The notes beneath the pieces are model-generated. The model was not told the origin of the DNA, ran no database searches, and worked only from the letters and a program-made list of their open reading frames with translations. The position numbers were made by a program, and so were the translations under genes. From Flavobacterium sp. (GTDB lineage: Bacteria > Bacteroidota > Bacteroidia > Flavobacteriales > Flavobacteriaceae): 49,088 bases of DNA. Positions 1 through 49,088 of this stretch are shown here, one piece after another. Position 1 is the stretch's first letter; the number at the start of each line of letters is the position of its first letter. Location of the stretch: NCBI RefSeq assembly GCF_023151265.1, contig NZ_JAKLJH010000029.1, positions 1 to 49,088 of the forward strand. Reading direction: 5' to 3'.

Positions 1-1038
1 AAAAAACGCATTTGGACTCGAGAATTTTAAATTCTTTCCTAAACGAACATGCAAATACGGTTTGTTTTTTTCAAACGTTCCTGATACAATTTTGATAAAC
101 GCCAAACGGTCTCTGTGTTTTGGATCCATGTTGGCATGTATTTTAAATACAAATCCGCTTAATTTTTCTTCTTCAGGTTTTACTAATCTGGTGTCTGATT
201 CTTTTGCTCTTGGTGTTGGAGCAATTTCTACGAAACAGTCTAACAATTCGCGAACTCCAAAATTATTCAAAGCCGAACCAAAGAAAACAGGTTGTAAATC
301 GCCTTCTAAATATTCTTCACGGCTAAATGGTGGATAAACTTCATCAATTAATTCTAATTCTTCTCTTAATCGATTAGCAGGTTTTTCACCAATAATTTTT
401 TCTAATTCTGGACTATTAATGTCGTCAAAAGCAATCGTTTCTTCAATGTTTTTTCGACTATCACCTTCAAAAAGGTTGATGTTCTTTTCCCAAATGTTGT
501 AAATTCCTTGAAAATCGTATCCCATTCCAATAGGAAAACTCAATGGTGTAACACGAAGTTTTAACTTTTTCTCTACTTCATCCATCAAATCAAAGGCATC
601 TTTTCCTTCACGGTCTAATTTGTTAATGAAAACAATCATTGGAATGTTTCGCATTCTACAAACTTCTACTAATTTTTCGGTTTGTTCCTCAACCCCTTTT
701 GCAACGTCAATTACAACAATTACGCTATCTACGGCAGTTAGTGTTCTAAAAGTATCTTCTGCAAAGTCTTTGTGACCCGGCGTATCTAAGATATTAATTT
801 TTTTATCTTTATAATTAAAAGCTAAGACAGAAGTTGCTACCGAAATTCCTCTTTGTCTTTCAATTTCCATGAAATCGGAAGTAGCTCCTTTTTTAATTTT
901 ATTACTTTTTACAGCTCCAGCCTCCTGAATAGCACCTCCAAACAACAATAATTTCTCGGTTAAAGTCGTTTTTCCGGCATCGGGATGCGAGATAATTCCA
1001 AAAGTTCGTCTTCTTGCTATTTCTTCTATAAAACTCAT
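1..1038 (-). CDS. prfC: Peptide chain release factor 3 (partial, 3' end outside window)
   Basis: Reverse-strand translation from cat at 1036-1038 gives [44 protein letters not shown]..., with GTPase motifs [16 protein letters not shown] and NKLDRE typical of RF3. Not in the supplied ORF list because it runs off the edge. Confidence 0.95.
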
Positions 1039-1054
1039 TATTCAAAATTTTGTG

Positions 1055-1062
1055 CAAAAGTA
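1055..1062 (-). promoter_or_regulatory. Bacteroidota -7 promoter element (TACTTTTG) for prfC
   Basis: Reverse complement of CAAAAGTA matches TAnnTTTG, 17 nt upstream of the prfC ATG. Confidence 0.55.
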
Positions 1063-1127
1063 ACTTTTTTTTGTAGAAATTTCTGTTAATAGTCGCTTAT
1101 AAATGTTGTGGAATAGTCTCGAATTGT

Positions 1128-1135
1128 TATTTTTG
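1128..1135 (+). promoter_or_regulatory. -7 promoter element (TATTTTTG) for the PPIase operon
   Basis: TAnnTTTG match about 30 nt upstream of the ATG at 1166. Confidence 0.5.
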
Positions 1136-1165
1136 TCGATTACAACTTAAAATGTATAAATTAAT

Positions 1166-3127
1166 ATGAAAATTAATCGCCTACTTATTTTTGGTTTTTT
1201 ATTTATTCAGTCTTTTTTGTTTGCTCAAACAAAGGAAGTTTTATTTTCCATAGACAATCATCCTTATTACACTGACGAATTTATTAGGGTGTACAATAAA
1301 AACTTAGATTTAGTAAAAGATGATTCTCAAAAAGATTTAGATAAGTATTTAGATTTGTTTTTGGGATATAAATTAAAAGTTGAGAAAGCAAATAAACTAG
1401 GATTGCAAAATGGTGCGAACTATCAAAACGAATTGAAGTCATATCGCAACCAATTATCTAAAAATTATTTGAATGATTCAAAAGTAACTAACGAATTGGT
1501 TCGTGAAGCTTACGATAGAATGCAACAAGAAGTAAGAGCTTCGCATATTTTAGTTTTGGTTGATGAAGGCGCATCTCCTCAAGATACTTTAAAAGCCTAT
1601 AATAAAGTTCTAGATATTAAGAAAAGATTAGATGCTGGTGAAGACTTTGTAAAAATAGCGCAGCAATTTTCTGAAGATCCATCAGTAAAAGAAAACAATG
1701 GCGATTTAGGTTATTTTTCAGCTTTTAGAATGGTGTATCCTTTTGAAAATGCAGCTTATAAAACTAAAGTAGGTCAGGTTTCAAAACCATTTCGCACTCG
1801 TTTTGGATATCACATTATAAAAGTGGTTGATAAAAGAGTAAATCGTGGAGAAGTTACTGTGGCGCATATTATGGTTTTAAAACAAACCGATGCAACTCAA
1901 CAAGAGAAAGCTAAAACTACTATTGATGATATTTATAAAAAAATTCAACAAGGTGAAAGTTTTGAAAGTTTAGCACAGCAATTTTCGGAAGATAAATCTT
2001 CAGCACCAAAAGGTGGTGTTTTGCAACGTTTTGGTTCAGGACAATTGAGTTCTGAAGAATTTGAAAATGTAGCTTTTGAATTAAAAGAGAAAAATCAAAT
2101 TTCGGCACCATTTGAATCGCAATTTGGATGGCATATTGTAAAACTAATTGAAAAGCATCCAGTGCGTTCTTTTGATGATATGAAGATGGAATTAGAAGAC
2201 AAAATTAGAAAAGACGAACGTTCTTTGTTAATTACAAATTCGTTAGCTAAGAAGGTTAGAGGGAAATATTTGTTTACAAAAGACGCTAAATTAATTGCAA
2301 AAATAAAAGGTGTTATAAACGACGAATTTTATTCGCAAACATGGGTTGTTCCAGAAAAAACTAAAGAATTAGAAGGAACTATTTTAACTATAAATAAAGA
2401 TAAGAAAGTAAATTCTAAAGTATTTTTAGATTTTATTGCTTCTAAGCAAAAATCAAATATTAAAACAAAACCTGTTGCTAAATTAGTAGACGAATTGTTT
2501 GAAAAATTTATTGATGAGCAATTGATAGCTTATTACAATGATAATTTAGAGAGCGAGTTTACTGAATTCAAAAATGTAATGGACGAATACAGAGACGGTT
2601 TATTGCTTTTTGATTTGATGGAAAAAGAAATTTGGAATAGAGCCAAAAATGATACTATCGGATTAAATGAATATTTCCAAAAAAACATCAAGAATTACCA
2701 ATGGAAAAAAAGATATAGTGCCGATATTTTATCATCTACAGATTTAAAAGTAATTGAAAAAGCACAAAAGTTTTTGAAAAAAGGAAAATCAATAGACTAT
2801 ATTAAAGAGCAACTAAATAAAGATGGTAAAATAAACATCATGTCAAAATCGGGAATGTATGAGGAAGATTATGATGTGTTGCCACAATTTAATAATTTGT
2901 CTAAAGGAGTATCTTCTATTGTTTCTAAAGATAAATACCATTTTGTTGTAAATATTACCGATGAAAAACCGGCTGGTGCAAAAGAATTAACCGAATGCAA
3001 AGGGAAAGTTATTAGCGATTATCAGCAATATTTAGAAAATCATTGGGTAGACGAATTAAGAAAAGAGTTTAGTATCAACGTAAATCAAGACGTATTCGCT
3101 AAAGTTAAAAATCAATTGAATAATTAA
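1166..3127 (+). CDS. Secreted PpiC/parvulin-type peptidyl-prolyl isomerase with two parvulin domains
   Basis: Signal peptide; duplicated parvulin motifs (VRASHILV...FSEDPSVKENNGDLGYF...FGYHIIKV and VAHIMV...FSEDKSSAPKGGVLQRFG...FGWHIVKL). Confidence 0.92.
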   Translation: MKINRLLIFGFLFIQSFLFAQTKEVLFSIDNHPYYTDEFIRVYNKNLDLVKDDSQKDLDKYLDLFLGYKLKVEKANKLGLQNGANYQNELKSYRNQLSKNYLNDSKVTNELVREAYDRMQQEVRASHILVLVDEGASPQDTLKAYNKVLDIKKRLDAGEDFVKIAQQFSEDPSVKENNGDLGYFSAFRMVYPFENAAYKTKVGQVSKPFRTRFGYHIIKVVDKRVNRGEVTVAHIMVLKQTDATQQEKAKTTIDDIYKKIQQGESFESLAQQFSEDKSSAPKGGVLQRFGSGQLSSEEFENVAFELKEKNQISAPFESQFGWHIVKLIEKHPVRSFDDMKMELEDKIRKDERSLLITNSLAKKVRGKYLFTKDAKLIAKIKGVINDEFYSQTWVVPEKTKELEGTILTINKDKKVNSKVFLDFIASKQKSNIKTKPVAKLVDELFEKFIDEQLIAYYNDNLESEFTEFKNVMDEYRDGLLLFDLMEKEIWNRAKNDTIGLNEYFQKNIKNYQWKKRYSADILSSTDLKVIEKAQKFLKKGKSIDYIKEQLNKDGKINIMSKSGMYEEDYDVLPQFNNLSKGVSSIVSKDKYHFVVNITDEKPAGAKELTECKGKVISDYQQYLENHWVDELRKEFSINVNQDVFAKVKNQLNN

Positions 3128-3978
3128 TGAAGTATTGGATTCAAATAATTTTACTTACACTATTGGTTTCTTCGTGCGATTATTTTAAAGCGCCAAGAGA
3201 ACCAAAAGCAATCGCTCGTGTAGGTAAAAGTTATTTATATGAATCTGATATTTTAGATTTAGTACCAAAAGGAACTTCAAAAAAAGATAGTATAGCAATC
3301 GTTAAGTCATTTATAGACAGATGGGCTACTCAAAAATTACTTTTTGAAGCTGCTGAGAAAAATATTGGAAAAGAACAACTAGACGAATTTAATGTTTTAA
3401 TAGATCAATATAAAGTTGATTTATATACTAAAGCCTATTTAGAAAATTTAGTAATTAGACAAGTAGATACTTCTGTTACTGATGGTCAAATAGTTGATTA
3501 TTATAGTAAAAACAAGCAATACTTTAAGAATTCGTCAGAATTGGTTAAGTTGCGATATATCAATTTAGTTAAAGAAAATCCAAAATTTGCAAAAATTAAA
3601 TCAAAGTTTAGTTCCTTTACCAAAAAAGATAAAAAGGAGTTAGAGCAAATGGCGGTTCAGTTTAAAAGTTATGCTTTTAACGATTCCATTTGGGTTGATA
3701 TTAATCAGATTTATGAAAAAATTCCGTTCATCAACATAGAAAATAAACAGAAATATATTTCTGGCGGAATGAATTTTCAGTATCCTGATTCAACAACTAT
3801 TTGGCTAGTAAAAGTTAATAGTGTTTTGCCAAAAGATAGCGCTACACCATTAGAATTTTTAAAACCAACAATTAAACAAATTATTATCAATAATAGAAAA
3901 TTAGAATTAATTAACACCTTAGAAAAAGAGATTACGAATGACGCAATCAAAGACAATAAATATGAAATTTATAAATAA
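3127..3978 (+). CDS. Lipoprotein in the PPIase operon, SurA-N-like but no clear parvulin signature
   Basis: Lipobox-like VSSCDYF; start codon overlaps the upstream stop (TAATG); lies between two PpiC genes. Confidence 0.75.
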   Translation: MKYWIQIILLTLLVSSCDYFKAPREPKAIARVGKSYLYESDILDLVPKGTSKKDSIAIVKSFIDRWATQKLLFEAAEKNIGKEQLDEFNVLIDQYKVDLYTKAYLENLVIRQVDTSVTDGQIVDYYSKNKQYFKNSSELVKLRYINLVKENPKFAKIKSKFSSFTKKDKKELEQMAVQFKSYAFNDSIWVDINQIYEKIPFINIENKQKYISGGMNFQYPDSTTIWLVKVNSVLPKDSATPLEFLKPTIKQIIINNRKLELINTLEKEITNDAIKDNKYEIYK

Positions 3979-5317
3979 AAAATTACTTTTTGCATTACTT
4001 TTAATAACATCAACAACAGTATTTGCACAGCCTAAAAAACAAAAAGTTGATGGAGTTATAGGAGTTGTAGGAGATTATGTTGTACTTGACTCTGACATCG
4101 ATTTAGATTACATCACCTTAAAAGCTCAAGGAGTTGATGTTAAAGATATTTCAAGATGTGAACTTTTTGGAAAGCAATTAGAAGATAAGTTATATGCTCA
4201 TCAAGCTGTTCAAGATAGTATTGTAGTTACTGATGCAGAAGTGAATTCCTATTTGAATGAACAATTAGACGCAGCCGTAGAACAAATAGGTTCTATGGAA
4301 AAAGTAGTTAAATATTACAACAAAAAAAATGAAGAAGAATTAAGAAATCATTTTTTTGATGCTGTAAAAATGAACAAACTTACGTCTCAAATGAGAAATA
4401 AGATTGTAGAAGGTGTTACTATTACTCCAGAAGAAGTTAGAAATTTTTTCAAAGGAATTCCAGCAGACGAAATTCCAACTTTTGGTGCCGAAATGGAAGT
4501 GGCTCAAATTGTTGTAAAGCCTGTTATTTCTGAAGAAGAAAAGAAAAGAGTAATCGATAAATTAAAAGAAATTAAACAAGACGTGTTAAATGGTTCTAGT
4601 TTCTTTAGTAAAGCGGTTTTGTTTTCTGAAGATCCAGGATCAAGTTCAAACGGTGGTTATTACAAAATGAATCGTAAAACTGCTTTCGTTAAAGAATTTA
4701 AAGATGTTGCTTTTAGTTTAGCTGAAGGTGAAATTTCTGAACCATTTGAAACAGAGTTTGGTTATCATATCATTATGGTAGATAAAATTAAAGGTCAGGA
4801 AGTAGAATTGCGTCATATTTTAATTGCTCCAAAAGTATCAACTCAAGCAATGAAAGATGCTAAGGAAAAAATCGAACAGATTCGAAATAAAATCGTAAAC
4901 AAAGAAATTACTTTCGCAGAAGCAGCAAAATCTTCATCTGACGAAAAAGAAACAAGAAATAGTGGAGGTGTTTTATTAAACCCAAGAACTATGGAACCAA
5001 GATTTGAATTAACTAAAATGGATCCTACTTTATATGCTCAAGTTTCTTCTTTAAAAGATGGTGAAGTTTCGTTGCCAATTTTAGATGAAGAAAGAGGGTC
5101 AGGTAAGTTCTATAAAATAATTACGGTTAATAACAGAATCGAAGAGCACCAAGCAGATTTTTCTAGAGATTATTTAAAAATTAAAGAATTAGCTTTAAGA
5201 GATAAACAAATCAAAGAAATTGCAAAATGGTCTGAAGAGAAAATTAAAGAAACCTACATTAAAATTAGTGATGAATATAAAGATTGTGATTTCGCTAATA
5301 ATTGGTTAAAAAAATAA
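3962..5317 (+). CDS. SurA-like periplasmic peptidyl-prolyl isomerase (PpiC family)
   Basis: Likely start MKFINKKLLFALLLITSTTVFAQ at 3962 rather than the ORF-track start 3938; parvulin motifs EDPGSSSNGGYYKM...FGYHIIMVDKIKGQEVELRHILI. Confidence 0.9.
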   Translation: MKFINKKLLFALLLITSTTVFAQPKKQKVDGVIGVVGDYVVLDSDIDLDYITLKAQGVDVKDISRCELFGKQLEDKLYAHQAVQDSIVVTDAEVNSYLNEQLDAAVEQIGSMEKVVKYYNKKNEEELRNHFFDAVKMNKLTSQMRNKIVEGVTITPEEVRNFFKGIPADEIPTFGAEMEVAQIVVKPVISEEEKKRVIDKLKEIKQDVLNGSSFFSKAVLFSEDPGSSSNGGYYKMNRKTAFVKEFKDVAFSLAEGEISEPFETEFGYHIIMVDKIKGQEVELRHILIAPKVSTQAMKDAKEKIEQIRNKIVNKEITFAEAAKSSSDEKETRNSGGVLLNPRTMEPRFELTKMDPTLYAQVSSLKDGEVSLPILDEERGSGKFYKIITVNNRIEEHQADFSRDYLKIKELALRDKQIKEIAKWSEEKIKETYIKISDEYKDCDFANNWLKK

Positions 5318-5324
5318 ATTAACT

Positions 5325-5352
5325 AACCCTTTGAATTTTCAGAGGGTTTTTT
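5325..5352 (+). terminator. Rho-independent terminator after the PPIase operon
   Basis: Hairpin AACCCTTTGAATTTTCAGAGGGTT followed by a T-run. Confidence 0.8.
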
Positions 5353-5412
5353 ATTATTTTAGAGGTTTAATAATTAAGTTCAATTTTCCGAATTCTAAAT
5401 TCTAAATTCAAT

Positions 5413-6366
5413 ATGTCAGACGTAGCAGCCATTCAGGAATTAGTTCAAAGACAAAAAGCATTAAAGCAAGAAATTGCAAAAGTAATTGTGGGTCAAGATG
5501 AAGTAGTACATCAAATTGTGATGAGTATTTTTTCTGGAGGTCACGCTTTGCTTATTGGTGTGCCTGGTTTAGCAAAAACTTTGATGGTAAACACCATTTC
5601 TCAAGCTTTAGGATTGAATTTCAAAAGAATTCAGTTTACACCCGATTTAATGCCTTCCGATATTTTAGGAAGTGAAATCTTAGACGAAAATCGTCACTTT
5701 AAATTTATCAAAGGGCCAATATTTTCCAATATTATCTTAGCTGATGAGATCAACAGAACTCCACCAAAAACGCAAGCAGCTCTTTTAGAAGCTATGCAAG
5801 AACGTGCAGTAACTGTAGCCGGACATCATTATAAATTAGATTTGCCTTATTTTGTATTAGCAACTCAAAATCCAATTGAGCAAGAAGGAACGTATCCGTT
5901 ACCAGAAGCGCAATTAGACCGTTTTATGTTTGCCGTAAAATTAGATTATCCAAGTTTTGAAGAAGAAGTAAATGTGGTAAAAGCAACCACTTCTGATTTT
6001 AAACCAGTAGTAAATTCTTTATTCACGGCTCAGGAAATTATCGATTTTCAAAATGTAATTCGTAAAATTCCTGTGGCTGATAATGTGATTGAATACGCGG
6101 TTTCATTAGTAAGTAAAACACGTCCCGATAATCCATTATCGAATGAATTTGTAAAAACATATATCGATTGGGGTGCTGGTCCAAGAGCTTCACAAAACTT
6201 AATCTTAGCTGCAAAAACTAATGCCGCTTTTAATGGGAAATTCTCACCAGATATTGAAGATGTGAAAGCAGTTGCAGTAGGAATTCTTCGTCATAGAATT
6301 GTAAAAAATTATAAAGCTGATGCCGAAGGAATTTCGGAAGATGATATTATTAAAAAGCTGTTTTAA
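5413..6366 (+). CDS. MoxR-family AAA+ ATPase
   Basis: Walker A GVPGLAKT, ILADEINRTPPKTQAALLEAMQE, ATQNPIEQEGTYPLPEAQLDRF. Confidence 0.95.
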   Translation: MSDVAAIQELVQRQKALKQEIAKVIVGQDEVVHQIVMSIFSGGHALLIGVPGLAKTLMVNTISQALGLNFKRIQFTPDLMPSDILGSEILDENRHFKFIKGPIFSNIILADEINRTPPKTQAALLEAMQERAVTVAGHHYKLDLPYFVLATQNPIEQEGTYPLPEAQLDRFMFAVKLDYPSFEEEVNVVKATTSDFKPVVNSLFTAQEIIDFQNVIRKIPVADNVIEYAVSLVSKTRPDNPLSNEFVKTYIDWGAGPRASQNLILAAKTNAAFNGKFSPDIEDVKAVAVGILRHRIVKNYKADAEGISEDDIIKKLF

Positions 6367-6367
6367 T

Positions 6368-7642
6368 ATGAATTTAAAGTTTTTAATTGCACTCGTTTTT
6401 GTTTCCTTGAATAGTTTTTCACAATCGCAATGGAGAGCTTTGTCGTCTGCTATTTCTAATCCAAATAACCAACGATTTGACGATGTTTTTTTCTTAGATG
6501 AAAACCTTGGTTGGGCTTTAAATGGAAGTTATGCATCTGTTTATAAGACTATAGATGGTGGAGTAACATGGACACAACAGTTGAATGAAACGGCTTTAGG
6601 TGCTAATTATTACTTTAGAAATATTGAGTTTTTAAATCAGAATGTAGGTTTTGTAGGAACTTTAACAAATAATAAATTTTTTAAAACAATTGATGGAGGT
6701 ACTACTTGGTCTGAAATAACAAATATTTCTCCTGCACCAAGAGCTATTTGTGGTTTAGATGCAGTGGGAACATCAACTGTTTACGGTTGTGGAGCTTATT
6801 TTTCAACTACGCCATTTATTGTAAAATCTGTCGATAGCGGTGCAACTTGGCAATATATTAATATGTCAAGTTATGCAACGGGTTTGGTAGAAATTATGTT
6901 TATAGATGAGAATTTTGGTTATGTTTCAGGAAGAAGTGCTACAGGAGGTATAGTTCTAAAAACAACTGATGGAGGTCAAAGTTGGGTTGAAATTTACAAT
7001 AGTGGAATTCCAGGTGAGTATGTATGGAAAATGCAACTTTTACAAGGAAATTCAGATGTTATTTTTGGTTCAATTGAATCTGTTACTCCAAATAATGGTA
7101 AACTAATACGAACTACAAATGCTGGTGTTACTTGGGAAACTAAAAATGCTCCTGAGGTTGAAATTCAAGCAGTTGGTTTTATTTCTTTAGATCATGGTTG
7201 GATGGGCGGTCATAGTACTGGATTTTATGAAACGAATGATGGAGGAAATACTTGGGTAAGCCTGAATGTTGGTAGTAATCTCAATAGAATTTTTATTATA
7301 AACGAAAATTTGGCTTACGCTTCAGGCACAACAGTTTATAAATATGATCAAACATTAAGTAGTACAGATTTTCAGGAAGTTCCGAGAGTTCCTTTGTTGG
7401 TAAAAGTTGTGCCAAATCCAATAGTCGATAAATTAAATTTGAGTATTAATTTTAAAGATTCGGATAACCTCAATATTGAATTGTACGATAATTTAGGTAG
7501 AAAACTTAAAGACCTCTTCTTTGAAGAAATTACCCAGCAAGGTGAAAAATTATACTCTTTTGACTTTCCCTACCCAAAAGGTGTTTATTTTGTGAATTTA
7601 CATAGTAATACAGGGCGTCAAAGCATAAAAATCATAAAATAA
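6368..7642 (+). CDS. YCF48/BNR-repeat beta-propeller protein with type A T9SS C-terminal sorting domain
   Basis: Signal peptide from M at 6368; repeated K(T/S)xDGGxTW motifs; C-terminus VPNPIVDKLNLSINF...YDNLGRKL...YPKGVYFVNLHSNTGRQSIKIIK. Confidence 0.85.
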   Translation: MNLKFLIALVFVSLNSFSQSQWRALSSAISNPNNQRFDDVFFLDENLGWALNGSYASVYKTIDGGVTWTQQLNETALGANYYFRNIEFLNQNVGFVGTLTNNKFFKTIDGGTTWSEITNISPAPRAICGLDAVGTSTVYGCGAYFSTTPFIVKSVDSGATWQYINMSSYATGLVEIMFIDENFGYVSGRSATGGIVLKTTDGGQSWVEIYNSGIPGEYVWKMQLLQGNSDVIFGSIESVTPNNGKLIRTTNAGVTWETKNAPEVEIQAVGFISLDHGWMGGHSTGFYETNDGGNTWVSLNVGSNLNRIFIINENLAYASGTTVYKYDQTLSSTDFQEVPRVPLLVKVVPNPIVDKLNLSINFKDSDNLNIELYDNLGRKLKDLFFEEITQQGEKLYSFDFPYPKGVYFVNLHSNTGRQSIKIIK

Positions 7643-7849
7643 TTTTTAATTTAAATTAAAAACTTTATTTGGTTTTTATTATCTTTTTTCGAAATTCTTA
7701 AAATTTGCCTTCAAAATAAATAATTTGTAAATAATTAACCTATTTTCTTATTAATATTGAAAAATAACCATTAAAATAGAATGTTTGTAAATAATAATTC
7801 TTCTATTTAGTCTTTTTATTAAAAATTTTTAAATCCAATTAAGATTTAT

Positions 7850-7857
7850 TAAATTTG
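7850..7857 (+). promoter_or_regulatory. -7 promoter element (TAAATTTG) for acnB
   Basis: TAnnTTTG match about 45 nt upstream of the ATG at 7902. Confidence 0.5.
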
Positions 7858-7901
7858 TGCCACCAAAAAATACAACAAACACTAATTAACTTATTTATAG
7901 T

Positions 7902-10691
7902 ATGGCGTTAGCTACTGAAATGAATCTTTATAACGAGTATATTAAAGAAATCGAAGAAAGAAAAGGTCAAGGATTACACCCAAAACCAATTGATAGAGCT
8001 GATTTGTTAAATGAAATCATTGCTCAAATTAAAGATACAAACAACGCAAACAGACAAGATTGTTTGAAGTTTTTTATCTACAACACTTTGCCAGGAACAA
8101 CTCCTGCAGCTGGAGCTAAAGCAAAATTCTTAAAAGAGATTATTCTTGGTCAAGAAATAGTTGCTGAAATTACTCCAACATTTGCTTTTGAATTGTTATC
8201 TCACATGAAAGGTGGACCTTCTATTGAAGTACTTTTAGATTTAGCATTAGGAAATGATTCAAATATTGCAAATCAAGCGGCTGAAGTTTTAAAAACACAA
8301 GTTTACCTTTACGATGCTGATATGGCTCGTATCAAAGAAGCTTATGAGAATGGAAATACCGTTGCTAAAAATATTTTAGAAAGTTATGCTAAAGCAGAAT
8401 TCTTTACTAAACTTCCAGAAATTGAAGAAGAAATTAAAGTAGTAACCTTCATCGCTGGAGAAGGTGATATTTCAACTGACTTATTGTCCCCAGGTAATCA
8501 AGCGCACTCGCGTTCTGACCGTGAATTACACGGAAAATGTATGATTACGCCTCAAGCGCAAGAAGAAATCAAAGCCTTACAAGCGCAACATCCAGATAAA
8601 TCGGTAATGTTAATTGCTGAAAAAGGTACGATGGGAGTTGGTTCTTCTCGTATGTCAGGAGTAAATAACGTGGCGCTTTGGACAGGAAAACAAGCTAGTC
8701 CTTATGTACCATTCGTAAACTTTGCTCCAATCGTAGGAGGAACTAACGGAATTTCTCCAATCTTCCTTACTACAGTTGACGTAACTGGTGGTATCGGAAT
8801 TGATTTAAAAAACTGGGTTAAAAAGACAGACGCCAACGGAGAATTAGTTCGTGATGAAAATGGAGAACCAATTTTAGAGCAAGTGTATTCAGTTGCAACT
8901 GGAACTGTTTTAACTATCAATACTAAAACAAAAAAATTATACAACGGTGATAAAGAATTGATTGATATTTCAAGATCGTTCACACCACAAAAAATGGAAT
9001 TTATCAAAGCAGGTGGTTCTTATGCTATCGTTTTTGGTAAAAAAATCCAAACGTTTGCAGCTAAAACTCTTGGAATTGAAGCGCCCTTAGTTTACGCACC
9101 TTCAAAAGAAGTTTCAGTTGAAGGACAAGGTTTAACTGCGGTTGAAAAAATCTTCAATAGAAATGCGGTTGGAACTATTTCTAAAAAAGCATTACACGCA
9201 GGTTCAGATGTTCGTGTTACTGTAAACATCGTAGGTTCGCAAGATACTACAGGTTTGATGACGGCTCAAGAATTAGAATCAATGGCAGCGACTGTGATTT
9301 CTCCTATTGTTGATGGAGCGTATCAATCAGGTTGTCACACGGCTTCTGTTTGGGATAAAAAAGCACAAGCTAATATTCCTAAATTAATGCAATTCATGAA
9401 CGACTTTGGTTTAATCACGGCTCGTGACCCAAAAGGTGTTTATCATGCGATGACCGATGTAATTCACAAAGTATTAAATGATATTACGGTTGATGAATGG
9501 GCTATCATTATTGGTGGTGATTCACATACTAGAATGTCTAAAGGAGTTGCTTTCGGAGCAGATTCAGGAACAGTTGCTTTAGCTTTAGCTACAGGTGAAG
9601 CTTCAATGCCAATTCCAGAATCAGTGAAAGTTACTTTCAAAGGAAATATGGCAAGTTATATGGATTTCCGTGACGTGGTTCATGCTACGCAAGCGCAAAT
9701 GTTACATAAATTTGGTGGTGAAAACGTTTTCCAAGGAAGAATTATCGAAGTACATTTAGGAACTTTAACCGCTGACCAAGCGTTTACATTCACAGATTGG
9801 ACTGCCGAAATGAAAGCAAAAGCGTCTATTTGTATTTCTGAAGATGAAACGTTAATCGAATCATTAGAAATTGCAAAAGGAAGAATCCAAATCATGATTG
9901 ATAAAGGCATGGACAACAAAAACCGTGTGCTTCAAGGATTAATCGATAAAGCAAACAAGCGTATTGCCGAAATCAAATCAGGTGAAAAACCAGCGTTACG
10001 TCCAGATGCTAATGCAAAATATTATGCAGAAGTTGAAGTAGATTTAGATCAAATCGCTGAGCCAATGATTGCTGACCCAGACGTTAATAATAAAGACGTT
10101 TCTAAACGTTATACTCACGATACAATTCGTCCGCTTTCTTTCTACGGAGGTGACAAAAAAGTAGATTTAGGATTCATCGGTTCTTGTATGGTTCACAAAG
10201 GCGATATGAAAATCTTAGCACAAATGCTTAAAAATATCGAGAGACAACAAGGTAAAGTGGAATTCAAAGCGCCTTTAGTAGTGGCTCCTCCAACCTACAA
10301 CATTGTTGACGAATTAAAAGCAGAAGGTGATTGGGAAGTATTACAAAAATATTCAGGTTTCGAATTTGATGATAATGCACCAAAAGCAGCAGCTCGTACA
10401 GAATACGAAAACATGTTGTATTTAGAGCGTCCAGGTTGTAACCTATGTATGGGTAACCAAGAAAAAGCGTCTAAAGGAGATACGGTTATGGCAACATCAA
10501 CGCGTTTATTCCAAGGTCGTGTGGTTGAAGATACTGCTGAGAAAAAAGGAGAATCTTTATTATCATCTACACCGGTAGTAGTTTTATCAACAATTTTAGG
10601 AAGAACTCCTTCAATTGAAGAATATAAATTAGCTGTAGAAGGAATCAACTTAACTAAGTTTGCTCCATCGCACAAATTGTTAGTAGGATAA
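7902..10691 (+). CDS. acnB: Bifunctional aconitate hydratase 2 / 2-methylisocitrate dehydratase
   Basis: 929 aa; N-terminal HEAT-like AcnB domain then aconitase signatures (IIGGDSHTRMSKGVAFGADSGTVALALATGE; GCNLCMGNQ). Confidence 0.97.
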   Translation: MALATEMNLYNEYIKEIEERKGQGLHPKPIDRADLLNEIIAQIKDTNNANRQDCLKFFIYNTLPGTTPAAGAKAKFLKEIILGQEIVAEITPTFAFELLSHMKGGPSIEVLLDLALGNDSNIANQAAEVLKTQVYLYDADMARIKEAYENGNTVAKNILESYAKAEFFTKLPEIEEEIKVVTFIAGEGDISTDLLSPGNQAHSRSDRELHGKCMITPQAQEEIKALQAQHPDKSVMLIAEKGTMGVGSSRMSGVNNVALWTGKQASPYVPFVNFAPIVGGTNGISPIFLTTVDVTGGIGIDLKNWVKKTDANGELVRDENGEPILEQVYSVATGTVLTINTKTKKLYNGDKELIDISRSFTPQKMEFIKAGGSYAIVFGKKIQTFAAKTLGIEAPLVYAPSKEVSVEGQGLTAVEKIFNRNAVGTISKKALHAGSDVRVTVNIVGSQDTTGLMTAQELESMAATVISPIVDGAYQSGCHTASVWDKKAQANIPKLMQFMNDFGLITARDPKGVYHAMTDVIHKVLNDITVDEWAIIIGGDSHTRMSKGVAFGADSGTVALALATGEASMPIPESVKVTFKGNMASYMDFRDVVHATQAQMLHKFGGENVFQGRIIEVHLGTLTADQAFTFTDWTAEMKAKASICISEDETLIESLEIAKGRIQIMIDKGMDNKNRVLQGLIDKANKRIAEIKSGEKPALRPDANAKYYAEVEVDLDQIAEPMIADPDVNNKDVSKRYTHDTIRPLSFYGGDKKVDLGFIGSCMVHKGDMKILAQMLKNIERQQGKVEFKAPLVVAPPTYNIVDELKAEGDWEVLQKYSGFEFDDNAPKAAARTEYENMLYLERPGCNLCMGNQEKASKGDTVMATSTRLFQGRVVEDTAEKKGESLLSSTPVVVLSTILGRTPSIEEYKLAVEGINLTKFAPSHKLLVG

Positions 10692-10716
10692 TTTAATTCG
10701 ATATATCAAATCAGAA

Positions 10717-10746
10717 AGCTCAAGTTTTTTACTTGGGCTTTTTTGT
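10717..10746 (+). terminator. Rho-independent terminator after acnB
   Basis: AAGCTCAAGT-TTTTT-ACTTGGGCTT hairpin plus T-run. Confidence 0.8.
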
Positions 10747-10806
10747 TTTTATCTGTTCAAATTTTTGTAAATTAGTGGGATTAAATAACACACAAAATAA
10801 ATTACT

Positions 10807-13071
10807 ATGGCATTTGATATTGAAATGATTGAAAAAATGTATGCTAACATGGCGGCTAGAGTAGATAAAGCTCGAGACGTAGTTGGTCATCCATTGACGT
10901 TGTCTGAGAAAATTTTGTATTCGCATTTATGGGAAGGAATGCCAACTCAGGCATTCACAAGAGGTAAAGATTATGTTGATTTTGCTCCCGATAGAGTAGC
11001 TTGTCAAGATGCGACAGCGCAAATGGCATTATTACAATTTATGCATGCTGGAAAAAAAACAGTTGCAGTTCCAACAACCGTTCACTGTGACCACTTAATT
11101 TTAGCAAAAAATGGGGCAAAACAAGACTTGGAGTTAGCCAATAAGCAATCAAAAGAAGTATTCGATTTCTTATCATCGGTGTCAAACAAATACGGAATCG
11201 GATTTTGGAAACCGGGTTCAGGAATTATTCACCAAATCGTTTTAGAAAACTATGCATTTCCAGGAGGTTTGATGATTGGAACCGATTCTCATACCGTAAA
11301 TGCAGGTGGTTTAGGAATGTTAGCCATCGGTGTTGGAGGTGCTGATGCAGTTGATGTAATGTCAGGCATGTCTTGGGAGTTAAAATTTCCAAAATTAATC
11401 GGAGTAAAGCTAACTGGTAAATTAAACGGTTGGACTTCACCTAAAGACGTTATTCTAAAAGTAGCGGATATCTTAACTGTAAAAGGCGGAACAGGCGCTA
11501 TTGTAGAATATTTCGGAGAAGGTGCCGAATCGATGTCATGTACTGGAAAAGGAACCATATGTAATATGGGAGCTGAAATTGGAGCTACCACTTCAACATT
11601 TGGTTACGACGATTCAATGAGAAGATATTTGGCAGCAACTGGTCGTCAAGATGTCGTAAATGCTGCCGATAAAGTAGCATCTTACTTAACAGCCGATGCC
11701 GAAGTTTATGCAAATCCAGCACAATATTTCGATCAATTAATTGAAATAAATTTGTCTGAATTGGAACCGCATATCAATGGACCTTTCACTCCAGATAGAG
11801 GAACACCAGTTTCCAAAATGAAAGCAGAAGCAGAAGCAAATGGTTGGCCAATAAAAGTCGAATGGGGATTAATTGGTTCGTGTACCAATTCCTCTTACGA
11901 AGATATGTCGCGCGCTGCTTCTATTGTTAGACAAGCTGTAGCTCATGGAATTTCGCCTAAAGCAGAATTTGGAATCAATCCAGGTTCGGAACAAATTCGT
12001 TACACTATTGAACGAGATGGCATCATCGCTGATTTCGAAAAGATGGGAACCAAAGTATTTACGAATGCTTGCGGACCTTGTATTGGACAATGGGATAGAG
12101 AAGGAGCGGACAAACAAGAAAAAAATACCATCGTGCATTCGTTCAACCGAAACTTTTCAAAAAGAGCCGATGGAAACCCAAATACACATGCTTTTGTGAC
12201 TTCTCCAGAAATGGTAGCCGCTTTAGCGATTTCAGGTCGTTTAGATTTTAATCCAATTACGGATACTTTAATAAATGATAAAGGAGAAGCTGTAAAATTA
12301 ACTCCGCCTTTTGGGGATGAATTACCGACTAAAGGTTTTGATGTAGAAGATCCGGGATTTCAAGCGCCTGCAGCTGATGGTTCAAGCGTAGAAGTTGTGG
12401 TTTCTCCGACTTCAGACCGATTACAATTGTTAGCGCCTTTTGAAGCTTGGGATGGTAAAAATTATACAGGAGCAAAATTACTAATCAAAGCGTTCGGAAA
12501 ATGTACTACAGACCATATTTCGATGGCTGGACCTTGGTTGCGTTTCCGTGGACATTTGGATAATATTTCGAATAACATGTTAATTGGTGCAGAAAATGCA
12601 TTCAACGGAAAAGCAAATTCAGTTAAAAATCAATTAACTGGCGCTTATGACGAAGTGCCAAAAGTTCAAAGAGCTTATAAAGCTGCTGGAATTCCTTCAA
12701 TTGTTGTTGGAGATCATAATTATGGAGAAGGTTCTTCACGTGAGCACGCGGCTATGGAACCACGTTTCTTAGGTGTAAAAGCAGTTTTAGTAAAATCATT
12801 CGCACGTATTCATGAAACCAATTTGAAAAAACAAGGAATGTTAGCCTTAACTTTTGCAAACGAATCGGATTATGATAAAATTCAAGAAGATGATACAATC
12901 AACTTTTTAGATTTAACCGAGTTTGCACCAGGAAAACCATTGTCATTAGAATTTGTTCACGCTGATGGTTCTAAAGATATCGTCATGGCAAATCATACCT
13001 ATAATGATAGTCAAATTGGATGGTTTGTGGCGGGTTCTGCTTTGAACTTAATTGCGGCAGGAAAAGCGTAA
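10807..13071 (+). CDS. acnA: Aconitate hydratase, AcnA/mitochondrial type
   Basis: 754 aa; [64 protein letters not shown]. Confidence 0.96.
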
Positions 13072-13091
13072 TTTAAATTTAAAATAATGTT

Positions 13092-13120
13092 AAAACTCCC
13101 TTTTTAAAGGGAGTTTTTTT
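13092..13120 (+). terminator. Rho-independent terminator after acnA
   Basis: AAAACTCCCTTT-TTAAAGGGAGTTTTTTT. Confidence 0.85.
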
Positions 13121-13166
13121 TATCTTGCGACCGTCAAATTATACAATCCATCTAAATTAATTCTAA

Positions 13167-14327
13167 ATGAAATTATTCCAAATTATAACTTTTTTTCTTT
13201 TCTTCTGTAGTGGTGTTGTTTTTTCTCAAAAGACAATTAAACATACAGTGGTTTCGGGTGAATCCATTTATTCCATTGCTAAAAAGTATGATGTTAGTGA
13301 ATCCGACATTTATGAATTAAATCCAAAATCGAAAGGCGCTTTATTACAGTTAAAAACTGTTTTGTTAATTCCCAACAAAAAGTCAAAATCAAAAAACAGC
13401 AAAGAAGTTGTTTCTTCTAAAAAAGTTAGTACAGAAACTCATATCGTTGAATCAGGTGAATCACTATATAAGATTGCAAAAAAGTACGATATCAGTCTAG
13501 AAAAATTAAAAGAATTAAATCCAGATATCAAGCCAGAGTCGATTCAAATTGGTGATAAAATAGTGGTTTCTGCCAAAAAAGAGAAAGAAACTCCAAAAGA
13601 AAAAGAAACTCCAAAAGAAAAAAAGCCTAAAGAAACAAAAACAGTGGTTACTGAAGTAGCTAATCCGGTTAATCCAACGAATATGGATTCTAATTTATGT
13701 ACGGATGAATTAGGAAATAAGGTGCACACAGTAACTAAAGGCGAAACTTTATATAGACTTTCAAAAAAGTACAAAGTTAGTGTGAAGGATTTAGAAGAAA
13801 TGAATCCTGAAATTATTGCCAATTTACCAATCGGATATGAAGTTGTAATTAAAAAAGGAGATGTAGAGTTAGCAAAACATCAAAATGAAATTGTAAGTAG
13901 TCCAAAAGAGGTGGAAGAACTTTCTCCAGAAAACATGTCTAAAGCCGAGTTCTTAATTGCGAAAGCTTCGCAGCACATCGGAACTAGATATAGAGGTGGC
14001 GGAACTACGAGTGCTGGTTTTGATTGTTCTGGTTTAATGTTTTCTACTTTTAAACATATTGATATGACTTTGCCTCGTTCTTCAAGCTCAATGGCAGTTG
14101 GAGCAGGTTATAAAATTGATAGGAGTCAGGCGCAAAAAGGCGATTTAATTTTCTTTACAACCAATGGTAGAGGAAGTATTAATCACGTGGGAATGATTAC
14201 CGAAATTAACGGCGATGAAATTAAATTTATTCATTCCTCTGTACAAGCTGGAGTTATTATTTCATCTACAGAAGAACCTTATTACAAAAAACGTTTTATC
14301 CAAATTAATCGTGTTTTAGAAAATTAA
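13167..14327 (+). CDS. LysM-repeat NlpC/P60 peptidoglycan hydrolase
   Basis: Signal peptide; three LysM repeats (HTVVSGESIYSIAKKY, HIVESGESLYKIAKKY, HTVTKGETLYRLSKKY); NlpC/P60 FDCSGLMFSTFKH...KGDLIFF...NHVGMI. Confidence 0.93.
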   Translation: MKLFQIITFFLFFCSGVVFSQKTIKHTVVSGESIYSIAKKYDVSESDIYELNPKSKGALLQLKTVLLIPNKKSKSKNSKEVVSSKKVSTETHIVESGESLYKIAKKYDISLEKLKELNPDIKPESIQIGDKIVVSAKKEKETPKEKETPKEKKPKETKTVVTEVANPVNPTNMDSNLCTDELGNKVHTVTKGETLYRLSKKYKVSVKDLEEMNPEIIANLPIGYEVVIKKGDVELAKHQNEIVSSPKEVEELSPENMSKAEFLIAKASQHIGTRYRGGGTTSAGFDCSGLMFSTFKHIDMTLPRSSSSMAVGAGYKIDRSQAQKGDLIFFTTNGRGSINHVGMITEINGDEIKFIHSSVQAGVIISSTEEPYYKKRFIQINRVLEN

Positions 14328-14342
14328 TCGATAGTTTTCTAC

Positions 14343-14356
14343 ATGATATTTATCAT
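14343..14356 (+). promoter_or_regulatory. Crp/Fnr-like palindrome ATGATATTTATCAT upstream of the MBL-rhodanese gene
   Basis: Perfect 6-bp inverted arms (ATGATA-TT-TATCAT), core TGAT-N4-ATCA; identical sequence on the opposite strand at 16163-16176. Confidence 0.6.
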
Positions 14357-14406
14357 TTTACTTCCAACTAATAGCATGTAAATTCGTAACTTCTAAAAGT
14401 TATGTC

Positions 14407-15825
14407 ATGAAAGTAGAACAAATTTATACAGGTTGCATTGCGCATGCTGCTTATTACGTTGAAAATAATGGTGAAGCCGCTATTTTTGATCCATTACGTG
14501 AAGTCCAACCTTATATCGATCGTGCTAAAAAGGATAATGCTAAAATCAAATATGTATTTGAAACACATTTTCATGCCGATTTTGTTAGCGGTCATTTGGA
14601 TTTAAAAGCAAAAACGGGAGCTCAAATTGTTTTCGGTCCAACAGCAAAACCTAATTATGAAGCTTTAATAGCCTCTGATGGACAAATTTTTACTATTGGA
14701 AATTATAAAATAAAAGCCATTCATACGCCTGGTCATACCATGGAAAGCACAACTTATCTTTTAATTGATGAGAATGATAAGGAACATGGAATTATTTCGG
14801 GTGATACTTTATTTATTGGTGATGTTGGTCGACCTGATTTAGCCCAACATGTGGTTGCTGATTTAACGCAAGATAAATTAGCGCGCTTATTATATCATTC
14901 GCTTCGTGAGAAAATAATGCCGTTATCTGATGATTTAATTGTGTATCCAAATCATGGAGCTGGAAGTGCGTGCGGAAAGAATATGAGTAAGGAAACTACG
15001 GATACTTTAGGTAATCAAAAACGAACCAATTATGCGCTTCGACCAAATATGACAGAAGATGAGTTTGTAAAAGAATTGCTTACTGGGTTGACAACGCCAC
15101 CTGGCTATTTTCCAAAAAACGTATTATTGAATTTAAAAGGATATGAATCGTTAGATAAAGTTATTGAGAAAGGTAAAAAGCCTTTGAATCCAAATGAATT
15201 TGAAACTTTAGCAAATGTATCTGGCGCTTTAATTTTAGATACTAGAAATGCCAATGATTTTGCAAAAGGGTTTATTCCGAATAGTATTAATATTGGAATT
15301 GATGGCAGTTTTGCGATGTGGGTTGGTGAAATGATTTCCGATATCAATCAAGCTATTCTTTTAGTTACAGAACCTGGTAGGGAAGAAGAATGTATGATTC
15401 GTCTTTCGAGAGTAGGATATGATAATACCATCGGTTATTTAGAAGGTGGTTTTGAATCTTGGAAACAAGCCGAAAAAGAAACCGATTTTTTAAAGCGAAT
15501 TACTGGAGAACAACTAGAAGTGATGCTAAAAACAGCAGATTTGCCATTGTTTGATGTTCGTAAGAAAAGCGAATTTGATTCTGAGCATTTATTGAATTCT
15601 ACTAATATTCCACTAAATCAGTTGAATACTAAATTAGGTAGTTTTCCTAAAGAGAAACCATTCGTAATTTATTGTGCAGGAGGTTATCGCAGCATGATAG
15701 CAGCTTCGATTTTAAAACAAAGAGGTTTTGATAATTTTGTTGATGTTTCTGGTGGTTTTAATGAAATAGCTAAAACAACTGATTTGCCCAGAACGGTTTA
15801 TGTTTGTCCATCAACTTTGTTATAG
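14407..15825 (+). CDS. MBL-fold persulfide dioxygenase-like protein with two C-terminal rhodanese domains (CstB-like architecture)
   Basis: MBL motif THFHADFVSGH, HTPGHTMES; first rhodanese unit has no catalytic Cys (AILLVTEPGREEECM), second has YCAGGYRS. Confidence 0.9.
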   Translation: MKVEQIYTGCIAHAAYYVENNGEAAIFDPLREVQPYIDRAKKDNAKIKYVFETHFHADFVSGHLDLKAKTGAQIVFGPTAKPNYEALIASDGQIFTIGNYKIKAIHTPGHTMESTTYLLIDENDKEHGIISGDTLFIGDVGRPDLAQHVVADLTQDKLARLLYHSLREKIMPLSDDLIVYPNHGAGSACGKNMSKETTDTLGNQKRTNYALRPNMTEDEFVKELLTGLTTPPGYFPKNVLLNLKGYESLDKVIEKGKKPLNPNEFETLANVSGALILDTRNANDFAKGFIPNSINIGIDGSFAMWVGEMISDINQAILLVTEPGREEECMIRLSRVGYDNTIGYLEGGFESWKQAEKETDFLKRITGEQLEVMLKTADLPLFDVRKKSEFDSEHLLNSTNIPLNQLNTKLGSFPKEKPFVIYCAGGYRSMIAASILKQRGFDNFVDVSGGFNEIAKTTDLPRTVYVCPSTLL

Positions 15826-15830
15826 AAATA

Positions 15831-15857
15831 AATAAACCGCTTTTAAGCGGTTTATTT
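15831..15857. terminator. Bidirectional terminator between convergent genes
   Basis: AATAAACCGCTT-TTAAGCGGTTTATT, symmetrical A/T flanks. Confidence 0.8.
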
Positions 15858-15869
15858 ATTTAGTAAAAA

Positions 15870-16106
15870 TTAACTATCTTTTAAAAAGTTAAATATTTCA
15901 TCTTTTAGAAACACGCGATCTTTTCTAAGATGTGATAATTCATCATCCATAGCTAATTCTTCGTCGGTTTCAATTTTGTATATTTTCTCATCTAAATCTG
16001 TATACGATTTTAACAAAACCTGAAATTCATCATTGTTGTGATATAGGTTTTTAATTTTGTCTGCAAATTCAGGAAAATCTTGATAAATAGGATGTTTAGT
16101 TATCAT
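15870..16106 (-). CDS. Small DUF465/YdcH-like helical protein
   Basis: 78 aa; F..YHNNDEFQVLLKSYTDLDEKIYKIE...DDELSHLRKDRVFLKDEIF resembles the YdcH/DUF465 pattern. Confidence 0.7.
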   Translation of the reverse strand: MITKHPIYQDFPEFADKIKNLYHNNDEFQVLLKSYTDLDEKIYKIETDEELAMDDELSHLRKDRVFLKDEIFNFLKDS

Positions 16107-16132
16107 AACGCTGGTTTTTAAATTAGTATACT

Positions 16133-16140
16133 CAAATTTA
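16133..16140 (-). promoter_or_regulatory. -7 promoter element (TAAATTTG) for the DUF465 gene
   Basis: Reverse complement of CAAATTTA; centre is 33 bp from the centre of the palindrome at 16163-16176. Confidence 0.55.
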
Positions 16141-16162
16141 CTAAATTTAACTAGTATTGCGT

Positions 16163-16176
16163 ATGATAAATATCAT
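16163..16176 (-). promoter_or_regulatory. Crp/Fnr-like palindrome (ATGATATTTATCAT on minus strand) upstream of the DUF465 gene
   Basis: ATGATAAATATCAT on + strand is the exact reverse complement of the 14343-14356 site. Confidence 0.6.
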
Positions 16177-16186
16177 TTTGGAAATG

Positions 16187-16561
16187 CTATTTTTTCTTTT
16201 TTGCAATGAATTTTTCGTATTTTTCTAATTGTTCGGGCGAAAGTATTTTCTTTATTTCAGTGTTGAATTTTTCACCTATTTCTGTTAGTAGATTCTTTTT
16301 TTCTATATCACTGTAAATAGATGTTTCAATGATTTCTTTTGATTTAGATTGATTGTCCTTTATAAGATTACGAACAATAGCTTCTTGGAAACCATCAAGA
16401 TTTAGTTCTTTCTTTAATAATTCAACAGAAGATTCAACTATATCTACTTTTTTATTTTGGTCCCCATTACTATATTGACCTGCTCCAATTCGCCTATCAA
16501 TTTGCGCATTTGAATTTATAAATGAAAAAACGAAAAGAATTAAAAAAAATATTTTTTTCAT
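16187..16561 (-). CDS. Small secreted helical protein of unknown function
   Basis: Signal peptide MKKIFFLILFVFSFINSNAQ; LSPEQLEKYEKF tail; starts 4 nt after the rimO stop. Confidence 0.7.
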   Translation of the reverse strand: MKKIFFLILFVFSFINSNAQIDRRIGAGQYSNGDQNKKVDIVESSVELLKKELNLDGFQEAIVRNLIKDNQSKSKEIIETSIYSDIEKKNLLTEIGEKFNTEIKKILSPEQLEKYEKFIAKKKK

Positions 16562-16564
16562 AGT

Positions 16565-17860
16565 TTATGATATTGGTTCTGCATACAAATCAAATTCTGT
16601 AGCATCTATTACTTTTAAGTTTACAAAATCACCTGTTTTTAAATAGTATTTAGAAGCGTCAACTAATACTTCATTATCCACATCTGGACTATCAAACTCA
16701 GTTCTTCCAATGAAGTATTGCCCTTCTTTTCTATCGATAACACATTTAAAAGTTTGTCCAATTTTCTCCTGATTTAAATCCCAAGAAATTTGCGATTGTA
16801 AGTCCATAATTTCAGCAGCACGTGCTTGTTTTACTTCCTGTGGAACATCATCTTCTAAGACAAAAGCACCTGTGTTTTCTTCATGCGAATACGTAAAACA
16901 ACCTAAACGCTCAAATTTCATTTCTTGTACCCAATCACGAAGAATTTCAAAATCTTGTTGTGTTTCGCCAGGATATCCAACAATTAAAGTAGTTCTAATT
17001 GCCATTCCAGGAACACGCTCTCTAAATTCTTGTAATAATTTTGTTGTTTTTTCTTTAGTTGTTCCGCGTTTCATCGATTTTAAAATATCATCTGAAATAT
17101 GTTGTAACGGAATATCAATGTAATTACAAATTTTTGGTTCGCGTTTCATTACATCTAAAACATCCATTGGGAAACCACTAGGGAATGCATAATGCAAGCG
17201 AATCCACTCTATCCCTTCAATTTTTACTAAGTTTTCTAGTAATTCGGCAAGATTACGTTTTTTGTATAAATCTAATCCGTAGTAAGTTAAATCTTGAGCA
17301 ATTAATATCAATTCTTTTACTCCTTTTTTAGCCAAACCTTCCGCTTCTTTTACCAATTTTTCAATAGGTTGCGAAACGTGTTTTCCACGCATTAACGGTA
17401 TCGCACAAAAACTACAAGGTCTATCACAACCTTCCGCAATTTTTAAATAGGCGTAATTTTTTGGAGTTGTAGTTAAACGTTCTCCTAATAATTCGTGTTT
17501 GTAATCAGCTCCTAAAGCTTTTAATAAAAGAGGTAATTCTGTAGTTCCAAAATATTGGTCAACATCAGGAATTTCCTTCTCTAAATCAGGACGGTATCTT
17601 TCAGATAAACATCCGGTAACGAATACTTTATCTACTAAGCCTTGATCTTTTTTATCTACATATTCCAAAATCGTATTTACCGATTCTTCCTTTGCATTAT
17701 CAATAAAACCACAAGTGTTAATTACCACGATATTGCCTTCTTCTTCGTGTGCTACATCTTTTCCGTTGGCTTTTAGTTGTCCCATTAAAACTTCACTATC
17801 GTAAGTGTTTTTAGAACATCCAAGAGTAATTACATTGATTTTATTTTTCTTTAACGATTT
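16565..17860 (-). CDS. rimO: Ribosomal protein S12 methylthiotransferase RimO; N-terminal start unresolved
   Basis: Radical-SAM motif CDRPCSFCAIP, TRAM domain. The frame stays open upstream of the ORF-track ATG (17785) to an in-frame TAA at 17861-17863, encoding KSLKKNKINVITLGCSKNTYDSEVL, which includes the conserved MTTase GCSKN motif. Confidence 0.88.
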   Translation of the reverse strand, partial: KSLKKNKINVITLGCSKNTYDSEVLMGQLKANGKDVAHEEEGNIVVINTCGFIDNAKEESVNTILEYVDKKDQGLVDKVFVTGCLSERYRPDLEKEIPDVDQYFGTTELPLLLKALGADYKHELLGERLTTTPKNYAYLKIAEGCDRPCSFCAIPLMRGKHVSQPIEKLVKEAEGLAKKGVKELILIAQDLTYYGLDLYKKRNLAELLENLVKIEGIEWIRLHYAFPSGFPMDVLDVMKREPKICNYIDIPLQHISDDILKSMKRGTTKEKTTKLLQEFRERVPGMAIRTTLIVGYPGETQQDFEILRDWVQEMKFERLGCFTYSHEENTGAFVLEDDVPQEVKQARAAEIMDLQSQISWDLNQEKIGQTFKCVIDRKEGQYFIGRTEFDSPDVDNEVLVDASKYYLKTGDFVNLKVIDATEFDLYAEPIS

Positions 17861-19316
17861 TTACATTGTTTTGAACGTTTCTAATTCTAGCAGTATCTGT
17901 CATTCCTGAAGAAATTAAATTCTGATTGTAATTTCTGTGAGAATTTGCGTAAGATAAATCTAATTTACTTTCTCCAAAATTGTATCCAACTCCAGCAGAA
18001 TATCCTGTTAAGTCTCCAATAATATCTCCAGTTTCATATGGGCTTTCTTCAAAACGATATCCGCCACGAAGACTCCATTGTTTAATTTTGTATTCGCCAC
18101 CAATTCTTAGTTCAAAAGCTTTTTTCAATTCTAGACTCATTTGAGAATTCAAATCTCTAAAATCATTTTGATTCGTGTTTTTAAATTCGGTGTTGCTGTA
18201 ATCTTTTTCAGCTAAGTCAATACTTATTAATCCCTTTTTGTTAAAAATATAGGTTGCACTTGCCGTAATTTTGCTTGGAGTTCTCAATTTGTATGTTGGA
18301 AAAACAAAAATCGGACTTGCGTAGGAACGGTTTTCATCTCCAGAAGGAACATTAACATTTCCATAAGTATATAAATCCTGAACTAATTCATCATTTAATC
18401 TGTACCATGTTGGTGATTCATAAGCTGCTCCAATTCGTAACGATTCATTTATTTTGTAGATAGCACCTAAATTAAACGAAAAACCAGAACCATAAGTGCT
18501 TAATTGATTGTCAAAAACAATTTCTCGAACTGTTGGTTGAGTGTTAGGGTTTTCGGGGTTGCTATTATATTCATAAAGGCGACTTGTGGTTACATAATCA
18601 GTAAAATGTGCGTTAAGGTTTATTCCTAAGAATAACTTGTCTTTATAGCTAGTAGCTACGTTTGCCGTTAATTTTCCATTGTATCCATTAGAAGTTGAGA
18701 AATAATCTTGATAATAATTGCCTCCTGGCGAAACATTAGAGACAAAAACATTAGGATCGTCTTCAGATGGGTTTATTATGTAAGTATCATAACCCATTTC
18801 GTATTGGTAATCATTAAATGGGGTGTTTGCTATAAAGTTAGCTTGATCAACAAAATATTGTGAAATTGAGTTAGAAGGATTTCTTCCGGCAATAAACATT
18901 CTGTTGTCAAAATTATTTGTGTTATCATAATTTAGTGCAACAGAAATTTTATTCCAATCAGATTTTCCAGATGCATCACTAAATACTAGTACTGCTCCAA
19001 CTTGATTTAAGTCTAAAGTACTAAAGTTTTCTTTGCTTTTTGTTCCAAAGTAATTAGCATTATTACTATTATTAAAGCTAGAAACTGTTACACTTGCAAA
19101 ATTATTATTAAAAAATAATGAACCAGCAGGGTTAATACTTATAGCCGATAAATCGCCACCTACAGCTCCAAAAGCACCACTCATCCCTCTAAATCGAGCG
19201 GTTCCATTCATGTTTTCAACAGCGTATCTAAGTGCATCCGCGGTTGTCATTTCTTGAGCAATTGATAGAAATGAAATATTAAGTGCTGCAATTAAAAATA
19301 TCTTTTTCATATACAT
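17841..19316 (-). CDS. OmpP1/FadL-family outer-membrane transporter
   Basis: Signal peptide; ALRYAVENMNGTARFRGMSGAFGAVGGDLSAISINPAGSLFF and beta-barrel alternation. Confidence 0.88.
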   Translation of the reverse strand: MYMKKIFLIAALNISFLSIAQEMTTADALRYAVENMNGTARFRGMSGAFGAVGGDLSAISINPAGSLFFNNNFASVTVSSFNNSNNANYFGTKSKENFSTLDLNQVGAVLVFSDASGKSDWNKISVALNYDNTNNFDNRMFIAGRNPSNSISQYFVDQANFIANTPFNDYQYEMGYDTYIINPSEDDPNVFVSNVSPGGNYYQDYFSTSNGYNGKLTANVATSYKDKLFLGINLNAHFTDYVTTSRLYEYNSNPENPNTQPTVREIVFDNQLSTYGSGFSFNLGAIYKINESLRIGAAYESPTWYRLNDELVQDLYTYGNVNVPSGDENRSYASPIFVFPTYKLRTPSKITASATYIFNKKGLISIDLAEKDYSNTEFKNTNQNDFRDLNSQMSLELKKAFELRIGGEYKIKQWSLRGGYRFEESPYETGDIIGDLTGYSAGVGYNFGESKLDLSYANSHRNYNQNLISSGMTDTARIRNVQNNVKIVKEK

Positions 19317-19333
19317 TTTATACTATTAAATAA

Positions 19334-20296
19334 TTAACCTCTACCGCCTCTAGATCCGCCACCTGAACGACCACCTCCAGAGCTACCACCAAAACTACCT
19401 CCTCGGCTTCCACCAAAACTACCTCCAGAAGAGCTTCTAGGAGTAGAATAGTTGTTGTTAGTTCTAGGAGTAGAGTTGTTGTTGCTTCTAGGGGTAGAAT
19501 AGTTGTTATTTCTAGGAGTTCCAGTTGAATTTTCTCTTGGAGTTCTTGGTGTTACATTTGATCTTGTACCATTTTCTCTTGTTCTAGGAGTACTTCTTGT
19601 ACTGTTGAAGTTTGGTCTAGAAGTGTTTGTTCTTCCATTTGAATAGTTATCTCTTCCTCTAGATGGATTATGATAAGCAGATCCGCCTCTTCTTCCACCA
19701 TTGTATACAACATCTCTGCCATAACCATAGTATCCGTTCCATCCCCATCCAGCTCCGTAGTAACCTCCCCATCCTGGGCCATACCAATTATTCCAACCCC
19801 AGCCCCATCCAGGACCGTACCAAGAGTTCCATCCCCATCCCCAGTTGTTTCCATACCAAGAGTTCCAACCCCAATTCCATCCAATTCCCCAATATGGAGA
19901 ATACCAGTTGTTCCAGCCCCAACCGTTATTGTAATAATTGATGGTTACATCAGATGAGTTATTGCCCCATCCAGCATAATTGTTGTTAGATTCATTTCTA
20001 TAAACGGTTACAACAGTATCTTGAGCTTCTTGAGATTGATAACTATCTACGTCAGTAAAATAGGAATAATCCTGTTGCATTGTTTTAAATTGCTCAGCAT
20101 ATTTATTAGATTTTTCTAAATTTTGCTCAGAATATTTATTTTCAACTACTGTGTTAGATCTTTCAGAACCATAAACTCCATCATTATCATAGTAGGATGA
20201 ATTTTGATAGGAACCACATGAAGTTGTGATTATTGCCAATAATCCAAACAAAGAAAATATGGCATTTTTTTTGGTAAACAAGTAATAAGTTTTCAT
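19334..20296 (-). CDS. Low-complexity W/G/N/Y-rich lipoprotein
   Basis: Likely start MKTYYLFTKKNAIFSLFGLLAIITTSCGSYQ at 20296; lipobox TTSC; WGWNSWYGPGWGWGWNNWYG and NNYSTPRS repeats; Gly-rich tail. Confidence 0.75.
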   Translation of the reverse strand: MKTYYLFTKKNAIFSLFGLLAIITTSCGSYQNSSYYDNDGVYGSERSNTVVENKYSEQNLEKSNKYAEQFKTMQQDYSYFTDVDSYQSQEAQDTVVTVYRNESNNNYAGWGNNSSDVTINYYNNGWGWNNWYSPYWGIGWNWGWNSWYGNNWGWGWNSWYGPGWGWGWNNWYGPGWGGYYGAGWGWNGYYGYGRDVVYNGGRRGGSAYHNPSRGRDNYSNGRTNTSRPNFNSTRSTPRTRENGTRSNVTPRTPRENSTGTPRNNNYSTPRSNNNSTPRTNNNYSTPRSSSGGSFGGSRGGSFGGSSGGGRSGGGSRGGRG

Positions 20297-20325
20297 AACT
20301 CTTATTTTTTTATTGTTGGACACTT

Positions 20326-20333
20326 CAAATTTA
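20326..20333 (-). promoter_or_regulatory. -7 element (TAAATTTG) for the low-complexity lipoprotein gene
   Basis: Reverse complement of CAAATTTA, 30 nt upstream of the 20296 start. Confidence 0.5.
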
Positions 20334-20335
20334 AC

Positions 20336-20343
20336 TATTTTTG
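20336..20343 (+). promoter_or_regulatory. -7 element (TATTTTTG) for proS
   Basis: TTG (-33-like), 17-bp spacer, TATTTTTG; about 55 nt upstream of the proS ATG. Confidence 0.55.
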
Positions 20344-20397
20344 CCAAACAAATTAGTTAAAATTTATACAAACAATTTTTGTGCCAAAATATTCATA

Positions 20398-21876
20398 ATG
20401 AGCAAGAACTTAACAACAAGAGCGGAAGATTATTCCAAATGGTATAACGAACTAGTCGTAAAGGCTGATTTAGCAGAAAATTCAGGAGTAAGAGGATGTA
20501 TGGTGATTAAACCATACGGCTATGCAATTTGGGAAAAAATGCAAGCTGAACTAGATAGAATGTTTAAAGAAACAGGACATAGTAATGCTTATTTCCCCTT
20601 GTTTGTTCCAAAAAGCATGTTTGAAGCAGAAGAGAAAAATGCTGAAGGCTTTGCTAAGGAATGTGCCATTGTGACGCATTATCGTTTGAAAAATGATGAG
20701 GAAAGACCAGGGAAATTAATGGTAGACCCAAATGCTAAATTAGAAGAAGAGTTAATCGTTCGTCCAACTTCTGAAGCTATTATTTGGTCAACTTACAAAG
20801 GGTGGGTGCAATCGTACAGAGATTTACCTTTGCTAATTAATCAATGGGCAAATGTGGTTCGTTGGGAAATGAGAACGCGTTTGTTTTTAAGAACAGCTGA
20901 ATTTTTATGGCAAGAAGGACACACGGCTCACGCAACACGTCAAGAAGCGATTGAAGAATCTGAAAAAATGATGAATGTGTATGCTGATTTCGTTCAAAAT
21001 TTTATGGCAATTCCAGTTATCAAAGGTTTAAAAACGGAAACAGAACGTTTTGCTGGAGCTGATGAAACGTATTGTATTGAAGCGTTAATGCAAGACGGAA
21101 AAGCGTTGCAAGCGGGAACTTCACATTTCTTAGGTCAAAATTTTGCTAAAGCTTTTGATGTTAAATTTGCTAATAAAGAAGGAAAGCAAGAACATGTTTG
21201 GGGAACTTCTTGGGGTGTTTCAACACGTTTGATGGGAGCTTTAGTTATGACGCATTCAGATGATAAAGGATTGGTATTGCCTCCAAACTTAGCGCCAATT
21301 CAAGTAGTGATTGTTCCAATTTATAAAACAGACGAGCAGTTTGATGCAATTTCTGAACAAGTAAATGGTTTAGTTGCTGAATTGAGAAAATTAGGTATTT
21401 CAGTTAAATACGATAATAGAGATACTCAAAAACCAGGATTCAAGTTTGCAGAATGGGAATTAAAAGGTGTTCCGGTGCGAATTGCTCTTGGACCAAACGA
21501 TTTAGAAAACGGAACTTACGAAATTGCGCGTAGAGATAATTTATCAAAAGAAGTAGTTGCTAAAGAAGGAGTAGTAGCTTACATTCAAAATTTATTAGCA
21601 ACGATTCAAAATGATTTGTTTGCTAAAGCATTGGATTACAGAGATACTCACATTACGGAAGTGAATTCTTTTGAAGAGTTTAAAGAAGTTTTAGACACAA
21701 AAGGTGGCTTCTTAGCGGCACATTGGGATGGAACTGCAGAAACAGAAGAAAAAATCAAAGAATTAACAAAAGCAACTATCCGTTGTATCGCTTTAGATAG
21801 AGTAGAAGAAGCTGGGACTTGTGTTTTAACAGGAAAGCCTTCAACCGGAAGAGTCTTATTTGCAAAGGCTTACTAA
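20398..21876 (+). CDS. proS: Prolyl-tRNA synthetase, short archaeal/eukaryotic-like type
   Basis: [46 protein letters not shown]; class II motifs ([25 protein letters not shown]). Start 20398 preferred to 20341. Confidence 0.96.
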
Positions 21877-21937
21877 AAAAATAGTAAAAAAAGCGAAAAA
21901 AAAATATTGATGCTATTGCAGGAATAAAAAATGTGTT

Positions 21938-21945
21938 TATCTTTG
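21938..21945 (+). promoter_or_regulatory. -7 promoter element (TATCTTTG) for the tRNA-Glu pair
   Basis: TAnnTTTG match about 48 nt upstream of the first tRNA. Confidence 0.55.
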
Positions 21946-21992
21946 CACTCGCATTACAGAAATGAGGTCTTTAAGAGTTCAGAGTATGAGAT

Positions 21993-22064
21993 GGCCCGTT
22001 CGTCTATCGGTTAGGACGCCAGGTTTTCATCCTGGTAAGAGGGGTTCGATTCCCCTACGGGCTA
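21993..22064 (+). tRNA. tRNA-Glu (TTC)
   Basis: Cloverleaf: acceptor GGCCCGT/ACGGGCT, anticodon loop TTTTCAT in AGG..CCT stem, T-arm GGGGTTCGATTCCCC. Confidence 0.95.
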
Positions 22065-22094
22065 CAAATATTGAGATTAAAAGAATTGGTTAAT

Positions 22095-22166
22095 GGCCCG
22101 TTCGTCTATCGGTTAGGACGCCAGGTTTTCATCCTGGTAAGAGGGGTTCGATTCCCCTACGGGCTA
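22095..22166 (+). tRNA. tRNA-Glu (TTC), identical second copy
   Basis: Exact repeat of the 72-nt tRNA at 21993-22064, 102-bp period. Confidence 0.95.
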
Positions 22167-22322
22167 CAAAATTAGTTGTAAATAAGTTTTATAAAATAAT
22201 AATTGGTGTCTCGGTTATTATTTTATTAGTTAAAACCAAAGTGATTGCAAATGTAATTGTGGGAGGTTTTTCTTTTTTAACTAGTAGTTTATAACAATTA
22301 TTACAATTAAAAAAAGAACAAA

Positions 22323-22574
22323 ATGGCAAATCATAAATCTGCTTTAAAAAGAATTAGAAGTAACGAGAAAAGAAGAGTATTAAACAGATACCAACACAAA
22401 ACTACTCGTAACGCTATCAAAGCTATTCGTTTAGCTACTGACAAAGCTGAGGCTTCTGCAAAATTATCAACTGTAATTTCTATGATTGATAAATTAGCTA
22501 AGAAAAATATTATCCACGATAATAAGGCTTCTAACTTAAAATCTAAATTAACTAAACACGTAGCTTCTTTATAG
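22323..22574 (+). CDS. rpsT: 30S ribosomal protein S20
   Basis: MANHKSALKRIRSNEKRRVLNRYQHKTTRNAIK... typical S20. Confidence 0.97.
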   Translation: MANHKSALKRIRSNEKRRVLNRYQHKTTRNAIKAIRLATDKAEASAKLSTVISMIDKLAKKNIIHDNKASNLKSKLTKHVASL

Positions 22575-22690
22575 TCTACTGTTAGTGAAATATACTAAAG
22601 CTCTCATTTTGAGGGCTTTTTTTATACGTTATTATTATGTTATTTCTACTAAAGTATTGATTACTATAGTGTTTTTATCAAAATAAACAT

Positions 22691-22698
22691 TACCTTTG
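22691..22698 (+). promoter_or_regulatory. -7 promoter element (TACCTTTG) for typA
   Basis: TAnnTTTG match 20 nt upstream of the ATG at 22719. Confidence 0.55.
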
Positions 22699-22718
22699 CA
22701 CCTTCAAAAATTTTATAA

Positions 22719-24518
22719 ATGACTTCTATTAGAAACATCGCAATTATTGCCCACGTTGACCACGGTAAAACTACTTTGGTTGATAAAATCATGTACCACT
22801 GTCAGTTGTTTCGTGAAAACGAAAACACAGGAGATTTAATCTTAGATAATAATGACTTAGAGCGTGAAAGAGGTATTACTATTACTTCTAAAAACGTTTC
22901 TGTAACTTACAAAGGAACAAAAATCAACATTATCGATACTCCAGGTCACGCCGATTTTGGTGGTGAAGTAGAGCGTGTACTTAATATGGCAGATGGTGTT
23001 TGTCTTTTAGTAGATGCTTTTGAAGGACCAATGCCACAAACGCGTTTCGTATTACAAAAAGCGATTGACTTAGGTTTAAAACCTTGTGTGGTTATTAACA
23101 AAGTAGATAAAGAAAACTGTACTCCAGAAGAAGTTCACGAAAAAGTTTTCGACTTAATGTTTGAATTAGGTGCAACTGAAGAGCAGTTAGATTTCCCAAC
23201 AGTTTACGGTTCGGCTAAAAACAACTGGATGTCTGATGATTTCAGAAATCAAACAGAAAATATTGAGCCTTTATTAGATATGGTTTTGGAACATGTTCCA
23301 GCTCCTAAAGTTTCTGAAGGAACGCCTCAAATGTTAATTACATCTTTAGATTTCTCTTCGTTTACAGGTCGTATCGCGATTGGTCGTTTACAAAGAGGTG
23401 TTTTACGTGAAGGAATGAATATTTCTTTAGTAAAAAGAGATGGAAAAATAAGCAAATCAAAAATTAAAGAATTACATACTTTTGAAGGTTTAGGTCGTAA
23501 AAAAGTAGAAGAAGTTGTAGCAGGTGATATCTGTGCGATTGTAGGTTTAGAAGGTTTTGAAATTGGTGACACTGTTGCTGATTTTGAAAATCCAGAAGCT
23601 TTAACTTCTATTGCAATTGATGAGCCAACAATGAGTATGTTATTTACTATTAACGATTCTCCTTTCTTTGGTAAAGAAGGAAAATTTGTAACTTCTCGTC
23701 ACATTAAAGATCGTTTGAACAAAGAGTTAGAGAAAAACTTAGCATTAAGAGTTAATGAAACTGATTCTGCTGATAAATTCTTAGTATTTGGTCGTGGTGT
23801 ACTTCACTTATCAGTTTTAATTGAAACGATGAGAAGAGAAGGATATGAGTTACAAATTGGACAACCACAAGTTATCATCAAAGAAATCGATGGTGTTAAA
23901 TGTGAGCCAATTGAAGAATTAACAGTTGATTTACCAGAAAATCTTTCAGGTAGAGCCGTAGAATTTGTAACGATCCGTAAAGGTGAAATGTTATCTATGG
24001 AGCCTAAAGGTGAGCGTATGATTATCAAATTCAACATTCCATCTCGTGGAATTATCGGATTAAGAAATCAATTATTAACAGCTACAGCTGGTGAAGCTAT
24101 CATGTCGCACCGTTTTATTGATTACCAACCATTCAAAGGCGAAATTCCAGGACGTTTAGGTGGTTCATTAATTTCTATGGAAAACGGAAAAGCAATTCCT
24201 TATTCTATTGATAAATTACAAGACAGAGGTAAATTCTTCGTTGACCCGAATGAAGATATCTACGAAGGTCAGGTAATTGGTGAAAATTCACGTGGAGATG
24301 ATATGGTAGTGAATGTAACTAAAACTAAAAAATTAACAAACGTACGTTCTTCTGGAAATGATGATAAAGCAAGAATTATTCCTGCAATCAAATTCTCATT
24401 AGAAGAAGCATTAGAGTACATTCAAAAAGATGAATATGTTGAGGTAACACCAAAATCGTTACGTTTACGTAAAATCTATTTGAATGAAAACGATAGAAAA
24501 CGTTTCAAAATAGCATAA
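22719..24518 (+). CDS. typA: Translational GTPase TypA/BipA
   Basis: [37 protein letters not shown]-terminal BipA domain; 599 aa. Confidence 0.97.
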
Positions 24519-24523
24519 TTTTT

Positions 24524-24550
24524 AAATCCCGATGAAAGTCGGGATTTTTT
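24524..24550 (+). terminator. Rho-independent terminator after typA
   Basis: AAATCCCGA-TGAAAG-TCGGGATTTTTT. Confidence 0.85.
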
Positions 24551-24563
24551 AGCATAAACAAGA

Positions 24564-24995
24564 ATGGAAATTAAATTAAAGTACGGAATTGACAATTTGC
24601 TTTTCGGAATGAAAGAGCAAGATGTTACTAAAATTTTGGGTAAACCCGATACGCAATATAAAGATGAAGAAGAGAATGTTGTGTTCATGTATAACGCTAG
24701 AAAACTTCGCTTGATTTTTTATAAAGAAGAAGATTTTAGATTAGGATATATGACAACAACAAATCCGATTATTAAGTTGTTCAATACAACTGTAATTGGT
24801 AAAAATTGGAGTGATGTGTATCCGCTTTTGGAAAAAAATAAAATTAAACCATTTGAAACCGATACGATAGAAGGAATGATAAGTTATTTTAACGAGGAAA
24901 ACTGGGTGTTTTTCCACGTAGATTATAACGAAATTGTTAAGATTGAAGTAGGAGCTGTTTTTAGTGATAAAGACGAATTTGACTGGAGATTTTAA
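24564..24995 (+). CDS. Conserved hypothetical protein
   Basis: 143-aa intact ORF between two clear terminators. Confidence 0.7.
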   Translation: MEIKLKYGIDNLLFGMKEQDVTKILGKPDTQYKDEEENVVFMYNARKLRLIFYKEEDFRLGYMTTTNPIIKLFNTTVIGKNWSDVYPLLEKNKIKPFETDTIEGMISYFNEENWVFFHVDYNEIVKIEVGAVFSDKDEFDWRF

Positions 24996-25010
24996 TTCAA
25001 GTAAGTATAA

Positions 25011-25042
25011 AAAAAGCCGCTAATTAACTTAGCGGCTTTTTT
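25011..25042. terminator. Bidirectional terminator
   Basis: AAAAAGCCGCTAA-TTAAC-TTAGCGGCTTTTTT. Confidence 0.85.
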
Positions 25043-25044
25043 AT

Positions 25045-26055
25045 TTATTGGTTTATCTTGATTAATTCAATTTCAAAAATTAAATCTGCATTTGGAGGAA
25101 TAACACCGCCAGCACCTCTTTCACCATAAGCCAAATTAGAAGGAATATAGAATTTGTATTTAGAACCTTCAGGCATTAATTGAACACCTTCTGTCCAACC
25201 TTTAATTACTTGGTTTAAGCCAAAATCGATAGTTTCTCCTCTTTGTACACTACTGTCAAAAACTTTTCCGTCTAATAACATTCCTGTATAATGTACTTTA
25301 ACGTTACTTGTTGCAACTGGTTTGTTTCCTGTTCCTTCTTGTAATACAATATATTTTAAACCACTTGGTGTAGTTGCTGCATTTGCAAATTCTTTTAAAG
25401 CTTTTTCTTTAGCTTCTTTTTGTTTTTCTACAGCTAATTTTTCAGCTGCTTCTTTTTTTACAAAGTAATCAGCAAACGTTTTTTCGGCATTGAATTTTTT
25501 AGCTTCTTTTCCTACTCTAATAATCTTTATAGAAGTAATTATATCATCTTGTACAATTTTATCAACAATGTCTAATCCGCTAGTTACATGTCCAAAAACG
25601 GTGTGTTTTCCATCTAACCATGGTGTAGCTTTGTGAGTGATAAAAAACTGACTTCCGTTAGTAGCTGGTCCAGCATTTGCCATTGATAAAATTCCTTTAC
25701 CAGAATGCTTTAAATCAGCAACAATTTCATCATCAAATTTATAACCTGGACCACCCGAACCTTTTCCATCAGGACAACCACCTTGAATCATAAAATCAGC
25801 GATAACGCGGTGAAATTTTAAACCGTTATAGTATGGTTTTCCTTTAAATTTCGCATCTGCTTTTGGATTTTTCCCTTCAGCAAGCGAAATAAAATTAGCA
25901 ACTGTAACAGGTGTTTTTTTGTATTCTAAAGTTGCTACAATTTTTCCTTTTGTTGTGTTGAATTCAGCAAAAATTCCTTCTTGTGTTTTGTTTTGTGCTA
26001 CAGAAAATGTGGTGTAGCTTAACACTAGTATTAATAATTTAGAAATGTTTTTCAT
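25045..26055 (-). CDS. Dual-family immunophilin: cyclophilin domain + FKBP domain (secreted)
   Basis: Signal peptide; cyclophilin [27 protein letters not shown]...FFITH...[29 protein letters not shown]...[28 protein letters not shown]. Confidence 0.93.
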
Positions 26056-26063
26056 TTTATTTT

Positions 26064-27152
26064 TTAGTTTGTTGGTTTAAATTCTAAAAGTTCCACTTCA
26101 AATACAATATTTGCGTTAGGAGGGATAACATCACCAGCGCCTTCTTGACCATATCCTAATTCTGAAGGGATATACAACATTAATTTGTCTCCAAAGTTCA
26201 TCATGTTAATTCCTTCAATAAATCCAGGAATAAATTGAAGATTTCCTATTGTTGATGGAATAGGAGTATAGCCACCTTGTTGTGCTCTTTGTTGATTAAA
26301 TTTCCCAAATAATTTTGCAACATCTTCGTAACTCGTATCAAAAAGCTGACCGTTTTCTAAATATCCAGCGTAATTAACATTAACTTGAGTTCCATTTGAA
26401 GGTTTTTTATCGCCACCTTTTTTAATGATTTGATAAATTAAACCTGATTTTGTTTTGGTTCCTGTTGCTTTTAAAGTGGTAATTTCTTTAGCTTTATTTT
26501 CAATAATTTGCTTTGCTTTTTCTTCTGCTTCTTTAATTTCTTTAGCAACCGAAGAATAGTAGTTTTTGAAAATCTTTACGGCATCAAACTTTTTAGCCGT
26601 ATTTCCAATTCTAATAATTGTGATTTTTTCTATCACATCATCAGCAGTGATAGTATTAATGATTTCTAATCCTTCAACTACTTCACCAAAAACAGTATGC
26701 ATATTATCTAGCCAAGGTGTTTCTTTGTGAGTGATGAAAAACTGGCTTCCATTAGTACTTGGTCCAGCATTAGCCATTGATAAAATCCCGGCTTTTGAAT
26801 GTCTTAAATCAGGATGAAATTCATCTTTAAATTTATAACCTGGTCCACCAGAACCATCTCCATTCGGATCGCCACCTTGAATCATAAAATCAGCAATTAC
26901 ACGGTGAAATTTTAATCCGTCGTAAAAAGGTTTTCCTTTAAATTCTTCGCTTACGAAAGGATTTTTTCCCTCGGCTAAGGTTACGAAATTAGCAACTGTA
27001 TTCGGAACTTTTTCAAATTCTAATTTTACAATCATGTTTCCTTTTGAGGTTTCAATATCGGCATACAAACCTTCTTTAAGGTTGTCATAAGATTTCGAAC
27101 AGGAAGCAAAAAATGTAACAATGCTTAATAATAAAATGGAAGTAATTTTCAT
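26064..27152 (-). CDS. Dual-family immunophilin: cyclophilin domain + FKBP domain (lipoprotein)
   Basis: Lipobox FFASCSKS; cyclophilin and FKBP motifs as in the neighbouring paralogue. Confidence 0.92.
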
Positions 27153-27158
27153 TAGGTA

Positions 27159-27716
27159 TTAATTTTTAGCTTGAGTATCAACTTTTATATCGTTTAAACT
27201 TACAGTACAAATTAGAGGTTCGTTAGTCCCAATTTTTTTATCATCACCATGATAGCCGTACGCCATGTGTGATGGAAACAAGAAAGTGACAGTTTCTCCC
27301 TTTTTCATTAATTTGATTCCGTCTCGCAATCCCATCATAATGTTTTCTTTATCTACGTAATAAACTTGAGGTTTTGTATCGGCAATTGTGTAAATAATTC
27401 TGCTTTTTAAATCTTTGATTTCATAATCAAAAAAAGCAATATCACCTCTTTTAGGAGTAGGTGTAATTTCGTCTACTTTTGTTTCGTATTTGTACCAATA
27501 TCCCTTGTTTGAAGCGATGTATGATTTTAAAGAATCGTTTTTAATAATTTCAGCAATTAAATCTTCTTCGTCAGCGATTAATATTTTGTTTCGCTCAATA
27601 GATTCTTTTATGAAAGTTCCTGAAGTGTGAGAAATAGGTTTTCTAGCTTGTTGCTGTTGCGAACAACTTGCTAAGAAAATCATTGCTCCAAATAGGAATA
27701 GGTTTTGAATTTTCAT
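27159..27716 (-). CDS. gldI: GldI gliding-motility-associated FKBP-type PPIase lipoprotein
   Basis: Lipobox LASCSQ; FKBP-like LMKKGETVTFLFPSHMAYGYHGDDKKIGTNEPLICTVSL; size and motifs as in GldI. Confidence 0.85.
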   Translation of the reverse strand: MKIQNLFLFGAMIFLASCSQQQQARKPISHTSGTFIKESIERNKILIADEEDLIAEIIKNDSLKSYIASNKGYWYKYETKVDEITPTPKRGDIAFFDYEIKDLKSRIIYTIADTKPQVYYVDKENIMMGLRDGIKLMKKGETVTFLFPSHMAYGYHGDDKKIGTNEPLICTVSLNDIKVDTQAKN

Positions 27717-27718
27717 AA

Positions 27719-28729
27719 TTATTTTTTTTCTGTTGCTAAAATAGCAATAAATTGTTGTATCGTTTCGTCTAAATTTGAAAAAGATTTTCCACCAGCGGCA
27801 TTGATGTGTCCACCTCCATTGAAATGATTTCGCGCAAATTGATTTACATCAAAATCACCTTGTGAACGGAATGAAATTTTGATAATTCCTTCTTCTTTGT
27901 TTTCGATGAAAATGGCAGTAAAATCAATTCCTTTGATGCTTAAACCGTAGTTTACGATTCCTTCTGTATCTCCTTTTTGATGCCCAAATTCGTTTAACTC
28001 GTCTTGGGTTAAAGTAATATAAGTTGTTTTGTATTCAGGAAGCATTTTCAAATTCTGAAGAGCTTTTCCTAATAACAACAAACGATTGTATGATGAATTA
28101 TCGAAAAGTAAATTATGAATTTCGCTGTTGTTGATGCCTTTTTCAATTAAATTGGCAACACATTTGTGAGTAGCACTGGTAGTTTTTGGAAAACGGAAAC
28201 TTCCAGAATCGGTAACAATTCCAGTATATAAACACGTTGCAACTGTTTTGTTGATTAGATTTTCAAAGCCTAATTGGTGAATAAAATCATACACCATTTC
28301 ACAAGTTGAACCATAAGCGGTATCTGAAAAAGTATATGTTGCATAACCATCTGGCGCTTGATGATGGTCAATCATTACACTTGGAACTGTTAGTGTTTTC
28401 AGTGCATTTTCCATTTGGTCACCAGTTCGATGCAAAGCGTTAAAATCTAATGTAAAAAGTAATTCAGTTTTTTCTAAAATGGCTTTACAAGTATCAAAAC
28501 TGCGTTCAAAAATTATAACTTTTTCGCTTTCTGGTAACCAATCTAAGAAATCGGGAAATTCGTTTGGAGCCATAACAATTACTTCATGTTGTAATTGTTT
28601 TAATGTGTGATATAAGCCTAAAGTTGAACCCATAGCGTCTCCATCTGGATTTCTATGTGGTACAATTGTAATTTTTTTTGGTGTAGCTAAAAGCGATTTT
28701 ATAGCTTCAATTTCGTGTATTTGCATCAT
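27719..28729 (-). CDS. DHH/DHHA1 phosphoesterase (NrnA-like bifunctional oligoribonuclease/PAP phosphatase)
   Basis: PHRNPDGDAMGSTLGLY, DHHQ, TGIVTDSGSFRFPKT, C-terminal FNGGGHINAAGG. Confidence 0.9.
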   Translation of the reverse strand: MMQIHEIEAIKSLLATPKKITIVPHRNPDGDAMGSTLGLYHTLKQLQHEVIVMAPNEFPDFLDWLPESEKVIIFERSFDTCKAILEKTELLFTLDFNALHRTGDQMENALKTLTVPSVMIDHHQAPDGYATYTFSDTAYGSTCEMVYDFIHQLGFENLINKTVATCLYTGIVTDSGSFRFPKTTSATHKCVANLIEKGINNSEIHNLLFDNSSYNRLLLLGKALQNLKMLPEYKTTYITLTQDELNEFGHQKGDTEGIVNYGLSIKGIDFTAIFIENKEEGIIKISFRSQGDFDVNQFARNHFNGGGHINAAGGKSFSNLDETIQQFIAILATEKK

Positions 28730-28773
28730 ACTGCGAATATATTATTTTGTAAGCTATTCTGCAATTATTATAC

Positions 28774-30795
28774 CTAACGTTTTAATGTAAAGTGTCCTTT
28801 TACCGATTTGCCGTTTGTTAATTTGATTTCAAACCAATAATCGCTTGCAGGTAAAAGATTTCCATTGAAAGTTCCGTTCCAGCCTTCACTCGAACCTGAT
28901 ATTTGTTTAAGTAATTTTCCATATCGGTCAAAAACGGTAATAATACTATTTTCTAAATTTCGTTTTTCGAGATTTTTAATATACCAAGTATCGTTGTACC
29001 CATCATTATTTGGAGTGAAATATTTTGGATAATCTAAAATGTAAAACGTTTCGAAAACAATACCACAACCTTTTTTGTCTTGAATATAAACCGTGTATTC
29101 GCCTGCATTCAGATTGCTGAAAACATTAGAATCTTGATAGTTAACTCCATCTAAAGAAAATTCATAATCACCTAAACTTGAAGCAGCAACTTGAATAATT
29201 GCTGAATTATTTTCTTGAAAATCGTTAATAATTATATCTTCAATTGTTGCAATTCCTGATGCTTCAATGGTAAACGTTTTAGTTTTAGAACAGTTTAAAG
29301 CATTGGTAAGTGTTACTTCATAAATTCCTCCTGAGTTTACTGTGATTTGTTGGGTAAACTGTGGTGGAATTGTATTCCATTCGTAAGATGAAAATCCGCT
29401 TCCAGCATCTAAAGTTAAAATAGAATCTTCGCAAAGACCGATAGTTTCATCTACTAAAATTGTATCAAATATATTTACTACTAAATTCACAGGATAATCA
29501 GAATAACAACCTTGAACATTCATGATTCTGGCATAAATGGTTTGATTGTTTGGAATTGTATTGGTATAATTTGTTGGCAAAGCAGTTGTGCTTGTAGGAA
29601 TTTCAAAAAATGAAACGACATAACCTGCAGGAAGATTAGTAAATAATAGATTTTTAATGTTATCTAAATTAAATACTGTTTTGCCATCTTGATTTGCGTC
29701 AGCATCACATTCTGTAAATAAATCCTGATTGATTACTAACGATTCTGCGTATTCGATTTTAAGTGTATTTGAAGGCGGAGAACACGTGGTGCCATAAAAA
29801 ATATCTACCGTATAATCTCCAGCTGATGTAATAGTATAAGTCGAATTTATTGCGCCTAGAATTTGATTCCCATTTTGAAACCATTGGTAACCCGTTGCTC
29901 CAACTTGAGTTGCATCAACAGTTAAAGTTTCGCCAGGACAAAGTGGATTTCCTGTTGCAATTAAGCGGTCTACTCCTAAATCGATTCCGAAATTAAAACT
30001 TCCACCTTTTAAGAATATGGCTGAGTCATAACGGTAATTTCCTTCATCTGCAATGACTAATTTAATATGATAAGTTTGACCAGGAACTACATCGGCTTGG
30101 GCTGTTAAAACGGTGGTTTGTCCATTAAAATTGGTAGGATGAGTAGTTCCGTTGAAAGCATCAAAATAAGCTGCATTTGCTGGCGGACAAATTGTGCCAG
30201 GACCACGAACGGTGTTCACTTTTACGGGTATATTTGTGCCAGGAATTATGGCTAAATTATCATAGGTAGTAGCACTTGCTTCTTTTAGTAAAAATGCAAA
30301 ACCATCAGTAAAATTACATTGATTAGAAGATGGACTTGTTAAATATTGTTCGGATGAAAAAATGTAATCAAAACTGATTCTATTTCCTAAGGGAATAAAA
30401 TCGAATTCTAAAACAGTAGCATTAAAAGTGTTACTTAATCCTAAAGCATCGTTTAAGTCAGAATCGCCATTCCAACCCATGCCACCACCGTCGTCTGAAA
30501 GATAACTATTTGGTCCGGGAGCGTTATTTATTTTTCCTGTAGAAAGAATAATTCCGTTTTCAAAAGGAAATGTAGTTCCTGTAGCATCAAAATAGCCAAA
30601 ACTTTTTTCTCCAGTGGCAAAATTTCCTCCTGAAACACTCACATTAAAAACGTTAGCACAAGGACTGTTGATTAAGATATCTTCAACTAAATCTTGCGGG
30701 GTGTAACTTTCATCAACCGAAATATTTTGTGCGTTTCCAAATTGGATTCCAAGCCCAAAAATTAAACAGAAAATGATATATTTTAATATACTCAT
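28774..30795 (-). CDS. Secreted protein with choice-of-anchor-L-like N-terminus and type B T9SS (gliding-associated) C-terminus
   Basis: Signal peptide; FENGIILSTGKI..GPN...FDYIFSSEQY; C-terminal YFTPNNDGYNDTWYIKNLE...ITVFDRYGKLLKQI...GWNGTFNGNLLPASDYWFEIKL. Confidence 0.9.
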   Translation of the reverse strand: MSILKYIIFCLIFGLGIQFGNAQNISVDESYTPQDLVEDILINSPCANVFNVSVSGGNFATGEKSFGYFDATGTTFPFENGIILSTGKINNAPGPNSYLSDDGGGMGWNGDSDLNDALGLSNTFNATVLEFDFIPLGNRISFDYIFSSEQYLTSPSSNQCNFTDGFAFLLKEASATTYDNLAIIPGTNIPVKVNTVRGPGTICPPANAAYFDAFNGTTHPTNFNGQTTVLTAQADVVPGQTYHIKLVIADEGNYRYDSAIFLKGGSFNFGIDLGVDRLIATGNPLCPGETLTVDATQVGATGYQWFQNGNQILGAINSTYTITSAGDYTVDIFYGTTCSPPSNTLKIEYAESLVINQDLFTECDADANQDGKTVFNLDNIKNLLFTNLPAGYVVSFFEIPTSTTALPTNYTNTIPNNQTIYARIMNVQGCYSDYPVNLVVNIFDTILVDETIGLCEDSILTLDAGSGFSSYEWNTIPPQFTQQITVNSGGIYEVTLTNALNCSKTKTFTIEASGIATIEDIIINDFQENNSAIIQVAASSLGDYEFSLDGVNYQDSNVFSNLNAGEYTVYIQDKKGCGIVFETFYILDYPKYFTPNNDGYNDTWYIKNLEKRNLENSIITVFDRYGKLLKQISGSSEGWNGTFNGNLLPASDYWFEIKLTNGKSVKGHFTLKR

Positions 30796-30811
30796 AGCAT
30801 CGGCAAAGATA

Positions 30812-31663
30812 CTACAAATCGCGCTTTTTCAAAATGTAATAAGATGTTAAAATAAATATAAATGTCCAGACTAAAACAATGCTGATTTGTGAGAAATGAA
30901 TGCTGTAATCTTTTGCGGCTTGAGCTCCTCCAACTGCATTTTCTATTGTTTTAATTGCGCTTAATCTGGTGATTGGTTCTTTTACTAAATTACTCATCGC
31001 TTCAATTGGAAAGTACTGAATAATAGTGTCTCCGAAGTTTTTATGTTTGTCATCGCCACCTAAGATTACAAATTTTACTATCCAATAAAAGATATTTTCT
31101 GCAACAAACCAAACAAATAAAAATCCCAAAGCAAAAGCACTTCGTTTTACTAAAATCCCTAAGAACAAACAGAAAGAGAAAAAGGCAAAAAGTTTGATGA
31201 AAAAAGCTAACAAATACTCTAAGTCTGTGAAAACGATTGATAATTCATTGTAGGAAGAAAATGAATATCCTAAAATTAATGACATTATGAATACAAAAAC
31301 TGTTGAAGCTATAGCAAAACTAGCAACAACTAAAAACTTAGAAAGTATAAATTCTTTTTTGCTTAAACCATCAATAAGGTTTTGTTTTAGCGTACCGTAA
31401 GTGTATTCATTTGCCATCATGGAAACAATTACAATAGCTAAAAATATCTTGAAAAATGCCGCAACATAAGTATTAAAATGCCAAATGTATGGGAAATTGA
31501 AAATTCCTTGGTCAGCAATTCTGATTTCGAAAGTTCCAATGCTAAATTTAATAGAAGCAATTAAGGCAATGAAACTTAATAAGACAAAATAGGTTAATAA
31601 TAAAACGCGACTGGCTTTGTTTTTCCAAATTTTTTGAAATTCTATAGAAAGTAATCTTTTCAT
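30812..31663 (-). CDS. ABC-2 type transporter permease
   Basis: Six hydrophobic segments; MANEYTYGTLKQNLIDGLSKKEFILSKF; adjacent to an ATPase gene. Confidence 0.85.
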   Translation of the reverse strand: MKRLLSIEFQKIWKNKASRVLLLTYFVLLSFIALIASIKFSIGTFEIRIADQGIFNFPYIWHFNTYVAAFFKIFLAIVIVSMMANEYTYGTLKQNLIDGLSKKEFILSKFLVVASFAIASTVFVFIMSLILGYSFSSYNELSIVFTDLEYLLAFFIKLFAFFSFCLFLGILVKRSAFALGFLFVWFVAENIFYWIVKFVILGGDDKHKNFGDTIIQYFPIEAMSNLVKEPITRLSAIKTIENAVGGAQAAKDYSIHFSQISIVLVWTFIFILTSYYILKKRDL

Positions 31664-31669
31664 CGGTGG

Positions 31670-32566
31670 TTAGTTTTTTGTTAATTCAAGGAATTGTTCT
31701 TCAAGGCTGTTTTTTCTTTTTACAAGGTGTTCTAAAACAATGTTTTGCTCAAATAAGTATGAATTCAAATCCTGAGCAGCAATGTCTTGTTTTAAATACA
31801 CCAAAAGTTTTCCATCTTCTTCAATAGTGTTTTCTATAAAAGAATGTTGGTCTAAAACGGATTTTAATTGAACAATATCATTTGATTTTAGTTCGAAGAA
31901 ACTGTTGTTCTCAATCATGTTATGCACGGTTCCTTGATACAACATTTCGCCTTTTCGTAAAACTACCACATGACTACACACTTTTTCTACTTCGTCTAAC
32001 AAATGCGAAGCCAATAAAATGGTTGTTCCTTGTGATGCAATTACTTTAATAATATCTCGAATTTGACGAATTCCTTGCGGATCTAAACCGTTGGTAGGTT
32101 CATCTAAGATTAGGATTTCTGGATCGTTTAATAGGGCAGAAGCAATAGCTAAACGTTGTTTCATTCCTAAAGAATAAGTTTTGAATTTGTCGTTTTTGCG
32201 TTCTAAAAGTCCTACTAATTCTAATTTCTCGTCTACTTTTGAAAATGGCGTCCCCTTGATTTTACAAACCAATTCCAAATTTTCTTTGGCCGTCATGTAT
32301 GGGTAAAAGTTCGGTCGTTCGATGATGGCACCTACTTTTTTCAAGGCGTCATGTGTTGCAACTTTTCCGCCAAACCATTCAAAATCGCCTGAAGTTTTAT
32401 TGACAACATTTAATACAATTCCTAAAGTGGTTGATTTTCCAGAGCCGTTGGGTCCAAGAATTCCGTAAACATTTCCTTTTTTGATTTCAAAAGACACGTT
32501 TTTAACTGCGTGCAAATGTTTATTGAAAATCTTGTTTAGATTCGAGATTTTTAAAATGGTTTCCAA
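31670..32566 (-). CDS. ABC transporter ATP-binding protein
   Basis: Walker A GPNGSGKST, signature YSLGMKQRLAIASAL, Walker B LILDEPTNGLDPQG. Confidence 0.95.
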   Translation of the reverse strand: METILKISNLNKIFNKHLHAVKNVSFEIKKGNVYGILGPNGSGKSTTLGIVLNVVNKTSGDFEWFGGKVATHDALKKVGAIIERPNFYPYMTAKENLELVCKIKGTPFSKVDEKLELVGLLERKNDKFKTYSLGMKQRLAIASALLNDPEILILDEPTNGLDPQGIRQIRDIIKVIASQGTTILLASHLLDEVEKVCSHVVVLRKGEMLYQGTVHNMIENNSFFELKSNDIVQLKSVLDQHSFIENTIEEDGKLLVYLKQDIAAQDLNSYLFEQNIVLEHLVKRKNSLEEQFLELTKN

Positions 32567-32640
32567 GTTTGTTCGTTTTTTGATTTAAATATAAGACGAA
32601 CGAATTTTAGATTTGTTACGGATTAAATTTATTGCAAATA

Positions 32641-32676
32641 AAAAATCCCTAACATTATGGCTTGGTCAGGGATTTT
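32641..32676. terminator. Stem-loop in the gap between the AarF and ABC genes
   Basis: AAAATCCCT...AGGGATTTT with an 18-nt loop. Confidence 0.5.
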
Positions 32677-32695
32677 AAGTAAACTTGGAGCAAAA

Positions 32696-34006
32696 TTAAT
32701 ATTGTATAAAGTTGTTGATTTTTACATTTTTAGCTTTTAAATCGTGCATTAAATTGTATAAACCAAAGAAGGTTCTATTGATATAAATGAAATGTTTGGA
32801 ACCGCGATTTCCGTTCATGTTTCTTAATTCGGTGCTTTTTGAATAGCGTTCGCCTAAATCGGCAATTTGACCGAAAAATTCTTCGTCTGAAAAATCAAAT
32901 TCTTCTGCATGAAATGGTCTTGCGAATAAACTTAATAATTCGTGAAACATTGCTGTGAAAAACTCGGTTTCTTCTTTAGAATCGTCTGTTCTTAATATTT
33001 CTAACTCATAAAGTTTCGATTTAAAGAATTCAGGATTGTTCAAGTTTTCTTTTTTCGCCAATTCAAAATACGGTACATAAAAATCATTCGGAACTTCTTT
33101 GATACACCCAAAATCCAATGCAATTAGTTTAGTATCTTTCGTTATTAAGAAGTTTCCAGGATGTGGATCGGCATGTACCTTTTTCAAATTGTGCATTTGG
33201 AACATATAAAAATCCCAAAGCGTTTGTCCTAAAATATTCGATTTTTCAGTATCAGTATTATGAGCAGTGAATTCTGATAAATGCTCACCTGTCATCCAAT
33301 CCATCGTGATGATTTTCTCTGAAGACCAATCTGGATAATACTTTGGAAAAATCAAATTTGGGATGTTTTGACAAGCTTCGGCCATTTCAATACTTTGTTT
33401 GACTTCGTTGATGTAATTGGTTTCTTCAATCAATTTGTCTTCAACTTCTTTAAAGTATTTATCGGAATCTTTTCCTTTAATATTGAACATTTTTATCGCA
33501 ATTGGTTTTACCATTGCCAAATCTGAACTAATACTTTCAGCCACTCCAGGATATTGAATTTTCACAGCAAGATTTTTCCCATCCTTGCTCGCTTGGTGCA
33601 CTTGACCAATGCTCGCAGCGTTTATTGAAGTGGCGTTAAAAGTGTCAAATATTTCGTTTGGCTGTTTACCAAAGTAATTTTTAAAGGTTTTGTTTACCAA
33701 TGGTGGCGATAATGGTGGAACCGAAAATTGTGCCAATGAAAATTTCTCCACATAAGCACGAGGCAAAATACTTTTGTCCATGCTTAGCATTTGCGCTACT
33801 TTCAAAGCGCTACCCTTCATTTGTTTTAACCCGTCGTAAATGTCAGAAGCGTTGTTTAAATTCAGATTTTCTTTGGCTTCTTCTTCGGTTTTAGTGATTT
33901 TGTCACCGTAATATTTAAGATAATTCACACCTACTTTTGCACCGGTTTGAATCAGTTTAGAAGCACGTTGAATTTTTGATGTTGGGATACTATCGATTGT
34001 TTTCAT
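32696..34006 (-). CDS. AarF/ABC1/UbiB-family atypical kinase
   Basis: LKQMKGSALKVAQMLSMD, INAASIGQVHQA, VHADPHPGNFLI, LDFGCIKE. Start MKTIDSIPTSKIQRASK at 34006 favoured over 34060. Confidence 0.92.
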   Translation of the reverse strand: MKTIDSIPTSKIQRASKLIQTGAKVGVNYLKYYGDKITKTEEEAKENLNLNNASDIYDGLKQMKGSALKVAQMLSMDKSILPRAYVEKFSLAQFSVPPLSPPLVNKTFKNYFGKQPNEIFDTFNATSINAASIGQVHQASKDGKNLAVKIQYPGVAESISSDLAMVKPIAIKMFNIKGKDSDKYFKEVEDKLIEETNYINEVKQSIEMAEACQNIPNLIFPKYYPDWSSEKIITMDWMTGEHLSEFTAHNTDTEKSNILGQTLWDFYMFQMHNLKKVHADPHPGNFLITKDTKLIALDFGCIKEVPNDFYVPYFELAKKENLNNPEFFKSKLYELEILRTDDSKEETEFFTAMFHELLSLFARPFHAEEFDFSDEEFFGQIADLGERYSKSTELRNMNGNRGSKHFIYINRTFFGLYNLMHDLKAKNVKINNFIQY

Positions 34007-34010
34007 GTGA

Positions 34011-34670
34011 TTACATTTTAAATGAGCTTCTTTCTTGCCACATGAATTTTCCAAAATCAATTAAACTTTTGAATGGAGTAGTATCCATTAAATCAAAACT
34101 AGTATTAACTGATTTTTCAATGAAAATATCGGTTTTTTCGAATGAAATTGAGGTGTCTTCAATCCAAAATTTTAGAGTGAATAAAAATTGGAACCAAGCC
34201 ATTTCACTAATTGTTTTCTCTTGAAATTCGATTAATTTTTCTTGTTTTAAATCGATTTTTTCAATTTCTAAAGTGTCGTAAAACTGTTTGAAGCTTTTTC
34301 TTAATTCACTTAGTTTGGATAAACTTTTCAATTTGTTTTTGTCTTCTTTCAACAATGCAACAACAAAACTTCTGTTTGCCGTTAGCATTTCGAAATAAGT
34401 GAAATAGAAACTCAACAATTGCGTGCGAGCATCGTAAGAAGCGAATTCTTCACTATTTCCTAATAATTCTAATGTATTATCGAACAGCGAAGTGAAAAAG
34501 TTTTGCTCAATTTGGTTAAAAGAAGCATAGTGTTTGTAAAACAAACCTTCCTCAAAACCAGCATGTTTGGCAAACAAATAAACCGATTTCGGTTGCTTGT
34601 TGTGTTCTAAGAAATAATCGATGTATAAACTTAAAATGCCTTCTTTGTTTATTTCTTTCTTCTTTGCCAT
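34011..34670 (-). CDS. TetR-family transcriptional regulator
   Basis: N-terminal HTH-like MAKKKEINKEGILSLYIDYFLEHNKQPKSVYLFAKHAGFEEGLFYKHYASF. Confidence 0.75.
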   Translation of the reverse strand: MAKKKEINKEGILSLYIDYFLEHNKQPKSVYLFAKHAGFEEGLFYKHYASFNQIEQNFFTSLFDNTLELLGNSEEFASYDARTQLLSFYFTYFEMLTANRSFVVALLKEDKNKLKSLSKLSELRKSFKQFYDTLEIEKIDLKQEKLIEFQEKTISEMAWFQFLFTLKFWIEDTSISFEKTDIFIEKSVNTSFDLMDTTPFKSLIDFGKFMWQERSSFKM

Positions 34671-34688
34671 GATTCTAAATATTTTTCT

Positions 34689-34696
34689 CAAAGGTA
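34689..34696 (-). promoter_or_regulatory. -7 promoter element (TACCTTTG) for the TetR-AarF operon
   Basis: Reverse complement of CAAAGGTA, 19 nt upstream of the 34670 start. Confidence 0.55.
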
Positions 34697-34757
34697 CAGA
34701 ATGTTTAATTTAAAACCAAAAATGTTAAACAAAATATTTTGTTAAAGTTCTTTCAAA

Positions 34758-34792
34758 AAAAACCTCAAGTACATTGCTGTAATTGAGGTTTA
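34758..34792 (-). terminator. Terminator after the nucleoid-associated protein gene
   Basis: Minus-strand AAACCTCAA...TTGAGGTTTTTTTT. Confidence 0.7.
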
Positions 34793-34812
34793 ATAATTTG
34801 TATGTAAACTGT

Positions 34813-35871
34813 TTACGATTTCTGCTCTTTGTTAAAGTAAACCAAGTAATAATACATTTGTTTTTCTTCGTCCCAACCTTTCTCCACGAATTTCTCCGCA
34901 CTTTCTGGGTTAATGAAATCCAATTTGATTTGGATATTCGTATCCAATTGAATCGTATTTTTTAACGTACGACGAACATCAGTAACCGCAGCATTTGCAA
35001 TTGGGAAACTTGAAACGTCTTCGATGCTGTATTTCGCACCTTTATCTACTTTATAATTTTTGAATTCTGGAATGAACTCAGGATTTTGCATTACTTCGTT
35101 CAGGAAAGCCGTTTCTTCAAACTCATCATTTTTCGCAAAGTGGTTGATAGCACGGTTCATGAATAATACTTCTTGTTGTTTGTCTTCAGCAGGTAAAACA
35201 ACTTCTTTAGCAAACTCTTGACAGAATTTTAAGTATTTCTTCGTCATGAAGTTTTCATCTTGAAACGCATCAACCGATAAGAAATGCTCTAACCAATAAC
35301 GTGCATCGTAACGGTTGCTATCAACGGTTAAAATTTTGTAGCCTTCTTCTTTTTTGTAGTTGAAAATGATACAACCTTTGTCCAACTTATTCAAGTTGAT
35401 TCCTTGTTGTAAAATCATTTCTAAGTTGCTTCCGTTTTCTTCAAATTGTAAGAAATCGGTTTGTACTTCACTTTTGAAAACACCAATAGCATCAACTACA
35501 TTATTATCGATAGAAACGTGTGTAAAATAGGCTACATACACTTCTCCGTTTTTAATATGTGGATGATTTGATTGCTCAAAAAGGTGTTTTGTGATTTTTT
35601 TAGAAACGTTGTGAATTTCGCTAGGATTATTGAAAACTTCGGTAGCAAAATTGTACATCTCGTTGTATTCTAAATCTACTTCATGAGCAAACTGAAAGTA
35701 GTTTTCTTCTTTTTCTCTAAAAGGTTTAAAGAAAAATTCCTTCAACAAAGGCATGATTTCATCATTCAATCCGTATGGATTTTCAGATAAGAAAATAGCT
35801 TCATTTCTGCTTTTATTTCCTACCCTATGAATTGATAGGTTTTCGATATGTGCGTTAAATAAGTTGATCAT
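34813..35871 (-). CDS. Nucleoid-associated protein (YejK/NdpA-like)
   Basis: 352 aa; ISIHRVGNKSRNEAIFLSE, DEKGCIIFNYKK-type pattern, C-terminal FINPESAEKFVEKGWDEEKQMYYYLVYF. Confidence 0.75.
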   Translation of the reverse strand: MINLFNAHIENLSIHRVGNKSRNEAIFLSENPYGLNDEIMPLLKEFFFKPFREKEENYFQFAHEVDLEYNEMYNFATEVFNNPSEIHNVSKKITKHLFEQSNHPHIKNGEVYVAYFTHVSIDNNVVDAIGVFKSEVQTDFLQFEENGSNLEMILQQGINLNKLDKGCIIFNYKKEEGYKILTVDSNRYDARYWLEHFLSVDAFQDENFMTKKYLKFCQEFAKEVVLPAEDKQQEVLFMNRAINHFAKNDEFEETAFLNEVMQNPEFIPEFKNYKVDKGAKYSIEDVSSFPIANAAVTDVRRTLKNTIQLDTNIQIKLDFINPESAEKFVEKGWDEEKQMYYYLVYFNKEQKS

Positions 35872-35974
35872 TTTTAAATTTAAGTTTAAAAGGTTAGGAG
35901 TTTAGAAGTTTAAAAGAGTTTGTAAGGAGTATTTTCCTTATAAGCTTTTAACATATCAACTTTTAACCCATTTT

Positions 35975-36526
35975 TTAATTCCAATTTTCTTCAAATCCCA
36001 TGTCTTCGAAGCTGTCATCGCCATCAAACATGTCGAAATCATCGTCATCGAAATCGTCTTCAAAGTCACCGTAAATATCGTCATTAGAAATATCACCTCT
36101 TAATCCGCTTTGACCTGCTTCTGCTGGTAATTCGCCATGAGAAAATAATAAAGCTGGATAAGTTTCACCTGCTTCTTTTTCTTCTTCAATAGCAGCTAAT
36201 TCCACGAAGAATGTCCACATGCTAAAGAAATCATATACATACACCATTTTGGTATTGTCTTGGTGCATCAAATCTTCAATTTTGAAGTCTACCATCGTTT
36301 TCATTTCACCAGGAACTTCTCCGGTATCAAACAATGGAATTTCGTCTTCTTCGTTCCAAGTCCAATCGTCTTCACAAGTAAAGAATGAACCTGTTTCTGT
36401 TCCATCAAAGCCAAAAGCGTTTACGATAGCATTGTGTAAATCTTCTAAGGTGTTGTCGCTTTCAATGGCAATATCTCTAAAAATATCTTCTTCAGCATCG
36501 AGAATCACTCGGAATTTGTAAATCAT
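35975..36526 (-). CDS. pRiA4b ORF-3-like (IS1096 passenger TnpR-like) protein with acidic C-terminal tail
   Basis: IYKFRVILD...IWRDI-type N-terminus, LHNAIVNAFGFDGTETGSFFT, YVYDFFSMWTFFVELA; Asp-rich C-terminus. Confidence 0.8.
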   Translation of the reverse strand: MIYKFRVILDAEEDIFRDIAIESDNTLEDLHNAIVNAFGFDGTETGSFFTCEDDWTWNEEDEIPLFDTGEVPGEMKTMVDFKIEDLMHQDNTKMVYVYDFFSMWTFFVELAAIEEEKEAGETYPALLFSHGELPAEAGQSGLRGDISNDDIYGDFEDDFDDDDFDMFDGDDSFEDMGFEENWN

Positions 36527-36549
36527 AATCTTTGAAATTTTAAGAAATG

Positions 36550-36557
36550 CAAAAGTA
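36550..36557 (-). promoter_or_regulatory. -7 promoter element (TACTTTTG) for the pRiA4b ORF-3-like gene
   Basis: Reverse complement of CAAAAGTA, 24 nt upstream of the start. Confidence 0.5.
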
Positions 36558-36607
36558 ATTATTATTTATGAGAAACTTTTTTGCTTTTGCGATTTGTTGA
36601 TAAGATT

Positions 36608-37424
36608 TTAAAATATGGATAATGAGGTTTCAGTCGTTAATCGTTCTAAGGTTTCCAAGCCATAAAATGAATTTCCTTTTTTGTTTAATTTCGGACTCCA
36701 AACCGCTACCGTATAATGATTTGGAAAAACTGCAACTACGCCACCACCAACACCACTTTTTCCTGGAAGTCCCACTTTAAACGTAAATTCGCCTGCTTGA
36801 TCATAAAAACCACACATTTGCATTAAGGCATTCATGCGTTTGCATTTGCTAGTCGAAAGGAATTTTTTATCACTTTTTGGAATTACGCCATTATTAGCAA
36901 ATACTTGAAAGCACTTAGCCAAATCAACGCAAGTCATTTCAATAGAACATTGATGGTAATAAAAATCTAAAACTGCTTCGGGTTCGTTTTTGATGTTCCC
37001 AAAGGATTTGATAAAGTTTACTAAAGCTGCATTTCTATAACCAAAAGCTTTTTCGGATTGTGCTACATTTTTGTTGTAATTGATATTTGGATTTTCTGTC
37101 AGTTCTCTTACGAAATCAAGAAGGAATGCTTTTGGATTTTCAAAATGATCTAACATTAAATCGGCAACAACTAAAGCACCAGCATTGATAAATGGATTTC
37201 TTGGAATACCATTTTCATTTTCCAATTGTACTAAGGAATTAAATGAATTTCCAGAAGGTTCGTAACCAACGCGTTCCCATAAATCGTTTCCAATTTTAGA
37301 ATGCAATTCCGAATTTATTGGCATCAATTTTTGCTAATTCTGGAATGTAATCGGCTACTTTTCCGGTGTTTTCGATTTGTATGACTTCGTTGTAAATTCC
37401 GTCTAAAATATCTTGGTATGCCAT
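36608..37424 (-). pseudogene. glsA: Glutaminase disrupted by an internal frameshifting deletion
   Basis: N-terminal fragment 37424->37296: MAYQDILDGIYNEVIQIENTGKVADYIPELAKIDANKFGIAF*. The C-terminal part continues in a different frame (...GNDLWERVGYEPSGNSFNSLVQLENENGIPRNPFINAGALVV...GLPGKSGVGGGVVAVFP). The FSIQSISKVF-type catalytic segment is absent. Confidence 0.8.
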
Positions 37425-37451
37425 GAAACTAATTTTGGTAAAAATAGTTAC

Positions 37452-38045
37452 TTACAGAAAAGGAATGCGTTTTTTGAGCTCTTTTTTTGATAAAAAATTA
37501 CCTTTTGAAGGATAGTGTCTTTTTGAGGGGATATTGTTAAAAATTAAAGCAGTTATCAAAAGAATAATAGCACCAGATAAAACGGGCGAAATCACATAGA
37601 AATACCCCAATTCTTTTATTTTATCGGAACCTGCAATGGCAATTAAAGCAGTGGCTCCACCTGGTGGATGTAAGGTTTTTGTAATTTGCATTAAAACAAT
37701 AGATAAGGAAACTGCTAAAGGAGCCGCTACCCAAATTAAATCGGGTAATAATTTATAAATACTTACTCCAATTATTGCTGAAATAACGTGGCCTCCAATA
37801 AGGTTTCGAGGTTGCGCTAGAGGACTTTCAATAACTCCGTAAATCAAAACACAAGTAGCTCCAAAAGAACCAATAAGAAAAACATTGTCCGAAGCAGAGA
37901 AAATCCGAAATTGTAGTAAACTTATAATTCCTAAACCTATAAACGATCCTAAAAAAGCCCAAAAGTGTTCTTTAAAATCAACTAAAGTTTCTTTGTATAA
38001 AACGTATTTTGCTTTTCTGTAATTGCGTTTTAGCTTTTTTGTCAT
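37452..38045 (-). CDS. HPP-family membrane protein
   Basis: GSFGATCVLIYGVIESPLAQPRNLIGGHVISAIIGV...TKTLHPPGGATALIAI. Confidence 0.92.
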   Translation of the reverse strand: MTKKLKRNYRKAKYVLYKETLVDFKEHFWAFLGSFIGLGIISLLQFRIFSASDNVFLIGSFGATCVLIYGVIESPLAQPRNLIGGHVISAIIGVSIYKLLPDLIWVAAPLAVSLSIVLMQITKTLHPPGGATALIAIAGSDKIKELGYFYVISPVLSGAIILLITALIFNNIPSKRHYPSKGNFLSKKELKKRIPFL

Positions 38046-38402
38046 TTCGTTTTTTTAAAGAATTGAGGTTTAATTTTTTGTAATTTTTTTCCTTTAGAAG
38101 GAACAATGCAAAGTTAATTTTTTAAATTAAAACATGACTAGAAAACTAAAACTTACAATTCATCCTCAAAAAATGACAGTTCGGTTAGTTTCAATTTTAT
38201 GGGTGCGATTTCTGTTGCAACTTTGCTTCATCAAAATAAGATAGTTCAAGCGCAAGAACAAAAACAAGATCAAAATCAAAAATCAAAAAACGAACATTAG
38301 TATTAATCAATTAAAAAAAGCAAAGTGTCTCCGAGAATCTCTAATCAACACAATCAAAATCAAAAAATCTCGGTGAAGCTCTGTGTAAAAACAATTAAAA
38401 TT

Positions 38403-39023
38403 ATGACAAAATTAATCACTATCATCGCAATGTTTGTCGCTTCAATTGTATCAGCGCAAACACAGTTTGATCAAGGAATGCAAAAAGCCTTACAAACTTG
38501 GAAAGAAAGAAATTCAAAAGAAGCATTAGTTCAATTCGAGAAAATTGCTTCGGTTGAAAAAACAAATTGGTTGCCAAATTACTACATCGCTTTTATCACT
38601 ACAACACAAGCTTTTGGCGAAAAAGACAAAACTAAAATGGAGTCTTTATTGAATTCGGCTCAAAAAGCACAAGATGTTTGTAACGAATTAGCTCAAGACA
38701 ATCCAGAAGTTTTAGTGCTACAAGCCATGATTCACACCGCTTGGATTGTATATGATCCAATGACAAACGGACAAAGGTTATCAGGAGACGTGATGTATAT
38801 TTTGAATAAAGCGTATAAAATAGCTCCTGAAAACCCGAGAGTTGTGTTTCAAAAAGCTTCGTTTGAAAAAGGTATGGCACAATATTTTGGACAAGATACG
38901 CAACCAATGTGTGCCCAAATTGAAAAAGCAATCGAACTTTTTGCTACTTTTAAACCTGAATCGGCTTTTCATCCAAGTTGGGGATTAGACAAAGCACAAG
39001 AAGCAGTAAAGGGTTGTAAATAA
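38403..39023 (+). CDS. Secreted TPR-like protein
   Basis: Signal peptide MTKLITIIAMFVASIVSAQ from 38403 (ORF-track start 38325 unlikely); TPR-like helices. Confidence 0.8.
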   Translation: MTKLITIIAMFVASIVSAQTQFDQGMQKALQTWKERNSKEALVQFEKIASVEKTNWLPNYYIAFITTTQAFGEKDKTKMESLLNSAQKAQDVCNELAQDNPEVLVLQAMIHTAWIVYDPMTNGQRLSGDVMYILNKAYKIAPENPRVVFQKASFEKGMAQYFGQDTQPMCAQIEKAIELFATFKPESAFHPSWGLDKAQEAVKGCK

Positions 39024-39033
39024 AATTTTTAAA

Positions 39034-40371
39034 ATGAAATATTCAAGAGAAATAGTTAAAGCAGTAGTGATTGGAATTGTAATTTTTGCAATACTTCAAG
39101 GCATAAATATTGTAATCACTAGAAGTTTACCAAGTCTTCTTTCATTAAAATGGAATTTCATTTTTACAATGTTGTATAGTGTTGTACTTTATTTTGCCAA
39201 TGCTTTAATTTTTATTCAATTAGATAAGTATTTTGAAAAGAACAGATTTCATTTAAAAAGATTAGTAATTGGATTTTTAGCTTCGTTTTTTGTTTCGGGA
39301 TTAGCTATTTTCTTTTTGCGAATGTTGGAAGACGTTGGGTTTGAAAACAAAACGATTCAAGAATTTATTCAAAACGAAATGCCCGCTAATTATGTTGTGG
39401 CAATGGTGATTACGATTATCGTTTCGTTAGTAGTTCACCTGGTTTATTTCTACAAATCGTTTCAGGAAAACAAATTAAAAGAGCAAAAAATCATTGCAGG
39501 AACGGCTTCGGCACAATTTGAAAGTTTAAAAAATCAAATCGATCCGCATTTTCTTTTTAATAGTTTGAATGTATTGAGTTCGTTAATCGAGGAAAATCCC
39601 GAAAGTGCTCAAAAATTTACGACTTCGCTTTCCAAGATTTATCGCTATGTTTTGGAACAAAAAGATAAGGAATTAGTTTCGGTAGCTGAAGAATTACAAT
39701 TTGCCAAAACGTACATGAATTTACTAAAAATGCGATTTGAAAACAGCATCACTTTTGAAATTCCGGAAGGTTTTGATAACGAAGAAGCTAAAGTAGTTCC
39801 GTTGTCGCTGCAATTGTTATTAGAAAATTGCATCAAGCACAATGTAGTTAGCGAAGCAAAACCGCTACATGTAAAGATTAGTATTGAAAATGGTCAGTTA
39901 GTCATCACTAACAATCTTCAGAAAAAAGAAGTTTTACAAGACCGAAAAGGCGTAGGATTACAAAATATTGTGAATCGCTACGGAATTTTAACCAAAAGAA
40001 AAGTATTGGTAGAAGAAAACGAAAAAGAGTTCAAAGTATTTCTACCGATTTTAACAAAACAAATTAGTATTATGGAAACAACATACAATTATAATGAACA
40101 AACGGCTTACGACAGAGCGTCAAGAAGAGTCAAAGAAATAAAAGAGTTTTACGGAAGTTTAATTTCCTATTGCATCGTAATTCCGGTTTTAGTGTTTATC
40201 AATTTTAGAACTTTCTCAGGATTTCAATGGTTTTGGTTTCCGATGTTAGGTTGGGGAATGGGATTAGTTTTTCACGCTTTTAGAGTTTTCGGTTACGGAA
40301 GTTCGTGGGAAGAACGAAAAATTCAAGAGATTTTGAAAAAAGATCAAGACAAAAGCAATAAGTGGGAATAA
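39034..40371 (+). CDS. LytS-like sensor histidine kinase with C-terminal 2TM domain
   Basis: His_kinase motif LKNQIDPHFLFNSLNVLSSLI, LLLENCIKHNV, GVGLQNIVNRY; then RVKEIKEFYGSLISYCIVIPVLVFIN...GMGLVFHAF...SWEERKIQE. Confidence 0.9.
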   Translation: MKYSREIVKAVVIGIVIFAILQGINIVITRSLPSLLSLKWNFIFTMLYSVVLYFANALIFIQLDKYFEKNRFHLKRLVIGFLASFFVSGLAIFFLRMLEDVGFENKTIQEFIQNEMPANYVVAMVITIIVSLVVHLVYFYKSFQENKLKEQKIIAGTASAQFESLKNQIDPHFLFNSLNVLSSLIEENPESAQKFTTSLSKIYRYVLEQKDKELVSVAEELQFAKTYMNLLKMRFENSITFEIPEGFDNEEAKVVPLSLQLLLENCIKHNVVSEAKPLHVKISIENGQLVITNNLQKKEVLQDRKGVGLQNIVNRYGILTKRKVLVEENEKEFKVFLPILTKQISIMETTYNYNEQTAYDRASRRVKEIKEFYGSLISYCIVIPVLVFINFRTFSGFQWFWFPMLGWGMGLVFHAFRVFGYGSSWEERKIQEILKKDQDKSNKWE

Positions 40372-40395
40372 TTAAATTTTAAAAAATAAGAAATT

Positions 40396-40764
40396 ATGAG
40401 TTTACAAGATAGAATCAATAGTAGAATGGATAAAGAAGCGTTTAAAAACTTTGTTCCATCAAATGCAGAAGAAGCAAGATATTATGAAGCAGTTAAAAGA
40501 GTAAAGAAAATTAAAGGATTTTATACACACGCAGTTGTTTATTTGGTTATTAATATTATGATTGTGATTATCAATATTCAAAACTTAAAAGATGGCGAAA
40601 GTTATTTTCAAGCGCATAATTTCTTCACCGCTTTCTTTTGGGGATTAGGATTATTAGCTCACGGATTATCAGTATTTTTACCTGATTTTATCATGGGACA
40701 AAACTGGGAAGAACGCAAGATAAAGGAATTTATGGAGAAAGAAAAAGCGAATAAGTGGGAATAA
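40396..40764 (+). CDS. 2TM domain-containing protein
   Basis: RVKKIKGFYTHAVVYLVINIMIVIIN...WGLGLLAHGLSVF...NWEERKIKEFM. Confidence 0.9.
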   Translation: MSLQDRINSRMDKEAFKNFVPSNAEEARYYEAVKRVKKIKGFYTHAVVYLVINIMIVIINIQNLKDGESYFQAHNFFTAFFWGLGLLAHGLSVFLPDFIMGQNWEERKIKEFMEKEKANKWE

Positions 40765-40800
40765 TTAGTCGCAGTTTTCAGTCGCAGTTGACAACACAAG

Positions 40801-40831
40801 AACTTGAAACCTGAAACTTAAAACCTGAAAC
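40801..40831 (+). repeat. Degenerate heptamer-like leader repeat (TGAAACT/CTGAAAC type)
   Basis: AACTTGAAACCTGAAACTTAAAACCTGAAAC, 9 nt before the ATG at 40841. Confidence 0.65.
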
Positions 40832-40840
40832 AAAAATACA

Positions 40841-41593
40841 ATGAACATATTAATTATCGAAGACGAAAAACCAGCAGCACGATTGTTGCAACGCAAGGTT
40901 GAAAAATTAGGATTGCAAGTAAATACGATGTTACATTCTGTGGAAGAAGCTATTGCTTGGTTTCAAAACCATCCGCATCCTGATTTGATTTTTTTGGACA
41001 TTCAATTGTCTGATGGTTTGTCGTTTGAGATATTTGAGCAAATTGATATTAAAAGCGCCGTGATTTTCACAACCGCTTATGATGAATATGCGTTACGAGC
41101 TTTCAAATTGAATAGTATTGATTATTTGTTGAAACCAATTGATGAAGAAGATTTAGAGGTTGCGGTCAATAAATTCAAAGCCAGAAACCAAGCACAAAAT
41201 ATTTCATTAGATTTTGAAGCGATAAAGCGCATGTTAATCAATCCAGTTGAGAAAGAATACAAAAAGCGTTTTTCGGTAAAAATTGGACAACAACTAAAAG
41301 TCATTTCAATTGATGAAGTAGAATGTTTTTATAGCGAAAACAAAGGAACTTATATTCACACCTTAGACAATAGAGATTATCTAATCGATTCTACTTTAGA
41401 AGTTGTTGAAGCCGAAATCAATCCAAAAGAATTCTATCGCGTAAGCCGAAAATTCATTGTTCCACTGAAAGCAGTAAAGGAAATTCAAGTGTATTCGAAT
41501 TCAAGATTAAAAATCATTTTACCAACATACAAAGACGATGAGGTGATTGTAGCAAGAGAACGTGTTGGTGATTTTAAGGAATGGATTGGTTGA
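40841..41593 (+). CDS. LytTR-family response regulator
   Basis: Receiver IIEDEKPAARLLQRKV...LIFLDIQLSDGLSFEIF...IDYLLKPIDEEDL; LytTR VISIDEVECFYSENKGTYIHT...FYRVSRKFIVPLKAVKEI. Confidence 0.95.
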   Translation: MNILIIEDEKPAARLLQRKVEKLGLQVNTMLHSVEEAIAWFQNHPHPDLIFLDIQLSDGLSFEIFEQIDIKSAVIFTTAYDEYALRAFKLNSIDYLLKPIDEEDLEVAVNKFKARNQAQNISLDFEAIKRMLINPVEKEYKKRFSVKIGQQLKVISIDEVECFYSENKGTYIHTLDNRDYLIDSTLEVVEAEINPKEFYRVSRKFIVPLKAVKEIQVYSNSRLKIILPTYKDDEVIVARERVGDFKEWIG

Positions 41594-41635
41594 TAAAGAA
41601 TTGTTAATTAACAGCAAACAAAATAAATATCTCAC

Positions 41636-41643
41636 TATTTTTG
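41636..41643 (+). promoter_or_regulatory. -7 promoter element (TATTTTTG)
   Basis: TAnnTTTG match just upstream of the ATG at 41656. Confidence 0.4.
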
Positions 41644-41655
41644 ATAAAAAAGTAG

Positions 41656-42144
41656 ATGAGATATTTTCGTTTCATAGTAATTTCGATTTTCTTTTTGAGT
41701 TTTTCTGCGAAAGCTCAAGACTTAATTACGTTTCAAAACTTTGACGAATTGAATGCTTACATTCAAAATAATTCAGAAAAATCTTTAGTAATTAATTTTT
41801 GGGCAACTTGGTGTGCGCCTTGTGTGAAAGAGTTGCCTTATTTTCAAAAATTACATGAAGAAAATCCTAATGTAAAAGTCGTAACTGTAAGTTTAGATTT
41901 TGATAAACAAGTGGAAAATAAATTGAAACCGTTTCTTAAAAAAAAGAATTACACTTTTGTAACCACTTATATGGCTGATAAAAAATTCAACAATTGGATT
42001 TCAAAAGTCGATGAAAATTGGTCGGGTTCCATTCCAGCTACTTGGATTATTAATGGAAATAAAGGCATTTTCGTAGAACAAGAATTTGCTTCGTTTGAAG
42101 AATTAAATCAGTTTGTAAATGAATCACTAACCAAATTAAATTAA
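41656..42144 (+). CDS. TlpA-like thioredoxin-fold protein
   Basis: Signal peptide; FWATWCAPCVKELP. Confidence 0.93.
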   Translation: MRYFRFIVISIFFLSFSAKAQDLITFQNFDELNAYIQNNSEKSLVINFWATWCAPCVKELPYFQKLHEENPNVKVVTVSLDFDKQVENKLKPFLKKKNYTFVTTYMADKKFNNWISKVDENWSGSIPATWIINGNKGIFVEQEFASFEELNQFVNESLTKLN

Positions 42145-42237
42145 TATGAAATCGCCACTTAAACAAGTTTGCCTAAGCAAACACCAATAAAAAAAGGCGA
42201 TAACATATATGACCGATAACAAATAAATTTTACATAT

Positions 42238-42831
42238 ATGAAAAGAATTGGATTTTTTGCCTTATTAATGGGCGTTTTAATGAGTTTTACAAATCCTACA
42301 GGTTATAAAGTAGGAGATAAGGCTACTGATTTCAAATTAAAATCGGTCGACAATAAAATGTACAGCATGGCGGATTACAAAGACGCGAAAGGATTTATCG
42401 TAGTTTTTACTTGTAACCATTGCCCGTTTGCCGTAAAATATGAGGATAGAATTATTGATTTGGCTAAGAAATACAAATCAAAAGGCTATGTTTTGTTAGC
42501 AATTAACCCAAATGATCCAGCAGCGCAACCAGAAGATAGTTTCGAATTGATGCAAAAAAGAGCTAAAGAGAAGAAATTCTCATTCCCGTATTTATTTGAT
42601 GAAGGTCAGAAAATTTATCCGCAATATGGTGCTACGAAAACACCTCACGTATTTTTATTAGATAAGAATTTAGTTGTGAAATACATTGGAGCAATAGATG
42701 ATAATGTTGAAGATGCTTCTCAGGTTAAAGAAAAATATTTAGAAAATGCCATTGCCGCATTGGAAAAAGGTGAGGAACCAACACCAAATACAACGAAAGC
42801 AATTGGTTGTTCTATTAAGGTTAAAAAGTAA
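42238..42831 (+). CDS. AhpC/TSA-like redoxin (thioredoxin family)
   Basis: Signal peptide; GDKATDFKLKSVDNKMYSM...VVFTCNHCPFAVKYEDRI...GATKTPHVFLLD. Confidence 0.92.
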   Translation: MKRIGFFALLMGVLMSFTNPTGYKVGDKATDFKLKSVDNKMYSMADYKDAKGFIVVFTCNHCPFAVKYEDRIIDLAKKYKSKGYVLLAINPNDPAAQPEDSFELMQKRAKEKKFSFPYLFDEGQKIYPQYGATKTPHVFLLDKNLVVKYIGAIDDNVEDASQVKEKYLENAIAALEKGEEPTPNTTKAIGCSIKVKK

Positions 42832-42832
42832 T

Positions 42833-42864
42833 AAAAAAGGCGAAACATTTGTTTCGCCTTTTTT
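42833..42864. terminator. Bidirectional terminator
   Basis: AAAAAAGGCGAAACA-TT-TGTTTCGCCTTTTTT. Confidence 0.9.
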
Positions 42865-43486
42865 AATCTCTTAAAAGTTCATCGTTACAATAATCATTGT
42901 AAAAAATAATCATTTCAGGGATAGTATATTTTGTAAATGTTTTATTGTTTACTTTTTCAATTAATTCAGGACAGTCAGAAAAATATCTTTCAACTCTTGT
43001 TTTGAAGCTAAAAACTATATCAATTGCCTTTTCATTATTAGGCATTTTTATAAAATATTCTTTAATAGATTTTACTGGGTTATTGGGATTATTATTTATA
43101 TCAAAGTCATTACTGGTTTTTCTAACTTCATAATTTATTCTTGAAACAATATTTGTTATGATAATTTCTTTGGGTAATTCATATAATAACACATTTCCTT
43201 CTTCAATTAATTCCATTATCCGAGGTTTTCTGTATTTATCTGAGCTTACATATTCATATTTTTCTATAAATCCATATCCAACAAAATGAATTGCATAAAC
43301 CGAATTATAATCCCACTCGGTTAGCTCGTCTTTTTGTTCAAGTTTGAAATAAATTTTATCATTTCTAACTTCTCCAAAACCCTCTAATGAAGTAGAATCA
43401 TTAAAGAAAATAACAACTTCTCTATGTTGAGCGTTCAATGTATTTAAACAGAAAAAAGTAAAAAACAGAAGAATTATTCGGCTCAT
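42863..43486 (-). CDS. Secreted hypothetical protein
   Basis: Signal peptide MSRIILLFFTFFCLNTLNAQ; intact 207-aa ORF adjoining ctaA. Confidence 0.7.
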   Translation of the reverse strand: MSRIILLFFTFFCLNTLNAQHREVVIFFNDSTSLEGFGEVRNDKIYFKLEQKDELTEWDYNSVYAIHFVGYGFIEKYEYVSSDKYRKPRIMELIEEGNVLLYELPKEIIITNIVSRINYEVRKTSNDFDINNNPNNPVKSIKEYFIKMPNNEKAIDIVFSFKTRVERYFSDCPELIEKVNNKTFTKYTIPEMIIFYNDYCNDELLRD

Positions 43487-44505
43487 TATTTACTAAATCT
43501 ATGCAACGTAAACGTCATCGCTGTTAATAAAAAGAACGCCATAATTTGATGTGCTAATCCTAACCAAAGAGGCACGTGGAATAATAATGTAAAAATCCCT
43601 AAGATGAATTGAATGAAAACAAAAACCAACAACGTTTTAACTCCATTATCTTGCGTTTTGTCCAACACAAATTTTCTACTTTTTATAAATAAGAAAACAA
43701 TCATTCCAACTACAAAATAGGCAAAAGTTCGGTGAATAAATTGCACGCCACTTTTTCCTTCTGTAAATGCTAATAATAAATTCGATTGTTCTAATTGTAT
43801 ACTCTCATGAAAGAATTGTCCATCGCTCATTAACGGCCAATGATTGTGAATTAAACCAGCATTTAATCCCGCTACAAATCCACCATAAATAATTTGAATG
43901 ATAAGTATTACCAAAGCAATTCGGGCAATTTTTCGCAATTCTAAAACAGGTAATTTTCTTTCAGGATAAATTAAATCTAAAGCAACCCAAAGTGTATATG
44001 CAAACGTAATAAAAGCAAACGTTAAGTGAATTGCTAATCTAAAGTGACTCACATCGGGCATGTCTTTTAAACCGCTGGCTACCATGAACCAACCCAAGAA
44101 TCCTTGAAAAGCTCCCATTCCCAATAGAATGAAACATTTTTTGATGGTTTCATTATCTAATTGTTTTTTGATTAGGAAATAGATGAATGGAATAATGAAA
44201 ACCACACCAATAATACGGCCAATAAAACGGTGAAACCATTCCCAAAAGAAAATGAATTTGTAATCGTCTAATTGAAAATCTTTATATTGATTTACTTTTT
44301 GATATTCTGGATATTTCTTGTATTCTTCAAAAGCTTCCACCCATTTTTTTTCTGACATAGGAGGGAAGGTGTCGTTGATTAAATGCCAATCGGTCATGGA
44401 TAAACCAGAGTTGGTTAAACGTGTAATTCCACCAACCGTAACCATGATAAATAACAAAACACATCCCGAAAGTAGCCAATAAATGACTGATTTATTTGTT
44501 TTCAT
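43486..44505 (-). CDS. ctaA: Heme A synthase (CtaA/Cox15)
   Basis: VTVGGITRLTNSGLSMTDWHLI, EWFHRFIGRIIGV, GLNAGLIHNHWPLM, QFIHRTFAYFV. Confidence 0.93.
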   Translation of the reverse strand: MKTNKSVIYWLLSGCVLLFIMVTVGGITRLTNSGLSMTDWHLINDTFPPMSEKKWVEAFEEYKKYPEYQKVNQYKDFQLDDYKFIFFWEWFHRFIGRIIGVVFIIPFIYFLIKKQLDNETIKKCFILLGMGAFQGFLGWFMVASGLKDMPDVSHFRLAIHLTFAFITFAYTLWVALDLIYPERKLPVLELRKIARIALVILIIQIIYGGFVAGLNAGLIHNHWPLMSDGQFFHESIQLEQSNLLLAFTEGKSGVQFIHRTFAYFVVGMIVFLFIKSRKFVLDKTQDNGVKTLLVFVFIQFILGIFTLLFHVPLWLGLAHQIMAFFLLTAMTFTLHRFSK

Positions 44506-44519
44506 TTTTCTTGATATTC

Positions 44520-44567
44520 AAAAAGCACCCCAAATTTACATAATGTGCATTTGAAAAGTGCTTTAAC
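44520..44567 (-). terminator. Probable terminator after the CCA-type nucleotidyltransferase gene
   Basis: Minus-strand AAAGCAC...GTGCTTTTT. Confidence 0.5.
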
Positions 44568-44579
44568 AGATTATAATTT

Positions 44580-45995
44580 TTATACTTTTTTCAATCCCAT
44601 TTTTGAAGCTTTGTTTAGGACAAAATCCTTAGCAGCTTCGTATTCGTTCGGAATTTCACCTTCTAAAATAGCTTCTTTAACGGCTTCTTTTAGAACTCCA
44701 ATCTCTCTACAAGGTTTTAATCCGAATAGTTCCATAATTTCTTCACCCGAAATAGGTGGTTGGAAAACACGAACGCGGTCTTTCTCTTCCACTTCCACAA
44801 TTTTTTCTTTTACTATGTCGAAGTTCTTGTGGTATTTCTGAAATTTCTTTGGATTTTTTGTAGTGATATCGGCTTTACATAAGGTCATCAAACTATCGAT
44901 ATCTTCGCCTGCATCAAAAACTAAACGACGAACCGCGCTATCGGTAACAATATCTTCCGCAATGACGATTGGTCTCGAACTCATCATCACCATTTTTTGA
45001 ACGAATTTCATCTTATGATTCAAAGGCATGTGCAAACGTTCAAATATTTTTTTGACCATTTTTCCACCTAAAAATTCATGTCCGTGAAACGTCCAACCTT
45101 GTTTTTTGTTGAATCTTTTGGTTGGGGCTTTTCCAATATCGTGTAACAATGCCGACCAACGCAACCAAACATCATCAGTATTTGGACAAATATTATCCAC
45201 AACTTCTAAAGTGTGATAAAAATTGTTTTTATGTGTGTGACCTTCGACTTCTTCGACGTTATTTAAAGCTGTAAGTTCAGGTAAAATGATATCTAATAAA
45301 CCCGTTTGGTACAAATGTAAAAAACCGATGGAAGGTTTATCTGAAGCTAAAATTTTATGCAATTCATCAACAATTCGTTCTCCTGAAATGATGTTAATTC
45401 TATCTTTATTTTTAGAAATCGCATCTAAAGATTCCGATTCGATTTCGAAATTCAATTGCGTAGCAAAACGAATCGCACGCATCATTCGCAACGGATCATC
45501 AGAATAGGTAATATCTGGATTTAAAGGTGTTTTGATGATTTTGCTTTTCAAATCTTCCACACCATTAAAAGGATCAACTAAATCACCAAAGTTTTCAGAA
45601 TTCAATGAAAAAGCTAAGGCATTTATTGTGAAATCTCTTCGTTCTTGGTCGTCTTTTAGCGTTCCGTTTTCTACTAATGGATTTCGGCTATCGTGTGTGT
45701 ACGATTCTTTTCGAGCACCTACAAATTCCACGTCAATATCATCGTAGCGTAACATCGCTGTACCGTAGTTTTTAAAAACTTGCACTTTTGGATGGAAAGG
45801 AATCAATTCAGAAACTTTTAAAGCTAGTTCAATTCCGCTACCAACGGCAACGATGTCAATGTCTTTTTTATGGTCTCGGTTTAATAATATATCGCGGACA
45901 AAACCACCAATTACATAGCATTCCAAGTTGAGTTCTTGAGCTGCTTGCGAAATGATTTTGAAGATGTTATGTTCTAAATGTTGTTTGTAATTCAT
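44580..45995 (-). CDS. CCA tRNA nucleotidyltransferase / poly(A) polymerase family with HD domain
   Basis: [58 protein letters not shown]. Start [10 protein letters not shown] at 45995; the ORF-track extension to 46022 is translated repeat leader. Confidence 0.94.
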
Positions 45996-46002
45996 GCTTT
46001 TT

Positions 46003-46033
46003 GTTTCAAGTTTCAAGTTCAAAGTTTCAAGTT
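46003..46033 (-). repeat. Degenerate heptamer-like leader repeat (TGAAACT type)
   Basis: Minus strand AACTTGAAACTTTGAACTTGAAACTTGAAAC, directly before the ATG of the CCA-type gene (45995). Confidence 0.65.
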
Positions 46034-46060
46034 ATTGAATGCTTTGTGCTTAAAACGAAA

Positions 46061-46627
46061 TTATTTGCGAATCACTTTTACTTGGCTATCTAAACCTAAT
46101 TTAATTATCGTAGAAGGATTTTTGCAAACTTTATCGTGCTGCAAATTTACTACATAGTCGACACCTTTTATAATTTCGGGACTAATTTCTTTGAAAGTTT
46201 TTGGTGTAGGTTCTCCAGAAATATTTGCTGAAGTAGAAACTAATGGTTTTTTCATGCGTTCCATCAACTTAAAACAAAAAGGTTCCGTTACTATTCGAAC
46301 GCCTAAAGTGCTATCTTCTGCGACGATATTTTTGGCTACATTTCGAGGATTATCTAAGATTAAAGTGGTTGGTTTTTCCGATAAATCTAGAATTTGCCAA
46401 GCCACATCAGGAATTTCTTTGAAAACGTTGTACATCATGCGTTCGCCATTCATCAAAACAATCATGCTTTTGGTTTCTTCACGTTGTTTTAAAGTATAGA
46501 TTTTTTTTACAGCTTCTTCATTAGTAGCATCGCAACCAATTCCCCAAACGGTATCGGTTGGATATAAGATAATGCCGCCATTTTTAATGACTTCGAATGC
46601 GTTGTGTACTTCTTCTGGTATATTCAT
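46061..46627 (-). CDS. L-threonylcarbamoyladenylate synthase (Sua5/YrdC/TsaC family)
   Basis: GGIILYPTDTVWGIGCDATNEEAVKKIYTLKQRE...PLVSTSANISGEPTPKTF. Confidence 0.94.
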   Translation of the reverse strand: MNIPEEVHNAFEVIKNGGIILYPTDTVWGIGCDATNEEAVKKIYTLKQREETKSMIVLMNGERMMYNVFKEIPDVAWQILDLSEKPTTLILDNPRNVAKNIVAEDSTLGVRIVTEPFCFKLMERMKKPLVSTSANISGEPTPKTFKEISPEIIKGVDYVVNLQHDKVCKNPSTIIKLGLDSQVKVIRK

Positions 46628-46637
46628 TAGTAAATCT

Positions 46638-47657
46638 TTAATTTTTTATAAAATCGATTACTGTTTTTTTAATTTTTTCTTTTACTGAAATAAAATCTTC
46701 TTTATTTGTAAAAGATGATTTTAAACTGAATTTTTCACCTTGCTTTAATAAATCACAAGATAATTTGGTTCCGTTTGTGTGGATAATGTGAAAAAATTCT
46801 TTAATTCCATTTAGTCTACAAGAGCTTACGTTATGGTCGTTTGGAATATCAATATACAACGTAGGAGTTCCTAAAGATAAACTTGGCAAAGCACAATGAA
46901 TTCTAGATGTAACTACATATTTTACCGAAGCATATTTTCTTAATAATTCTTCACCATAAGCAAATATTTCGGCATCATTGTTGAATTTATCAGCTGGCAT
47001 ATAGTGTTTTACGTAGATTGCTTTTTTTAAAACTTCGTCCTCGAATATTTGAGAAAATGATCGATAAAAATCTAAAGTTTTTCTCCAACTTTTTTTGTTG
47101 TTATATCTAATGTATTTGGAACGGATAACACTAATAGTATTAAATTTCGTTATCAATAAATACATACGAGTTAATTGATCAGCTAAACCTCTTGCTTTTT
47201 TATATCTTGGGTCAACAAAGTAAATGTTGTCGTTTTTTTCGTTTGAACAATATTTTTCTGATAATGTTAAGGTAAGACAACCTGTGTAATAACATTTTAC
47301 TCCTAAACTTTCTAAAAACTCGAGTGTAAAGTAATCTCTGCATCCAATAGGTTCGTTTTTTTTATAAAAATTAACAACTTCTTCCTTTCTAAAATGTGAA
47401 TGTACTGAAGTGTTAATATGATGCGAAACCAATAAAGGTGTTATTTTTTCCGAAGGAGGAAAATTTTCCCCGTTCATTAAAAACCAACCATTCATAATTA
47501 GTTTTACCTGTTCTCCATCGTATTTGTTTAAAGCTTCTCTACTAATTAAAATAGGATCTTGATTGTTTAAAAATTGTTTAGCGGCTAAACTTTGGATATA
47601 GTCACCAATATTTAATCCATTGTCTGTGAAATCATATTTTAATAAAGCTTCTTTCAT
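46638..47657 (-). CDS. Polysaccharide pyruvyl transferase family protein
   Basis: NIGDYIQSLAAKQFL, LIMNGWF, GCRDYFTLEFLESLGVKCYYTGCLTLTL, VVTSRIHCALPSLSLGTPTLYI. Confidence 0.88.
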   Translation of the reverse strand: MKEALLKYDFTDNGLNIGDYIQSLAAKQFLNNQDPILISREALNKYDGEQVKLIMNGWFLMNGENFPPSEKITPLLVSHHINTSVHSHFRKEEVVNFYKKNEPIGCRDYFTLEFLESLGVKCYYTGCLTLTLSEKYCSNEKNDNIYFVDPRYKKARGLADQLTRMYLLITKFNTISVIRSKYIRYNNKKSWRKTLDFYRSFSQIFEDEVLKKAIYVKHYMPADKFNNDAEIFAYGEELLRKYASVKYVVTSRIHCALPSLSLGTPTLYIDIPNDHNVSSCRLNGIKEFFHIIHTNGTKLSCDLLKQGEKFSLKSSFTNKEDFISVKEKIKKTVIDFIKN

Positions 47658-47708
47658 GCTTGAATTCTTTAATTTTATGTATTTATGAAAATAGTAAAAT
47701 ATTTTTAA

Positions 47709-48797
47709 TTATGCTATTTTATAATAGTTTTTGTTTATTTTATTGAATGAGCTTTGATAAATAAATTTATATAATTTAAATAGTATTTTCATAGCAAAAT
47801 TTCTATTCCCGTATAAGTCTAGAAGTTGAATAGATTTTTTATTTATAATGTAGTTGAATATAAAAATTTTTTTTTCGATTTTCATATTTAGTTTTACAAT
47901 ATTTCTTTCCACGTTTGTTTTGTTAAAGCAAATTTCAATTTTCTTAAAAATTTCTTCTTTGTTAGTATCAATACATTTATCAATAAGTTCTAACATGTAG
48001 ATTTTTAAAAAAATGATATATACTCCAATTAAATCTTTTGTTTTTTTGTTGTTGCACTTTAGATAGTACTTATCATAAATTTGCTCAATTATCGTTAAAT
48101 AGTCAAAAATATTCTTTTGTTTAATGTTTTTCGTTATTGCATTTTCATTACTTACGTTGTAATAGTAGGTTGTTTTTTCTGAACAAAAAATCGTATTTGC
48201 CTTTAACATAGTTTCAAAATACCATAACACATCTTCATGTAAGATTCCATTGTGAAATTGCAAGTTATGATTTTTTAAAAATTCTAAACGATACAAACGA
48301 TTTTGCGCTATACAAGTCGTGGTGTTTTCAACCATGAATTTAATAAAACTATCTTCAATATTATGAAGTAATTCATTTTTTGTCCATTCATTTAAAAGAT
48401 GTTTAACAGGTTGTAATTCCTGACCATTTGTACATAAGGTTTGACCAAAAACGATATCGATATTCTTATTTGACTCAATAATTTGAAATAAATCAGTTAA
48501 AGCATTTTCGGGGATACTATCATCAGAATCTAAAAAAAAGATATATGCTCCCTTTGCAAGATTAATACCGTAATTTCTTGTACTTGATAATCCTTTATTT
48601 TCTTGAGTAATAAAACAAAATCGGTTGTCGTCTTCTATTTCATTATTAATAATTTGTTTGCTGTTATCTTTGCTACCATCATCAATAATTATACATTCCC
48701 ATTCTGTAAAGGTTTGATTTTTTATTGAGTTTATCGTGTTTTTTATGAATGATTCTCCATTAAAACAAGGGACAATAATAGAAATAGAAGGCCTCAT
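47709..48797 (-). CDS. Family 2 glycosyltransferase
   Basis: ISIIVPCFNGESFIKNTINSIKNQTFTEWECIIIDDGSKDNS...FFLDSDDSIP. Confidence 0.94.
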   Translation of the reverse strand: MRPSISIIVPCFNGESFIKNTINSIKNQTFTEWECIIIDDGSKDNSKQIINNEIEDDNRFCFITQENKGLSSTRNYGINLAKGAYIFFLDSDDSIPENALTDLFQIIESNKNIDIVFGQTLCTNGQELQPVKHLLNEWTKNELLHNIEDSFIKFMVENTTTCIAQNRLYRLEFLKNHNLQFHNGILHEDVLWYFETMLKANTIFCSEKTTYYYNVSNENAITKNIKQKNIFDYLTIIEQIYDKYYLKCNNKKTKDLIGVYIIFLKIYMLELIDKCIDTNKEEIFKKIEICFNKTNVERNIVKLNMKIEKKIFIFNYIINKKSIQLLDLYGNRNFAMKILFKLYKFIYQSSFNKINKNYYKIA

Positions 48798-48952
48798 ATA
48801 ATGCTCTATTTAATTAAACAAATATATTATTATTTTTAGATATTAAATAGTTATATTGAGTACTGTAATTAGCAATTAATGTGTTACTTTTATTTTTATA
48901 ATAATTCAATAACTTATTTAATATATTTTAGCTGAAAATAAGTAATAATCTA

Positions 48953-49088
48953 ATGAAGATACTTTATTTCTACCCCGAAAATCCAGCCGCTTTAAATCAA
49001 GGAAATAATACCAGAGCGTTTGCCTTGCTTCAGTATTTTAAAAATAGAAATCATAAAATTGATTATGTAGGAGTTGCTTCAAAATCAT
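48953..49088 (+). CDS. Partial glycosyltransferase-like protein (5' end only)
   Basis: MKILYFYPENPAALNQGNNTRAFALLQYFKNRNHKIDYVGVASKS, running off the window; resembles the start of GT-B/GT4-type enzymes. Confidence 0.6.
   Translation, partial: MKILYFYPENPAALNQGNNTRAFALLQYFKNRNHKIDYVGVASKS

Follow-up and report, generated by a model that had tools for sequence, protein, structure and literature searches.

Why would the same palindrome stand in front of two convergent genes, each time at the same distance from a promoter element? In the Flavobacterium window (the whole stretch of DNA that was analyzed, 49,088 nucleotides), positions 14343-14356 of the plus strand read ATGATATTTATCAT, and the reverse complement lies at 16163-16176. 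A re-reading of the sequence agreed with the first-pass annotation, which had placed both palindromes here, each 33 bp, center to center, from a -7-like box. The MBL-rhodanese gene starts at 14407 (+) and the DUF465 gene at 16106 (-). The features of the region are as follows:

14343..14356, plus strand: putative FNR-type operator ATGATATTTATCAT of the MBL-rhodanese promoter, center 33 bp from the -7-like box; identical in L017-L021
14379..14386, plus strand: -7-like box TAAATTCG, which departs from TAnnTTTG at one base; shared by L017-L019 and L021
14407..15825, plus strand: MBL-rhodanese gene, 472 aa, CstB-like architecture; Pfam matches to one metallo-beta-lactamase (Lactamase_B) and two rhodanese domains
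15870..16106, minus strand: DUF465 gene, 78 aa, convergent to MBL-rhodanese; Pfam DUF465, E 9.5e-9
16133..16140, minus strand: -7-like box for DUF465, TAAATTTG; six relatives likewise have an exact TAnnTTTG at 33 bp
16163..16176, minus strand: putative FNR-type operator ATGATATTTATCAT for DUF465; relatives retain it, with symmetric changes

In the MBL-rhodanese protein, Pfam places the MBL domain first and the two rhodanese domains after it; by this architecture the protein would be CstB-like, and a persulfide dioxygenase activity is predicted. The two palindromes are very probably genuine control sites, and we suggest that they act as operators in an FNR-type oxygen-limitation regulon present throughout the genus, whose likely regulator is an FNR-like protein encoded beside cbb3-oxidase genes. 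We regard this reading as likely and hold it with good confidence.

Both sites are conserved in related Flavobacterium genomes. The MBL-rhodanese operator is identical, and at the same distance, in five close relatives (L017-L021). At the DUF465 gene, the operator is retained by each of the six named relatives with the convergent arrangement. Of ten other genomes whose DUF465 is at least 46% identical, nine retain it too (G010 does not), and some of these genomes may be conspecific with the named relatives. In several relatives, the two half-sites of the DUF465 operator were altered together, for example ATGACAATTGTCAT replacing ATGATAATTATCAT, and nearby bases have diverged; the distance to an exact TAnnTTTG is 33 bp in the six named relatives.

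We asked where else such sites occur. A relaxed motif, MTGAYAnnTRTCAK, with its degeneracy taken from the relatives, is found at six places in the genome versus one for the reversed control, and at each of the six a -7-like box, no more than one base off TAnnTTTG, lies 33 bp from the center. They belong to MBL-rhodanese, DUF465, hemN, an EF-G paralog, a 47-aa protein, and ccoI, which is divergent from fnr. The exact combined pattern, TGAYnnnnRTCA-N23-TAnnTTTG, occurs at 10 places in this genome against ~0.34 expected, and its targets include ccoNO, NirK-like, RIC/YtfE-type iron repair, OmpW-like, and Rrf2 regulator genes (the names NirK, HemN, and RIC come from our reading of the sequences together with Pfam matches to multicopper-oxidase, radical-SAM, and ScdA_N/hemerythrin). 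Pattern matches inside longer open frames were taken as chance (e.g., L185, L199, L207, L208, and L214); L185, one of the ten places, looks like such a match.

The same combined pattern is present at 87 places in ten other Flavobacterium genomes versus 0 for the reversed pattern, and at seven places in 11 genomes when the spacer is shortened by 5 bp. Sixty of the 87 places precede homologs of this genome's candidate target genes, and hemN and ccoNO carry the pattern in all ten relatives as well as here. Three proposals of the first-pass annotation gain ground: a Crp/Fnr-type operator, a class II activator position, and a redox or oxygen type of signal, one of the options it had offered. An operator of this kind stands at the same distance before hemN, ccoNO, ccoI, and other respiratory genes. 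The annotation's suggestion of control sites also survives the comparison with genome-wide background, given 87 places versus 0 and the sites kept in relatives.

Three further genes drew our attention. First, the 47-aa protein (L192; G000:C116, site 6978-6991) has one predicted membrane-like stretch and no match in a Pfam search. Its class II operator is found in eight of the ten relatives too, homologs being L217, L221, L236, L239, L245, L267, L283, and L295, which makes it a candidate for an uncharacterized small protein of the low-oxygen response. Second, the EF-G paralog (L205; G000:C68, site 9211-9224) is preceded by an FNR-type box that lies 33 bp from a -7 element with one mismatch, and it is absent among the exact combined-pattern matches of the ten relatives; it would be unusual for a translation factor to be linked to oxygen limitation. 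Third, a peroxiredoxin-like gene with the exact operator and -7 pattern in two relatives (L271 and L286; G112 and G106) is a possible additional target.

Which protein might read these sites? The genome has eight cNMP-binding matches, seven of them above the Pfam cut-off. The best candidate is the FNR-like protein, of 225 aa, whose gene lies on contig C97 beside the cbb3-oxidase (cco) genes; there, ccoN and ccoO are fused into one 725-aa frame with COX1 and FixO domains (L104 4745-6922). The fnr gene is present in 30/30 genomes searched, and in 29 of them its promoter contains the operator. In this genome the fnr operator lies ~20 bp from the fnr -7-like box, a placement that suggests autoregulation. 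The same operator (L104 9642-9655; G000:C97, 15141-15154) is 33 bp from the ccoI -7-like box, such that a single site could serve to repress fnr and activate ccoI. The GTAACAAAGGTCAC match in the fnr-ccoI interval seems to be incidental, produced by the -7 box of ccoI.

The recognition helix of the FNR-like protein keeps its Glu and Arg in all 30 genomes. This type of helix has been set apart from GTAACnnnnGTTAC binders, and loss of Glu181 has been tied to the GTAACnnnnGTTAC motif (PMC1274295). Cys4, Cys7, and Cys106 align with three of the four cluster cysteines of a solved FNR, and Cys29 and Cys53 are found in 28 and 30 of 30 orthologs, respectively; an FNR-type iron-sulfur cluster is not assured, given a Ser at the third cluster-cysteine position.

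We propose that, at low oxygen, the FNR-like protein would bind TGAYnnnnRTCA and, with the operator center 33 bp upstream of the center of the -7 box and so near -40, would act as a class II activator of transcription. A -7/-33 promoter consensus is described for Bacteroidetes (PMC2483708). Predicted targets include ccoNO, ccoI, hemN, an OmpW-like protein, cytochromes, MBL-rhodanese, and DUF465. The sites, their spacing, their conservation, and the gene set are read from DNA sequence, and from there we infer the identity of the binding regulator, oxygen as its signal, and activation as its effect. Oxygen limitation strongly raises cbb3 oxidase in F. psychrophilum, and enzymes of heme synthesis are also up (PMC9723704). 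The proposal would bring an enzyme of the persulfide type under oxygen control, and the fixed distance between operator and -7 box offers an easy criterion by which class II activator promoters can be located in Flavobacterium.

The first-pass annotation had tied the DUF465 protein to persulfide metabolism, and gene order points elsewhere. In 19/19 loci examined, more distant DUF465 homologs are immediately preceded by the last gene of the cco run, DsbD_2 (SafE-like), an arrangement seen in many Flavobacterium genomes, and the five of these that were checked against Pfam DUF465 all scored above the cut-off. In this genome DUF465 stands alone with a box of its own, and across the family Pfam DUF465 is found in only 2 of 81 genomes. 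By its genomic context within the genus, DUF465 is predicted to be linked to the cbb3 oxidase rather than to persulfides, a testable link for an uncharacterized family of small proteins. A literature search, with most subscription papers outside it, found nothing on DUF465 with cbb3 oxidase and no FNR regulon or operator described for Flavobacterium.

An alternative main reader of the sites would be a different Crp/Fnr protein that recognizes similar DNA, for example the denitrification-linked C166 (NO-responsive, DNR-like), acting by itself or jointly with the FNR-like protein. C166 also keeps the Glu in its recognition helix, related sites resembling TGATTnnAATCA precede the nirK, NorC-like, and RIC/YtfE-type genes with an identical or almost identical spacing, and genes predicted under both FNR and DNR owing to similar motifs have been noted before (PMC8510549). 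However, C166 has no close ortholog in G098, G113, G084, G010, and G076, and still the DUF465 operator is kept in G098, G113, and G076 and the hemN and ccoNO sites in G098, G113, and G084; fnr, by contrast, is in every genome searched. We consider this alternative unlikely. The TGATTnnAATCA-like sites of the denitrification-type genes (NirK-like, NorC-like, and RIC/YtfE) lie at G000:C67 (L188, L189, L202, L203, and L204) and C166 (L194), and this subtype, or the denitrification genes, may be served by the DNR-like protein.

The first-pass annotation had suggested a two-gene regulon that responds to sulfide/persulfide or to redox state. In the sulfide form, private to the two genes, a sulfur-sensing Crp/Fnr protein would activate MBL-rhodanese and DUF465 together. 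The persulfide-type domain architecture of the MBL protein speaks for it, as do the mere two exact 12-base matches in the genome and the TauE/SafE gene and Crp/Fnr gene just upstream of MBL-rhodanese in many relatives. Against this, the six relaxed sites are mostly before other genes, and the operator precedes respiratory genes throughout the genus; DUF465 homologs, as above, come after the cco operon. Some sulfur genes of this genome carry a different type of site: the gene for a 102-aa rhodanese is preceded, at exactly 33 bp, by GTAACTTTTGTTAC, a GTAAC-type palindrome of the GTAACnnnnGTTAC kind, and a thioredoxin-rhodanese operon divergent from hemN has, in our reading of the sequence, a GTAAC-like site. 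We find the private sulfide circuit very improbable, and neither its two-gene extent nor its signal is supported.

A different Crp/Fnr protein appears to control the sulfur-type genes: GTAAC-type sites precede some of them, and the TauE-linked regulator C99 has, in our alignment, a Val at the Glu181 position, where loss of the Glu is tied to GTAACnnnnGTTAC (PMC1274295). A near-match to the GTAAC type also precedes C99 itself. Palindromes GTAACnnnnGTTAC near 33 bp from a -7 box occur at L180 (G000:C184, 3033-3046), L172 (C19), L174 (C85), L176/L177 (C105), and L184 (C120), in front of genes for rhodanese, heavy-metal-domain-like, TolC-like, and other proteins; they are probably the regulon of C99.

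This second palindrome bears on the history of the MBL-rhodanese promoter. Within 220 bp of 80 MBL-rhodanese loci, 58 have TGAYnnnnRTCA, 45 a GTRAY-type palindrome, and 29 both, versus ~1.3 and ~0.4 for the two types in a mononucleotide-shuffled control. A class II candidate of some type is found at 71 of the 80 (hybrids and 32-34 bp allowed), some of them far upstream and with a weaker -7 element. In many other Flavobacteriales the gene carries a GTAACnnnnGTTAC-type site, and the window gene has the FNR-type site only. Operators of related regulators overlap: hybrid GTGAC..GTCAC sites (cf. GTGACAAAAGTCAC) fit both motifs, and MBL-rhodanese may have changed control in evolution via such hybrids. 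The type of site at the MBL promoter showed no link to a C99-type regulator in the flank (6/15 versus 17/37, p = 0.77). As a tentative scenario, quite possible if somewhat short of probable, the class II site would have drifted from GTAACnnnnGTTAC, read by a sulfur-linked regulator, through a dual-reading GTGACnnnnGTCAC to TGATnnnnATCA, read by FNR, and DUF465, a cbb3 accessory, would have left the operon and kept its FNR box. If true, site drift brought persulfide oxidation under oxygen control.

Chance can be set aside with near certainty: AT-rich DNA of this composition would yield one to two exact matches per genome (~1.4 expected for ATGATAnnTATCAT, so that the count of two in the 2.76-Mb draft genome, only these two, is not unusual by itself), and the eight two-mismatch look-alikes in the window are near chance level, but not the paired placement before two convergent genes (~0.0015 chance pairs within 2 kb), the fixed 33-bp spacing (a given position would hold a -7-like box with no more than one mismatch with a probability of ~0.011), the symmetric conservation in relatives, or the genus-wide enrichment of the combined operator and -7 pattern.

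How does the proposed FNR-type regulon compare with known systems? CstB-type persulfide dioxygenase-sulfurtransferases have one MBL and two rhodanese domains and are controlled through a CstR operator. The window gene shares these domains; unlike CstB-type genes, it is predicted to be controlled through an operator of the Crp/Fnr type and not through one for CstR, and its neighbors are a LysM/NlpC-P60 gene and DUF465. With the HcpR2-type GTAACnnnnGTTAC regulons (PMC1274295), the resemblance lies in the motif of the second palindrome, before the rhodanese here and before MBL-rhodanese in other Flavobacteriales. HcpR2 differs in that hcp genes are the targets described for it and in that its residue at the Glu181 position is Pro, against Val in C99 by our alignment, and the window's two sites are not of the GTAACnnnnGTTAC type. 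A further parallel is with the oxygen-limitation FNR/ANR/FnrL regulons of Proteobacteria, which share the TGAT-N4-ATCA core, a class II location, and hemN and cbb3-oxidase genes as targets; in the Flavobacterium FNR-like protein, two N-terminal cysteines and the VC(xIP) cysteine align with their counterparts in a solved FNR. In contrast to the proteobacterial systems, the Flavobacterium promoter has the Bacteroidota TAnnTTTG -7 element instead of sigma-70 boxes, the regulator has Ser in place of the third cluster cysteine, and MBL-rhodanese and DUF465 are among the predicted targets.
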